A stretch of 45,951 nt of DNA from a bacterium (lineage in GTDB: Bacteria > Gemmatimonadota > Glassbacteria > GWA2-58-10). The DNA lies in NCBI GenBank assembly GCA_021372515.1, contig JAJFUG010000146.1, positions 1-45,951 of the forward strand, in the 5' to 3' direction. Below, piece after piece: positions 1 to 45,951 of the stretch. The first letter of the stretch is position 1. The number at the start of each line of letters is the position of its first letter. Made by a program: the position numbers and the translations under genes. Below the pieces are notes generated by a model, which did not search any database, was not told where the DNA came from, and saw nothing but the letters and a program-made list of their open reading frames with translations.

Positions 1-520
1 CGTCCCGTGAGCGGATGCTCCATTTGTCGGTCCGGCAGAGGCTGGACACGCGCCAGTCCACGCCGACGATTTCCTCGCTTTGCGGTCCGCTGTAGAACAG
101 CGACCAGTCCTTCTCCAGCTCGTGTGGCTTGTTGCGCAGGGTCGCCAGGTCCTGGAAGAATTTGCGGAGGCGCTCGAAAGCCTGCGGCTCGACCAGCTCG
201 GCCAGGCTGTCCCGGTTGACCACCAGGGACCTTATCTCCGGCGCCAGGGCCGGAAAATCATCCGAGCAACCTGTTATATTCAGGTTTTCATCGAGGTACA
301 GCTCGCAAATGCCGAGGCTGTTACGGTAAGTGGCCAACTGAAGGCTCAGCCGGTCGCGCGCGGCCTGTACGAGCTGAAGGCGGGTCTGCAGCGAGGCCAA
401 CTCGGACTCCAGGGTCGCCTGCCGGCTCACAGCCGGCGGGCCTTGGAGGCTTTTCTTTCTGGAACCTGGCAAGAGCCGCTCCATCCAAAACGGGGTTTTC
501 GGCTGACATCTTACGTTCAT
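1..520 (-). CDS. Partial coiled-coil / possible PAS-type sensor protein (3' end outside window)
   Basis: The reading frame runs off the left edge, so only about 173 N-terminal residues are present. After a basic start comes a helical heptad-like stretch (LESELASLQTRLQLVQAARD, roughly residues 35-55). A globular part follows with ICELYLDENLNITGCSDDF, which resembles the opening strands of a PAS fold, where a cue residue is perceived and the protein signals through an adjoining domain. I chose the ATG at 520; an in-frame ATG at 484 is the alternative, and neither has a strong Shine-Dalgarno site. It lies 50 bases behind the heparinase-like gene on the same strand and could be co-transcribed with it. 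Codon usage is like the neighbours. The PAS assignment is inference from a short pattern; the output domain lies outside the window. Confidence 0.55.
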   Translation of the reverse strand, partial: MNVRCQPKTPFWMERLLPGSRKKSLQGPPAVSRQATLESELASLQTRLQLVQAARDRLSLQLATYRNSLGICELYLDENLNITGCSDDFPALAPEIRSLVVNRDSLAELVEPQAFERLRKFFQDLATLRNKPHELEKDWSLFYSGPQSEEIVGVDWRVSSLCRTDKWSIRSRD

Positions 521-570
521 TCACGTAAAGATATTAGCACAAAAACCCCGTTCAAGGCAATACATTACTT

Positions 571-2901
571 TCAATGCACCGTTTTCACACCCACATGCAG
601 ACAGCCCTCTCCGGCAGGTTGACCGGTCACCGGCTGACTGTCCAAATACAGGGCGGTCCGGTCAGAAAGCGTCCGGACCGTGGCCTCGCCCGGCGTGGGG
701 GCGTCGCCCTGGCGGCTCTCCAGCTTGCCGGAAACCCAGATCTGGACGCCATCCGCCGAAACACTGGCCGTGCGGCCGGAGCGGGCCAGGTCGCTGCCGT
801 TCCAGGCCAGAGCGCCGCCCTCGCCCAGGACATAGCCCCTCACCGCGCCGTCCGTGCCCACCCGCACCAGTCCCAGGTAGCCCTGCAGCCGCATCCCGCC
901 GCAGGTGATCTCCGGCGCGGGCCCATCCAGCGAGTCCTCGGGCTGCCAGAGCAGAAGGTCGCTGAACCCCTCGCCCTCCACGGTCAGGCTCACTGCGCGC
1001 GGGTTGCCTGTGACCGCCGGGCCGGCCTTGACCGTGGGTTGCGGTGCGCCCTTGGCCCAGGCCGCTGCCAGGGCCACGTAGCGCACCCGGCTGCCGTTCT
1101 GGTGCACCTTGATCAGGCCCAGATCATTGCTGCGGCGCTTTCCCGGGCTGACCACCCGGCTGAAACCGAGCGCTGGCCGGGCCGGTTCGAGGAGCGTGAT
1201 CGAGCAGTCGGCATTCTGTCCGTGGAGCAGGACCGGGTCGGCCGCGGCGCCCGTGCCGCTCACTGTGCTGTCGGGGCAGAACCACTGCCAGTCGTAAGCG
1301 TGGCGGCCGGTGCTCTGCTGGATGTCATCGGTCACCAGCAGGTAGGGCGCGGCGCCCTGCTTGACGAACAGGACCGCGCGGTCGGCGCGCAACGCCGGGC
1401 AGCTTCCCGGCACCGAGTTGTCGTGGTAGGAGTTGCGGGCATCCCCGCGGGCGTAGTCGGCGAAATGCCCCAGGCCCAGGCCCACCATCAGCCCGCCGGT
1501 GGAGCAGTCATCCCCGGCCGACCCGGGCCGGTCGTGGGCCGGCCACCCGCCTCCGTCCACGATCACGATGTTGTGCTCCTTGTCCGCGCCGTGGTCGGGG
1601 TCGGAATAGCTGTATATATTGCGGTGCGTGCCGAACTCATCCCCGAACGCGTGGAACAGGAACGTGTTGTGGTCGTAGTGCTGGTGGTTGGCCCCGGTGT
1701 AGCGGGTGACGAAAGCGAAGAAATGGGCGCGCTCGTTGTCCCATTCCGAGCGGGAGAAAATGTACCCGGCGCGGAACGGGGCGATCTCGAAATAACAGGA
1801 GGTCGGCCAGCCGGCCTGCCCCGGGCTGACCGCGGCCAGGCTGTCCGGCCACCAGAGGAACGTCATCAGGGGGTCAAGACGCTTGCGGTCGGTGTATTTC
1901 TCGAAAGTCCAGAGCGCAGCCGAGTCCTGCATCTCGCCGATGCCCAGCATATAGGAGCCGACAAACACCCGGCGACCGTACTCGGTGTTGTCGCCCACCG
2001 GGGCGCAGCCGCCCTGGGGCAGCCACTGGAACACCTGATAGTGCATGGCGTTGATCGCGCCGCTGCCGTGCACGATGTCCTCCCCGCCGGTGCGGCGCAG
2101 CGCCTCGCCGAACTCCAGGGCGTTGCGGGTGTACTGGGCGTAGCAGGGGCCCTCGTAGCAGATGCCGTTGGCGCGCCAGGCGGTAGGGAAATAGTTGTCC
2201 CGGATGCGCTGGGTGCAGCTTTCGAACCATTTGCCGAAATCCGGGTGCGTGGCCTCGCCGCGGATCGCGGTGCACAGAAGCCCCAGCGCCCCGACCGGGA
2301 TCGCCCCGCAGTTGTAGGAGGCATCCCGCCACCACCAGGATTCCGTGTGGTCGTAGAGGGCCTGGCACCAGAGTTCGAGCTTGGGCAGGGCCTCGGCGCG
2401 CTCCTCGGCGGTCATAGCCTCGTACAGCCAGTCCCAGGCGCAGGCGAAAGCCAGGGGCCAGTTCTCGGTCTCGAAGAAATCGTCGTTCACTTTCTTGTAG
2501 TACTCGACCGGGTCGGTGCTGCGCAGCACCTGCATGAAAGTATCGATGGCCGCGCGGGCGTCGGCCTTCTCCCCACTGACCTGGTAGAGAAGGGCCATGG
2601 CGCGCAGGCGATGGGCTTCCCAGGCCCCCTCGAAACGCACCGTGGAGTCGGAGTGGGCCAGGCTGACAATTTTCTGCCAGGCCTCGCCGGGAAGGCCCTC
2701 GGCCTTGGCGCGCTCGCGCAGGGCGGTCAGCTCCTGCTTCGAGAAGATAATCCCGGGGTGCGTCCCCGGCGGCACGACCACATAGGCGTGGCCGCCGGCC
2801 CGGGCCGGTGCTCCCGGCGCGGCGCTTCGCCCGCAGGAGACGGCCAGCCCGGCAAGCAACAGGCAGAGTGTGGACCGAAATGCGATTCTAAGCCGTGACA
2901 T
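571..2901 (-). CDS. Heparinase II/III-like polysaccharide lyase lipoprotein
   Basis: A 776-residue exported protein. The N-terminus is a lipoprotein signal ending LAVSC (Cys23 would be lipidated), followed by a low-complexity linker. Residues about 45-400 look like the alpha/alpha toroid of polysaccharide lyases, rich in Trp and Tyr (ESWWWRDASYNCGAIPVGAL). The middle contains GANHQHYDHNTFLFHAFGDE, typical of the heparinase II/III C-terminal domain, in which a His/Tyr pair performs beta-elimination on uronic-acid polysaccharides. The last ~350 residues look like beta-sheet. The start ATG follows AGGAAAGAGG. It lies 49 bases downstream of a GH2 glycosidase on the same strand, so the pair probably forms a uronic-acid glycan utilisation operon. 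The family is fairly certain; the substrate (heparin-like, alginate, ulvan or pectin-like) cannot be decided. Confidence 0.8.
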   Translation of the reverse strand: MSRLRIAFRSTLCLLLAGLAVSCGRSAAPGAPARAGGHAYVVVPPGTHPGIIFSKQELTALRERAKAEGLPGEAWQKIVSLAHSDSTVRFEGAWEAHRLRAMALLYQVSGEKADARAAIDTFMQVLRSTDPVEYYKKVNDDFFETENWPLAFACAWDWLYEAMTAEERAEALPKLELWCQALYDHTESWWWRDASYNCGAIPVGALGLLCTAIRGEATHPDFGKWFESCTQRIRDNYFPTAWRANGICYEGPCYAQYTRNALEFGEALRRTGGEDIVHGSGAINAMHYQVFQWLPQGGCAPVGDNTEYGRRVFVGSYMLGIGEMQDSAALWTFEKYTDRKRLDPLMTFLWWPDSLAAVSPGQAGWPTSCYFEIAPFRAGYIFSRSEWDNERAHFFAFVTRYTGANHQHYDHNTFLFHAFGDEFGTHRNIYSYSDPDHGADKEHNIVIVDGGGWPAHDRPGSAGDDCSTGGLMVGLGLGHFADYARGDARNSYHDNSVPGSCPALRADRAVLFVKQGAAPYLLVTDDIQQSTGRHAYDWQWFCPDSTVSGTGAAADPVLLHGQNADCSITLLEPARPALGFSRVVSPGKRRSNDLGLIKVHQNGSRVRYVALAAAWAKGAPQPTVKAGPAVTGNPRAVSLTVEGEGFSDLLLWQPEDSLDGPAPEITCGGMRLQGYLGLVRVGTDGAVRGYVLGEGGALAWNGSDLARSGRTASVSADGVQIWVSGKLESRQGDAPTPGEATVRTLSDRTALYLDSQPVTGQPAGEGCLHVGVKTVH

Positions 2902-2950
2902 CCTCTTTCCTCTCTCCTCAGGTAAGCGTTTCGCAATCGTCCCGGAATAT

Positions 2951-4768
2951 CTATTTCTCGTAGGCCGCCTGGCGCGAGTTGATCGCGCGCAGCACCGCGC
3001 TGTCGAACTTGGGCTTGCGCTCGTAGGTGTAGATCCCGTTCACCTCCTGCTCGATGTCGTAGAGCTGGGTGAAACAGAAACCGAACATTTTCGGGTTGTC
3101 CAGCAGGGCGTCGGTCAGGCCGCGGTAGCGCTGGAGGTACTCCTCCACACTCCTGGGCCGGCCTCCGTAGCCCCAGGCCGGTCCGCCCGCCTGGCCGGGG
3201 TTCCACCAGATGCCGCCGTACTCGTCCACGATGTAGGGCTGGCCGGCATAGGGAGCGTCATGCTCCGGGTCGAAACGCCAGGGCTCGCCGCCGGCGCGGA
3301 AAGGCTCGAAAAAGGCGGCGAACTTGGCCGGGTCGCCCTCGTAGTTGTGCACGCTGTAGATGTCGGTCTGGACGTGGCGGAAACCGCTGACATCGTGGAC
3401 CGGTCGGGTGGGATCGAGGGCCTTGGTCGCGAGGTAGACCGTGCGCAGCAGCCAGGGGTCGGTGTCGCGCGGGGTCTCGTTGAACGGGGTCCACATCACG
3501 ATGGAGGGATGGTTGAAATCCCGTTCCAGCTCGGTGAGCCACTCGGGCAGCACGCGCTCGAGGGTGGCCGGGCTGGCGTGGTCGATCCCCCAGTTGGGGA
3601 ACTCGCCCCAGCAGAGGTAGCCCAGACGGTCGGCCCAGTAGAGGAAACGCGGCTCGAACACTTTCTGGTGCAGCCTCGCGCCGTTGAACCCCACGGCCTG
3701 CGACAGCTCGATGTCACGCTTCAAGTCCGCGTCCGTGGGCGCGGTGTAGATACCCTCCGGGTAAAAACCCTGGTCCAGCACCAGGCGTTGGAAGACTTTC
3801 TTCCCGTTGAGCAGCACATTGATCCCCTCGACCGTCACCTCGCGCATCCCGAAATAGCTTTTCACCCGGTCGACAACTTTCCCGTCCTGCTCCAGCGTGA
3901 GTTCCAGGTCATAGAGGAACGGGTCGCTTATCTGCCAGAGACGGGGCTTGGGGATTTTTACGCTGAAAGGCGCACCCTGGCCGGCCGGGACAACCGCCTC
4001 GCCCACTTTCTTTCCCCCGGCCGAGACAACCGCCTTGAGGCGCAGGCCGGGCGTGGGGTCCACCACGCTGGCGTTGAAAAGCGCCGCGCCCGCGGTGAGG
4101 TCGGGGTAGACGCGGAAGCTTTTCACGTAGGAGCGGCCCACCGCCTCCAGCCAGACTGTCTGCCAGATGCCGGTGGTGCGGGTGTAGCTGCAGCCGGCCG
4201 AGAAATATTCCGGGCACTGCTTGCCCGCGGGCTGGACCCCGGCGCGCAGGTCATCCGTGCAGCACACGACCAGCACACCTCTGCCGGGCTTGACCTTGCC
4301 GGTCAACTCGAAGACAAACGGGGTGTATCCGCCGCGGTGATCGCCCACCGGCTCGCCGTCCAGCCAGACTTTCGTCTCGTAGTCCGCGGCCCCGAAATGC
4401 AGCAGCACTCGCCTGCCCTGCCAGGCTTCGGGGATTTCCAAGGTCCGGCGGTACCAGACACTGCTCATGAAATCGACATTGGCGATCCCGGACAGACGGC
4501 TTTCCGGGCAGAACGGCACGTTGATCGTTTTCGAGAAAGCCGCCCCGGCATTCTGCAGGCCGCGCGCTTCGCCGGAAACCCCCGGGTCGAGCTCGAACTC
4601 CCAGGGGCCGTTGAGGTTAATCCAGTCGGCGCGTTCGAGCTGCGGCTCGGGGTGCTCGGGACGGGGGATGTCGGCGCAGCGCAGGGCCGTGGCCGCGGCA
4701 AAAAGGCCCAGGCAGGCCAGGGTGAGGGAAACTGACAGCAAACGGTGGAATGAACCAGGTCTGATCAC
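2951..4768 (-). CDS. Glycoside hydrolase family 2 protein (beta-galactosidase/glucuronidase-like), exported
   Basis: A 605-residue GH2-type exo-glycosidase. An N-terminal hydrophobic signal segment (residues about 8-30) indicates export. Next comes the sugar-binding jelly-roll (LNGPWEFELDPG, then WYRRTLEIPEAWQGRRVLLHFGA), an Ig-like domain, and a TIM barrel starting near residue 310. The acid/base is probably Glu431 in WTPFNET and the nucleophile Glu516 in IVDEYGG, both in the usual GH2 positions. It is short for a beta-galactosidase and ends just after the barrel, like many Bacteroidetes-type GH2 proteins. The start is GTG at 4768 with GGAGG six bases upstream. It is the first gene of the pair with the heparinase-like lyase and would trim sugars from the lyase products or side chains. 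The substrate is unknown. Confidence 0.88.
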   Translation of the reverse strand: MIRPGSFHRLLSVSLTLACLGLFAAATALRCADIPRPEHPEPQLERADWINLNGPWEFELDPGVSGEARGLQNAGAAFSKTINVPFCPESRLSGIANVDFMSSVWYRRTLEIPEAWQGRRVLLHFGAADYETKVWLDGEPVGDHRGGYTPFVFELTGKVKPGRGVLVVCCTDDLRAGVQPAGKQCPEYFSAGCSYTRTTGIWQTVWLEAVGRSYVKSFRVYPDLTAGAALFNASVVDPTPGLRLKAVVSAGGKKVGEAVVPAGQGAPFSVKIPKPRLWQISDPFLYDLELTLEQDGKVVDRVKSYFGMREVTVEGINVLLNGKKVFQRLVLDQGFYPEGIYTAPTDADLKRDIELSQAVGFNGARLHQKVFEPRFLYWADRLGYLCWGEFPNWGIDHASPATLERVLPEWLTELERDFNHPSIVMWTPFNETPRDTDPWLLRTVYLATKALDPTRPVHDVSGFRHVQTDIYSVHNYEGDPAKFAAFFEPFRAGGEPWRFDPEHDAPYAGQPYIVDEYGGIWWNPGQAGGPAWGYGGRPRSVEEYLQRYRGLTDALLDNPKMFGFCFTQLYDIEQEVNGIYTYERKPKFDSAVLRAINSRQAAYEK

Positions 4769-4862
4769 AGTCGGCCTCCGGAAGAATTGGTAGTCGTATC
4801 GATGATTGCGACGTCAGGCAGGGATGACAGAAGAATAAACCGGTCCGGGCGGAATGAAAAGC

Positions 4863-4905
4863 AAAAAAGAGGCGGCCGGGACCATGGTGCGACAGTCCCG
4901 GCCGC
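4863..4905 (-). terminator. Rho-independent terminator of the ldhA-like gene
   Basis: A perfect 11-bp inverted repeat (4872-4882 with 4895-4905, GCGGCCGGGAC) has a 12-base loop. On the minus strand it is followed by a run of six T (4868-4863). It lies 29 bases after the stop codon of the D-lactate dehydrogenase gene. Confidence 0.85.
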
Positions 4906-4933
4906 AAGTTGAAAAGCCAAGCCACACGACAAT

Positions 4934-5923
4934 TCAGGCGAGCACGGTCTCGGGCAGGAACGGACGGCCCTCGGCCAGGGCGGCCAGGTTCTGCACGGTC
5001 ACGCGGGTGATCTCGGCCAGCGCCTCCTGGGTCAGGAAACCCTGGTGCGAGGTGATCAGCACGTTGGGGAAAGTGAGCAGGCGCGCCAGCTCGTCATCCT
5101 CCAGCACCTCGCCGCTCAGGTCCTCGAAGAACACGCCCTCCTCCTCCTCGTAGACATCCAGGCCCACGCCGCCGATCTGCCCGGTCTTGAGGCCGCGGAT
5201 CAGGGCGCGCGTGTTGATCAGCTTGCCCCGGCTGGTGTTGATGATGTACACCCCGCGCTTCATCAGGCCGATCGTGCGGTCGCCTATCAGGTGGTGGGTC
5301 TCGGGCGTGAGCGGGGTGTGCAGGGAGAGCACGTCCGCCTGGGCCAGGATTTCATCCAGCGGGGCGAAAGACACCCCGCACCCGGCGGCCCATTTCTCGT
5401 CCGGATAGGCATCCCAGGCCAGCACGCGCGAGTCGAAGCCGCGAAAAATCCGGGCCGCGATCCGCCCGATCTTGCCCGCACCCAGGATGCCGACAGTCTT
5501 GCCGCAGAGGTCGAACCCCACCATCCCGTTGAGCGAGAAATTCAGCTCGCGCACACGGTTGAACGCCCGGTGGATCTTGCGGTTCAGGCAGAGCAGAAGG
5601 GCCACCGTGTGCTCGGCCACCGCGTTGGGCGAGTAGGCCGGCACGCGCACCACCGGCAGGCCGATCTCGGCGGCGTGCTTGAGGTCGACATTGTTGAACC
5701 CGGCGCAGCGCAGGGCCACCAGGCGCACGCCCTCGCGTTTCAGGCAATCCAGGCAGCGGCTGTCCACCCGGTCGTTCACGAACACGCAGACCGCATCCGC
5801 CCCGTTCGCCGCGGGCGCGCTCTCGCAGCTCAGACGCATTTCGAGGAAGCGCCATTCGATCTGCGTCTCTTTTTCAAAATTTCGCTTGTCGTAGGGTCGT
5901 GTGTCAAAAAACGCCACTTTCAT
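4934..5923 (-). CDS. ldhA: D-lactate dehydrogenase, fermentative type (D-2-hydroxyacid dehydrogenase)
   Basis: 329 residues, the same length as Escherichia coli LdhA, which reduces pyruvate to D-lactate with NADH in the cytoplasm. The family signatures are in order: RCAGFNNVDL and VPAYSPNAVAEHTVAL in the catalytic domain, the nucleotide-binding GILGAGKIGRI, then the active-site residues Arg232 (NTSRGK), the Glu pair around 259-261 (DVYEEEE) and His293 (TSHQGF), all offset by three from the E. coli numbers. The FFEDLSGEVLEDDELARL insert is typical of the LdhA subgroup. The start ATG at 5923 follows GGAGG. The gene stands alone, closed by a strong terminator. It suggests lactate fermentation; a related 2-hydroxyacid substrate is possible. 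Confidence 0.9.
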   Translation of the reverse strand: MKVAFFDTRPYDKRNFEKETQIEWRFLEMRLSCESAPAANGADAVCVFVNDRVDSRCLDCLKREGVRLVALRCAGFNNVDLKHAAEIGLPVVRVPAYSPNAVAEHTVALLLCLNRKIHRAFNRVRELNFSLNGMVGFDLCGKTVGILGAGKIGRIAARIFRGFDSRVLAWDAYPDEKWAAGCGVSFAPLDEILAQADVLSLHTPLTPETHHLIGDRTIGLMKRGVYIINTSRGKLINTRALIRGLKTGQIGGVGLDVYEEEEGVFFEDLSGEVLEDDELARLLTFPNVLITSHQGFLTQEALAEITRVTVQNLAALAEGRPFLPETVLA

Positions 5924-6236
5924 CCCAGCCTCCAGTCATTCACTCGGTATCCCTGTCCAAAAATCGGGTGCGCCGCGGGAGCGAAGCCCGCAGCATCGCT
6001 ATAAGCATACTGAAACGGTTCCCTCGGAGCAAGCCCGCAGGACAGCTTGAGATTATTCTTGCATTTCGGGGCAATCAATGCTACACATTATTTATTACAA
6101 AATGCTCCCAATCCCGGGCGGCTGAAACTCCGTCTTAAATCCAGTCGATTCCAGCCGGATGATCCCGGAAGCGGAGTATCTTCGTTCCATTCCCCTGCTC
6201 CAACGAAGCGAAAACGGAACAAGCCGGGAGGTTGTC
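5924..6236. other. Divergent intergenic region between ldhA-like and the Cys-rich gene
   Basis: About 313 bases that must hold both divergent promoters. Two imperfect copies of a GC-rich motif around an AAGCCCGCAG core stand about 50 bases apart (roughly 5977-6003 and 6027-6051), the first folding as a GCGGG..CCCGC hairpin. The right half is AT-richer. No riboswitch family was recognised. Confidence 0.4.
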
Positions 6237-6722
6237 ATGTCGAGACGGTTGAGCGGTTGGGCGTCAACTCTGTTGATTCTGTCCCTGGTCCTTTGCCTGG
6301 GCTCCCCGCTCCAGGCCGCCTGCTCGGGAACGAGAGGGCGCACGGTCACGGCATTGGCCACATGCGGCTCGGGAACCTGCACCTGCACCAATTGCACCTG
6401 CACCGGCTGCACCAACACCGCTTGCCTGACAAAGAGCGGCACCCTGAATGTCAGCCTGTCGCCGTCCCTTCTTTCCCTTCTGGACAAGATGCCCCGCCTG
6501 CGCGCGGTGCTGCAGGGCCTGCTGTCCATCGTCACTCCGCAGACACTGCTGGCCGACGCCGATGACGTGGCCGCCACGGCGACCTGCACCGGCACTTGCA
6601 GCGGCACCTGCACCGGGACCTGTAGTGGCACCTGCGGCGGATCGGGTTCCGGCTCGTGCAGCGGCAGCGGCGCAGGCTCTGGCAGCGGCGGCTGCGGCGG
6701 ATCGGGGCACTGCTCCAGGTAG
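6237..6722 (+). CDS. Exported cysteine-rich protein with TCxG tetrapeptide repeats
   Basis: 161 residues, of no family I recognise. The start ATG at 6237 has GGGAGG at the right distance. A clear Sec signal peptide covers residues 1-27 (basic start, LLILSLVLCLG core, cleavage near LQA-AC). The mature part has 16 cysteines in two blocks of eight, separated by a normal amphipathic stretch of about 50 residues (SLLSLLDKMPRLRAVLQG). Block one is spaced C-x-C-x2-C-x-C-x2-C around GTCTCTNCTCTGCTNTAC. Block two is five tandem TCxG units followed by a Gly/Ser tail with three spaced Cys. Synonymous codons vary between the tandem units, so the repeat is kept at protein level. Possible roles are a disulfide-rich surface or adhesive protein, a metal binder, or a modified-peptide precursor; none can be proved here. 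Confidence 0.75.
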   Translation: MSRRLSGWASTLLILSLVLCLGSPLQAACSGTRGRTVTALATCGSGTCTCTNCTCTGCTNTACLTKSGTLNVSLSPSLLSLLDKMPRLRAVLQGLLSIVTPQTLLADADDVAATATCTGTCSGTCTGTCSGTCGGSGSGSCSGSGAGSGSGGCGGSGHCSR

Positions 6723-6750
6723 GCAATTGCCTGAGAATTTATTTCGATGG

Positions 6751-6780
6751 AAAAAAAGGGGCGCGCCAAGGCGTGCCCCT
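6751..6780 (-). terminator. Terminator of the cupin gene, possibly bidirectional
   Basis: An 11-bp stem (6757-6767 with 6770-6780, one wobble or mismatch position) with a very short loop. On the minus strand seven T follow directly. It also lies 35 bases after the stop of the plus-strand Cys-rich gene and has GTTCGTTTTG on that side, so it may serve both convergent genes. Confidence 0.75.
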
Positions 6781-6824
6781 GTTCGTTTTGTCCCCTGGAT
6801 CGGCCGAGCCTCTCCGCACGTACT

Positions 6825-7139
6825 CTAATCCAGCTCCACCAGCAGCAATTGGATCGGCTGGCCGCCCACCTGGATGATATGACGGTTCTCCTCGCCCTGG
6901 GGCAGGATGAAAGCCTGGCCCGGGGCCAGCCCCAACTGCCCGCCGTCCATCTCCAGAACGGCATTTCCGGAGAGCACATAGCCGCTGTGCCCGCGCAGGC
7001 ACCAATCCGGCTCGCGGAACCCGGCGGCAAACTCCACCAGGCGCACGCGCCAGCCCGCGTGCTGCAGGATCTTGAACCGCACCCCAGGGATGCCCTCGCG
7101 CCACTGGACAGCCTCGAAATCGCTCCAGCCCACGTTCAT
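6825..7139 (-). CDS. Small cupin-domain protein
   Basis: 104 residues from the ATG at 7139, which has GGAGG eight bases upstream; an upstream in-frame ATG at 7163 lacks such a site. A single beta-barrel cupin is visible: GWRVRLVEFAAGFREPDWCL, GHSGYVLSGNAVLEMDGG, then LAPGQAFILPQGEENRHII. The usual metal-binding HxHx motif is not intact (WCLRGHSGY has one His), although EENRH near residue 87 may contribute. Such proteins bind small ligands or metal, or act as minor isomerases; the specific role is unknown. It lies just downstream of the prepilin peptidase gene on the same strand (37 bases) and may be its last operon member. Confidence 0.75.
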   Translation of the reverse strand: MNVGWSDFEAVQWREGIPGVRFKILQHAGWRVRLVEFAAGFREPDWCLRGHSGYVLSGNAVLEMDGGQLGLAPGQAFILPQGEENRHIIQVGGQPIQLLLVELD

Positions 7140-7176
7140 CGGTCGCCTCCAGGTTGAGTCCACTGCGCCAGCCGGC

Positions 7177-7950
7177 TTAGAAATGGAAAAGCCCCAGGTA
7201 CCAGGCGGTCAGCTCGCGGCCGCGAAACACATACAGGGCCGCCCCCAGGGCCAGGAACACGCCGAACGGCACCAGGCGTTTCCTGCGCTGTACGTAGTTG
7301 ATCCAGCCGTAGATCAGGCTGCCGGCCACCGACCCGGCGAAGAGAGTGAACAGCACTCCGGTCCAGCCGGTGAAAGCGCCGATGGCGGCCAGCATCTTGA
7401 TGTCGCCGCCGCCCATGGCCTCGCGCCCCAGGGCGGCCTGCCCGGCCACTGCGGCCAGGTAGAGCACCCCTCCTCCGATCAGCGTCCCCAGGGCCGCCTG
7501 GAGCGGGCTGATCCCGCCGGGCAGGAACGAGAAAGCGACACCAGCGGCCAGGCCGCCCAGGGAAAAAGAGTCCGGGATGGTGTAGGTCTGAAGGTCCGTG
7601 ACCAGGATACCCAGCAGGATGAGCAGTAGCACGGCCATAGCCGGAGTGTCCCAGCTCGCGCCGAAACGCAGCCAGGACCCGGCGGCCAGGCAGGCTGCGG
7701 CCAGCTCGACCAATGGATACTGGATCGAAATCGCCCCCCGGCAGCCGCGGCAGCGCCCGCGCAGGAAAATCCAGCTCACCACCGGGACGTTCTCGTACCA
7801 CGGTATCAGCCGTCCGCAGCGCGGGCAGTGCGAGCGGGGGGTGACCACGCTCTCGCCTCGCGGCAGACGGTAGATGCAGACATTGAGGAAACTGCCCAGC
7901 ATCGCGCCCAGCACACCCAGATACAGCGCTATGAGTATCCGGAGTTCCAG
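7177..7950 (-). CDS. pilD: Type IV prepilin peptidase / N-methyltransferase (A24 family)
   Basis: A polytopic inner-membrane aspartyl protease that cleaves and N-methylates type IV prepilins and type II secretion pseudopilins. Motifs are GSFLNVCIYRLPRGESVV, the zinc-binding pair CPRC and CRGC of the methylase domain, and the two catalytic Asp sites, TDLQTYTIPD and GGGDIKMLAAIG. About seven hydrophobic segments follow. The first ATG (7914) would cut off most of the first membrane helix. An in-frame CTG at 7950 preceded by GGGGAGGTG would add LELRILIALYLGVLGA and starts three bases after the stop of the upstream methyltransferase gene, so I prefer it; GTG at 7926 is a compromise. No pilin genes lie in this window. 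Confidence 0.88.
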   Translation of the reverse strand: MELRILIALYLGVLGAMLGSFLNVCIYRLPRGESVVTPRSHCPRCGRLIPWYENVPVVSWIFLRGRCRGCRGAISIQYPLVELAAACLAAGSWLRFGASWDTPAMAVLLLILLGILVTDLQTYTIPDSFSLGGLAAGVAFSFLPGGISPLQAALGTLIGGGVLYLAAVAGQAALGREAMGGGDIKMLAAIGAFTGWTGVLFTLFAGSVAGSLIYGWINYVQRRKRLVPFGVFLALGAALYVFRGRELTAWYLGLFHF

Positions 7951-7953
7951 GGT

Positions 7954-8799
7954 TCACCTCCCCGCGACGGAGGGTTGGCCCACGCGGCGGCATATTTCGT
8001 ACAGCACGATCCCGGCGGCCACGGCCACGTTGAGGCTCTCCACCCCGGACTGCATGGGCGCCGAGAGCCGCCGCGCCCCGCCCAAGGCCAAGCTCAGTCC
8101 AGACCCGGCCGCCTCGGAGCCGAATATCACCGCGGTGCGGTCGGGATAGCCCGCGCCGGCGAAAATGTCCTCGCCCCCCACAGCGGCCTCGTACAGGCTA
8201 AACGAGTGGCGGGCCAGAAATTCTTTCAACTCCCCCTCATCCCGTGCCTGGAACACGGGCAGGCGGAACAGCGCGCCCATCGCCCCGCGCACGGTCTTGG
8301 GATTGTATGGGTCCACCGTGCCTGGAGCCAGAACAACCGCCGCCGCCCCGGCCGCTGCAGCAGCGCGTACAAGCGAGCCCAGGTTGCCGGGCTGGCTCAG
8401 GCCGTCGCAGATAGCCAGCACCGCTTGCTGCGGAGGGGTCCATTCCGGAAGGCTCCGGTGCGGGATACGGCAGACCGCGGCCACCCCCTGCGGAGTGACC
8501 GTGTCCAGGACGCGGCGCAGTGCGGCCTCCTCCGCCCGGTAGACCGGTACGCCCTTAGCGGCCAGGGCCGCGGCCAGGGCCTCACCGCGCGCTCTGGCCG
8601 ACGTGTCGGAGCCCTCCGGGCCGCGCACCGCCCAGGCGATATCCACCCCGCAAGCCAGGGCCTCCTCCACCAGGCGCACGCCCTCGGCCACGAACAGGCC
8701 GGTTTCCTCGCGCCACTTGCGCTGGCTCAACTTGCCCAGGAGCTTTTCGTTGTTCCGGGAAAGGGGCGGATAGCTGTCGGGTACAGGCGGGCGGTCCAA
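7954..8799 (-). CDS. SpoU/TrmH-family RNA 2'-O-methyltransferase
   Basis: 281 residues. The N-terminal substrate-binding domain (LSQRKWREETGLFVAEGVRL) precedes the knotted SPOUT catalytic domain with its three motifs: DGLSQPGNLGSLVRAAAAAG (motif 1), VIFGSEAAG (motif 2) and SGVESLNVAVAAGIVLYE (motif 3), which bind S-adenosylmethionine. The enzyme methylates the 2'-OH of a nucleotide in 23S rRNA or tRNA; the arrangement is closest to RlmB/TsnR-like proteins, but the target base cannot be told. The start is TTG at 8799 with GGAGG at proper distance; the nearby ATG is out of frame. Its stop overlaps the ribosome-binding site of the prepilin peptidase gene, suggesting translational coupling. Confidence 0.88.
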   Translation of the reverse strand: MDRPPVPDSYPPLSRNNEKLLGKLSQRKWREETGLFVAEGVRLVEEALACGVDIAWAVRGPEGSDTSARARGEALAAALAAKGVPVYRAEEAALRRVLDTVTPQGVAAVCRIPHRSLPEWTPPQQAVLAICDGLSQPGNLGSLVRAAAAAGAAAVVLAPGTVDPYNPKTVRGAMGALFRLPVFQARDEGELKEFLARHSFSLYEAAVGGEDIFAGAGYPDRTAVIFGSEAAGSGLSLALGGARRLSAPMQSGVESLNVAVAAGIVLYEICRRVGQPSVAGR

Positions 8800-8909
8800 G
8801 CATGCCTCCGGGCGGGTCGAGGGACGGGTGTCGGTCGGATAGACTGAAAATAATATTCAACCCTGCGGCGCGGCTGTCAACTGCGGACAGCGGAGGGGGC
8901 ACCAATTTC

Positions 8910-8938
8910 TTGTTGACTTGGGCGCCCCGGACTATATT
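8910..8938 (+). promoter_or_regulatory. Candidate sigma-70 promoter for panB
   Basis: TATATT at 8933-8938 lies 17 bases after TTGTTG (8910-8915). A better -35 match, TTGACT, overlaps it but gives only a 14-base spacer. The start codon of panB is 51 bases downstream. Confidence 0.45.
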
Positions 8939-8989
8939 GAATCATCCGTCGTTGCGAACTAATACCACTCAACCGAAGACAGATAAGCC

Positions 8990-9823
8990 ATGACCTCACC
9001 CGAGAAAATAAGCCTGCTCACGGTCCGCTCGTGCAAGGCCCCCGAGGGTCATCTGTGCGCAGTGACAGCCTATGACTACACTTTCGCCCGCCTGGTGGAC
9101 CAGGCCGGGGTGGATATCGTGCTCTGCGGCGACTCCCTGGCCAACACCATGCTGGGCCTGGAGAGCACTGTCCCGTTGACCCTGGACCAGATGGTGCATC
9201 ACTCCACTGCGGTGGCCCGCGGGGTGCAGCGCGCGTTCTGCGTGGCCGACATGCCGTTCGGCTCGGTCCAGACCGGGGTGAACGACGCCCTGGCCAACTG
9301 CGTGCGCGTGTTCAAGGAGTGTGGGGTGGACGCGGTGAAGATCGAGGGCGGAATCCGCTCGGCCGAGGTGATCCGGGCCGTGGTCGGGGCCGGCATCCCG
9401 GTGATGGGCCACGTGGGCCTCACCCCGCAGTTCCGCTCGATGCTGGGCGGGCTGAAAGTGCAGGGCAAGGACGAGGAAAGCGCTCGCCGTATCCTGGCCG
9501 ATGCCCGGGCCGTGGAGGAGGCCGGGGCGTTCGCCGTGGTCCTGGAGGCCGTGCCGCGCCGTCTGGCAGCGCTCATCACCTCGCGGCTGAATATCCCAAC
9601 GATCGGCATCGGGGCCGGGCCGGACTGCGACGGCCAGATACTGGTGCTGCACGACATACTGGGCCTCAGCCCGCGCGCGCCCAAGTTCGCCAAAGTCTTC
9701 GCCGACCTTCCCGCCGAGGTCCTGCGCGGGGTGCAAGCCTACTGCGACGAGGTCCGGAGCGGTGCGTTCCCGGATGACTCGCACAGTTTCCGCGTGGATG
9801 ATTCCATAATCGAGAAGCTATGA
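8990..9823 (+). CDS. panB: Ketopantoate hydroxymethyltransferase
   Basis: 277 residues, the normal length for PanB, which transfers a hydroxymethyl group from 5,10-methylene-tetrahydrofolate to 2-ketoisovalerate in the cytoplasm, the first committed step of pantothenate and coenzyme A synthesis. The signatures are intact: VTAYDYTFARLVDQAGVD, LCGDSLANTMLG, VKIEGG (catalytic and Mg-binding region), GHVGLTPQ and TIGIGAGPDCDGQILVLHD. The ribosome-binding site is weak. The stop overlaps the next gene by four bases (ATGA), so the M24 peptidase is translated from the same message. panC and panD are not in this window. Confidence 0.95.
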   Translation: MTSPEKISLLTVRSCKAPEGHLCAVTAYDYTFARLVDQAGVDIVLCGDSLANTMLGLESTVPLTLDQMVHHSTAVARGVQRAFCVADMPFGSVQTGVNDALANCVRVFKECGVDAVKIEGGIRSAEVIRAVVGAGIPVMGHVGLTPQFRSMLGGLKVQGKDEESARRILADARAVEEAGAFAVVLEAVPRRLAALITSRLNIPTIGIGAGPDCDGQILVLHDILGLSPRAPKFAKVFADLPAEVLRGVQAYCDEVRSGAFPDDSHSFRVDDSIIEKL

Positions 9824-11052
9824 AAGCCGACCTGCTGCGTTTGCTGGCCGAACGCAACATCGACATCCTCTGGGCGGTGGGCGCCACCCACGACTGCCCG
9901 GATGTCTACTATCTGGCCGGCGGCCAGCCGCTCACCCTGGCCTGGATCATCCTGCAACGCGGCCACGAGCCGCTGCTGGTCCACGGGGCGATGGAGCGCG
10001 AGGCCGCCGCGCGCTCGGGCTGCCGGACAATCGATTTTTCCTCGCTCGGGATCGAAGAACTCTCGCGCAGCTTTTCCGACCCGCTGGCACTGCGCCTGGA
10101 GCTGTTCGTGCGCCTGGCCGAGCGCGAGAACCTGAGCGGCCGCCTGGCCGTGCACGGGATGATGGACCCCGGCGAGGCGCATGTCCTTCTGACCGAGCTG
10201 CAGCACCGGATAAGAGGGATCGAGGTGGTGCGCGACACGCCCTCGTTGATCCAGGAGGCCCGGATCACCAAGGACGGGGCCGAGATCGAGCTGATGAAAG
10301 AGGTGGCCGCGCGCTCGCTGGTGGCGATCGACGCCGCGCTGGACCTCTTGCGCTCCGGGCGCCTGGAGGAGGGTCTCCTGCTGGATGGCGAGGGACGCGG
10401 GATCACGGTGGGGCGGGTCAAGGCCGCAATTTCGGCCTGCCTGGCCGGTCAGGGGCTTCAGGAAACCCACGAAACGATCCTCTCCATCGGCCGCGAGGCC
10501 GGAATCCCGCATGCCAGCAGCGCCCCGGAAACAGTGTTCAGCGCCGGCAGCACCGTGGTGTTCGACCTTTTCCCCTGCACGCGCGGCGGCGGGTATTATT
10601 TCGATATCACGCGAAGTTTCGGGATCGGGTTCCTGCCCGAGGCGGAGCAACAGCTCTGGGATTGCGTGCTCGAGGCCCAGGAGAAAGCCATCGCCGCGAT
10701 ACGTCCGGGGCTGGATGGCTCGCGCCTTCAGGAACTGGTCTGCGAGCATTTCGAGGCCGCCGGCCATCCGACCGTGCGCTCCAACCCGCGCACGTCCGAG
10801 GGCTATGTACACTCACTGGGCCACGGCGTGGGCCTGGAGGTGCACGAGTACCCCTACCTGCGGCTCAACGACACCCCGATCTCGCGCAACAGCCTTCTGC
10901 CTGGCAGCGTGTTCACCATCGAGCCGGGCCTGTACTACCCGGGGCGCGGCATGGGTGTGCGTATCGAGGACAGCCTCTACCTGGACAGCGCGGGCAACCC
11001 GCAATTCCTGGCCCAATACCCGAAATACCCGGTCCTGGTCCCGGAGGGATGA
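9820..11052 (+). CDS. M24-family metallopeptidase (Xaa-Pro aminopeptidase / prolidase-like)
   Basis: 410 residues: a creatinase-like N-terminal domain (about 1-150) and a pita-bread catalytic domain. Putative dimetal ligands are Asp249 and Asp262 (VVFDLF...YYFDITRSF), His335 (GHGVG; His342 in the following VHE also fits the family pattern), Glu368 (TIEPGLY) and Glu383 (RIEDS). The two Asp are 13 residues apart rather than the more common 11, because of a small Gly-rich insertion (TRGGGYY). The enzyme would release N-terminal residues ahead of proline, or split X-Pro dipeptides, in the cytoplasm. The start overlaps panB by four bases. The link to pantothenate synthesis is operonic only. Confidence 0.87.
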   Translation: MKADLLRLLAERNIDILWAVGATHDCPDVYYLAGGQPLTLAWIILQRGHEPLLVHGAMEREAAARSGCRTIDFSSLGIEELSRSFSDPLALRLELFVRLAERENLSGRLAVHGMMDPGEAHVLLTELQHRIRGIEVVRDTPSLIQEARITKDGAEIELMKEVAARSLVAIDAALDLLRSGRLEEGLLLDGEGRGITVGRVKAAISACLAGQGLQETHETILSIGREAGIPHASSAPETVFSAGSTVVFDLFPCTRGGGYYFDITRSFGIGFLPEAEQQLWDCVLEAQEKAIAAIRPGLDGSRLQELVCEHFEAAGHPTVRSNPRTSEGYVHSLGHGVGLEVHEYPYLRLNDTPISRNSLLPGSVFTIEPGLYYPGRGMGVRIEDSLYLDSAGNPQFLAQYPKYPVLVPEG

Positions 11053-11231
11053 GGGCCGGGAAATCCGCCTGTGACCACCCGAAACCGGAATTTGTTTTTT
11101 GCGTTAAACCAAAGCTTGCTCTTTTTCTCTCACCCGAATATATTTGCCCACCTTTAGAAACGTAGTCGCACTATCCAGAACGACCAAGCCCATCTTCTTA
11201 TACCATAGAGTATCCGCCAGAGGGGACCCCC

Positions 11232-13538
11232 ATGCTGAAGGCCAGTTTCGGGTATTTCGACCGGGAGGGCGCCGAGTTCGCGGTCACCGAGTACGACACG
11301 CCGCTGCCGCTGGTCAACTATTTCTGGAACGAGCGGTTCATCTCCGGGGTCAGCCAGCACATGGCCGGGATCGGCTGTTTTACCGAGCGCCCGATGCAGT
11401 ACATGCACCCGGTGACCCGCTGCCTGATCGTGCGTGAGGAGAACCGCCATTTCTACCTGCGGGATGACGATAGCGGGGAGTTCTGGAGTCCGGGCGCCTA
11501 CCCGGCCGCGCTGAAGCCCGAGCGTTTCGAGTGCCGTCACGGTCTGGGCTATTCGATCCTGACCGCCCAGACCGCCGGGATAGAGACCCGGCTTCGCGTG
11601 TTCGTGCCCGAGGCTTACGAGACCGAGCTCTGGACCGTAACCCTCACCAACCGCAGCGAACGCCGCCGCCGGATACGGTTCTACGGGTTCGTGGACTGGC
11701 TGCTCAAGGGCTACCAGGAATACTCCGACTACCACGGCTCCCTGCACGCGCATTTCGACAGCACGGTGAACGCGCTCAACGGGTTCAACGAGGCCCCGGA
11801 GCGCACGCACGAGCGTTTCAGCGCGTTCATCGCCTCGGATATCGCCCCCTCGGGCTTCGACAGCTCGCGCGCCGCGTTCCTCGGCCGCCTCGGCTCGGCG
11901 GCAATTCCCCAGGCCGTTGTTGAGGGCCGCATGCGCGGCAGCGAGGGTGTCTGCGAGCGTCTGTGCGGTGCTCTGGAACACAATTTCACTCTCGAACCCG
12001 GCCAGAGCGTGACTTTCAACCTGGCCCTGGGCAGCACGGACTCGTTCGAGACCACGCGCGCGATCTGCCGGGCCGTGTTCGCCCCGGGCGCGGCCGAAAG
12101 CCTGTTCACCAGCATGCGTGACAACCTGGCCGCCAAGTACCGCAGCGTGCACGTGGAAACCCCGGACGAGCGCCTGAACTACCTGTTCAACGGCTGGATC
12201 AAGCGGGCGATCCAGTTGCATACGGAGGTGGGCACCGACACCGGCCGCGGCCTGCGGGATGTGCTCCAGGCGGCCTGGGCGGTCAGCTCCTACGATCCGG
12301 CCAACGCCCGTCAGAAGATACTGGAGTCCCTGGCCCACCAGTACCGCGAGGGCCACACCCTGCGCGGCTGGAACCCGGTGGACGACCATCACTACAGCGA
12401 CGGGCCGGTGTGGATCGCCCCGGCCGTGGACAGCTACCTCAAGGAGACCGGTGACTACGGTTTCCTGGATGAAAAAGCCCCCTATTTCGACGGTGGCGAG
12501 GGCACGGTCTGGGAGCACACCCTCACCGCGATCCGTCACGCCACGGATGACACCGGCGGGCACGGCCTGGTGCGCATGCACTATGGCGACTGGAACGACT
12601 CGCTCAACGGCATGGGCCTGGCCGGCCGCGGCGAAAGCGCCTGGACCTCCATCGCCATGATTTTCGCCATCGCCCGGGCGCGCGAGATCGTGAACAACGT
12701 ACTTCACAACCCGGCCCTGGACAAGGAGCTGCGCACCCGCTCCGAGCGCCTGGAAAAAGCGATCCAGGAGCACGCCTGGGACGGGGCCTGGTACCTGGAG
12801 GGCTACAACGACGAGGGCCGGGCGGTGGGCAGCCACAGCGAGACCACCGGGCGGGTGTTCCTCAACCCGCAGTCCTGGGCCATCCTGGGCGGGATCGCCA
12901 GCGACGGGCGCCTCAAGGATATCCTCAAGGTCATCGACAACGACCTGGAATGCGACTACGGCTCGCTCGTGCTCACCCCGGCCTACCGCAAGCCCGACCC
13001 CGGGGTCGGACGGATCACCTGGTTCATACCCGGGATGTGGGAGAACGCCTCGCCCTATTGCCACGGCACCAGTTTCAAGATCATGGCCGACACGTTCATC
13101 GGCCGGGGCGACAAGGCGCTGGAGTCGATGCTCAAGGTGCTGCCGGATAACCCCAGGAACCCCTGCACGCACTCGGGCTGCCCGCCCTATCAGGTGACCA
13201 ACATGTACTATGGGCCCGAGCACCCGCGTGCCGGGCAGATCCTCTACTCCTGGGTCACCGGCACGGCCGACTGGCTGTTCAAGGCCCTCACCTCGCACAT
13301 GCTGGGCGTGCGCGCCGACTACAATGGCCTTTTGATCGACCCCTGCCTGCCCTCGGCCTGGAAACGGGCCTCGCTGGAGCGCTCGTTCCGCGGGGTGCGC
13401 TACCGGGTGGAAATCGAGAACCCGGAGGGCCGCCAGACCGGGGTGCGCCGGATCACGCTGGACGGCAGGGAAGTACAGGGCCAGCTCCTGCCGCTGCTGG
13501 TTGACGGCGGCGTGCACGAGGTGAAGGTGCTGATGTGA
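11232..13538 (+). CDS. Glycoside phosphorylase, GH94 type (cellobiose/chitobiose phosphorylase-like)
   Basis: 768 residues without a signal peptide, so cytoplasmic. It begins with the GH94 beta-sandwich (FGYFDREGAEFAVTEYDTPLPL) and continues to an (alpha/alpha)6 barrel. The catalytic region is HYGDWNDSLNG (DWND at 453-456). Substrate and phosphate region motifs are GWNPVDDHHYSDG, YCHGTSFK and GTADWLFKA. The C-terminal jelly-roll has FRGVRYRVEIENP. GH94 enzymes split a beta-linked disaccharide with phosphate to give a sugar-1-phosphate and the free sugar, saving ATP. The length is nearer chitobiose than cellobiose phosphorylases, but the substrate cannot be fixed. The start ATG follows GAGGGGA. 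It probably handles oligosaccharides released by secreted glycosidases. Confidence 0.88.
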   Translation: MLKASFGYFDREGAEFAVTEYDTPLPLVNYFWNERFISGVSQHMAGIGCFTERPMQYMHPVTRCLIVREENRHFYLRDDDSGEFWSPGAYPAALKPERFECRHGLGYSILTAQTAGIETRLRVFVPEAYETELWTVTLTNRSERRRRIRFYGFVDWLLKGYQEYSDYHGSLHAHFDSTVNALNGFNEAPERTHERFSAFIASDIAPSGFDSSRAAFLGRLGSAAIPQAVVEGRMRGSEGVCERLCGALEHNFTLEPGQSVTFNLALGSTDSFETTRAICRAVFAPGAAESLFTSMRDNLAAKYRSVHVETPDERLNYLFNGWIKRAIQLHTEVGTDTGRGLRDVLQAAWAVSSYDPANARQKILESLAHQYREGHTLRGWNPVDDHHYSDGPVWIAPAVDSYLKETGDYGFLDEKAPYFDGGEGTVWEHTLTAIRHATDDTGGHGLVRMHYGDWNDSLNGMGLAGRGESAWTSIAMIFAIARAREIVNNVLHNPALDKELRTRSERLEKAIQEHAWDGAWYLEGYNDEGRAVGSHSETTGRVFLNPQSWAILGGIASDGRLKDILKVIDNDLECDYGSLVLTPAYRKPDPGVGRITWFIPGMWENASPYCHGTSFKIMADTFIGRGDKALESMLKVLPDNPRNPCTHSGCPPYQVTNMYYGPEHPRAGQILYSWVTGTADWLFKALTSHMLGVRADYNGLLIDPCLPSAWKRASLERSFRGVRYRVEIENPEGRQTGVRRITLDGREVQGQLLPLLVDGGVHEVKVLM

Positions 13539-13971
13539 TCTGCTGTTTGGCCGTGTAGAATGAACTAAGCCGCGGCAGAGCCGTGAGGTGTTAAAATGTA
13601 GAGGCGGGTTTGAAACCCGCCTCTCCGCTGGATTTGTCCGTTAAACACCACGGCAAGCCGCGAGGAATTCTTTTCGATTAAAACGGAAGAGGTGCAATCC
13701 ATCGTGTCTTTTTTGCTATCTCCGCTGAATCGTAAACCGTAGGGGCGGCCCCCTGTGGCCGCCCTGACAGAATTGGGCAGGCACAGGGGCCTGCCCCCCT
13801 ACGCAGGACGGCGTTCCTTCTTAGTTTTATCCCTTCTCTCCTCGGCCGTTCATCCAGCATTGCCTTGCGGCGCTTTCGGGATTATAATGGTTCACGGACA
13901 GATACAACCCCCACGGCGAGCCAACACAGCCCGTTCCGCTTGTCACGCATATCCTTTTCCGGGAGCGCAAG
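13539..13971. repeat. Repeat-bearing intergenic region (palindromes)
   Basis: A 433-base gap. At about 13600-13623 is a perfect hairpin GAGGCGGGTTT with one G between the arms. At 13739-13802 is a composite palindrome: GTAGGGGCGG..CCGCCC, then a spacer, then GGGCAGGC..GCCCCCCTAC, so that the outer ends also pair (GTAGGGG with CCCCTAC). It belongs to the short GGGGC/GCCCC family found elsewhere in the window. The last ~100 bases hold no recognisable promoter apart from the ribosome-binding site of the next gene. Confidence 0.7.
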
Positions 13972-15324
13972 ATGTCAGGACAGGATTCGCTCAACCGCAG
14001 GCAGTTCCTCGAAAAGACCACCCTGGCCGCCGCCGCTGTCGCAGTCGCAGCCGGGGCCGCCAAAGGCCAGGCGCAGATAAACAACTCCACTGTCGGTCCG
14101 GCCAAGCGGGTCGGGATCGGATTCATCGGCGTGGGTATCCGCGGCACGCTGTTGATGGAGGCCGCCGCAGGGATCAGCGGGGTGGAGATAGTGACCGCCG
14201 CCGACTGCTATAAGGGGCACCTCGACCGCGCGGTCGAGAATTTCCCCTCGATCCAGGTCACCGGCGACTACAAGCAGGTCCTGGCACGCAGCGATGTGGA
14301 CGCCGTTATCATCGCCGCCCCGGACCACTGGCACCTGCCGATGGTCCAGCAGGCCCTGGCCGCGGGCAAGCATGTCTATGTCGAGAAGCCCATGACCCAC
14401 TCCTGGGAGGAAGGCGAGGAGTTCATCAAGGCCGTGGACAAGAGCGGCAAGGTGCTCCAGGTGGGCAGCCAGTACATGAGCATGGGCTGCGCCCAGATGG
14501 CCGCCGATTTCATCAAGAGCGGCAAGCTGGGCCAGGTGACCATGGTCGAGGGCAAGATCCATCGCAACAGCTCCACCGGCGCCTGGTACTACCCGATCCC
14601 GCCGGATGCCTCGCCGGCCACGATCGACTGGAAAAGTTTCCTGGGCGCCGCGCCGCAGCATGATTTCGACCTTAGACGTTTCTTCCAGTGGCGTCTGTAT
14701 TGGGACTATTCGGGCGGCCTTCCCACCGACCTGTTTGTCCATCTGATCACTGCCACGCACCAGCTCATGGGGGTTCAGGAGCCGGAAAGCGTGGTCAGTT
14801 TCGGCGACATCTACCGCTGGAAAAACTACCGCGAGGTCCCGGACCAGATGACCGCCCTGGTCAAGTACTCCGAGGGGTTCGTGCTCAAGCTGACCAGCAC
14901 GGCCAACAACGGCCACCCCGGACCGGCGCTCACGTTCTACGGCACCGAGGGCACGCTGGAATACAACGGCGATTCGTTCAAATTCTACTACGAGCCGCGC
15001 AGCGAGAATTTCGAGTACCCGACCCACTCCTGGCCCAAGGCCACGGTCAAGCAGTTCAGCCAGATCATGAACCTGGACGAGAAGTTGAGCCCGGTGGACG
15101 GTCCCCCGGCGGCCGCGCCGGTCGAGTACACCTCGCCCAACGACGAGGAAGACACCCGCGCGCATATCCGCAACTGGGTCGAGGCGATCCGCACCGGCGG
15201 CAAGCCCATCGAGGACGTGAGGTTCGGGCACCACGCCGCCCTGGTCGGCCACATGTGCAACATCTCGTTCAAGGCCGGCAAGATGGTCAAGTGGAACAAG
15301 CAGACCCGCAAGGTGGAAGCGTAA
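13972..15324 (+). CDS. Gfo/Idh/MocA-family oxidoreductase with Tat signal
   Basis: 450 residues. The twin-arginine motif NRRQFLEK (Arg9-Arg10) and an Ala-rich segment predict export of a folded, cofactor-loaded protein to the periplasm. The Rossmann domain follows (VGIGFIGVGIRG binds NAD(P)), then the family signature HVYVEKPMTHSWEEG, whose Lys is catalytic, and the C-terminal alpha/beta domain with DYSGGLPTDLFVHLI. These enzymes oxidise or reduce hydroxyl groups of sugars or inositols, and some act as glycosidases through a redox step. The substrate is unknown. The start ATG has GGGAG upstream. It follows the GH94 gene by a repeat-filled gap and is likely its own unit. Confidence 0.9.
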   Translation: MSGQDSLNRRQFLEKTTLAAAAVAVAAGAAKGQAQINNSTVGPAKRVGIGFIGVGIRGTLLMEAAAGISGVEIVTAADCYKGHLDRAVENFPSIQVTGDYKQVLARSDVDAVIIAAPDHWHLPMVQQALAAGKHVYVEKPMTHSWEEGEEFIKAVDKSGKVLQVGSQYMSMGCAQMAADFIKSGKLGQVTMVEGKIHRNSSTGAWYYPIPPDASPATIDWKSFLGAAPQHDFDLRRFFQWRLYWDYSGGLPTDLFVHLITATHQLMGVQEPESVVSFGDIYRWKNYREVPDQMTALVKYSEGFVLKLTSTANNGHPGPALTFYGTEGTLEYNGDSFKFYYEPRSENFEYPTHSWPKATVKQFSQIMNLDEKLSPVDGPPAAAPVEYTSPNDEEDTRAHIRNWVEAIRTGGKPIEDVRFGHHAALVGHMCNISFKAGKMVKWNKQTRKVEA

Positions 15325-15698
15325 GGTCGGAACTGTTCGAACGGAAAGATTTACACCGCAGGGGCGACCGGCCGGTCGCCCCTACATTTGCTTACTTTCG
15401 ATTATGATCGTTCTGTAGGGACGCACCCGCGTGTACGCCCGGGCGGACACATGGGTCCGCCCCTACAATGGCGGACGTACAATATAGCCCAGAGTGGCCG
15501 GGACGAGGCAAGCGGCCCCCGCGCCCGTTGGTCCTTTCGGGCAAGACCGGAAGGACAAAGAAAAAACCGGGCGAACACAAGGTTCGCCCCTCCGTAAGGG
15601 GTAGGCCGCTGTTGTAGGGGCACGGGGCACCGTGCCCAAAAAGCTTTTCGGAGTGGACACAGAGGGCGGCAAATACATCTTTGATAAGGAAATTCGCA
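15325..15698. repeat. Cluster of short palindromic repeats between the oxidoreductase and hldD
   Basis: At least four palindromes in about 370 bases. 15361-15382 is a perfect 22-base palindrome (GGGGCGACCGG and its complement). About 15416-15476 is a double unit with GGGCGGAC..GTCCGCCCCTAC. About 15576-15601 has GGGCGAAC..GTTCGCCC. 15618-15637 has GGGCACGG, GGCA, CCGTGCCC. Around 15500-15560 the sequence resembles part of the 400-bp element (GGGACGAGGCAAGC..CCCCCGC), with a variant hairpin GGTCCTTTCGGgcaagaCCGGAAGGAC. No gene is supported. Some hairpins could stop transcription from the upstream gene. Confidence 0.75.
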
Positions 15699-16679
15699 AT
15701 GCAGGAAACTTTCATCGTCACCGGCGGGGCCGGGCTGATCGGCAGCAATGTCGTGCGCGGGCTCAACGCGCGCGGCTGCACGGATATCCTGGTGGTGGAC
15801 CACCTGAACCACCCGGCCAAACAGCGCAATCTGGACAGACTGCGCTACCGCGACTACCTGGACAAGGCCGAGTTCCGCAAGCTGCTCGGACAGGACCGAG
15901 TCCCCCGCGTGCGCGGCGTGTTCCACCTGGGGGCGTGCAGCTCCACGACCGAGACCGATGAGGCCTACCTTCAGGACAACAATTTCCAGTACACCTGCGA
16001 CCTCTGCGAGTGGTGCCTTCGCACCGGGGCGCGCTTTGTCTACGCCTCCAGCGCGGCGACCTACGGGGATGGTTCCCGTGGCTACAGCGACGACGACGCC
16101 GTGACCCCCTCGCTGGAGCCGCTCAACCTCTACGGCCGCTCCAAGCAGCTTTTCGACCTCTGGGCCATGGGCAACGGGGCGATAAAGAAAATCGCGGGCC
16201 TCAAGTATTTCAATGTCTACGGCCCCGGCGAGGACCACAAGGGCGACATGCGCTCCGTGGTGCACAAGGCCTACGCCCAGGTCAAGAAAGAGGGGCGGAT
16301 CACACTGTTCCGCTCGCACCGTCCGGACTACCGTGACGGCGAGCAGGACCGCGATTTCGTGTTCGTGGCGGATGCCGTGGCGGTAAGCCTGTTCTTCTAC
16401 GAGCACCCGGAGGTCTCGGGCCTGTTCAACTGCGGCAGCGGCCGGGCGCGCACCTGGCTCGACCTGGCCCGGGCGCTTTTCGCGGCAATGGGCCGTGAGC
16501 CTAAAATCGAGTTCATCGACATGCCCATGCACCTGCGTGACAAGTACCAGTACCACACCTGCGCCGAGGTTGACAAGCTCCACCGCGCCGGCTACACCGC
16601 CCCCTTTGTCACTGTGGAGGAGGGCGTGCGCCGCTACGTGCAGGACTACCTCGCCCGGCAGGAACAGAGCGAGGCGTAA
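15699..16679 (+). CDS. hldD: ADP-L-glycero-D-manno-heptose 6-epimerase
   Basis: 326 residues of the extended SDR family. HldD converts ADP-D-glycero-manno-heptose to the L-glycero form for the LPS inner core. The NADP-binding FIVTGGAGLIGSNVV is at the N-terminus. HLGACSSTTETD is distinctive for this epimerase. SSAATYG and LYGRSK supply the Ser/Tyr/Lys catalytic set, and KYFNVYGPGEDHKGDM and RDFVFVADAV follow in order. I chose the ATG at 15699 because AAGGAAA lies eight bases upstream; an earlier in-frame TTG at 15681 would add six residues. The gene indicates a diderm envelope with heptose-containing LPS. No other heptose genes are in the window. Confidence 0.93.
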   Translation: MQETFIVTGGAGLIGSNVVRGLNARGCTDILVVDHLNHPAKQRNLDRLRYRDYLDKAEFRKLLGQDRVPRVRGVFHLGACSSTTETDEAYLQDNNFQYTCDLCEWCLRTGARFVYASSAATYGDGSRGYSDDDAVTPSLEPLNLYGRSKQLFDLWAMGNGAIKKIAGLKYFNVYGPGEDHKGDMRSVVHKAYAQVKKEGRITLFRSHRPDYRDGEQDRDFVFVADAVAVSLFFYEHPEVSGLFNCGSGRARTWLDLARALFAAMGREPKIEFIDMPMHLRDKYQYHTCAEVDKLHRAGYTAPFVTVEEGVRRYVQDYLARQEQSEA

Positions 16680-16736
16680 TTACACACTGAACGTTCTCAA
16701 CCCTTTAAGCCCCAAGGTCAAAGACAAAGGCTAAAG

Positions 16737-17897
16737 ATGACCCCACGCGAGCGCTTTTTCAACCTGGTGGAAAACAGCGGCAGCCGCGACCTGCCGTTCT
16801 TCCCCGACCTGACCGACTGGTACATGGCCCGCCGTATCAACCCGGGCGAGGCGTTCCCATACGCCCCGGGCCAGTTCATCCCGGACGACAGCCCGCTGCA
16901 TGCGCGCAATCACGACATGCCCGAGGAACTGGCCGGGCTCACATTCCTCGACCTGTTCAAGAAATTCGGCTGGGGCTGCCCGATCCACTGCTACGAGTGG
17001 TTCGAGCCGCAGTACACCGCCCCGGTGCGCCGCGAGTGCGTGACCCAGGGCCACACCCGCACCACCCGCCTTATCGCCTCGCGCGGCGAGCTGGTCAAGG
17101 TGGAGCGCCTGTGCGATGACGGTTCCTGGGCCCCGGCCGAGCATTTCGTCAAAGCGGTCGCCGACCTGGAGATAATGCGCGAGGTGGTGGAGCACACCCG
17201 TTTCGTCGCGCGCTACGACCGGGCCCAGGCCGTGCTGGATGCCCTGGGCGGACAGGGAGTGATCGACCTGCCGGTGATGCGTTCGCCGTTCGGCAAGCTG
17301 GTCCACGAGTACATGGGCCTGGAGCGGGTGGCGTTCGCCCTGTTCGACCAGCCCGAGGCGCTCGAATCGTTCCTCGCGTTCCAGGAACAGAAGGACCTGG
17401 AGCAGGTGCGGCTGGCCGCGCACTGCCTTGGGCGGGTAGTGATCCTGAGCGACCACGCGGATGAGAACCTGCTCGCCCCGCCCTGGTTCGAGCAGTACTG
17501 CATGCCCTACTATGAGAAAGCCTGCAGAATTCTGCATGAATCTGGCAAGCTGGTCAGCACGCACTGGGACGGCAACCACAAGAGCCTGTTCCAGTTCCTG
17601 CCCCGGCTGCCGTTCGACATTCTGGACGGCTGCACGCCCAAACCGATGAACAACTATGAGGTCGAGGAGCTGGCCGAGGCGCTCCCCGCGCGGATGCGCG
17701 CCTGGGTCGGCGTGCCCTCCACGTTGTTCTGCACCGGCGAGCCGACCGCGGATATCCTGGCTTACGCCGACCGGATCCACCGTGTTTTTTCCGGCCGGGC
17801 CATAATCAACGTGGGCGATATCCTCCCGCCCAACGGCGATTTCAGCCAGGTGATCGCCCTGGGCGAGCAGGTGGCCCGCTTGAACGGCGAGGGCTGA
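16737..17897 (+). CDS. Uroporphyrinogen decarboxylase (UroD) superfamily protein
   Basis: 386 residues with a TIM-barrel UroD fold. The N-terminus TPRERFFNLV resembles the family start (TPRER), and DLPVMRSPFG, HWDGNHKSLFQFLPRLPFDILDG and the terminal INVGDILPPNGD follow the pattern of UroD-like methyltransferases rather than true HemE. Heme-pathway UroD conserves RQAGRYLPEY near the N-terminus; that motif is absent here. So it more likely acts in a corrinoid-dependent methyl transfer or an unknown cytoplasmic reaction. It lies 57 bases after hldD on the same strand, with no link in function that I can see. Confidence 0.7.
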   Translation: MTPRERFFNLVENSGSRDLPFFPDLTDWYMARRINPGEAFPYAPGQFIPDDSPLHARNHDMPEELAGLTFLDLFKKFGWGCPIHCYEWFEPQYTAPVRRECVTQGHTRTTRLIASRGELVKVERLCDDGSWAPAEHFVKAVADLEIMREVVEHTRFVARYDRAQAVLDALGGQGVIDLPVMRSPFGKLVHEYMGLERVAFALFDQPEALESFLAFQEQKDLEQVRLAAHCLGRVVILSDHADENLLAPPWFEQYCMPYYEKACRILHESGKLVSTHWDGNHKSLFQFLPRLPFDILDGCTPKPMNNYEVEELAEALPARMRAWVGVPSTLFCTGEPTADILAYADRIHRVFSGRAIINVGDILPPNGDFSQVIALGEQVARLNGEG

Positions 17898-18040
17898 AAC
17901 GTTATAGTTAAGGACGGCCCCCGCTTTTTCCACACCGCTGCAGGGCAGCGACGCGGAAAGGGCATACGCCGTGGAGGATTTCAGACAAGCGGGCGACCCC
18001 GCAGTCGCCGGCGAAACTATTCAGCTTCGGAGGCTTTTTG

Positions 18041-18814
18041 ATGGGCAAGAAGAACCATGAGGAAGAACACGAGCACGAGCACTATGAGGATGAGTGTGAT
18101 TGCGATTGCGGCTGTGACGAGGAGGATGACGGCCAGTACTACGCCATGCCGCTGATCGGGGACAAGGCCCCCGCGTTCGAGGCCGAGACCACCATGGGCC
18201 CGGTCAAGTTCCCCCAGGACTACGAGGGCAAGTGGGTGATTTTCTTCTCGCACCCGGCCGATTTCACCCCGGTCTGCACCACCGAGTTCATGACTTTCGC
18301 CTCGATGCAGAAGCAGTTCAAGAAGATGAACGCCGAGCTGCTGGGCCTGTCCATCGACAGCACTTACAGCCACATCGCCTGGCTCAGGACGATCAAGGAG
18401 AAGATCGAGTACCGCGGGATGAAGGACGTGGAGGTCAAGTTCCCGGTGATCAGCGACCTGTCGATGGAAGTCTCGATGCGCTACGGGATGCTCCAGCCCC
18501 AGGCCAGCACCACCCAGGCTGTGCGCGCCGTGTTCATCATCGATCCCAAGGGAATCGTGCGCGCGGTGCTCTACTACCCGCTGTCCAACGGCCGCAACGT
18601 GCCCGAGATCAAGCGCCTGCTGGCCGGTCTCCAGACCACGGACAAGCACGGGGTGGCCACTCCGGCCGACTGGATGCCGGGCGAGGACGTGATCATCCCG
18701 CCTCCGGGCTCCTGCGGCGCGGCCAAGGACCGGGTGGATACGGCGGACAAGTCGGGCTACAAGTGCCACGACTGGTTCCTCTGCACCAAGCCCGATCCCG
18801 AGCGCAACGCCTGA
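18041..18814 (+). CDS. Peroxiredoxin (Prx6/AhpC-TSA type) with His/Cys/acidic N-terminal tail
   Basis: 257 residues, reducing peroxides with thiols. The start ATG at 18041 follows GGAGG. After an unusual tail (residues about 6-30: four His, four Cys alternating with Asp and Glu, CDCDCGC) comes the thioredoxin-like core. The peroxidatic Cys79 is in PADFTPVCTTE. Cys242 and Cys248 in KCHDWFLC have the six-residue spacing of the archaeal thioredoxin peroxidase of Aeropyrum, where they form the resolving disulfides; Cys225 is extra. The tail looks suited to binding metal such as Ni, Zn or Cu. It is followed by a GGGCACGG palindrome and T-run that would end the transcript. Confidence 0.9.
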   Translation: MGKKNHEEEHEHEHYEDECDCDCGCDEEDDGQYYAMPLIGDKAPAFEAETTMGPVKFPQDYEGKWVIFFSHPADFTPVCTTEFMTFASMQKQFKKMNAELLGLSIDSTYSHIAWLRTIKEKIEYRGMKDVEVKFPVISDLSMEVSMRYGMLQPQASTTQAVRAVFIIDPKGIVRAVLYYPLSNGRNVPEIKRLLAGLQTTDKHGVATPADWMPGEDVIIPPPGSCGAAKDRVDTADKSGYKCHDWFLCTKPDPERNA

Positions 18815-18854
18815 GCGGGTTCAAAGTAACGATTTGATATGGTTGAACTGTTAG

Positions 18855-18879
18855 GGGCACGGCATGCCGTGCCCTTTTT
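18855..18879 (+). terminator. Palindromic terminator after the peroxiredoxin gene
   Basis: A perfect 20-base palindrome at 18855-18874 (GGGCACGGCATGCCGTGCCC) followed by five T at 18875-18879, 40 bases after the stop codon. It belongs to the dispersed short palindrome family. Confidence 0.7.
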
Positions 18880-18904
18880 ATTAGCATTAAATCCCCCTCG
18901 CTCC

Positions 18905-19305
18905 CAGCAATGTCCGGTCAGTAACATGCAATGAGAAGACGAAAGACTCTGTTCTGCTTTGGTTTCGGCCAAAGCAGCAAAGCCAGCGGGGGCCGCAAAC
19001 TCGTCCGCACCACGACTCTTCTTCTGGCGGTGGTGTGCCCGGCGCTTTGATTCCGCTGCCACGTTGCAGCGGCGGCGCTGCCGCGAATCGCCGCCACACC
19101 GCTGAGCATTTACCGCCTGTGCCGTTTCACGGGCGGAACTCCACGCTGCCCTGGCGGGAGGCTCAGACAGGTGCGGCCCCCAAAGGCAACAGCGGCGGCC
19201 TGTCAGCCGCACGAGGCTTGGCTTTAACCCAGGATCGAGTCATTCCGATACGAACACTGTGTTCGTCCATAACATTCTATGCAAAAACCTAATCGGACAT
19301 TGCTG
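18905..19305 (+). mobile_element. MITE-like repeat element, copy A
   Basis: A 401-base element bounded by CAGCAATGTCCGG at the left and CCGACATTGCTG-type sequence at the right (TAATCGGACATTGCTG), imperfect terminal inverted repeats of about 16-18 bases. Inside are an inverted repeat CTGCTTTGG/CCAAAGCAG near the left end, a GC-rich CGGCGGCG...CGCCGCC palindrome in the middle, and CGAACACTGTGTTCG near the right end. It carries no transposase and no supported gene. Copy C (45303-45702) is nearly the same length and holds the same interior in reverse orientation; a truncated copy B lies at about 41095-41412. The flanking TTTTTATT..AATCCCCCTCG of A and C match in the same direction. Confidence 0.65.
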
Positions 19306-19493
19306 CCTGTATCCTTATGGATACGGTGTGCCAGGACCCGCATCGAGCACCCAGTCCATCCTGATGCCTGTACAGATAAATATCGGTCCATTCTCTCCCT
19401 TGTCCTCGCCGCGACGCGCGCTTATCTTTCCCTCCGCACCCGCCTTGCCGACTCGATTCCTGCCAATCTCACTCATCGCCCGGAGGCCGTCCC

Positions 19494-22061
19494 ATGCGCC
19501 GGATTATCCTCCTGTCCTGCGTTCTCGTCACCCTGCTCAGCCTTGCCTGCCAGAGTGCCGGCCGCGCCGTTGCGGTCTATGTCCCGGCCAAAGCCTCTTT
19601 CGCCGAGCACTTGGCCGCAAGTGAGGTCCGGCGCTATTTCTACCACCTCACCGGCGAGCTTCTGCCGCTCAAGACCGGGCCGGTGACTGCAGTGCGCGGC
19701 CGCTGCGTAATCGCGGTGGGCGACTGCGACCGGGCGGAGATGGCTGCCATTCTGGACGGCTCGCCGCTCGAGGCCGCGGTCGACAGCCTGGGCGCGGAAA
19801 GCTACCTGCTGGGAAGCGTGAGCGCAGGGGGCGGACGGGTGCTCGTGGTGGCGGGCGGCGACAGCCTGGGCACACTCTACGGCGCCTACCGTCTGGCCTG
19901 GCGCCTGGGCGCGCGTTTCTACCTGCACGGGGATGTCCTCCCGGATGACAAAATCCCGCCCGTGCCGCCGGATATCCGCGAGACCGGCCGTCCGCTCTTC
20001 GCCCTGCGCGGCATCCAGCCCTTTCATGATTTCCCGGAAGGCCCGGACTGGTGGGACGAGGACGGCTACAAGGCCGTGCTGGCCCAGTTGCCCAAACTGG
20101 GAATGAACTTCTTCGGCCTGCACACTTACCCCCAGGGCGGTGTCGGCCCTGAGCCGACCGTCTGGATCGGGCCCCGGGAAAGCCTTGACCGGATCAACAA
20201 TATCCGGGCGGCTTACCCGGCGCGGCATTTCACCACAGTCAACGGCACCTGGGGCTACCGCCCTGACGAAACCAGAAGCTACGGTTTCGGAGCGGATCAG
20301 TTCTTCAGTGAGAATATCTACGGTGCAGATTACATGCGCTGCATGGCCCCCTGGCCGCCGGACTCGGCCGCCTGCGTGTCTTTGTTCCATTATATAGGTG
20401 GCTTGCTTAACGGGGCTTTTGTTTATGCTCGTTGGATGGGAATACGCACCTGTATCGGCACCGAGACCCCGCTCACCGTACCGGAGGCTGTGCGGGCACG
20501 GCTATCGCCCCGAGACAGATCTGAATCGCCGGACGAAATAGCACGCAAAATATACGCTGGAATGTTCAGTTATATCTCCTCCACCCACCCGCTGGACTAT
20601 TACTGGTTCTGGACCCCGGAGAACTGGACCTGGGACGGGGCCAGCCGTGAGCAGGTGGAGGCCACCCTGGCCGACCTGAAAGCGGCCATCGCGGCGGCGG
20701 ATGAGGTCCAGGCTCCTTTCAAACTGGCCACCTGCGGCTGGGTGCTGGGCCCGCAGTGGGACCGCGCCCTGTTCGACCGCGAGCTGCCCGCGGGCATGGC
20801 CCTGTCCTGCATCAACCGGGCGGTGGGGCATGACCCCGTGGAGCCTGGGTTCGCCCGGATCGAGGGCCGCGGCAAGTGGGCCATCCCCTGGCTGGAGGAC
20901 GACCCGGCGCTGATTGTCCCGCAGCTCTGGGCCGGACGGATGCGGCGGGATGCGGCGGATGCCCTGGCCTACGGCTGCGACGGTCTGATGGGCATACACT
21001 GGCGCACCCGCGAGCTGGGGCCGAACGTGGCCGCCCTGGCCCGCGCCGCCTGGGACCAGAGCGGCTGGAACCCCGAGGCCGCTGAGCGCCTGATCCAGCC
21101 GGACAGCTCCTCCGACCGCCCGCGTAACCTCCCCTGCCTCGATTTCTACCAGGACTGGGCGCGCGCCGAGTTCGGCCCGGCCGCGGCCGAGCCTGCCGCA
21201 CGGCTGTTCGCTGCCATCGACGGCGCCCTGCCGCGGCCAGCGAATTGGGATCAGGGCCCCGGCGGGCTGGTCCCGGACAGCCTGGACTGGGAAACCCAGG
21301 TCGCCCCGCGTTACGGCTTCGTCGACTCCCTGGCCGCGCTCGATCCACTGGTCACCGGACCCGGCGCGCGCGAGCGTTTCTCGTTCTGGCTCCACAGCCT
21401 GGGCTACCTGCGCGAGGTGGCGCATTTCGACTGCACGCTCTGGAGGTTCCGTCAGGCCATGGACAAAATGCGCCAGTGCAAGGACCCGGACACGAAGACC
21501 GTGCTGGCCCGCGAGGAGGCCCTGCCCCTGCGGGTCGAGCTGGCCGAGCGCCTGGCCGGTGTGTTCGCGCAACTTCTGCCCACAGTGACCACAACAGGAG
21601 CCATGGGCACAGTGACCAACTGGCAGCAGCACGTGATCCCGCTCTACCTGGGCGACCCGGACCGCGAGCTGACCGCCCTCCTGGGCCCGCTGCCGTGCAG
21701 CCTGGAGCAGCCGCGCGAGTATCCCGGCGCGCCGCGCCTGTTCTCGCCGGTGGAGCGCACCAGCCTGGCCCCGGACGAAACGTTGAATCTTCAGGCCATT
21801 GTTGTGGGAGCGCCCGCGGTAAGCGTCAGCCTGCACTGGCGTCCGTTGGGACAAGGCGAGTACACCGTATGTCTGATGGAGTATACATATCACGGTGGAG
21901 TTTGGCGTTTCAGCCTCGATACTCCGGGGCAGGACATTGAATACTACTTTCAAGCCGAAATAAAAGGACAGCCACAACCGCTCACCTGGCCGGCCGGCGC
22001 GCCCGGGCAGACCCGCTCCGTGGTCTGTCTGCCTCCCTGGACAAACGGAATGCCGTGGTAA
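19494..22061 (+). CDS. Large secreted glycan-active protein (alpha-glucuronidase/GH20-like N-domain)
   Basis: 855 residues with a signal ending LLSLACQS, which fits a lipoprotein lipobox (Cys19). Residues about 25-155 resemble the non-catalytic domain found ahead of GH20, GH67 and related enzymes: FAEHLAASEVRRYFYHLTGE and GTLYGAYRLAWRLGARFYLHGD. The middle looks like a TIM barrel (residues about 170-480, with LDYYWFWTPENWTWDG). A helical part follows, then a C-terminal beta-sandwich (VVGAPAVSVSLHWRPLGQGEY). I cannot name the catalytic residues. It probably removes a uronic or amino sugar from a polysaccharide at the cell surface. GGAGG precedes the start ATG. It lies downstream of repeat copy A and appears monocistronic. 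The DUF4838 family is a fair comparison. Confidence 0.65.
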   Translation: MRRIILLSCVLVTLLSLACQSAGRAVAVYVPAKASFAEHLAASEVRRYFYHLTGELLPLKTGPVTAVRGRCVIAVGDCDRAEMAAILDGSPLEAAVDSLGAESYLLGSVSAGGGRVLVVAGGDSLGTLYGAYRLAWRLGARFYLHGDVLPDDKIPPVPPDIRETGRPLFALRGIQPFHDFPEGPDWWDEDGYKAVLAQLPKLGMNFFGLHTYPQGGVGPEPTVWIGPRESLDRINNIRAAYPARHFTTVNGTWGYRPDETRSYGFGADQFFSENIYGADYMRCMAPWPPDSAACVSLFHYIGGLLNGAFVYARWMGIRTCIGTETPLTVPEAVRARLSPRDRSESPDEIARKIYAGMFSYISSTHPLDYYWFWTPENWTWDGASREQVEATLADLKAAIAAADEVQAPFKLATCGWVLGPQWDRALFDRELPAGMALSCINRAVGHDPVEPGFARIEGRGKWAIPWLEDDPALIVPQLWAGRMRRDAADALAYGCDGLMGIHWRTRELGPNVAALARAAWDQSGWNPEAAERLIQPDSSSDRPRNLPCLDFYQDWARAEFGPAAAEPAARLFAAIDGALPRPANWDQGPGGLVPDSLDWETQVAPRYGFVDSLAALDPLVTGPGARERFSFWLHSLGYLREVAHFDCTLWRFRQAMDKMRQCKDPDTKTVLAREEALPLRVELAERLAGVFAQLLPTVTTTGAMGTVTNWQQHVIPLYLGDPDRELTALLGPLPCSLEQPREYPGAPRLFSPVERTSLAPDETLNLQAIVVGAPAVSVSLHWRPLGQGEYTVCLMEYTYHGGVWRFSLDTPGQDIEYYFQAEIKGQPQPLTWPAGAPGQTRSVVCLPPWTNGMPW

Positions 22062-22479
22062 AGGAAACAGATAGGAATATTCAGGAGACATAGTGTCAAT
22101 GGCTGAGTCGCTTGTGAAAAATCCAGACAGAGGCGGGAGTAGGCTCTACGTGGCGGCGCCGTTCCGGGTCCGAGGCTATCTGCGCTTCTTGGCGGTGGTC
22201 TTTGTCCGGGCCCTCAGCAGCCGGAACAAGTGTAATTCCATGAAGGAACAGAGAAAACCCGCTTACCGGACGCGCGCCCCCCGGGCAGCCGGGAAGCTTG
22301 ACCCCGCTGGTCCGCGAACTCGGCTTTGACGGTTGACAGGGGTGGGCGCGGGCTTATATTTATGAGCCAGGCCGCCCCGCAGCCGCCCCACAGACAAGGC
22401 AAGCGCAGTTGCGAGCCGGTGGTAATTTCCTGCGGAACTGACCCTGAACAATAAAACCACACTTTTTCTGGAGGTTCCT
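22062..22479. other. Intergenic region before the bacterioferritin gene
   Basis: A 418-base gap. The first ~270 bases hold nothing I can support; an open frame from 22093 to 22329 has no family pattern. The last 150 bases contain a strong candidate promoter (22333-22360, listed separately) and the leader of the bacterioferritin gene. Confidence 0.4.
22333..22360 (+). promoter_or_regulatory. Sigma-70-type promoter for bacterioferritin gene
   Basis: TTGACA at 22333-22338, a 16-base spacer and TATATT at 22355-22360. The -35 box is a perfect consensus match. The start codon is about 120 bases downstream, leaving a fairly long leader. Confidence 0.7.
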
Positions 22480-22998
22480 ATGCACGAGAAGAGCATCGAG
22501 CTGTTGAACAAGGCGATCCAGGATGAGATGAGCGCCGTGCACCAGTACATGTATTTCCATTTCCGCTGCGATGACATGGGCCTCGACCCGCTGTCGCTGC
22601 TGTTCAAGCAGACCGCAATCGAGGAGATGCTGCACGTGGAGCGTCTGGCCGAGCGTGTCCTGTTCCTCAAGGGCGAGGTGGAGATGTTCGCCTCCGGCGC
22701 GGTGCAGAAAATCCACGACGTGAGGGAGATGCTCAAGCAGGCCTCCGCCATGGAGCAGGGCAGCGTGCGCGACTACAACCTCTGGGCCAACGAGTGCTCG
22801 GCCCATGCCGACTCGGTCTCCAAGAAGCTGTTCGAGGACCTGGTTCTGGACGAGGAGCGGCATTACGACCAGTTCGACACCGAGTTGGACAACCTGGCCC
22901 GCTACGGCGACAACTACCTGGCCCTGCAGTCGATCGAGCGCAGCAAGACAATCTCGCAGCGTCCGGCTGGCGGCGGAGCAGCCGGCGGCCAGGCCTGA
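22480..22998 (+). CDS. bfr: Bacterioferritin (heme-binding ferritin)
   Basis: 172 residues; a four-helix ferritin with a diiron ferroxidase site that oxidises and stores iron and consumes peroxide or oxygen. Predicted ligands are Glu16, Glu49, His52, Glu92, Glu125 and His128. The EMLH pattern keeps the heme-ligating Met50 of true bacterioferritins. It has a Gly/Ala-rich C-terminal tail (GGGAAGGQA). The start ATG follows TGGAGG, and a consensus promoter lies 120 bases upstream. No bacterioferritin-associated ferredoxin gene is adjacent. The gdhA gene follows on the same strand after 173 bases, with no clear terminator between them. Confidence 0.92.
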   Translation: MHEKSIELLNKAIQDEMSAVHQYMYFHFRCDDMGLDPLSLLFKQTAIEEMLHVERLAERVLFLKGEVEMFASGAVQKIHDVREMLKQASAMEQGSVRDYNLWANECSAHADSVSKKLFEDLVLDEERHYDQFDTELDNLARYGDNYLALQSIERSKTISQRPAGGGAAGGQA

Positions 22999-23072
22999 CA
23001 GCGCGGCCAAACGGGACCGGCATCCTGCTTTTGCGCCGAACGGGGCGAGCGTTTGGTTGTTTCAGACCCTGA

Positions 23073-24515
<1,443 letters not shown>

Positions 24516-24545
24516 CCGTTACGACGATTCAGTTTCGGAAACAGC

Positions 24546-24581
24546 AAGGGCCGTCCGGCAACCCGGGCGGCCTTCGTTTTT
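24546..24581 (+). terminator. Rho-independent terminator of gdhA
   Basis: An inverted repeat of about 12 bp (AAGGGCCGTCCGG with CCGGGCGGCCTT) with a three-base loop and a T-run at 24577-24581, beginning 30 bases after the gdhA stop. It also separates gdhA from the convergent minus-strand gene. Confidence 0.8.
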
Positions 24582-24605
24582 GTACGGCATCAGGCAGGAT
24601 GCGGC

Positions 24606-27188
24606 TCAGTCCCGTTCCCGCCAGCAGAGCACCCGCTGGCCGATGATGTCCGAGGCCAGGGTCAGGCCGGTCGCCTCGACCTCGCAGACCCGCAGGACCC
24701 CGCTGTAGGCCCCGGCTCCGGGCAGGCACTCCTCCAGGCGGTTGGGAAGGCGGAGCGGCCAGCCGCTGTCCAGGCTGCAGCCGGCCTGGCCGGGAAAGAG
24801 CGCCACGTAGAAAACACCGCTTTCCACCAGGTCCTGGAAAAAATGCGTGCCGAACGACAGCTCCGGCACAGCCGGTCCGCATTCGAACGCGACCTCGGCC
24901 AGGGCGCTGAACGACCCGATCTCGGAAAAGGAGACCGGCACGCCCAGGCTGGGGGTGGTGGTGCCCCAGCGGCCCGGCCCGGCCAGGATCGCCGGGCAGT
25001 TTTCCGGGTGGGCGAAATTGCGCCCCAGGGCACCCACCAGCCGGGCCAGCTCGTACTTACCGGACAGGCTCAGCCCCGAGTATCCCGCCGGGTCGACCCA
25101 GACCAGCAGCCGGGGCCGCAGCAGGAGATTGCCGCCCATGAAATTCCCCTCCGAGCGGAAAAACACGCGCCCCTCGTCCGGTTTTTCCGGGAACTGGACA
25201 GCCAGGCCAATCCCGCGGGTCTGAAGGGGACGGCACTGCAGAAGGTTGATCCTGCGCTCGCCGCCCGGCCCGAAATTCACCGTGAACTCGATGTCCACCG
25301 GATAGCTGTAGGCCCGCTCCAGGCACCCGAGCATCCGCCGCATCGTGAGGCAGAAATCCGTGCTTTCCAGCAGGGGATCGAAAGTGAGCACCCAGGAGCG
25401 TGCGGGCCTCTGCCCGCGCTGGCGGGTGTTTTCGCCGCCCGAGGTGTCGGCTGTGCAGAAAAGGCCGGCAGGCAGGCCGGAGTCAGCCCCGAGGAGCGCG
25501 CTGACCGGCAGGGTGGCCAGCGCGTTGCGGCGCAGGTTCAGCAGGTCGACATCCCGCTGCGAGTAGCGCCGCAGGTCCGTCCCGTCTTTCAGCGGCCGCA
25601 GCATCGGGTCATCCAGCGCGGCGATGCGCGGGTAATCGCCCTCCACCCGGTCGACCGCCCGCGTACCCAGTCCCATCACCAGCCGCAGCATGCCGGCCTG
25701 CGGGTCGAGCCCCTTGTTCCAGACAAAAGTGTTGAACGAAACCCCCACGCCGGCCAGGTCGGGATAGTAATAATCCCCCCGGTACCGTCCGCTGACCCGC
25801 TGCACCAGCAGGGCCATCTGCTCCTCGGCCCGGTCCAGGCCCCGCCGCTTGCGGTAGGCCAGGGCCTCCTCGCTCATCGTGCTGGCGAACACCTCGCGCA
25901 CCGCGGTCTCGAACGCCTCCAGGCGCTGGTCCGGGTCCCCCTGGTTGACCAGGAAAAAGCTCTTGTACTTACCGGCGAAAGCGTTGCCGAAAGCATCCTC
26001 CAGCAGGCTGGAGCTGCGCACGATGATCGGGTACTGGCCGAAATAATCGAGCATCCGGCTGAACTCCCCGCGCACCTCGGCGGGGAATTCGCCCAGCCGC
26101 ATGCCCTCGCGCAGCTCGCGCGCGGCCTCATAGTAGCCCTCCGGGCTTTTCTGCCGCATCAGCGTGCGCCAGAGGCCGTTGTGCACCAGGAAAGAATAGA
26201 AAACATCCGATCCGACAAAGAACGAATCGTGCGGTTCGAGCTGCTCCTGCCAGTCGGTCTCCGGGTCGGCGCGCAGGATGCTCCTGGCCAGCAGCATCCC
26301 CAGTGCCTTGCCGCCGATGAACCCGGTGCCCACCATCCGGCTTTTTATCTCGAGAAGGTCATCCAGGCCCAACCAGCGCCGGGCGAGCCCGAGCATGCGC
26401 TCCTCGCGCGCCACCAGCACGCGGCAGAGCTGGTCCACCATGGCCGCCTGCTCTTCCCTGCGGCCCGCGCGCGCGATGTCCCCGGCCCTGAGGAACAGGC
26501 GGTCCCAGTAGTCCAGACGGCGGCTGTCGCGGGAGGCGCCGCGGCTGAACATCCCGGCCAGAAGGCGGGTGGCGCGGTGGCTGTCGGCCACCGGCTCGAA
26601 ACTCTCCCCCTGCCTCACGTGCGGCAGGAACATGGTCGGCGAATAGCGCCCGTCCACTTTCAGCGGGTGCACGTGAAGGCGCCCCTCGAATGAATGCACC
26701 TCCAGCATGAGCTGTGTTGTCTCGCGGATGCGGTCGATGGTCTTGAAGGAGTGGCTCTCGCGCAGCAGTCCGAAATAGGCCACCGTGTCGAGCTCGAACA
26801 GATACGGGCAGGTGACCCGGAAGAAATTCCCGACCATCAGGTCGGTAGCCCAGGCCGAAAGCAGGTTGGACAGGCAGTCGAAGACATAGAAGGCACCCTC
26901 GCCCTCCGCTCCGACTATCTCGTGTATGCGGCCGGTGAAAGACTCGAACCCGCGGTTGGCATCCAGCTCGTAGGTCCGGGCGGCGCATTCCACCAGCGGG
27001 GCATGCCGGGCGAAACGCATGTAGACAAGACGCCTGCCCTGCCGGGCAGCCAGCCGTGCGAACGGCCGCACAAAGCCCTGGTAGTGTTCCAGGTCGTCGA
27101 CACTCCAGACCACGTTGTCGCCCGGCCGAAGCCAGTCCAGCACGCGGTCCAGTCCGTCCAGCCCGGTCGAAAGCCTTTGTTTTTCCAT
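24606..27188 (-). CDS. PEP/pyruvate-binding (PPDK_N ATP-grasp) protein with KaiC-like N-terminal domain
   Basis: 860 residues from the ATG at 27188 (MEKQRLSTGLDGL); an earlier TTG at 27266 is unlikely. Residues 1-200 resemble KaiC/RadA-like proteins (LSTGLDGLDRVLDWLRPGD) but the usual P-loop GKT is missing. The PPDK N-terminal ATP-grasp domain starts near residue 290 (GFIGGKALGMLLAR) and has VRSSSLLEDAFGNAFAGKY near 390. A C-terminal domain with PGRWGTTTPSLGVPVSFSEI lies near residue 735. No phosphohistidine or PEP-utilising domain is present, so it is not a complete PEP synthase or pyruvate phosphate dikinase. A regulatory or phosphotransfer role is possible. The neighbouring genes on either side are on the opposite strand. 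Confidence 0.8.
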   Translation of the reverse strand: MEKQRLSTGLDGLDRVLDWLRPGDNVVWSVDDLEHYQGFVRPFARLAARQGRRLVYMRFARHAPLVECAARTYELDANRGFESFTGRIHEIVGAEGEGAFYVFDCLSNLLSAWATDLMVGNFFRVTCPYLFELDTVAYFGLLRESHSFKTIDRIRETTQLMLEVHSFEGRLHVHPLKVDGRYSPTMFLPHVRQGESFEPVADSHRATRLLAGMFSRGASRDSRRLDYWDRLFLRAGDIARAGRREEQAAMVDQLCRVLVAREERMLGLARRWLGLDDLLEIKSRMVGTGFIGGKALGMLLARSILRADPETDWQEQLEPHDSFFVGSDVFYSFLVHNGLWRTLMRQKSPEGYYEAARELREGMRLGEFPAEVRGEFSRMLDYFGQYPIIVRSSSLLEDAFGNAFAGKYKSFFLVNQGDPDQRLEAFETAVREVFASTMSEEALAYRKRRGLDRAEEQMALLVQRVSGRYRGDYYYPDLAGVGVSFNTFVWNKGLDPQAGMLRLVMGLGTRAVDRVEGDYPRIAALDDPMLRPLKDGTDLRRYSQRDVDLLNLRRNALATLPVSALLGADSGLPAGLFCTADTSGGENTRQRGQRPARSWVLTFDPLLESTDFCLTMRRMLGCLERAYSYPVDIEFTVNFGPGGERRINLLQCRPLQTRGIGLAVQFPEKPDEGRVFFRSEGNFMGGNLLLRPRLLVWVDPAGYSGLSLSGKYELARLVGALGRNFAHPENCPAILAGPGRWGTTTPSLGVPVSFSEIGSFSALAEVAFECGPAVPELSFGTHFFQDLVESGVFYVALFPGQAGCSLDSGWPLRLPNRLEECLPGAGAYSGVLRVCEVEATGLTLASDIIGQRVLCWRERD

Positions 27189-27282
27189 TTGCGGCCCGTG
27201 TCGGAGTTGAAGGATTGCCGTATGCTGAAATTTATTCCACCGCCAGTCACAGTCAATTCTAATCAAGCGGCACGGCTCTCTA

Positions 27283-27312
27283 TTGCACGCGGCGGCATAC
27301 GGGCTTTAGATT
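27283..27312 (+). promoter_or_regulatory. Weak candidate promoter for the deacetylase-like gene
   Basis: TTGCAC (27283-27288), an 18-base spacer and TAGATT (27307-27312). Matches are partial; the gene starts about 43 bases later. Confidence 0.3.
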
Positions 27313-27354
27313 AATCCATCACGAATGCCACCAATCATTTTACCAGGAGAGAGT

Positions 27355-29232
27355 ATGCCGCATTTTGGCTCCACCACCCTGATGCTTCTCGCTGTGTCAA
27401 GCCTGCTCGCTTTCGGCGCGCTCCAGGCCGCGGATGTTGACGAGCTCAAACCCGGACGCGTCCTGCTGGTGATCGACAACCAGTGGCAGGATCAGGAAAG
27501 CTTCGTGCTGGACGTGCAGCAGACCGAGATACCCAACTACGACCTGAGCTACCGCCCGGCCGGCACCGACTTTTTCCAGCTCGTGGTGCTGCTCAAGAGC
27601 TGGGGCGTCCCGTTCGACATCCTGCGCCTGGATCAGGAGCGTATCACCACGGAACGTCTGCTGGACGGGCACGGCAAGGCGCTCTACGGCTGCATGCTGT
27701 TTGCCCTGGACGGCGAGTCCTATTACTGGGACGAGGCCAGCGGGCAGTGCCTGCATGACGCTGTTGCCAAGTACGGGATCAGCCTGGTGGCGCTCAACAA
27801 GAGTGTTTACGCCGAAAAGATCGGCTGGCTCTGCGGCCTGAGCTACGAGGGCTACAACATGACCGCCGACCGGATCGAGGTGAAGAGGGAGCATTTCCTG
27901 ACCCACGGCCTGGGGCCGGTGCTGGTCCCGGTGCCGGAATCGGGCTACGTGCACCGGACACGGGTGAAAACGCTGAACGAGGACGTGCAGGTGCTGGCCA
28001 CGCACGGCAGCTATCCGGCCCTGACCGAGTTGCGCGCGAACGAGAGCACCGTGGCGATCTGGATCGGCGGCGACCGCTACCTGAACCTCGAGCATCAGGC
28101 GATGCGCACCCTTCTGCGCCGCGCCCTGACCGAGGCGGTCGGCTACAGCGTGTTCAAGACCTGGGAGAACCGCAAGATAATCGTGATGGACGATCCGGGC
28201 GGGGCGCAGTGCGCCTGGCTGGATTCCTGGCACTACCCCACCCTGACCCGCGAGCAGATCGAGGAGCGCCTGATCGCCCCGCTCAAGGCACACAAGGCCA
28301 AGCTGGTGATCAACGTGGTGCCGGGGTTTGTCAACGACGAGAAACGCACGGTGGAGCTGAGTTTCCAGCAGGATTTCACCGACAAGTTCGGCGCGCGCCA
28401 GAATTTCGTCTCCACCGGCGAGGGCCTGCGCGAGGGCCTGGCGGCCGGGGTGTTCGAGCTGCAGAGCCACGGCTGGACCCACATGCAGCCCGACCTGGAG
28501 AGAGAACCGGGGCCCTGGTGGGGTGCACCGCTGGATGGCGAAAAAGCCGAGGTGGGCTGGTACCGCGAGTTTGGCGACACCCGCCGCGCCGACCCGATGA
28601 GCGGGGTCCAGCCCATCCCGGCCGCGGTGCAGGCTGAGCACCTGCAGAAAGGCCGTCAGTGGCTGACCGGGCTGTTCGGGATCGATCCTCTCTCGTTCGT
28701 CTCGGGCGGGCTGGGGATCACCCTGACCCCGGAGGCCCACACCTGGAAACTGGCCGCCCGCGAGGGTTTCGGCTGGTTCTGCTGGCACGGCGGCTACCTG
28801 GGCCCGGACCTGGCCGTGCGCGGCTGGCTGTTCGAGGGCACGCCGGATGCCCCGGCCACGATCGAGGCCCAGCCGGATGCCCACGACAAGGGCATAGCCG
28901 AGCACCCGGAAAAATTCCTGAACACGTTCAAGGATGCCGGACCGGAGGCGGTCTACACCGGGTTCAACGAGTACGTGGGCTACATGCACGCCGCGCGCCA
29001 GAGCCGTGCCCTGCCCCGCGGGCTGGCCTGGAACTGCGACAGTCATTACTGCCAGTATTTCAAGGACAACCCGGCGGTCTGGAGCCTGGATATCGCCGAC
29101 TGGCAGCGCAAGAGCCTGGCCGGCAAGGCGATCCTGGCGGATGGCAAAGAGGCCGGCAGCGTGGCGCAGGATGGAGTGCAGCAGGTAAGAATCCCGGCCG
29201 GGCTGGGCGAGCACCGGCTGGAAATAAAATAG
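27355..29232 (+). CDS. Secreted polysaccharide deacetylase-like protein
   Basis: 625 residues from the ATG at 27355, preceded by AGGAGAG. A signal peptide ends near LQA-AD (residue about 26). The N-terminal third has a flavodoxin-like or amidotransferase-like pattern (GRVLLVIDNQWQDQESF). The middle has NodB-type signs: the IIVMDDPGG segment (residues about 275-285, with a conserved Asp pair) and LQSHGWTHMQPD (His-x3-TH-like), which would bind metal in carbohydrate esterase family 4. The C-terminus adds a short beta domain. CE4 enzymes remove acetyl groups from glucosamine polymers or xylan; the substrate here is unknown. It is likely monocistronic with the following small membrane protein 45 bases downstream. 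Confidence 0.65.
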   Translation: MPHFGSTTLMLLAVSSLLAFGALQAADVDELKPGRVLLVIDNQWQDQESFVLDVQQTEIPNYDLSYRPAGTDFFQLVVLLKSWGVPFDILRLDQERITTERLLDGHGKALYGCMLFALDGESYYWDEASGQCLHDAVAKYGISLVALNKSVYAEKIGWLCGLSYEGYNMTADRIEVKREHFLTHGLGPVLVPVPESGYVHRTRVKTLNEDVQVLATHGSYPALTELRANESTVAIWIGGDRYLNLEHQAMRTLLRRALTEAVGYSVFKTWENRKIIVMDDPGGAQCAWLDSWHYPTLTREQIEERLIAPLKAHKAKLVINVVPGFVNDEKRTVELSFQQDFTDKFGARQNFVSTGEGLREGLAAGVFELQSHGWTHMQPDLEREPGPWWGAPLDGEKAEVGWYREFGDTRRADPMSGVQPIPAAVQAEHLQKGRQWLTGLFGIDPLSFVSGGLGITLTPEAHTWKLAAREGFGWFCWHGGYLGPDLAVRGWLFEGTPDAPATIEAQPDAHDKGIAEHPEKFLNTFKDAGPEAVYTGFNEYVGYMHAARQSRALPRGLAWNCDSHYCQYFKDNPAVWSLDIADWQRKSLAGKAILADGKEAGSVAQDGVQQVRIPAGLGEHRLEIK

Positions 29233-29277
29233 GGTCTCCCGGGCAGGTTCTAAGCTCGCTTCCAAAAGGACGAGGCC

Positions 29278-29805
29278 ATGCTACGCCTGATGCGGTTCAA
29301 GCAATCGAAGCCGTACCTTTACGGGACATTGTCCCTGGCTGTGCTGATCCTGGTGGCCGATTATTTCACCGGGCCGTTCATCCAGTTCCCGATCCTGTTC
29401 CTGGCGCCGGTGGCCCTGGTCTGCTGGATAAACCGCCGCCTGTGGGGCGCATTTTACTCGATCAGCCTTCCGCTGATCCGGATGGGGTTCGAGATTGTCT
29501 GGAGCGAGCAATTCTCCTGGAAAGCAGGGCTTGTCAACCTGTTTATTCAAGTGACCGTACTCCTGCTGTTCGCCTACCTCGTGGACAGAAATTCGAAGCA
29601 GATGAACGAGCTTGCCCGGGAAGTGAATGTCCTGACCGGCATCCTTCCGATCTGCTGTTTCTGCAAGAAAATACGGGTCGGGCAGGACGATTGGGTGCAG
29701 CTCGAAAAGTACATCGGCGAGCACTCCGAGGCCAAGTTCAGCCACAGTTTCTGCCCGGATTGCGCCCGGGAGCATTACGGGGAGTTCATGGAAGGGAAAA
29801 CTTGA
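29278..29805 (+). CDS. Small membrane protein with sensor-type Cys-rich C-terminal tail
   Basis: 175 residues. Three to four hydrophobic segments (about 14-34, 38-60 and 84-103) place the N-terminal half in the membrane. A short coiled stretch (RNSKQMNELAREVNVL) follows, then a CxxC module: ILPICCFCKKIR and HSFCPDCAREHYGE. This tail, LPIC..CKKIR..W..LE.YI..HSEA.FSH..CPDC, is known at the C-terminus of many histidine kinases, GGDEF and response-regulator proteins, where it probably binds a metal ion. Here it stands alone on a membrane anchor, without kinase or output domain. It could be a redox or metal sensor partner; the function is unproven. A strong bidirectional terminator closes it. Confidence 0.75.
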   Translation: MLRLMRFKQSKPYLYGTLSLAVLILVADYFTGPFIQFPILFLAPVALVCWINRRLWGAFYSISLPLIRMGFEIVWSEQFSWKAGLVNLFIQVTVLLLFAYLVDRNSKQMNELAREVNVLTGILPICCFCKKIRVGQDDWVQLEKYIGEHSEAKFSHSFCPDCAREHYGEFMEGKT

Positions 29806-29837
29806 GCCGCCGTCGGCTTCTAAGAAGCAGAAAAAGA

Positions 29838-29865
29838 AAGGGGCGCGGAATGGTCCGCGCCCCTT
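29838..29865. terminator. Bidirectional terminator between convergent genes
   Basis: A perfect 12-bp stem (AAGGGGCGCGGA, 29838-29849, with 29854-29865) and a four-base loop. It is flanked by TTCGTGTTT on one side and by CTTTCTTTTTC (as read on the minus strand) on the other, so it can stop both transcripts. Confidence 0.8.
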
Positions 29866-29885
29866 CGTGTTTCCCTGTCCCGCGC

Positions 29886-31331
29886 TCAGGCCTCCTCCAC
29901 CACTCCGAAACCCAGCAGGGAGGCGGTGTCGATCACCTGCCGTCGGTGGTCACCGTAAAAGGTCACCCGGTGCCAGCCCCACTCGTCCCACTGCTCCAGC
30001 AGCTTGTGCACGTCTCCCTTCACCTCCACCGCCAGCTTGGTGCGGCAGGCCTTGTCCTCGTCCACGTTCTCCACCGTGACTCCCTGGTGCATAATCACCT
30101 GTTTCTTCGCGGCGTCGAACATGATCGTGGTCACGGTCTCGCCCAGAGGCATCAGCGAGCGGTTGCAGGCGCCCTTACGGTCCTCGGAATGGTCGCGGAT
30201 GTGGTACGCGTTGGAGGACCCCTCGGGGCCGTAGACTCGGGTCGGGGCCACGCAGTGGGCGTAGATGATACGGTTGCGGGCCGTGTCGATCACCGGGTCG
30301 GAGATGAACCCGGGCCGCCCGACCAGGTGTTTCATCAGGAGCTTGGTGATAGTGGCGCGCTGGTCGGCCTCGCAAGCCCCCACCTTGCCGCTGTCGTCCA
30401 GGGCCATGAAACCCAGGCAGGGGTAGGCGTTCACCAGTTGGCCGCCGTAGATGCCGGTCAGGCAGTTGACCGTGATCGCCTCGGCCCCCTGCTCGGCCAG
30501 CAGGGCCTCCATGGCCAGGTACATCGCCGCCGACTGGGTGATCGTCTCACGTGACGGCTCGATCACTTTTTCCGCCGAGGCGATCCAGCGCCCGGCCACC
30601 GCCTGCGCCTGGGCCGGGTCCACCTTACGGTAGGCGGCGTTCACCTCGCCGTAATCCACCGCCCGGATGTCCGTGCCGTAGGCCTGGATCGCCTCCTGGC
30701 TCGGCTCGCCGCCCACGACCAGCACTTTCGAGCGTTTGAGGGCCCCCACTGTGTTCAGGCACCGCACCGCGTTGAGCAGGTCCTGGAAGTCGGAGCTGGA
30801 AACAGCCACCACCCGCTGCCCGGCGCGCCTGGCCGCGGCGTAGCCGACCAGGAACTTGCCCGAGCCGGCGAACAGGTTGTCCGCGAAAACGGCCGGTTTG
30901 CCCGAGGCGGCGATTGTCTCCGGAGTCTCGCCCCAGAGGCAGCCGGCCAGGTAGACCAGGTAGCCGTCGATGTCGGCCCCGTCCCCGGCGATCACTTTCT
31001 CGGCCGCCTCACGGCTGCCCGAGGTCACGGTCACCGGGAGGAACTCCACCGACGGGCAACCGGTGGTGAGTTTGGCCAGAACCTCACGGGTGTGGGTCTC
31101 GAAATCGTAGCCGATGTTGGGCCAGATCGGCTTGGAAGGGTCGGGCCAGGCGAAGACAAGCCGGATGCGCGATTTGACGGAGGGTGCGGCCCCGGTGGCG
31201 GCCAGTACTCCGCCCCGGGTGGAGGGAAGCATCGAGAGCACCCCCACTCCGGCGGCCACCGCGCCGCAGGTGCTGAAAAAGGAGCGTCTGGAACACTTCT
31301 CAGGCTGGCAGACAGGTTTCTGTGTGGACAT
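29886..31331 (-). CDS. L-fucose/L-arabinose isomerase-like protein with Tat signal
   Basis: 481 residues from the ATG at 31331, which has GAGGA eight bases upstream. The N-terminus has SRRSFFS (Arg15-Arg16) and a hydrophobic stretch, a twin-arginine signal. The body resembles the fucose isomerase family: ITVNCLTGIYGGQLVNAYPCLGFMALDD and VGRPGFISDPVIDT with a C-terminal GWHRVTFYGDHRRQVID. Those enzymes are normally cytoplasmic aldose-ketose isomerases with a Mn-binding site; export by Tat suggests a folded metal enzyme working in the periplasm, or a new function in the family. GEMENT-like metal ligands cannot be fixed by eye. A sharp terminator separates it from the upstream gene pair. Confidence 0.75.
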   Translation of the reverse strand: MSTQKPVCQPEKCSRRSFFSTCGAVAAGVGVLSMLPSTRGGVLAATGAAPSVKSRIRLVFAWPDPSKPIWPNIGYDFETHTREVLAKLTTGCPSVEFLPVTVTSGSREAAEKVIAGDGADIDGYLVYLAGCLWGETPETIAASGKPAVFADNLFAGSGKFLVGYAAARRAGQRVVAVSSSDFQDLLNAVRCLNTVGALKRSKVLVVGGEPSQEAIQAYGTDIRAVDYGEVNAAYRKVDPAQAQAVAGRWIASAEKVIEPSRETITQSAAMYLAMEALLAEQGAEAITVNCLTGIYGGQLVNAYPCLGFMALDDSGKVGACEADQRATITKLLMKHLVGRPGFISDPVIDTARNRIIYAHCVAPTRVYGPEGSSNAYHIRDHSEDRKGACNRSLMPLGETVTTIMFDAAKKQVIMHQGVTVENVDEDKACRTKLAVEVKGDVHKLLEQWDEWGWHRVTFYGDHRRQVIDTASLLGFGVVEEA

Positions 31332-31560
31332 GGCGGGTTCCTCGTTGCGGACGTTGCGGGATCGCTGTTTCGGAATGTGGCAGAAGGTCGTATTCGTGAA
31401 AGACCTCGGGCCAAGTCTGACGAACGAAGCTTTCCGGACCGGACAACCAAACAAACGGCTTTGGGAACCGAGCGACTAAAGGCGGAAGGAAAGAAACCAA
31501 CAGAAGATTACACGACCGGCGGCCGGGTGTCAACGCTTGCGGTGTGGCACATAAAATGGA

Positions 31561-31588
31561 AAGGCCGCCCCCGGTTCGGAGCGGCCTT
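31561..31588 (-). terminator. Terminator after the DUF4832-like gene
   Basis: An 8-bp stem, AAGGCCGC (31561-31568) with GCGGCCTT (31581-31588), with a smaller inner CCG/CGG pairing. On the minus strand it is followed by TTCCATTTTAT. It lies 28 bases after the stop codon of the gene ending at 31616. Confidence 0.7.
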
Positions 31589-31615
31589 GTCCGTGCGAAG
31601 CGTATGTATAGAGGG

Positions 31616-33058
31616 TCACTTCACCGTGATCTTGCCCAGCGGGTACCAGCCCTCGGCGTCCCGGCCGGGGATAGCCAGGCGCACGTGCGGCTTGCGCGTG
31701 CGCGGGTCCACGATGGACAGCGAAAGCTCGTACTCGCCCGCCGGCATGTCCAGCGGCACGAACACCGCGCTGTCGAACACGGCATCCCCGGGCAGCCACT
31801 TGCGGATATCACTGTCCGTGAGCAGCACCTCGGTGCGCTTGGCGCCCTTCAGGCGCAGGGCCACGGGCCAGTCGCGGTAGGCCGGGGCCACGCCGGTGTT
31901 CTCCCACCAGGAGGTGAAAGCCAGCTTGCCCTGCGGGCTGACCTGGTCGGGGTAGGTGAACTTGCGCAGCACGAAACGGTAGCCCATCCTGCGCAGCCAG
32001 TCGTTGACCAGGGGCCACCACTGGCTGGGCACCGGGCTGCTCTTGGCGTTGAACGTGGAGATGTGCCACTTGAGCGCCTGGTCGAAGATGTACTTTACCT
32101 CTTTCAGCCCATAGCCCTGATGGTCCCGCCAGCCCAGCATGGTCCCGCAGATTTCCAGGCTCACCGGGGCGGTCTTCCAGGCATCCTCCATCCCGAAATT
32201 GATTATTCCCTCGGGATAGTAGTCGTACATGTGGGTCCAGCCTTTCTGCTCCTTGGCCCAGAAACCCAGGTCGCCCAGGCAGTCCACGCGCCAGCCCACA
32301 TTGCCCTTGGCGCGGCCGTACTTGTTGGTCTTCTCGTCGGTCAGGAGCATGACCTTGTCGGTCTTGGGGAACGCCTCCAGGTAGGCATCCACCAGGGCAT
32401 GGCGGGACTGCTCGGTCAGCTCGCTGCTTCCGGCGCCCTCGCCCCAGTAGCCGCAGATCGCCATGTCCACCAGTTCCAGGTCGGGGTTCCCGTCATAGCG
32501 CGCCCCCAGGTCACGGATCATGCGGGTGAAGGCGGTGATATAGCGCTCATCGTTGGCGCTGACCCGCCAGCGCGCTGAACCCTGCTCATCGTCCTCGTCC
32601 TCCGGGTGACTGACTTTCTCCGGCCCGAACACCTGCCGCAGCCACTCGGGCACATCCCGCTCCGGCCCGGTGCCGTAGGGCGCGATACGCAGAAGCAGTG
32701 TCTGGCCGCGCTCCGCCGCGGTCCTCAGGGCCTTGTCGATCATCTCCCAGTTGTACTTGCCCTTTTCCGGCTCCAGAAATTTCCAGTAGACCCGGAAATA
32801 GGCGGTCGTGGTGGCCGGGTGGTCGGGGTTGGTCAGGTCGCCGTCGAATTTCTGGTAATCGATCGGGAACCCCTCGGTCCAGCCGGAGCCGCCGTTCAAG
32901 GTGTCGCCGTTGAAGCGCTGGAACGTGTTGAACCCGATTCCGGGATTGATCAGCACCTCATCGGTCTCGTTGAACCGCACCAGCACTGTCTCCTGGGCGT
33001 AAAGGAAGCCATAGGCGACGAGCACGGAAAGCAGCGCCGCCAGCCGAAATACTTTCAT
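31616..33058 (-). CDS. Secreted DUF4832-like protein (putative glycosidase)
   Basis: 480 residues from the ATG at 33058 with AGGAGA seven bases upstream. A signal peptide is clear (AALLSVLVAYGFLYAQE, cleaved near residue 21). The next part has the pattern of a TIM-barrel glycosidase-like protein: NPGIGFNTFQRFNGD, AYFRVYWKFLEPEKGKYNWE (typical barrel strand/helix 2), DLELVDMAICGYWGEGAGSS, and a C-terminal beta-sandwich (LAFTSWWENTGVAPAY). The GYWGEG Glu could be catalytic. I recall the DUF4832/DUF4874 domain pair as similar, but cannot prove the assignment. It follows the amidohydrolase lipoprotein gene by 40 bases and is probably the second gene of that operon. Confidence 0.62.
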   Translation of the reverse strand: MKVFRLAALLSVLVAYGFLYAQETVLVRFNETDEVLINPGIGFNTFQRFNGDTLNGGSGWTEGFPIDYQKFDGDLTNPDHPATTTAYFRVYWKFLEPEKGKYNWEMIDKALRTAAERGQTLLLRIAPYGTGPERDVPEWLRQVFGPEKVSHPEDEDDEQGSARWRVSANDERYITAFTRMIRDLGARYDGNPDLELVDMAICGYWGEGAGSSELTEQSRHALVDAYLEAFPKTDKVMLLTDEKTNKYGRAKGNVGWRVDCLGDLGFWAKEQKGWTHMYDYYPEGIINFGMEDAWKTAPVSLEICGTMLGWRDHQGYGLKEVKYIFDQALKWHISTFNAKSSPVPSQWWPLVNDWLRRMGYRFVLRKFTYPDQVSPQGKLAFTSWWENTGVAPAYRDWPVALRLKGAKRTEVLLTDSDIRKWLPGDAVFDSAVFVPLDMPAGEYELSLSIVDPRTRKPHVRLAIPGRDAEGWYPLGKITVK

Positions 33059-33098
33059 CGTATTCTCCTTGTACCGGTTGGAATTGATGGTGAGATTC

Positions 33099-34784
33099 TC
33101 AATTGCTGCCGCTTTCATAGACAATTCGGCCGTCGAACACCGTGTAATCCACCTTGAGCTGCATGATGCTGTCGGGCGGGGTCTGGGCGATGTCGGAGCT
33201 CAGGACCACGATATCGGCCAGCTTGCCGGGTGTGAGCGAGCCTTTCTCGTTCTCCCGGAACTCGGCGTAGGCCGAGCCGAGGGTGTAGTACTCGACGGCC
33301 TGCTCCAGGGTGATCTTTTCCTCCGGTATCCAGCCGGGGCCCTCCTCGCCCTTGCGGTCCTTGCGGGTGACCGCGGCGTAGAGGCCCTGCAGCGGGTCGA
33401 GCGGCTCGATGGGGCAGTCGGTGCCGAAAGCCAGGGCCGCCCCGGCCTCGCGCAGGCTGTTCCAGCAGTAGGAGTAGCGGCAGCGCTCCCAGCCCAGACG
33501 GTCCACGGCGAAATGCTTGTCGGAGATGCAGTGGGTGGGCTGCATCGAGGCGATCACCCCCAGGGCGGCAAAGCGCGGCAGATCGTCCTTTTTCAGGATC
33601 TGGGCGTGCTCGATGCGGTGACGAGCATCCCGGCGGCCGTTGGCGGCGATGGCCTTTTCCACCGCATTCAGCACGATATTGCTGCCCCGGTCGCCGATGG
33701 CGTGGATCGCCACCTGGAAACTGTCGCGGTCGGCGGCCAGGATCATGGCCTCCATCTCCTCGACCGGCGTGACCACTGTGCCGCTGGTGGAGGGGTCGTC
33801 GCTGTACGGCTCGAACATCGCGGCCGTGGCCGAGCCCAGGGTCCCGTCGATGAACCCCTTGAGCGGCCCGAAGCGGATATATTCGTTGTCACGGTACTTG
33901 TCGCGCAGAGTGTGGTACTCGGCCAGCTTTTCCGGGTCTGCGGTCAGGGGGTGGCCCACGTTGACCCGGAAAGTCAGCTCACCCGCGGCCAGGGCCTCCT
34001 CGAACAAGTCCTCCGACCCGTTGAAATGGGTCAGGCTGGTCACGCCCAGGCGGCGGGCCTCAGCGAGGGACAGGCGCAGGTGGCGCTGCCCGGCGACATG
34101 CCTGTCCTCCATCTGGTCATGCGGCTCTGAGGCCATCAGGCCCATGGCGTTCTCCTTGAGCACGCCGGTGGGCTCGCCGCTGGCCGGATCGCGCAGGATC
34201 TGCCCGCCCTCGGGGTCGGGGGTGTCTTTCGTTATTCCGGACAGCTTGAGCACAACTGAATTGACCAGGCGGCTGTGGCTGTCGTGACGGCTCAGGACCA
34301 CCGGGTTGTCCGGACAGACCGAATCGATCAGCTCCTTGGTCGGCCAGGCCTTGCCGGGCAGGATGCTCTGGTCCCAACCCCGGCCGTACAGCCATTCGCC
34401 GGGCTTTGCCGTGGCCACGCGCTGCTTGACCCGGCGGGCGAACTCCTCGAACGTGTCCACGCCGCCCAGGTCGATTTTCTCCAGGGCCTCGCCGTTTGAT
34501 ATTATGTGCGCGTGGGCGTCATTGAACCCCGGCAGCACCGAGCGGCCCTTGAGCTCGATCACGCGGGTCACGCCGTCCTTGATATGGCGCCGTATCTGGT
34601 CATCCGTGCCCACGGCCAGGATATGCTTGCCGGACACGGCCACCGCGCTGGCGTGGGGATTGGCCTTGTCCACGGTGATCACCGCGCCGCCCAGCAGCAC
34701 CAGGTCGGCCACCGGAGCCTTGGCGCAGGAAACACCGAGAACCGCCAGCAGAAGCAGCAATGAGGCCTGAGTCAGGTTCAGCAT
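33099..34784 (-). CDS. YtcJ-like amidohydrolase lipoprotein
   Basis: 561 residues from the ATG at 34784; an upstream in-frame ATG at 34823 lacks a signal-like start. The signal ends LLAVLGVSCAKAP, so the Cys is probably lipidated. The metal-dependent hydrolase fold follows: VLPGFNDAHAHI (metal His pair), GFIDGTLGSATAAMF, HAIGDRGSNIVLNAVE, HRIEHAQI and FGTDCPIEPLDPL with the final metal Asp. The YtcJ group carries HxH and an Asp metal set and acts on amide or related bonds of unknown substrates. The 3' end lies 40 bases ahead of the DUF4832-like gene on the same strand. A lipoprotein form points to an extracellular or periplasmic role. Confidence 0.85.
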   Translation of the reverse strand: MLNLTQASLLLLLAVLGVSCAKAPVADLVLLGGAVITVDKANPHASAVAVSGKHILAVGTDDQIRRHIKDGVTRVIELKGRSVLPGFNDAHAHIISNGEALEKIDLGGVDTFEEFARRVKQRVATAKPGEWLYGRGWDQSILPGKAWPTKELIDSVCPDNPVVLSRHDSHSRLVNSVVLKLSGITKDTPDPEGGQILRDPASGEPTGVLKENAMGLMASEPHDQMEDRHVAGQRHLRLSLAEARRLGVTSLTHFNGSEDLFEEALAAGELTFRVNVGHPLTADPEKLAEYHTLRDKYRDNEYIRFGPLKGFIDGTLGSATAAMFEPYSDDPSTSGTVVTPVEEMEAMILAADRDSFQVAIHAIGDRGSNIVLNAVEKAIAANGRRDARHRIEHAQILKKDDLPRFAALGVIASMQPTHCISDKHFAVDRLGWERCRYSYCWNSLREAGAALAFGTDCPIEPLDPLQGLYAAVTRKDRKGEEGPGWIPEEKITLEQAVEYYTLGSAYAEFRENEKGSLTPGKLADIVVLSSDIAQTPPDSIMQLKVDYTVFDGRIVYESGSN

Positions 34785-34940
34785 GTGCCTGTCATCCGCA
34801 AAAAGTGTTGAGCGGCCCGCCACATAAACGCCGCTGCGGGGGGATTGATTCGAGCTGGGGCCCTAAAGCCCGGAAACAACATAATAAGGAATCGGGGCCG
34901 GAAGGTCAAACAGGAAAGTATTTTTGAGGATACAAACAGA

Positions 34941-34974
34941 AGAGGGCCGCCGGCATCTATGCCGGCAGCCCTCT
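34941..34974 (-). terminator. Hairpin downstream of the YjfB-like gene
   Basis: A long, nearly perfect hairpin: AGAGGGC, one base, GCCGGCAT, a two-base loop, ATGCCGGC, one base, GCCCTCT. On the minus strand TTCTGTTTG follows, fitting a terminator for the 58-residue gene. Confidence 0.7.
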
Positions 34975-35007
34975 CTTTGCCTTGCAGCGGGGGCTCTCTG
35001 CGCCCGC

Positions 35008-35184
35008 TCAGGCGCGCAGGTCCACCACCTTGCCCAGCCTGTCATCGCGGCCGCCCGCTGGCGCGGGTTCCTGCTCGGTCACGCTGCTGATAAGCTGCAT
35101 CACGCTGGAGGCCTGGTTGTCCAGGGCCCTGCGCTCCAGGGTGGTTTGGACTTGCAGCGCCAGGTTGATGCTGTCGAGATTCAT
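35008..35184 (-). CDS. Small YjfB-like putative motility protein
   Basis: 58 residues from the ATG at 35184, with AGAGG upstream. The protein starts NLDSINLALQVQTTLERRA, which matches the pattern of the small YjfB family of putative motility proteins: an N-terminal helix with DSI.LAL, then a conserved segment of small and hydrophobic residues (DNQASSVMQLIS) and a short Gly/acidic tail. The role is not established; the genomic link to flagellar or pilus genes is known in other bacteria, but none is visible here apart from the prepilin peptidase 27 kb away. It has its own terminator. Confidence 0.6.
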   Translation of the reverse strand: MNLDSINLALQVQTTLERRALDNQASSVMQLISSVTEQEPAPAGGRDDRLGKVVDLRA

Positions 35185-35795
35185 CTCTGTGCCTCTTTCG
35201 TCCTGGCGCCGATTGTTCCGGGCAGCCCACGAGCCGCCCTTCGGGATTCCATTCCACTGGATTATATCGGCAGACCGGGGCGGGAGCTTTAACCTACACA
35301 GTCAGGCAAATCTTTTCTGAGCCGACTGCAGATCTTCCTTTATGGGTACACATGACCCTCACCGCTCAGAATGTTCTGGATGGCAAGGTTGCGTTGCTCG
35401 CAGAAGGGCCGGACACAGCGTTGATAAGGAAGTGGACGGCGGTCACGGGAAGCTTACTGGTGTAACCGTACCCAGGCGTAGTGTCTGAAACAGTTGAGAC
35501 TGCATGCAAACAGACCCTCTACACACTCTAAACGTCTTCAGAATATTTACGGGACCACTTTTGAGAGAATCATTTTACAGATCGCACGCCCAACAGCCTG
35601 GATGAGTTGGGAGAGCTACTCTTTCAATCCCATGTCAGTATCAACACACACAAGCAGCATGCCTTGTACTTTCAAATGACAAATTACTGTTTCAGGATTG
35701 CATATTACAAAGAAAGGAATAACTTGGAGCTTCCAAACCTGATCTACACCTGAATGCACGCTCAGAAAAAAGACTTAACGCCAAAAGCCATTGAA
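35185..35795. other. AT-richer intergenic region with possible decayed coding sequence
   Basis: A 611-base gap whose base composition drops below that of the neighbours. On the minus strand at about 35364-35470 a frame ends in CEQRNLAIQNILSGEGHVYP and a stop (stop near 35360), which reads like the C-terminus of a protein but is blocked upstream by another stop. A 61-residue plus-strand frame at 35494-35679 has no family pattern. Otherwise no structure is seen. Confidence 0.35.
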
Positions 35796-36617
35796 TCAAA
35801 GGTTGCCTGCCGTTGGTCGTGTACCTATAACTGTCCAGCTGTAACCATCTCTGTGATAGATATTCACCTGTTGAAACCCAGCCGACTCCAGTAGATTTTT
35901 AATCTCTTCTCGACGATAATATTTTGAGAACGTGGGATTTAATTGATCATAAATTGTCATATGGCGCACTTTGCGGGAATAACGTCCCAACTTATTCCTC
36001 ATGTAATCCCGCATCGGAAGGGGGAGAAACCGACAAAGGAGCAGATACAAATCCAGAAAACAATTCAGCAGGTACACCAACCCATTGAGAAAGCAAGACG
36101 GCAGATGAACCGTAATAAAACGCAACGGCTGGACTATACTCAGGTACAACCGATTACCTTCTCGAGCGTACACCCAGATCAATACCTTCCCCCCGGGTTT
36201 CAAAGCGCTGAAGGCTGCTCTTACTACAGGATTCGGCTCCGGTATATGATGAATGACTCCGATTGAAAAAACATAGTCAAAACTCTGGTTCTGAGGGATT
36301 TCTTCTCCCCTCGCTTTGATATAGTTTACTCTTTTTGATCGCGCGGATGTGTTGATTTTCAACACATCATATGCCGCGGAAGGTTCAATGGCTGTAACTG
36401 CGGCCACATCTGCATCTAATAGCATGTTTACAACCCGACCGGTGCCACTGCCTATCTCAGCCACGTTACAATTCTTTAGAGATGCAATTTCCAGGAGAGG
36501 TCCTAAAACATTTTGCAAGTCCTCTATTGATCCATAATAACCAGGATTTTCCTTAAAAAGTAACCATTGTTCACCGAATCGTTTAATGGTATTCTCGGTT
36601 TCTTTAGCTGTATCCAT
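35796..36617 (-). CDS. Class I SAM-dependent methyltransferase, probably acquired
   Basis: 273 residues from the ATG at 36617, chosen because GGAGG lies nine bases upstream; the ATG at 36626 would touch that site. Motifs are the SAM-binding AEIGSGTGRVVNMLLDADV (motif I near residue 53), the acidic IEPS, FDYVFSIGVIHHIPEP and a following LKPGGKVLIWVY. The C-terminal 100 residues contain hydrophobic stretches (FLNGLVYLLNCFLDLYLLL), so it may sit at the membrane. Codon use and base composition are AT-richer than the neighbours. Methyltransferases of this shape often modify lipids or surface sugars; the substrate is unknown. It looks like part of a transferred island. Confidence 0.8.
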   Translation of the reverse strand: MDTAKETENTIKRFGEQWLLFKENPGYYGSIEDLQNVLGPLLEIASLKNCNVAEIGSGTGRVVNMLLDADVAAVTAIEPSAAYDVLKINTSARSKRVNYIKARGEEIPQNQSFDYVFSIGVIHHIPEPNPVVRAAFSALKPGGKVLIWVYAREGNRLYLSIVQPLRFITVHLPSCFLNGLVYLLNCFLDLYLLLCRFLPLPMRDYMRNKLGRYSRKVRHMTIYDQLNPTFSKYYRREEIKNLLESAGFQQVNIYHRDGYSWTVIGTRPTAGNL

Positions 36618-37355
36618 TCTATCCATCCTCCACTAAACGATATCGAGATAAAACTGACAATCCGAATTCAGTAGAAAAGAATCCCTCGGAGCTCTCACAT
36701 AGAGTATGGCATTTGCATGATGCGCGAAACGCCATGATCTTGGCGTATTATCTCGCAGCTTTCCACGGAGGCAGCATTTTCCTGAAATCTCTTTACTAAA
36801 GGATTTGCGATTATTGAAGCATACACCACGCCTTAACCGATATTTCCCATATTGGAATTGAAAATGTAAAAAATGACTCGCGTTTGCTTGGTTGCCTCTG
36901 ATCGCCAACATTTCAGCCTCAAATAATACCATCGTGCTGGCGCTTTAAGCGTTCTTCCTGAGATTCTTCTTCCCGGCGATGGCTTACATCACTTGGTCTT
37001 TGCCCATCCGAACGGAACGGTTGACATCCCCGTATCCACCAAGACGACTTGCTGCCGCTTGACGTGACGGAATCTCTATCCTATGCTGAACGTGGCGTCC
37101 AGTCCCTCTATCGCTGAGACTTTTAACCCAGACTCGAATAATCCCAATGCCTCCAGGCTCACGGTAAGCATTGAGACTTGCCTCAGAAGTAACCTTTGAA
37201 GCCTGAAATTCCAGTCGGAGACTAATACTGTCAAAACTGACCTTTCACCTTGAGTCGAAATATACTCGCCCTGTTAATTCGTAATTTTCGCAGCAATATA
37301 ATACCCAGGGACGGCTTAGAAAACCAATTGCACTCTCGACATGGCGAAGTCCGGT
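36618..37355. other. Decayed or non-coding gap between the methyltransferase and ubiX
   Basis: A 738-base gap of mixed composition. A minus-strand frame of 99 codons at 36633-36932 lacks any family pattern and a ribosome-binding site. On the plus strand around 36977-37060 the translation GDGLHHLVFAHPNGTVDIPV resembles the middle of HicA-type mRNA interferases, but it is broken by stops on both sides. This is best seen as decayed sequence next to the AT-rich island. Confidence 0.35.
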
Positions 37356-37964
37356 TCACTGGCCGCCATCCCAGGGCCGCAGGAGCCCGTGCTCCAGGCC
37401 GAAGCGGTCGAGCACCCGCGCGGCGACAAAATCCACCAGGTCCTCGATTTTCTGCGGATTGTGGTAAAACGCCGGGCTGGCCGGTAGCACCACCGCCCCG
37501 GCCAGGGTGACCGCGCGCATGCTCTCGATCACGGTCAGGCTGTAGGGAGTCTCTCGCAGCACCAGCACCAGGGGGCGACGTTCCTTGAGGCAGACCTCGG
37601 CCGCGCGCTCTATCAGGCTGCGGCAGGCCCCGACAGCGACAGCGCTCAGTGTCTTGACGCTGCACGGGCAGACCACCATGCCCAGAGTGCGGTGGCTGCC
37701 GCTGGCCGGGGGCGCGCCCAGGCAGTCGTTGGCGTACTCGCGGAAACGGCTCGTGCCGATCCCCTTTCCGTCCAGGTGCGGCAGAAGCGCACCCTCGGAG
37801 GGCACATCCGTTTCGCGGCGCAGCATGTCGCGGCCCATATCGCTGGCGACAAGCTCCACGCTCTGCCCCAGGCGAGCCAGCTCACGCAGCAGGGCCAGGG
37901 CGTAGGGCGCTCCGCTGGCGCCGGTGACCGCCACTGTCAGGGGAGATTTGTTATCCGTGGACAT
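37356..37964 (-). CDS. ubiX: Flavin prenyltransferase (UbiX/MqnQ type)
   Basis: 202 residues, making prenylated FMN, the cofactor needed by UbiD decarboxylases. Signs of the family are the N-terminal VAVTGASGAPYALALLREL (phosphate-binding loop), MVVCPCSVKTLSAVAVGA in the middle, RRPLVLVLRETPYSLTVIESM and the VLPASPAFYHNPQKIEDLVDF ending, which together match the flavodoxin-like dodecameric enzyme. It is the last gene of a ubiD-ubiA-ubiX set on the minus strand, six bases after ubiA, so it is co-transcribed. In organisms with this set and menaquinone, it serves the futalosine branch. Confidence 0.93.
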   Translation of the reverse strand: MSTDNKSPLTVAVTGASGAPYALALLRELARLGQSVELVASDMGRDMLRRETDVPSEGALLPHLDGKGIGTSRFREYANDCLGAPPASGSHRTLGMVVCPCSVKTLSAVAVGACRSLIERAAEVCLKERRPLVLVLRETPYSLTVIESMRAVTLAGAVVLPASPAFYHNPQKIEDLVDFVAARVLDRFGLEHGLLRPWDGGQ

Positions 37965-37970
37965 TTATCC

Positions 37971-38861
37971 TCAGAGCAGCCGGTCGGCAAGGTTGAGGCC
38001 CAGGAAAATGATACTCACCGCGCCGTTGACCGTGAAAAAAGCCGCGTTGACCCGGCTCAGGTCATCCGGTGACACCAGCGAGTGCTCGAAAGCCAGCATC
38101 GCGCCGATCAGCGTCACCCCCACCCAGTACAGGATCCCCACCGGGAAATACGAGCCCACCGCGCCCAGGGCGGCGAAAGAAAGCAGGTGCAGGGCGCGCG
38201 ACAGCCACAGCGCCCGCGCCGCGCCCAGGCGCGCCGGGACCGAGAACAGGCCCTGCTCCCGGTCGAAAGCCTCATCCTGCAGTGAGTAGATGATGTCGAA
38301 CCCGGCCACCCAGAGCACCACCGCCAGGGCCAGCATCAGCACCCCGAACGTCAGCGTGCCGGTCACCGCGATGAACGCCCCCACCGGCGCGATCGACAGG
38401 GCCAGGCCCAGCACCAGGTGGCTGGCCGCGGTGAAATACTTGGTCCAGGAATAGGCGAATATCACGGCCAGGGCAATCGGGCTGAGCGCCAGGCAGAGCT
38501 TTCCCAGCAGCGCGGCCGAGACCTCGAACACGCCCACCGCGGCGGCCACGAACAGCCAGACCTGCCAGCGGCTGAGCCGCCCCGCGGGCAGGTGACGGCC
38601 CCGGGTGCGGGGGTTCGCCGAGTCCACCCGCTGGTCTATCAGACGGTTGAACGCCATGGCCGCCGAGCGCGCCCCGGTGAACGCGGTAACTATAAGCAGC
38701 ACCTTGAGCCAGGTGACATCCGCGCTGTAGCTTGCCAGCACCACCGCGGTCAGGGCAAAGGGCAAGGCGAAAAGTGTGTGCGGCAGCATCACCAGCCCGC
38801 TGAAATCCGCTGCCAGGCCGTTCAGGCCCTCCCCCGACGCTTCCGTACGCTCAGCTTTCAA
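37971..38861 (-). CDS. ubiA: UbiA-family polyprenyltransferase (MqnP-like)
   Basis: 296 residues, an integral membrane enzyme joining a polyprenyl diphosphate to an aromatic ring. The two Asp-rich sites are NRLIDQRVD (72-80; the first Asp of the usual NDxxD is replaced by Arg, as in this subgroup) and DIIYSLQDEAFD (189-200). The GLFSVPARLG that follows is typical. About eight hydrophobic helices are present. The gene overlaps ubiD by 11 bases, and ubiX follows after six. The subgroup is the one associated with menaquinone by the futalosine pathway (MqnP) rather than ubiquinone. This is an inference from context with the UbiD neighbour. Confidence 0.9.
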   Translation of the reverse strand: MKAERTEASGEGLNGLAADFSGLVMLPHTLFALPFALTAVVLASYSADVTWLKVLLIVTAFTGARSAAMAFNRLIDQRVDSANPRTRGRHLPAGRLSRWQVWLFVAAAVGVFEVSAALLGKLCLALSPIALAVIFAYSWTKYFTAASHLVLGLALSIAPVGAFIAVTGTLTFGVLMLALAVVLWVAGFDIIYSLQDEAFDREQGLFSVPARLGAARALWLSRALHLLSFAALGAVGSYFPVGILYWVGVTLIGAMLAFEHSLVSPDDLSRVNAAFFTVNGAVSIIFLGLNLADRLL

Positions 38862-40308
38862 GCCCCAGTCCTTTCCACAGACGGTCGATTTTGCTTTTCA
38901 CCTCGTCACTCATCACGATCTTGTCGGGCCAGGGGCGGCTGAACCCCTCCTCGGCCATCTTGCGGGTGCCGTCCAGCCCCAGCTTGCTGCCGTAGTGCGG
39001 CAGGCGGCTGGCGTGGTCCAGGGCATCCACCGGGCCGGGGGTGAATATGGAGTCGCGCTGCGGGTCGATGTTGTTGAGCGCGGCCCACCAGGCCTCGGCG
39101 GGGCAGCGCACGTCCACACTCTCATCCACCACCACCAGCACCTTGGCCAGCATCATCAGACCCTGGCCCCACAGGGCGTGCATCACCTTGAACGCCTGCC
39201 CCGGGTAGCGCTTGCGGATAGAGACGAAGACCAGATTGTGGAACACCCCCTCGGGCGGCATGTGGTAGTCCACTATTTCCGGGACCACCAGACGCAGCAG
39301 GGGCAGGAAAATGCGTTCCGTGGCGTGGCCCATCCAGTAGTCCTCCATGGGCGGCGGCCCCACCACCGTGGCCGGGTAGACCGGGTCGCGGCGCGTGGTG
39401 AGCGCGGTCACATGGAACACCGGGTAGTCATCCTCCAGGCTGTAGTAGCCGGTGTGGTCGCCGAAGGGTCCCTCGCGGCGCAACGGCTCTGACGGGTCGA
39501 CATAGCCCTCCAGCACGAAATCCGCCCCGGCCGGGACCTCCAGGTCCACCGTGCGCGCCCGGACCAGCTCCACCGGCTCGCGGCGCAGGAACCCGGCGAA
39601 CAGGTATTCCTCGATGCTGTCTGGCAGAGGGGCGCTGGCGGCGTAGGTCAGGGCCGGGTCGCCGCCCAGGGCCACGGCCACCTCCAGGCGCTGCCTGAGC
39701 CGTCGCGCTTTCTCGAAATGCACGGCCCCGTGCTTGTGAAGGTGCCAGTGCATGCCGGTGGTGCGGCGGTCGAACACCTGCATGCGGTACATGCCAACGT
39801 TGCGCATGCCGGTCTCGGGGTCCTTTGTAATCACCTGCGGCAGGGTGAAATACGGGCCGCCGTCCTGCGGCCAGCAGGTGAGTACGGGCAGCGTACCCAG
39901 GTCCACCGCCTCCCCCTCGGCCAGCACCTCCTGCACTGCCGCCTCGCTCTTGACCGTGCGCGGCGGGTACTTGGTCATCTCTGCCAGCTTGGGCAGAAGG
40001 GCCAGCTTGCCCAGCAGGGATTCCGGCACGCGGGTGTCGAGCAGGCCCTCGATCCGGCCGGCGATTTCCTCCAGATTCTCCACTCCCAGGGCCAGGGCCA
40101 TGCGCCGCGCACTGCCCATGAGGTTGATCGAAAGAGGATAGTGGCTGCCCTCCACGTTCTCGAACAGGAGCGCCGGCCCCCCGGCGTGCATCACCCGCGT
40201 GGCGATCTCGGTGATTTCGAGATTCGGGCTGACCCGTTCGCGGATACGCCGCAGCTCGCCCTCGCGTTCCAGGCGTATGATAAATTCCCGCTGGTCCCTG
40301 TAAGCCAT
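38851..40308 (-). CDS. ubiD: UbiD-family decarboxylase, menaquinone type (MqnL-like)
   Basis: 485 residues. UbiD enzymes decarboxylate aromatic acids using prenylated FMN. The prenyl-FMN region is visible as RNVGMYRMQVFD, with MHWHLHKHGAVHF after it. The catalytic Glu is in RREGPFGDHTGYY, with metal or flavin contacts around it. It has the N-terminal RRIRERVSPNLEITEIA segment of the family. It starts at the ATG at 40308 and is the first gene of the ubiD-ubiA-ubiX set. In the futalosine pathway for menaquinone the MqnL decarboxylase is of this kind. The assignment to menaquinone rather than ubiquinone is by context. Confidence 0.92.
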   Translation of the reverse strand: MAYRDQREFIIRLEREGELRRIRERVSPNLEITEIATRVMHAGGPALLFENVEGSHYPLSINLMGSARRMALALGVENLEEIAGRIEGLLDTRVPESLLGKLALLPKLAEMTKYPPRTVKSEAAVQEVLAEGEAVDLGTLPVLTCWPQDGGPYFTLPQVITKDPETGMRNVGMYRMQVFDRRTTGMHWHLHKHGAVHFEKARRLRQRLEVAVALGGDPALTYAASAPLPDSIEEYLFAGFLRREPVELVRARTVDLEVPAGADFVLEGYVDPSEPLRREGPFGDHTGYYSLEDDYPVFHVTALTTRRDPVYPATVVGPPPMEDYWMGHATERIFLPLLRLVVPEIVDYHMPPEGVFHNLVFVSIRKRYPGQAFKVMHALWGQGLMMLAKVLVVVDESVDVRCPAEAWWAALNNIDPQRDSIFTPGPVDALDHASRLPHYGSKLGLDGTRKMAEEGFSRPWPDKIVMSDEVKSKIDRLWKGLGLES

Positions 40309-40431
40309 TTACACCGCCGAAAAAGTATTATATGTTCCACTGCCTTGATTTTCCGGAACTCATGGCTTAAAGATAGTCCGCCCTCCCCGCCTGTCAAGCC
40401 GCAACGCGGCCCGAAAACCTGCCAGTCAGGA

Positions 40432-40460
40432 TTGACACCTTTCACCGCGTGGATTATCTT
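40432..40460 (+). promoter_or_regulatory. Sigma-70-type promoter for the rubrerythrin-like gene
   Basis: TTGACA (40432-40437) with a 17-base spacer to TATCTT (40455-40460). Both are good matches. The gene begins 50 bases further on. Confidence 0.65.
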
Positions 40461-40510
40461 AAACCATTGAGCCGTGCCCAAAAATATCAAACGATATATG
40501 GAGGCTTCAA

Positions 40511-40993
40511 ATGGATATCTTCGAATTTGCGATGAAGTTCGAGAAGGATGGGGAAAACTACTACCGTGAAATAGCCGCAAAGGCTGGAGACAAAGGCCTG
40601 GCGACAATCATGAACATGCTGGCGGATGAGGAGGAGCACCACTGGCAGGTCCTTTCCGAGATGAAACGACGCACGCCCAAGCTGCCCCCGACCGACATCC
40701 TGAAGAACGTGAAGAACGTATTCGAGAAGAACGCCGGCAACAAGGGCTTTTTCAATCCGGACAAGGCCCAGGTGGAGCTGTACAAGCACGCCCAGGAGCT
40801 GGAGAAGCAGAGCGAGGATTTCTACCGCGCCAAGGCCGCCGAAGTGAAAGAGGCCGCCCAGAAAGACATCCTGGCGCGCCTGGCCGAGGAGGAGCACCGT
40901 CACTATTTCGTCCTCGAACACATCATCCAGTTCGTGAGCCGTCCCGAGAACTGGCTGGCCGACCGCGAGTTCACCAACCTGGACAAGTTCTGA
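40511..40993 (+). CDS. Rubrerythrin-like diiron protein
   Basis: 160 residues made of four helices. The two diiron helices are visible: EKDGENYYREIA with ADEEEHHW in the first half, and ELEKQSEDFYRAKA with AEEEHRHYFVLEHI in the second. The C-terminal rubredoxin domain of true rubrerythrins (CxxC) is absent, so it is the short ferritin-like type. Such proteins scavenge peroxide or handle iron. The start ATG follows TGGAGG; a good promoter lies upstream. A perfect terminator follows, so it is a single-gene unit. Together with bacterioferritin and peroxiredoxin it is part of the oxygen defence encoded in this window. Confidence 0.88.
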   Translation: MDIFEFAMKFEKDGENYYREIAAKAGDKGLATIMNMLADEEEHHWQVLSEMKRRTPKLPPTDILKNVKNVFEKNAGNKGFFNPDKAQVELYKHAQELEKQSEDFYRAKAAEVKEAAQKDILARLAEEEHRHYFVLEHIIQFVSRPENWLADREFTNLDKF

Positions 40994-41019
40994 GAGCTGT
41001 CCGGACAGAGAGTATCCCG

Positions 41020-41057
41020 CACCCCCGCCGGTGTCCGCACCGGACGGGGGTGTTTTT
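41020..41057 (+). terminator. Strong terminator after the rubrerythrin-like gene
   Basis: CACCCCC (41020-41026) with GGGGGTG and an inner CCGGTG/CACCGG pairing, then five T at 41053-41057, beginning 27 bases after the stop. Confidence 0.9.
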
Positions 41058-41094
41058 GTGGGCGGTCCGCCCCTGCACGAATAAGATCAGAGAT

Positions 41095-41412
41095 GTCACT
41101 CCGTCCCAAACGGCCCGCAGGCCGTCGCAGTTCTTTTGGGGGCCGCACTTGTCTGAGCCTCCCGCCAGGGCAGCGTGCAATCGAACGTGAAACGGCCGGG
41201 GCTCAAATTGCCGTACTGTCCGGCGGCGATTCGCGGCAGCGCCGCCGCTGCATCGCGCGAGCGGTATCAACACTCCGTAAACACTTAAGATCGAAGCGGA
41301 GGCGTGGTCTGGACGAGTTTGCGGCCTGCGCTGGCTTTGCTGCTTTGGCCGAAACCAAAGCAGAACAGAGTCTTTCGTCTTCTCACTGCAACTCCCTAAC
41401 CGGACATTGCTG
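41095..41412 (-). mobile_element. MITE-like repeat element, truncated copy B
   Basis: The right end has CTCCCTAACCGGACATTGCTG, the same terminal repeat as copies A and C, and the neighbouring GCTTTGGCCGAAACCAAAGC palindrome and GGCGGCGATTCGCGGCAGCG core are almost identical to copy C. The left terminal repeat is missing; homology fades near 41095, after the terminator of the previous gene. The orientation is like copy C. Open frames inside (such as 41093-41455) are by-products. The rest of the 604-base gap (41413-41597) shows nothing but the leader of the next gene. Confidence 0.6.
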
Positions 41413-41597
41413 GGCAAGACCGAAAGGGCGGAAGGAAAACCGAGTGGAAATATGAGTCGCTCCTTCAGTGTAAAATTCATCAACAAGGCCGTTACAGGCC
41501 CGCGGCTTGACAGGCACGCGCCCCGGCCGGTACTTTAAAAAAGGATTGAGAACGGCTGTCCCGGAAGGTTCGTTCACGGTAAGTATGGGGGCAAAGA

Positions 41598-42602
41598 ATG
41601 CGTTACAGAACTTTCGGACGCCTGGGCTGGCAAGTAAGCGAGCTGAGTTTCGGGGCCTGGGCTATCGGCGGGGACGCCTGGGGCGCCACCGATGACAGCG
41701 AGTCGCTCCGCACCCTGGAGGAGGCCCTGGATTCGGGGATCAATTTCATCGACACGGCCCAGGCTTACGGCGACGGGCACAGCGAGGAACTGATCGGCCG
41801 CACGCTCGCCGCGCGGGGCAGCGGGGCACAGCGGGTCTACGTGGCCACCAAGATACCGCCCGCGGACAAGAAACTCTGGTGGGTGGACCCGGATTACGAT
41901 GACATCCAGCGTTTCTACCCCTCCGCCTACCTGCGCGAGCGGGTGGAGCTGTCGCTGAAACGCCTGAAAGTGGGGACCTTGGACCTGATCCAGCTCCACA
42001 CCTGGACCTCGGGGTTCAACAAGTACACCGAGTGGCAGGAAACTCTGGAGGACCTTCGCCGCCAGGGCAAGCTGCTGGCCTACGGCATCTCGGCCAGCGA
42101 GCAGCGTCCGGCGGATGTCACCCCCCTGGTCGAGGCCGGGCGGATAGACAGCGTGCAGGTGATCTACAACCTGTTCGAGCAGGGCACCGGGCGATCCGTT
42201 CTCGCCCCCTGCGGCCGTAACGGCGTGGCCACGATCATCCGTGTGCCGCTGGACGAGGGCTCGCTCACCGGCAAGTTCACCGCGCAGACAATTTTTGCCA
42301 AGGGCGATTTCCGCCGCCACTATTTCCGCGGCGGCAACCTGAAAGTCACCCTGGAGCATGTGGAACTGGTGCGGCGGTTCAAGGCGGAGCGCCACCCGGA
42401 GCTGAGCCTGGTCGACCTGGCGTTGCTGTTCACCCTGAGCCACCCGGATGCCGGCACGGTGATCGTGGGGCTGAAAAACCGCGAGCAGTTGCGCCAGAAC
42501 CTGAAAGTGACCGGCATGGAGCTGTTCAAGCCCGCGGCCCTGGCCGAGCTGGCGCAATTTGAATGGAACCGCGACCCCTGGAGCCAGGACCTCAAAGCCT
42601 GA
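41598..42602 (+). CDS. Aldo/keto reductase
   Basis: 334 residues, a TIM-barrel NADPH-dependent carbonyl reductase of the cytoplasm. The catalytic set is visible: Asp and Tyr in NFIDTAQAYGDGHSEEL, Lys in YVATKIPP, and His in LIQLHTWTSG. The GVATIIRVPLDEGSLTGKF loop and VIVGLKNREQLRQN are typical of the group that includes sugar-active and stress-related reductases. It has an in-frame ATG at 41598 without a strong ribosome-binding site. It follows repeat copy B, which makes the upstream border fairly fresh. The substrate is unknown. Confidence 0.9.
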   Translation: MRYRTFGRLGWQVSELSFGAWAIGGDAWGATDDSESLRTLEEALDSGINFIDTAQAYGDGHSEELIGRTLAARGSGAQRVYVATKIPPADKKLWWVDPDYDDIQRFYPSAYLRERVELSLKRLKVGTLDLIQLHTWTSGFNKYTEWQETLEDLRRQGKLLAYGISASEQRPADVTPLVEAGRIDSVQVIYNLFEQGTGRSVLAPCGRNGVATIIRVPLDEGSLTGKFTAQTIFAKGDFRRHYFRGGNLKVTLEHVELVRRFKAERHPELSLVDLALLFTLSHPDAGTVIVGLKNREQLRQNLKVTGMELFKPAALAELAQFEWNRDPWSQDLKA

Positions 42603-42802
42603 GCCTCGGCGCATTTGTATTCCGTATGGGCCGTTCCGGCCGGATCAGTCGGGCGGCCCCTTTTTATGACCCACGCGGGGACCGGCGATCAGAGGGCCTC
42701 CGGCCGAAAGCCCTTGAGAATTCCTCCCGCCGGGGTTACAATTACGAAGGAGTTTTTGGATATTCCGGCGAAGCCGCGCCAAGCAAAAGGAGAGTATCCC
42801 GG

Positions 42803-43522
42803 ATGGAAACGAGCGGCAGGGCCGCCCTGGTGACCGGTGGAGCGCGCCGTATCGGGCAGGCGATAGCCCTCAGCCTGGCTGCGCTGGGCTACGACATCGC
42901 CCTGCACTACCGCAGCTCGCGCGAGGAGGCCGAGCGGACCGCCGAGCAGGTGCGCACCCTGGGTGTGAGCTGCAGCCTGCTGCGCGCAGACCTGTCCCGC
43001 CGCGCCGAGACCCGCAGCCTGATCTCCAAGGCGCGCAAGGCGTTCCCCGAGTTGAGCGTGCTGGTAAACAACGCCTCGATCTTCCGCCGCGGGCCGATCG
43101 CCGAGACCACGGAAAGCCTGCTGGATGAGCACCTGGAGGTGAATTTCATCGCCCCGTTCCTGCTCACCCGCGATTTCGCCGCCAGTTGCACCTCGGGCGT
43201 GGTGATCAACCTTCTGGACACCCGGGTCGCGGCCAGCGGGTCGATTTACGCCGCCTACACCCTGTCCAAGAAAGCCCTGGCCGAGCTGACCCGTCTGGCA
43301 GCGGTGGAGTTCGCCCCGGCAGTGCGGGTCAACGCCGTGGCGCCGGGTCTGATCCTGCCGCCGGAGGGTGAGGGCCCCGAGTACCTGGAACGCCTGGCGC
43401 TCAAGGCGCCGCTGGGCTGCGTGGGCTCGTTGGAGGCGGTCACCTCGGCGGTGGTCTACCTGCTGCAGAATGATTATGTCACCGGTCAGGTGCTCTTCGT
43501 CGACGGGGGGGAGAGCCTCTGA
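42803..43522 (+). CDS. folM: Short-chain dehydrogenase, FolM/pteridine reductase-like
   Basis: 239 residues from the ATG at 42803, with AAGGAGAG about a dozen bases upstream; an earlier in-frame start at 42563 would add 80 unlike residues and overlap the previous gene. NADP-binding TGGARRIGQAIALSLAALG has the Arg of pteridine reductases (TGxxxRIG). VLVNNASIFRRGPI is also typical of the FolM group. The catalytic Tyr and Lys are in AYTLSKKAL. It sits immediately ahead of folB and folK, with stop and start overlapping by one base, which supports a role in reducing dihydromonapterin or dihydrofolate. The gene name is based on this context. Confidence 0.75.
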   Translation: METSGRAALVTGGARRIGQAIALSLAALGYDIALHYRSSREEAERTAEQVRTLGVSCSLLRADLSRRAETRSLISKARKAFPELSVLVNNASIFRRGPIAETTESLLDEHLEVNFIAPFLLTRDFAASCTSGVVINLLDTRVAASGSIYAAYTLSKKALAELTRLAAVEFAPAVRVNAVAPGLILPPEGEGPEYLERLALKAPLGCVGSLEAVTSAVVYLLQNDYVTGQVLFVDGGESL

Positions 43523-43881
43523 TGCTGGTCAGCCTGAAAATCAAAAACCTGCGCCTTCGCTGCGTGATCGGCCTGAACGACTGGGAGCGCGAGAAAAAGC
43601 AGGACGTGGTGCTGAATGTCGAGCTGAAATACGAGGCCGGCGCGGCGCTGGCGGGTGATGTGGTGGAGGAGGCGGTGGATTACAAAAAAGTCAGCAAGCG
43701 CATAATCACCGCGGTGGAGGCGACCAGCTACCGCATGCTCGAATCCCTGGCCGCCGCAGTGCTGGAACTGGTCATGCAGGAGCCGCGGGTGACTGAGGCC
43801 ACGGTGGAGGTGGACAAGCCACACAGCCTGCGTTTCGCCGATTCGGTCTCGGCCTCGCTGAGTGCCCGGAGGCAGCCATGA
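43522..43881 (+). CDS. folB: Dihydroneopterin aldolase
   Basis: 119 residues, converting dihydroneopterin to 6-hydroxymethyl-dihydropterin and glycolaldehyde for folate. The start ATG overlaps the stop of the folM-like gene by one base (TGATG). Family marks are LRCVIGLNDWEREKKQDV near the N-terminus (substrate-binding region), EEAVDYKKVSKRI and the C-terminal VTEATVEVDKPHSLRFADSV with a conserved Lys. It overlaps folK by four bases, so the three genes are translationally coupled. Other folate genes are not in this window. Confidence 0.93.
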   Translation: MLVSLKIKNLRLRCVIGLNDWEREKKQDVVLNVELKYEAGAALAGDVVEEAVDYKKVSKRIITAVEATSYRMLESLAAAVLELVMQEPRVTEATVEVDKPHSLRFADSVSASLSARRQP

Positions 43882-44291
43882 ACCGCGCGGTGCTCTCTGT
43901 CGGCTCGAACATCCAGCCCGAGCGCCACGTGCGGCGGGCCCTGGCCCTGTTGCGGCGTGAGGGGTGGCTGCGCAGTGTGAGCGCTTTCGTGCACACCGCG
44001 CCGTTGGGGATCACCGACCAGCCCGATTTCCTGAACGGCGCGGTGCTGGTCGAGACCGAGCTGGAGCGCGCGGCGCTAAAGCACCGTCTGCGCGGGATCG
44101 AGGACCGCCTGGGACGCCTGCGCCAGGGGCCGCGCTACGGGCCGCGCACAATCGACCTGGATATTGTGGTCTGGAACGGCTGGGTGGTGGATCGGGATTT
44201 CTATGAACGCGATTTTGTCCGTCACGCCGTGCTGGAGCTTCTGCCGGCGGTCAAGTCCGGCCGTTTCGGCGGGGCGCACGGGGCGGCGTGA
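43878..44291 (+). CDS. folK: 2-amino-4-hydroxy-6-hydroxymethyldihydropteridine pyrophosphokinase
   Basis: 137 residues, transferring pyrophosphate from ATP to hydroxymethyl-dihydropterin, the step after FolB. Motifs are LSVGSNIQPERHVRRAL (N-terminal), DQPDFLNGAVLVET and RYGPRTIDLDIVVW, the latter holding the two Mg-binding Asp. The length is about 20 residues short of E. coli FolK because the C-terminal arm (RDFVRHAVLELLP) is brief. The ATGA overlap with folB means coupled translation. It is followed after 66 bases by rsfS. Confidence 0.92.
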   Translation: MNRAVLSVGSNIQPERHVRRALALLRREGWLRSVSAFVHTAPLGITDQPDFLNGAVLVETELERAALKHRLRGIEDRLGRLRQGPRYGPRTIDLDIVVWNGWVVDRDFYERDFVRHAVLELLPAVKSGRFGGAHGAA

Positions 44292-44357
44292 CAGGTGCAG
44301 ACTGAGCGGCGCGTGCCTGCCCCGCTCGTTAACTTACGATTCCTGAAAGGTGACTGA

Positions 44358-44780
44358 ATGCCGAGAGCCAAAAGGCCCGCCGGGCCGCGCAAGCCGAACA
44401 AAGAAGTCGAGGAGCAGGCCCTGTTCGCCGGGCGCTGCTGCCTGGGGAAAAAGGCTGAGGACGTGCAGATTCTGGACCTGAGGAAAGTTTCGGACCTGGC
44501 GGACTTTTTCGTGGTGTGTGAGGGGTATACCGATATCCACGTACGCTCGGTGGCCGAGTTCGTGATCGACGAGGTGGAGAAGCGTTTCAACAGCCGGCCG
44601 AACCACGTGGAGGGCATGGAGAACGGACGCTGGGTGCTGCTGGATTATTTCGACTACGTGGTGCACGTGTTCCAGCCCGAGGCGCGACGTTTCTACCAGC
44701 TCGAACGCCTGTGGGGGGATGCCCCGGCGCGCAAGATCGAGGATGAGCCGGCCGCGGCGGCCGAGAGCAAGGGCGAGTGA
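44358..44780 (+). CDS. rsfS: Ribosome silencing factor RsfS
   Basis: 140 residues. RsfS binds ribosomal protein L14 and blocks joining of the ribosomal subunits in poor conditions. The Iojap/YbeB fold is visible: VQILDLRKVSDLADFFVVCEG, HVRSVAEFVIDEVEK and the tail GRWVLLDYFDYVVHVFQPEARRFYQLERLWGDA, all characteristic. It has an Arg/Lys/Pro-rich N-terminal extension and an acidic C-terminal tail. It is the last plus-strand gene of the fol run, 66 bases after folK and possibly in the same transcript. A palindrome with a T-run follows. Confidence 0.94.
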   Translation: MPRAKRPAGPRKPNKEVEEQALFAGRCCLGKKAEDVQILDLRKVSDLADFFVVCEGYTDIHVRSVAEFVIDEVEKRFNSRPNHVEGMENGRWVLLDYFDYVVHVFQPEARRFYQLERLWGDAPARKIEDEPAAAAESKGE

Positions 44781-44835
44781 TTGAGGCGAGGCCGGGCGGC
44801 TACGCCCGGCGTGGTTAAATATGTCGATAAATGAA

Positions 44836-44864
44836 GGGGTACGGCACGCCGTGTCCCTTTTTTT
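44836..44864 (+). terminator. Palindromic terminator after rsfS
   Basis: GGGGTACGGCACGCCGTGTCCC (imperfect by one GU-type pair) at 44836-44857 followed by seven T. It is a member of the dispersed short palindrome family. A second hairpin without T-run (GCCGGGCG/CGCCCGGC) lies just upstream at about 44791-44810. Confidence 0.75.
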
Positions 44865-45302
44865 ATTCACTTCCCGCTACATACTGCATTCCTGTCGTAG
44901 GGGCGACATACATGTCGCCCAGCATTTATGTCTGGATTAACTGTATAATCGCTGCAAAGGCTTTTCGTTCTCTTGGTGACGGCCAAGAGAACCAGAAGCC
45001 ATTGGGGGGCCGTAAACTCGCCCGGGCCTTTTGGGCTTTTCAACCGTCGGTGTGCACGGGGCTCCTGCACGCTGCCCACGCTGCGGGGCGACGCTGGCGC
45101 TGATTGCCCGCCGGGCCTGCGGCTACGCTCCTGGTTTCGGTGTGCACGGGGCGGCTACTCCGCTCCTCCGGCGAGGCTCGGACATACGGCCTCCCGGCGG
45201 CCCTGCGGGCCGCGGGGGGATGAAAAACACAGTGAGGATGTTACAGATGCAGGGGCACGGCGCGCCGTGCCATTTTTATTTCGATCGAATCCCCCTCGGT
45301 CC
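44865..45302. repeat. Repeat-filled intergenic region with a variant repeat (D) and two palindromes
   Basis: 44901-44920 is a palindrome GGGCGACAT, AC, ATGTCGCCC. About 44968-44993 is GTTCTCTTGG/CCAAGAGAAC, followed by GGGGGGCCGTAAACTCGCCC, a diverged relative of the inner hairpin and GGGGGCCGCAAACTCG of copy A. 45254-45271 is a perfect palindrome (GGCACGGCG and its complement) with an ATTTTTATT tail. Open frames on both strands have repeat-like, not protein-like, sequence. Copy C follows at 45303. Confidence 0.6.
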
Positions 45303-45702
45303 CAGCTTTGTCCGGTTAGGTTTTTGCATAGAATGTCTTGGGCGAACACAGTGTTCGTATCGGAATGATTCGATCCTGGGTCAAAGCCAAGCCCCGCGCG
45401 GCTGACAGGCCGCCGCTGTTGCCTTTGGGGGCCGCACCTGTCTGAGCCTCCCGCCAGGGCAGCGTGTTATCGAGCGTAAAACGGCCAGGGCTCAAATTGC
45501 CGTACTGTCCGGCGGCGATTCGCGGCAGCGCCGCCGCTGCAACGCGGCAGCGGAATCGATGCTTTGCGAACTCGATAGTCAGAAATAGTGGCGCGGTTGG
45601 GACGAGGCAAGCCGCCCCCGCTGGCTTTTCTGCTTTGGCCGAAACCAAAGCAGAAAAGGGTCTTTCGGCTTCTCACTGCAACTCCCTAACCGGACATTGC
45701 TG
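45303..45702 (-). mobile_element. MITE-like repeat element, copy C
   Basis: 400 bases, with CAGCTTTGTCCGGTTAGG at the left and CCTAACCGGACATTGCTG at the right, imperfect inverted repeats with two mismatches. The interior is that of copy A read on the other strand: CGAACACAGTGTTCG near the left, the GC-rich central palindrome, and GCTTTGGCCGAAACCAAAGC near the right. It lacks a transposase. The left flank AATCCCCCTCGGTCC matches that of copy A in the same direction, although the interior is inverted. Confidence 0.65.
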
Positions 45703-45741
45703 CCTCGATCCCTCTTTGAAAAAGGTGGAGGCACGCCATCT

Positions 45742-45951
45742 TCAGCCTTTCTCCACCAGCCTGTGCTTGCTGAGCAGCCGCGAGGCCGGCCCGATCCGGC
45801 TCCAGCCGAAACCCGCCACTGCACCGTTTGCCCCGTTGCCGTTCGTGTCTCCTTTTTCCATCTCCGGCTCCGGCTGTGCCCCGCTCCTGAGCAGCAGCCC
45901 CACCGCACGGCGGGCCGCCTCCATGCCCGGTGCGCGCACCTCACGGTAGCC
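45742..45951 (-). CDS. Partial protein, possible LacI-type regulator C-terminus
   Basis: Only the last 69 codons are present, running in from the right edge and ending at 45742. The sequence starts GYREVRAPGMEAARRAVGLLL, which resembles the end of the ligand-binding domain of LacI-family repressors (the segment before the last helix). It is followed by a Gly/Asn-rich, low-complexity stretch (KGDTNGNGANGAVAGFG), unlike typical regulators. The identification is weak. The gap to copy C is only 39 bases. Confidence 0.35.
   Translation of the reverse strand, partial: GYREVRAPGMEAARRAVGLLLRSGAQPEPEMEKGDTNGNGANGAVAGFGWSRIGPASRLLSKHRLVEKG

Follow-up and report, generated by a model that had tools for sequence, protein, structure and literature searches.

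The window analyzed here, a 45,951-nucleotide stretch of DNA from a single uncultured bacterium, carries on its forward strand an open reading frame (positions 6237-6722) encoding P0001, a predicted exported protein of 161 amino acids with 16 cysteines. This frame was the best of six by host codon usage. It is preceded by a Shine-Dalgarno sequence, GGGAGG (6226-6231, +), 5 nt upstream of the ATG, and followed by an intrinsic-terminator hairpin of 10 pairs with a T-rich tail (6757-6780; z = -4.05 on the + strand and -2.30 on the - strand), in line with an earlier sequence-only reading that described a clean gene with a good start and terminator. A convergent cupin gene on the - strand ends at 6825, so the two genes may share this terminator. 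No sigma-70-type promoter was recognized. The window also contains a cluster of heparinase-like, GH2 glycosidase, and 2-hydroxyacid dehydrogenase genes (571-5923); the product of 571-2901 appears heparinase-like from its sequence and matched no Pfam family.

P0001 begins with a predicted Sec signal peptide, recognized by eye (residues 1-27, MSRRLSGWASTLLILSLVLCLGSPLQA; 6237-6317, +), which includes C20, the seventeenth cysteine of the protein. Its probable cleavage site lies between LQA and AC, where QAAC forms a poor lipobox, and AF2 placed a low-confidence helix at residues 6-21. Translation confirmed the features on which the sequence-only reading was built (16 cysteines split evenly between two blocks, a run of five TCxG units, and a Gly/Ser/Cys tail), and the export that it predicted agrees with the signal-peptide-like N-terminus. 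Cys block 1 (residues 29-63; 6321-6425, +) has cysteines at positions 29, 43, 48, 50, 53, 55, 58, and 63 and includes the metallothionein-type motif CTCTNCTCTGC (C-x-C-x2-C-x-C-x2-C, residues 48-58; 6378-6410, +), detected by pattern match and by a profile match of 25.4 bits. The regular C-x-C-x2-C spacing reported earlier for this block is present, but the full metallothionein arrangement had been missed. The middle segment (residues 64-115; 6426-6581, +) is without cysteines and, judging by its sequence and AF2, Leu-rich and helix-prone; it had earlier been described as a normal amphipathic segment, but its hydrophobic moment is modest (0.14-0.30) and supports amphipathicity weakly. The cysteines of block 2 (117, 121, 125, 129, 133, 141, 153, and 159) are distributed over the five TCxG units, in the order TCTG TCSG TCTG TCSG TCGG (residues 116-135; 6582-6641, +), where every fourth residue is Cys and the DNA contains a 24-nt tandem repeat, and over a Gly/Ser-rich tail with three cysteines (residues 136-161; 6642-6719, +). 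The composition of P0001 is rich in Gly, Ser, and Thr, its only His is close to the C-terminus, and its Cys content is the highest among 1189 crudely predicted host genes (about 1.7 of 4.9 Mb). The protein has no CxxCH and is therefore not a c-type cytochrome; its AF2 model showed no confident fold (mean pLDDT 44).

When the six frames were scored by host codon usage, the sense frame gave -0.023 bits per codon; the best-scoring antisense frame, likewise without stops, reached -0.143. The synonymous codon fit of the middle segment (0.724) was as good as that of neighboring genes (0.40-0.73), and the fit was poorer in block 1 (0.209) and in the signal peptide (0.049). Both Cys blocks contain tandem DNA repeats. 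The two 24-nt copies encoding TCTGTCSG differ at four sites, all of them synonymous, as had been noticed from the codons of the repeats; the probability of drawing only synonymous changes in four random ones is about 0.004-0.007. The hexamer ACCTGC occurs 6 times against 4.9 expected from host codon usage, that is, without excess. Codon fit, synonymous repeat differences, and hexamer count are modest, concordant signs that selection has probably acted on the protein.

No homologue of P0001 was found elsewhere in its own genome, in five genomes of the same family (all class members searched), in 55 other genomes of the phylum, or in GTDB contigs, viral contigs, and phage and plasmid collections. 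Pfam, NCBIfam, and the PDB gave no significant match, which bears out the earlier assignment to no known family. Several candidates were rejected: a match in genome G033 (E = 8e-4) reflected low-complexity Gly/Ser similarity, weak matches of residues 28-115 in G002, G003, and G005 were ordinary proteins or wrong frames, and the PDB matches were Gly/Ser linkers. A scan of 395 genomes of the phylum for TCxGTCxGTC returned, apart from the P0001 gene, minisatellite-like frames only. A minisatellite with five TCGG units and synonymous differences (locus L031; G039, contig C41, 6687-6740, -) lies inside a 289-aa open frame; it appears to be a non-coding repeat with no relation to P0001. The P0001 gene looks real and is unusual; having been met in a single genome, it counts as an orphan. 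Its host may belong to a small class, perhaps Glassbacteria, of a phylum that resembles Gemmatimonadota.

Genome G001, the nearest sister, has dehydrogenase, GH2, and heparinase-like genes in the same order (68, 62, and 55% identity) but lacks the P0001 gene; its dehydrogenase is preceded by a 182-aa gene of unrelated sequence. What lies between prepilin peptidase and GH2 varies from one sister genome to the next; GH2 directly follows prepilin peptidase in G004, and other genes occupy the slot in G005. From this comparison, the P0001 gene occupies a variable position within a neighborhood that is conserved in other respects, and the conserved surroundings argue for assigning the contig to this lineage.

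The C-x-C-x2-C-x-C-x2-C arrangement of block 1 is that of classical metallothioneins. Composition-preserving shuffles indicate that neither this spacing nor that of C(x3C)4 is likely by chance. The block 1 arrangement arose 559 times when block 1 was shuffled 200,000 times and 307 times when the mature protein was (at most 0.3%), and the corresponding counts for C(x3C)4 were 162 and 281 of 200,000; the motifs were picked after seeing the sequence, so these frequencies are optimistic. Within its own genome, CTCTNCTCTGC was the sole match to the motif that reads in frame as a Cys-rich protein. A 60-aa protein encoded in the same genome (L226, 7221-7403, -) combines a hydrophobic segment at its N-terminus with a C-terminal CGCGCGCG tail and may be a second thiol protein that is exported or anchored in the membrane.

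Scanning GTDB contigs for C-T-C-x2-C-T-C-x2-C yielded at least 18 short peptides of 32-42 aa, most of them from Flavobacteriaceae (L042, L046, L057, L074, L091, L093, L101, L110, L113, L120, L122, L125, L137, L142, L147, L149, L152, and L157), with a consensus of about MKNxxCTCNCxGCKxGNCxNCTCxNCTCxNCNC. From their sequences these peptides look like miniature metallothioneins; the two that were scanned gave no Pfam or NCBIfam match, and OsmC-like and ECF sigma factor genes were found nearby in 4/4 loci examined. CTCxxCTCxxC is common to these peptides (e.g., MKNNCTCNCTGCKSGNCKNCTCTNCTCSNCNC, L122) and P0001, but the peptides have no signal peptide, middle segment, or TCxG block and belong to a different phylum. 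A profile of the peptides scored 38.6 bits on P0001, a value equaled by 5 of 2000 block-1 shuffles. The likeness is confined to Cys/Thr spacing, may be convergent or compositional, and is no proof of descent.

Compared with metallothioneins (the animal CxCxxCxCxxC type and bacterial SmtA/BmtA), P0001 shares C-x-C and C-x2-C motifs, a very high Cys content, few aromatic residues, and probable disorder without metal, but differs in its signal peptide, its Cys-free, Leu-rich middle, and its C-x3-C block. Membership of the metallothionein superfamily is not claimed on account of two defining features: P0001 gave no detectable sequence match to a curated metallothionein family or a solved metallothionein, and in place of a small cytosolic protein without an export signal we find, by eye, a signal-peptide-like N-terminus. 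One published account (PMC8790569) describes the bacterial metallothioneins known so far as proteins of the cytosol. The Gly/Ser/Cys-rich C-terminus of P0001 is shared with azole-containing microcins (LAP/TOMM) and the heterocycloanthracin family, from which P0001 differs in having a Sec signal in place of a RiPP leader and a genome without YcaO. The C-x3-C spacing is used by Csps too. Among these, Csp1 is an exported, Cys-rich Cu-storage protein and provides a functional precedent (PMC7558416). P0001 is likewise Cys-rich and predicted to be exported, but Csp1 carries a Tat signal and folds into a rigid bundle of four helices (PMC7558416), whereas the Cys blocks of P0001 are Gly/Thr-rich, are not predicted to be helical, and have no Pfam match; the AF2 model (pLDDT 44) is too poor to judge whether P0001 forms a Cys-lined bundle of this kind. 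Thr-Cys-Thr triplets also link P0001 to the insect TCT antifreeze proteins (Tenebrio type), a resemblance raised in the sequence-only reading. Those proteins have 12-residue repeats (TCTxSxxCxxAx) with inner disulfides; the analogy proved superficial and was rejected, because the repeat period is wrong, with Cys every 4 residues in P0001 rather than a 12-residue coil.

We considered that P0001 could be a lineage-specific, Sec-exported, thiolate metal-binding protein working like a metallothionein, and this is the reading we favor, with a probability of roughly 40%. For P0001 we infer export, reduced thiols, metal binding, and a role of the middle segment. After Sec export the protein would be located outside the inner membrane, where block 1 (CTCTNCTCTGC and flanking cysteines) would hold soft ions, for example Zn, Cd, or Cu(I), in a metal-thiolate cluster. 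Eight further thiols in a looser arrangement would come from block 2, with its flexible TCxG/GSC sequence, and the Leu-rich middle would act as a spacer between the blocks or as an attachment to the membrane or envelope. The metallothionein-type motif in block 1 supports the metal-ligand reading; with no relative found, a metal-binding role is plausible rather than proven. Against it stand the C-x3-C spacing of block 2, which is not of metallothionein type, the signal peptide, the single His, the lack of homologues showing Cys conservation, and the fact that no metal transporter or regulator was recognized beside the gene.

The two main rivals see P0001 as an envelope protein rich in disulfides or as a low-complexity orphan of recent origin. 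According to one published account (PMC11208910), extracytoplasmic disulfides are normally formed by DsbA with DsbB or VKOR. Neither DsbB nor VKOR was detected in the host genome (99.5% complete), with control searches giving their expected signals, and DsbB was not found in five sister genomes either. These results make free thiols outside the cytoplasm plausible and weaken one half of the earlier proposal of eight disulfides or metal ligands, the other half being strengthened by the block 1 motif. If P0001 were nevertheless an exported structural protein of the envelope or extracellular space, its 16 cysteines would form pairs or cross-links between chains once outside, with the help of oxidants from the medium or of an oxidase that the DsbB and VKOR searches did not recognize; such a divergent oxidase is conceivable. 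The Sec-type signal peptide, the even and balanced Cys count, and a Gly/Ser/Thr-rich composition typical of extracellular structural proteins are all consistent with this account, but C-x-C pairs are poor neighbors for orderly disulfides. Even Cys counts exceeded odd ones (74 versus 50; p = 0.04 against 50:50) among exported non-cytochrome host proteins with 2-10 Cys, a weak excess in a range that itself favors even counts, and a first, smaller sample without the non-cytochrome and 2-10 filters was reversed (41 even, 52 odd); both surveys used a crude gene and signal-peptide predictor that missed the true start of the P0001 gene. We regard a disulfide-bonded P0001 as doubtful, and the balance tilts to reduced, metal-binding thiols, with oxidation by other means possible. 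Ferritin-like and rubrerythrin-like proteins are encoded elsewhere in the window (22480-22998 and 40511-40993) and are compatible with an oxygen-sensitive lifestyle.

An origin of P0001 as a recent orphan restricted to its lineage, with low-complexity, Cys-rich blocks produced by repeat expansion and cysteines that serve no defined chemistry, would fit the absence of homologues wherever searched, the repeats in both blocks, the lack of a confident AF2 fold, and the variable slot among sister genomes. The exclusively synonymous differences between the 24-nt copies, the ACCTGC count, the genuine start and stop signals, and a host-like codon choice that is best in the middle segment all speak against it, and we consider it unlikely. 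A RiPP precursor, with the Cys/Thr/Ser/Gly-rich blocks as a core modified to azoles or lanthionines, is suggested by the microcin-like tail, by Thr and Ser adjoining Cys as in lanthipeptides, and by the sole NCBIfam echo (E = 7.3), a heterocycle-bacteriocin family; this is very improbable, however, as YcaO (controls gave signals in 5 genomes) and a LanC-like protein are both absent from the host genome, no RiPP enzyme was recognized within the window, and a Sec signal peptide would be an unusual leader for cytosolic RiPP maturation. Least probable of all is a GC-rich, non-coding repeat region with a chance open frame, compatible with the DNA repeats, the stop-free antisense frame, and the missing homologues, since Shine-Dalgarno sequence, signal peptide, terminator, synonymous repeat differences, and host-like third positions agree on one frame.

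Returning to the metallothionein-like reading, P0001 may tentatively represent a new exported metal-sequestering type that combines a metallothionein-type cluster, a helical spacer, and a C-x3-C array in an envelope without the usual oxidases, a broader proposal that we hold with considerable reserve. If P0001 is an exported metallothionein, some bacteria would rely on reduced extracytoplasmic thiols to trap metals, a strategy workable only in a non-oxidizing envelope. If its cysteines instead form disulfides, a lineage without recognizable DsbB or VKOR would still oxidize a 16-Cys substrate.
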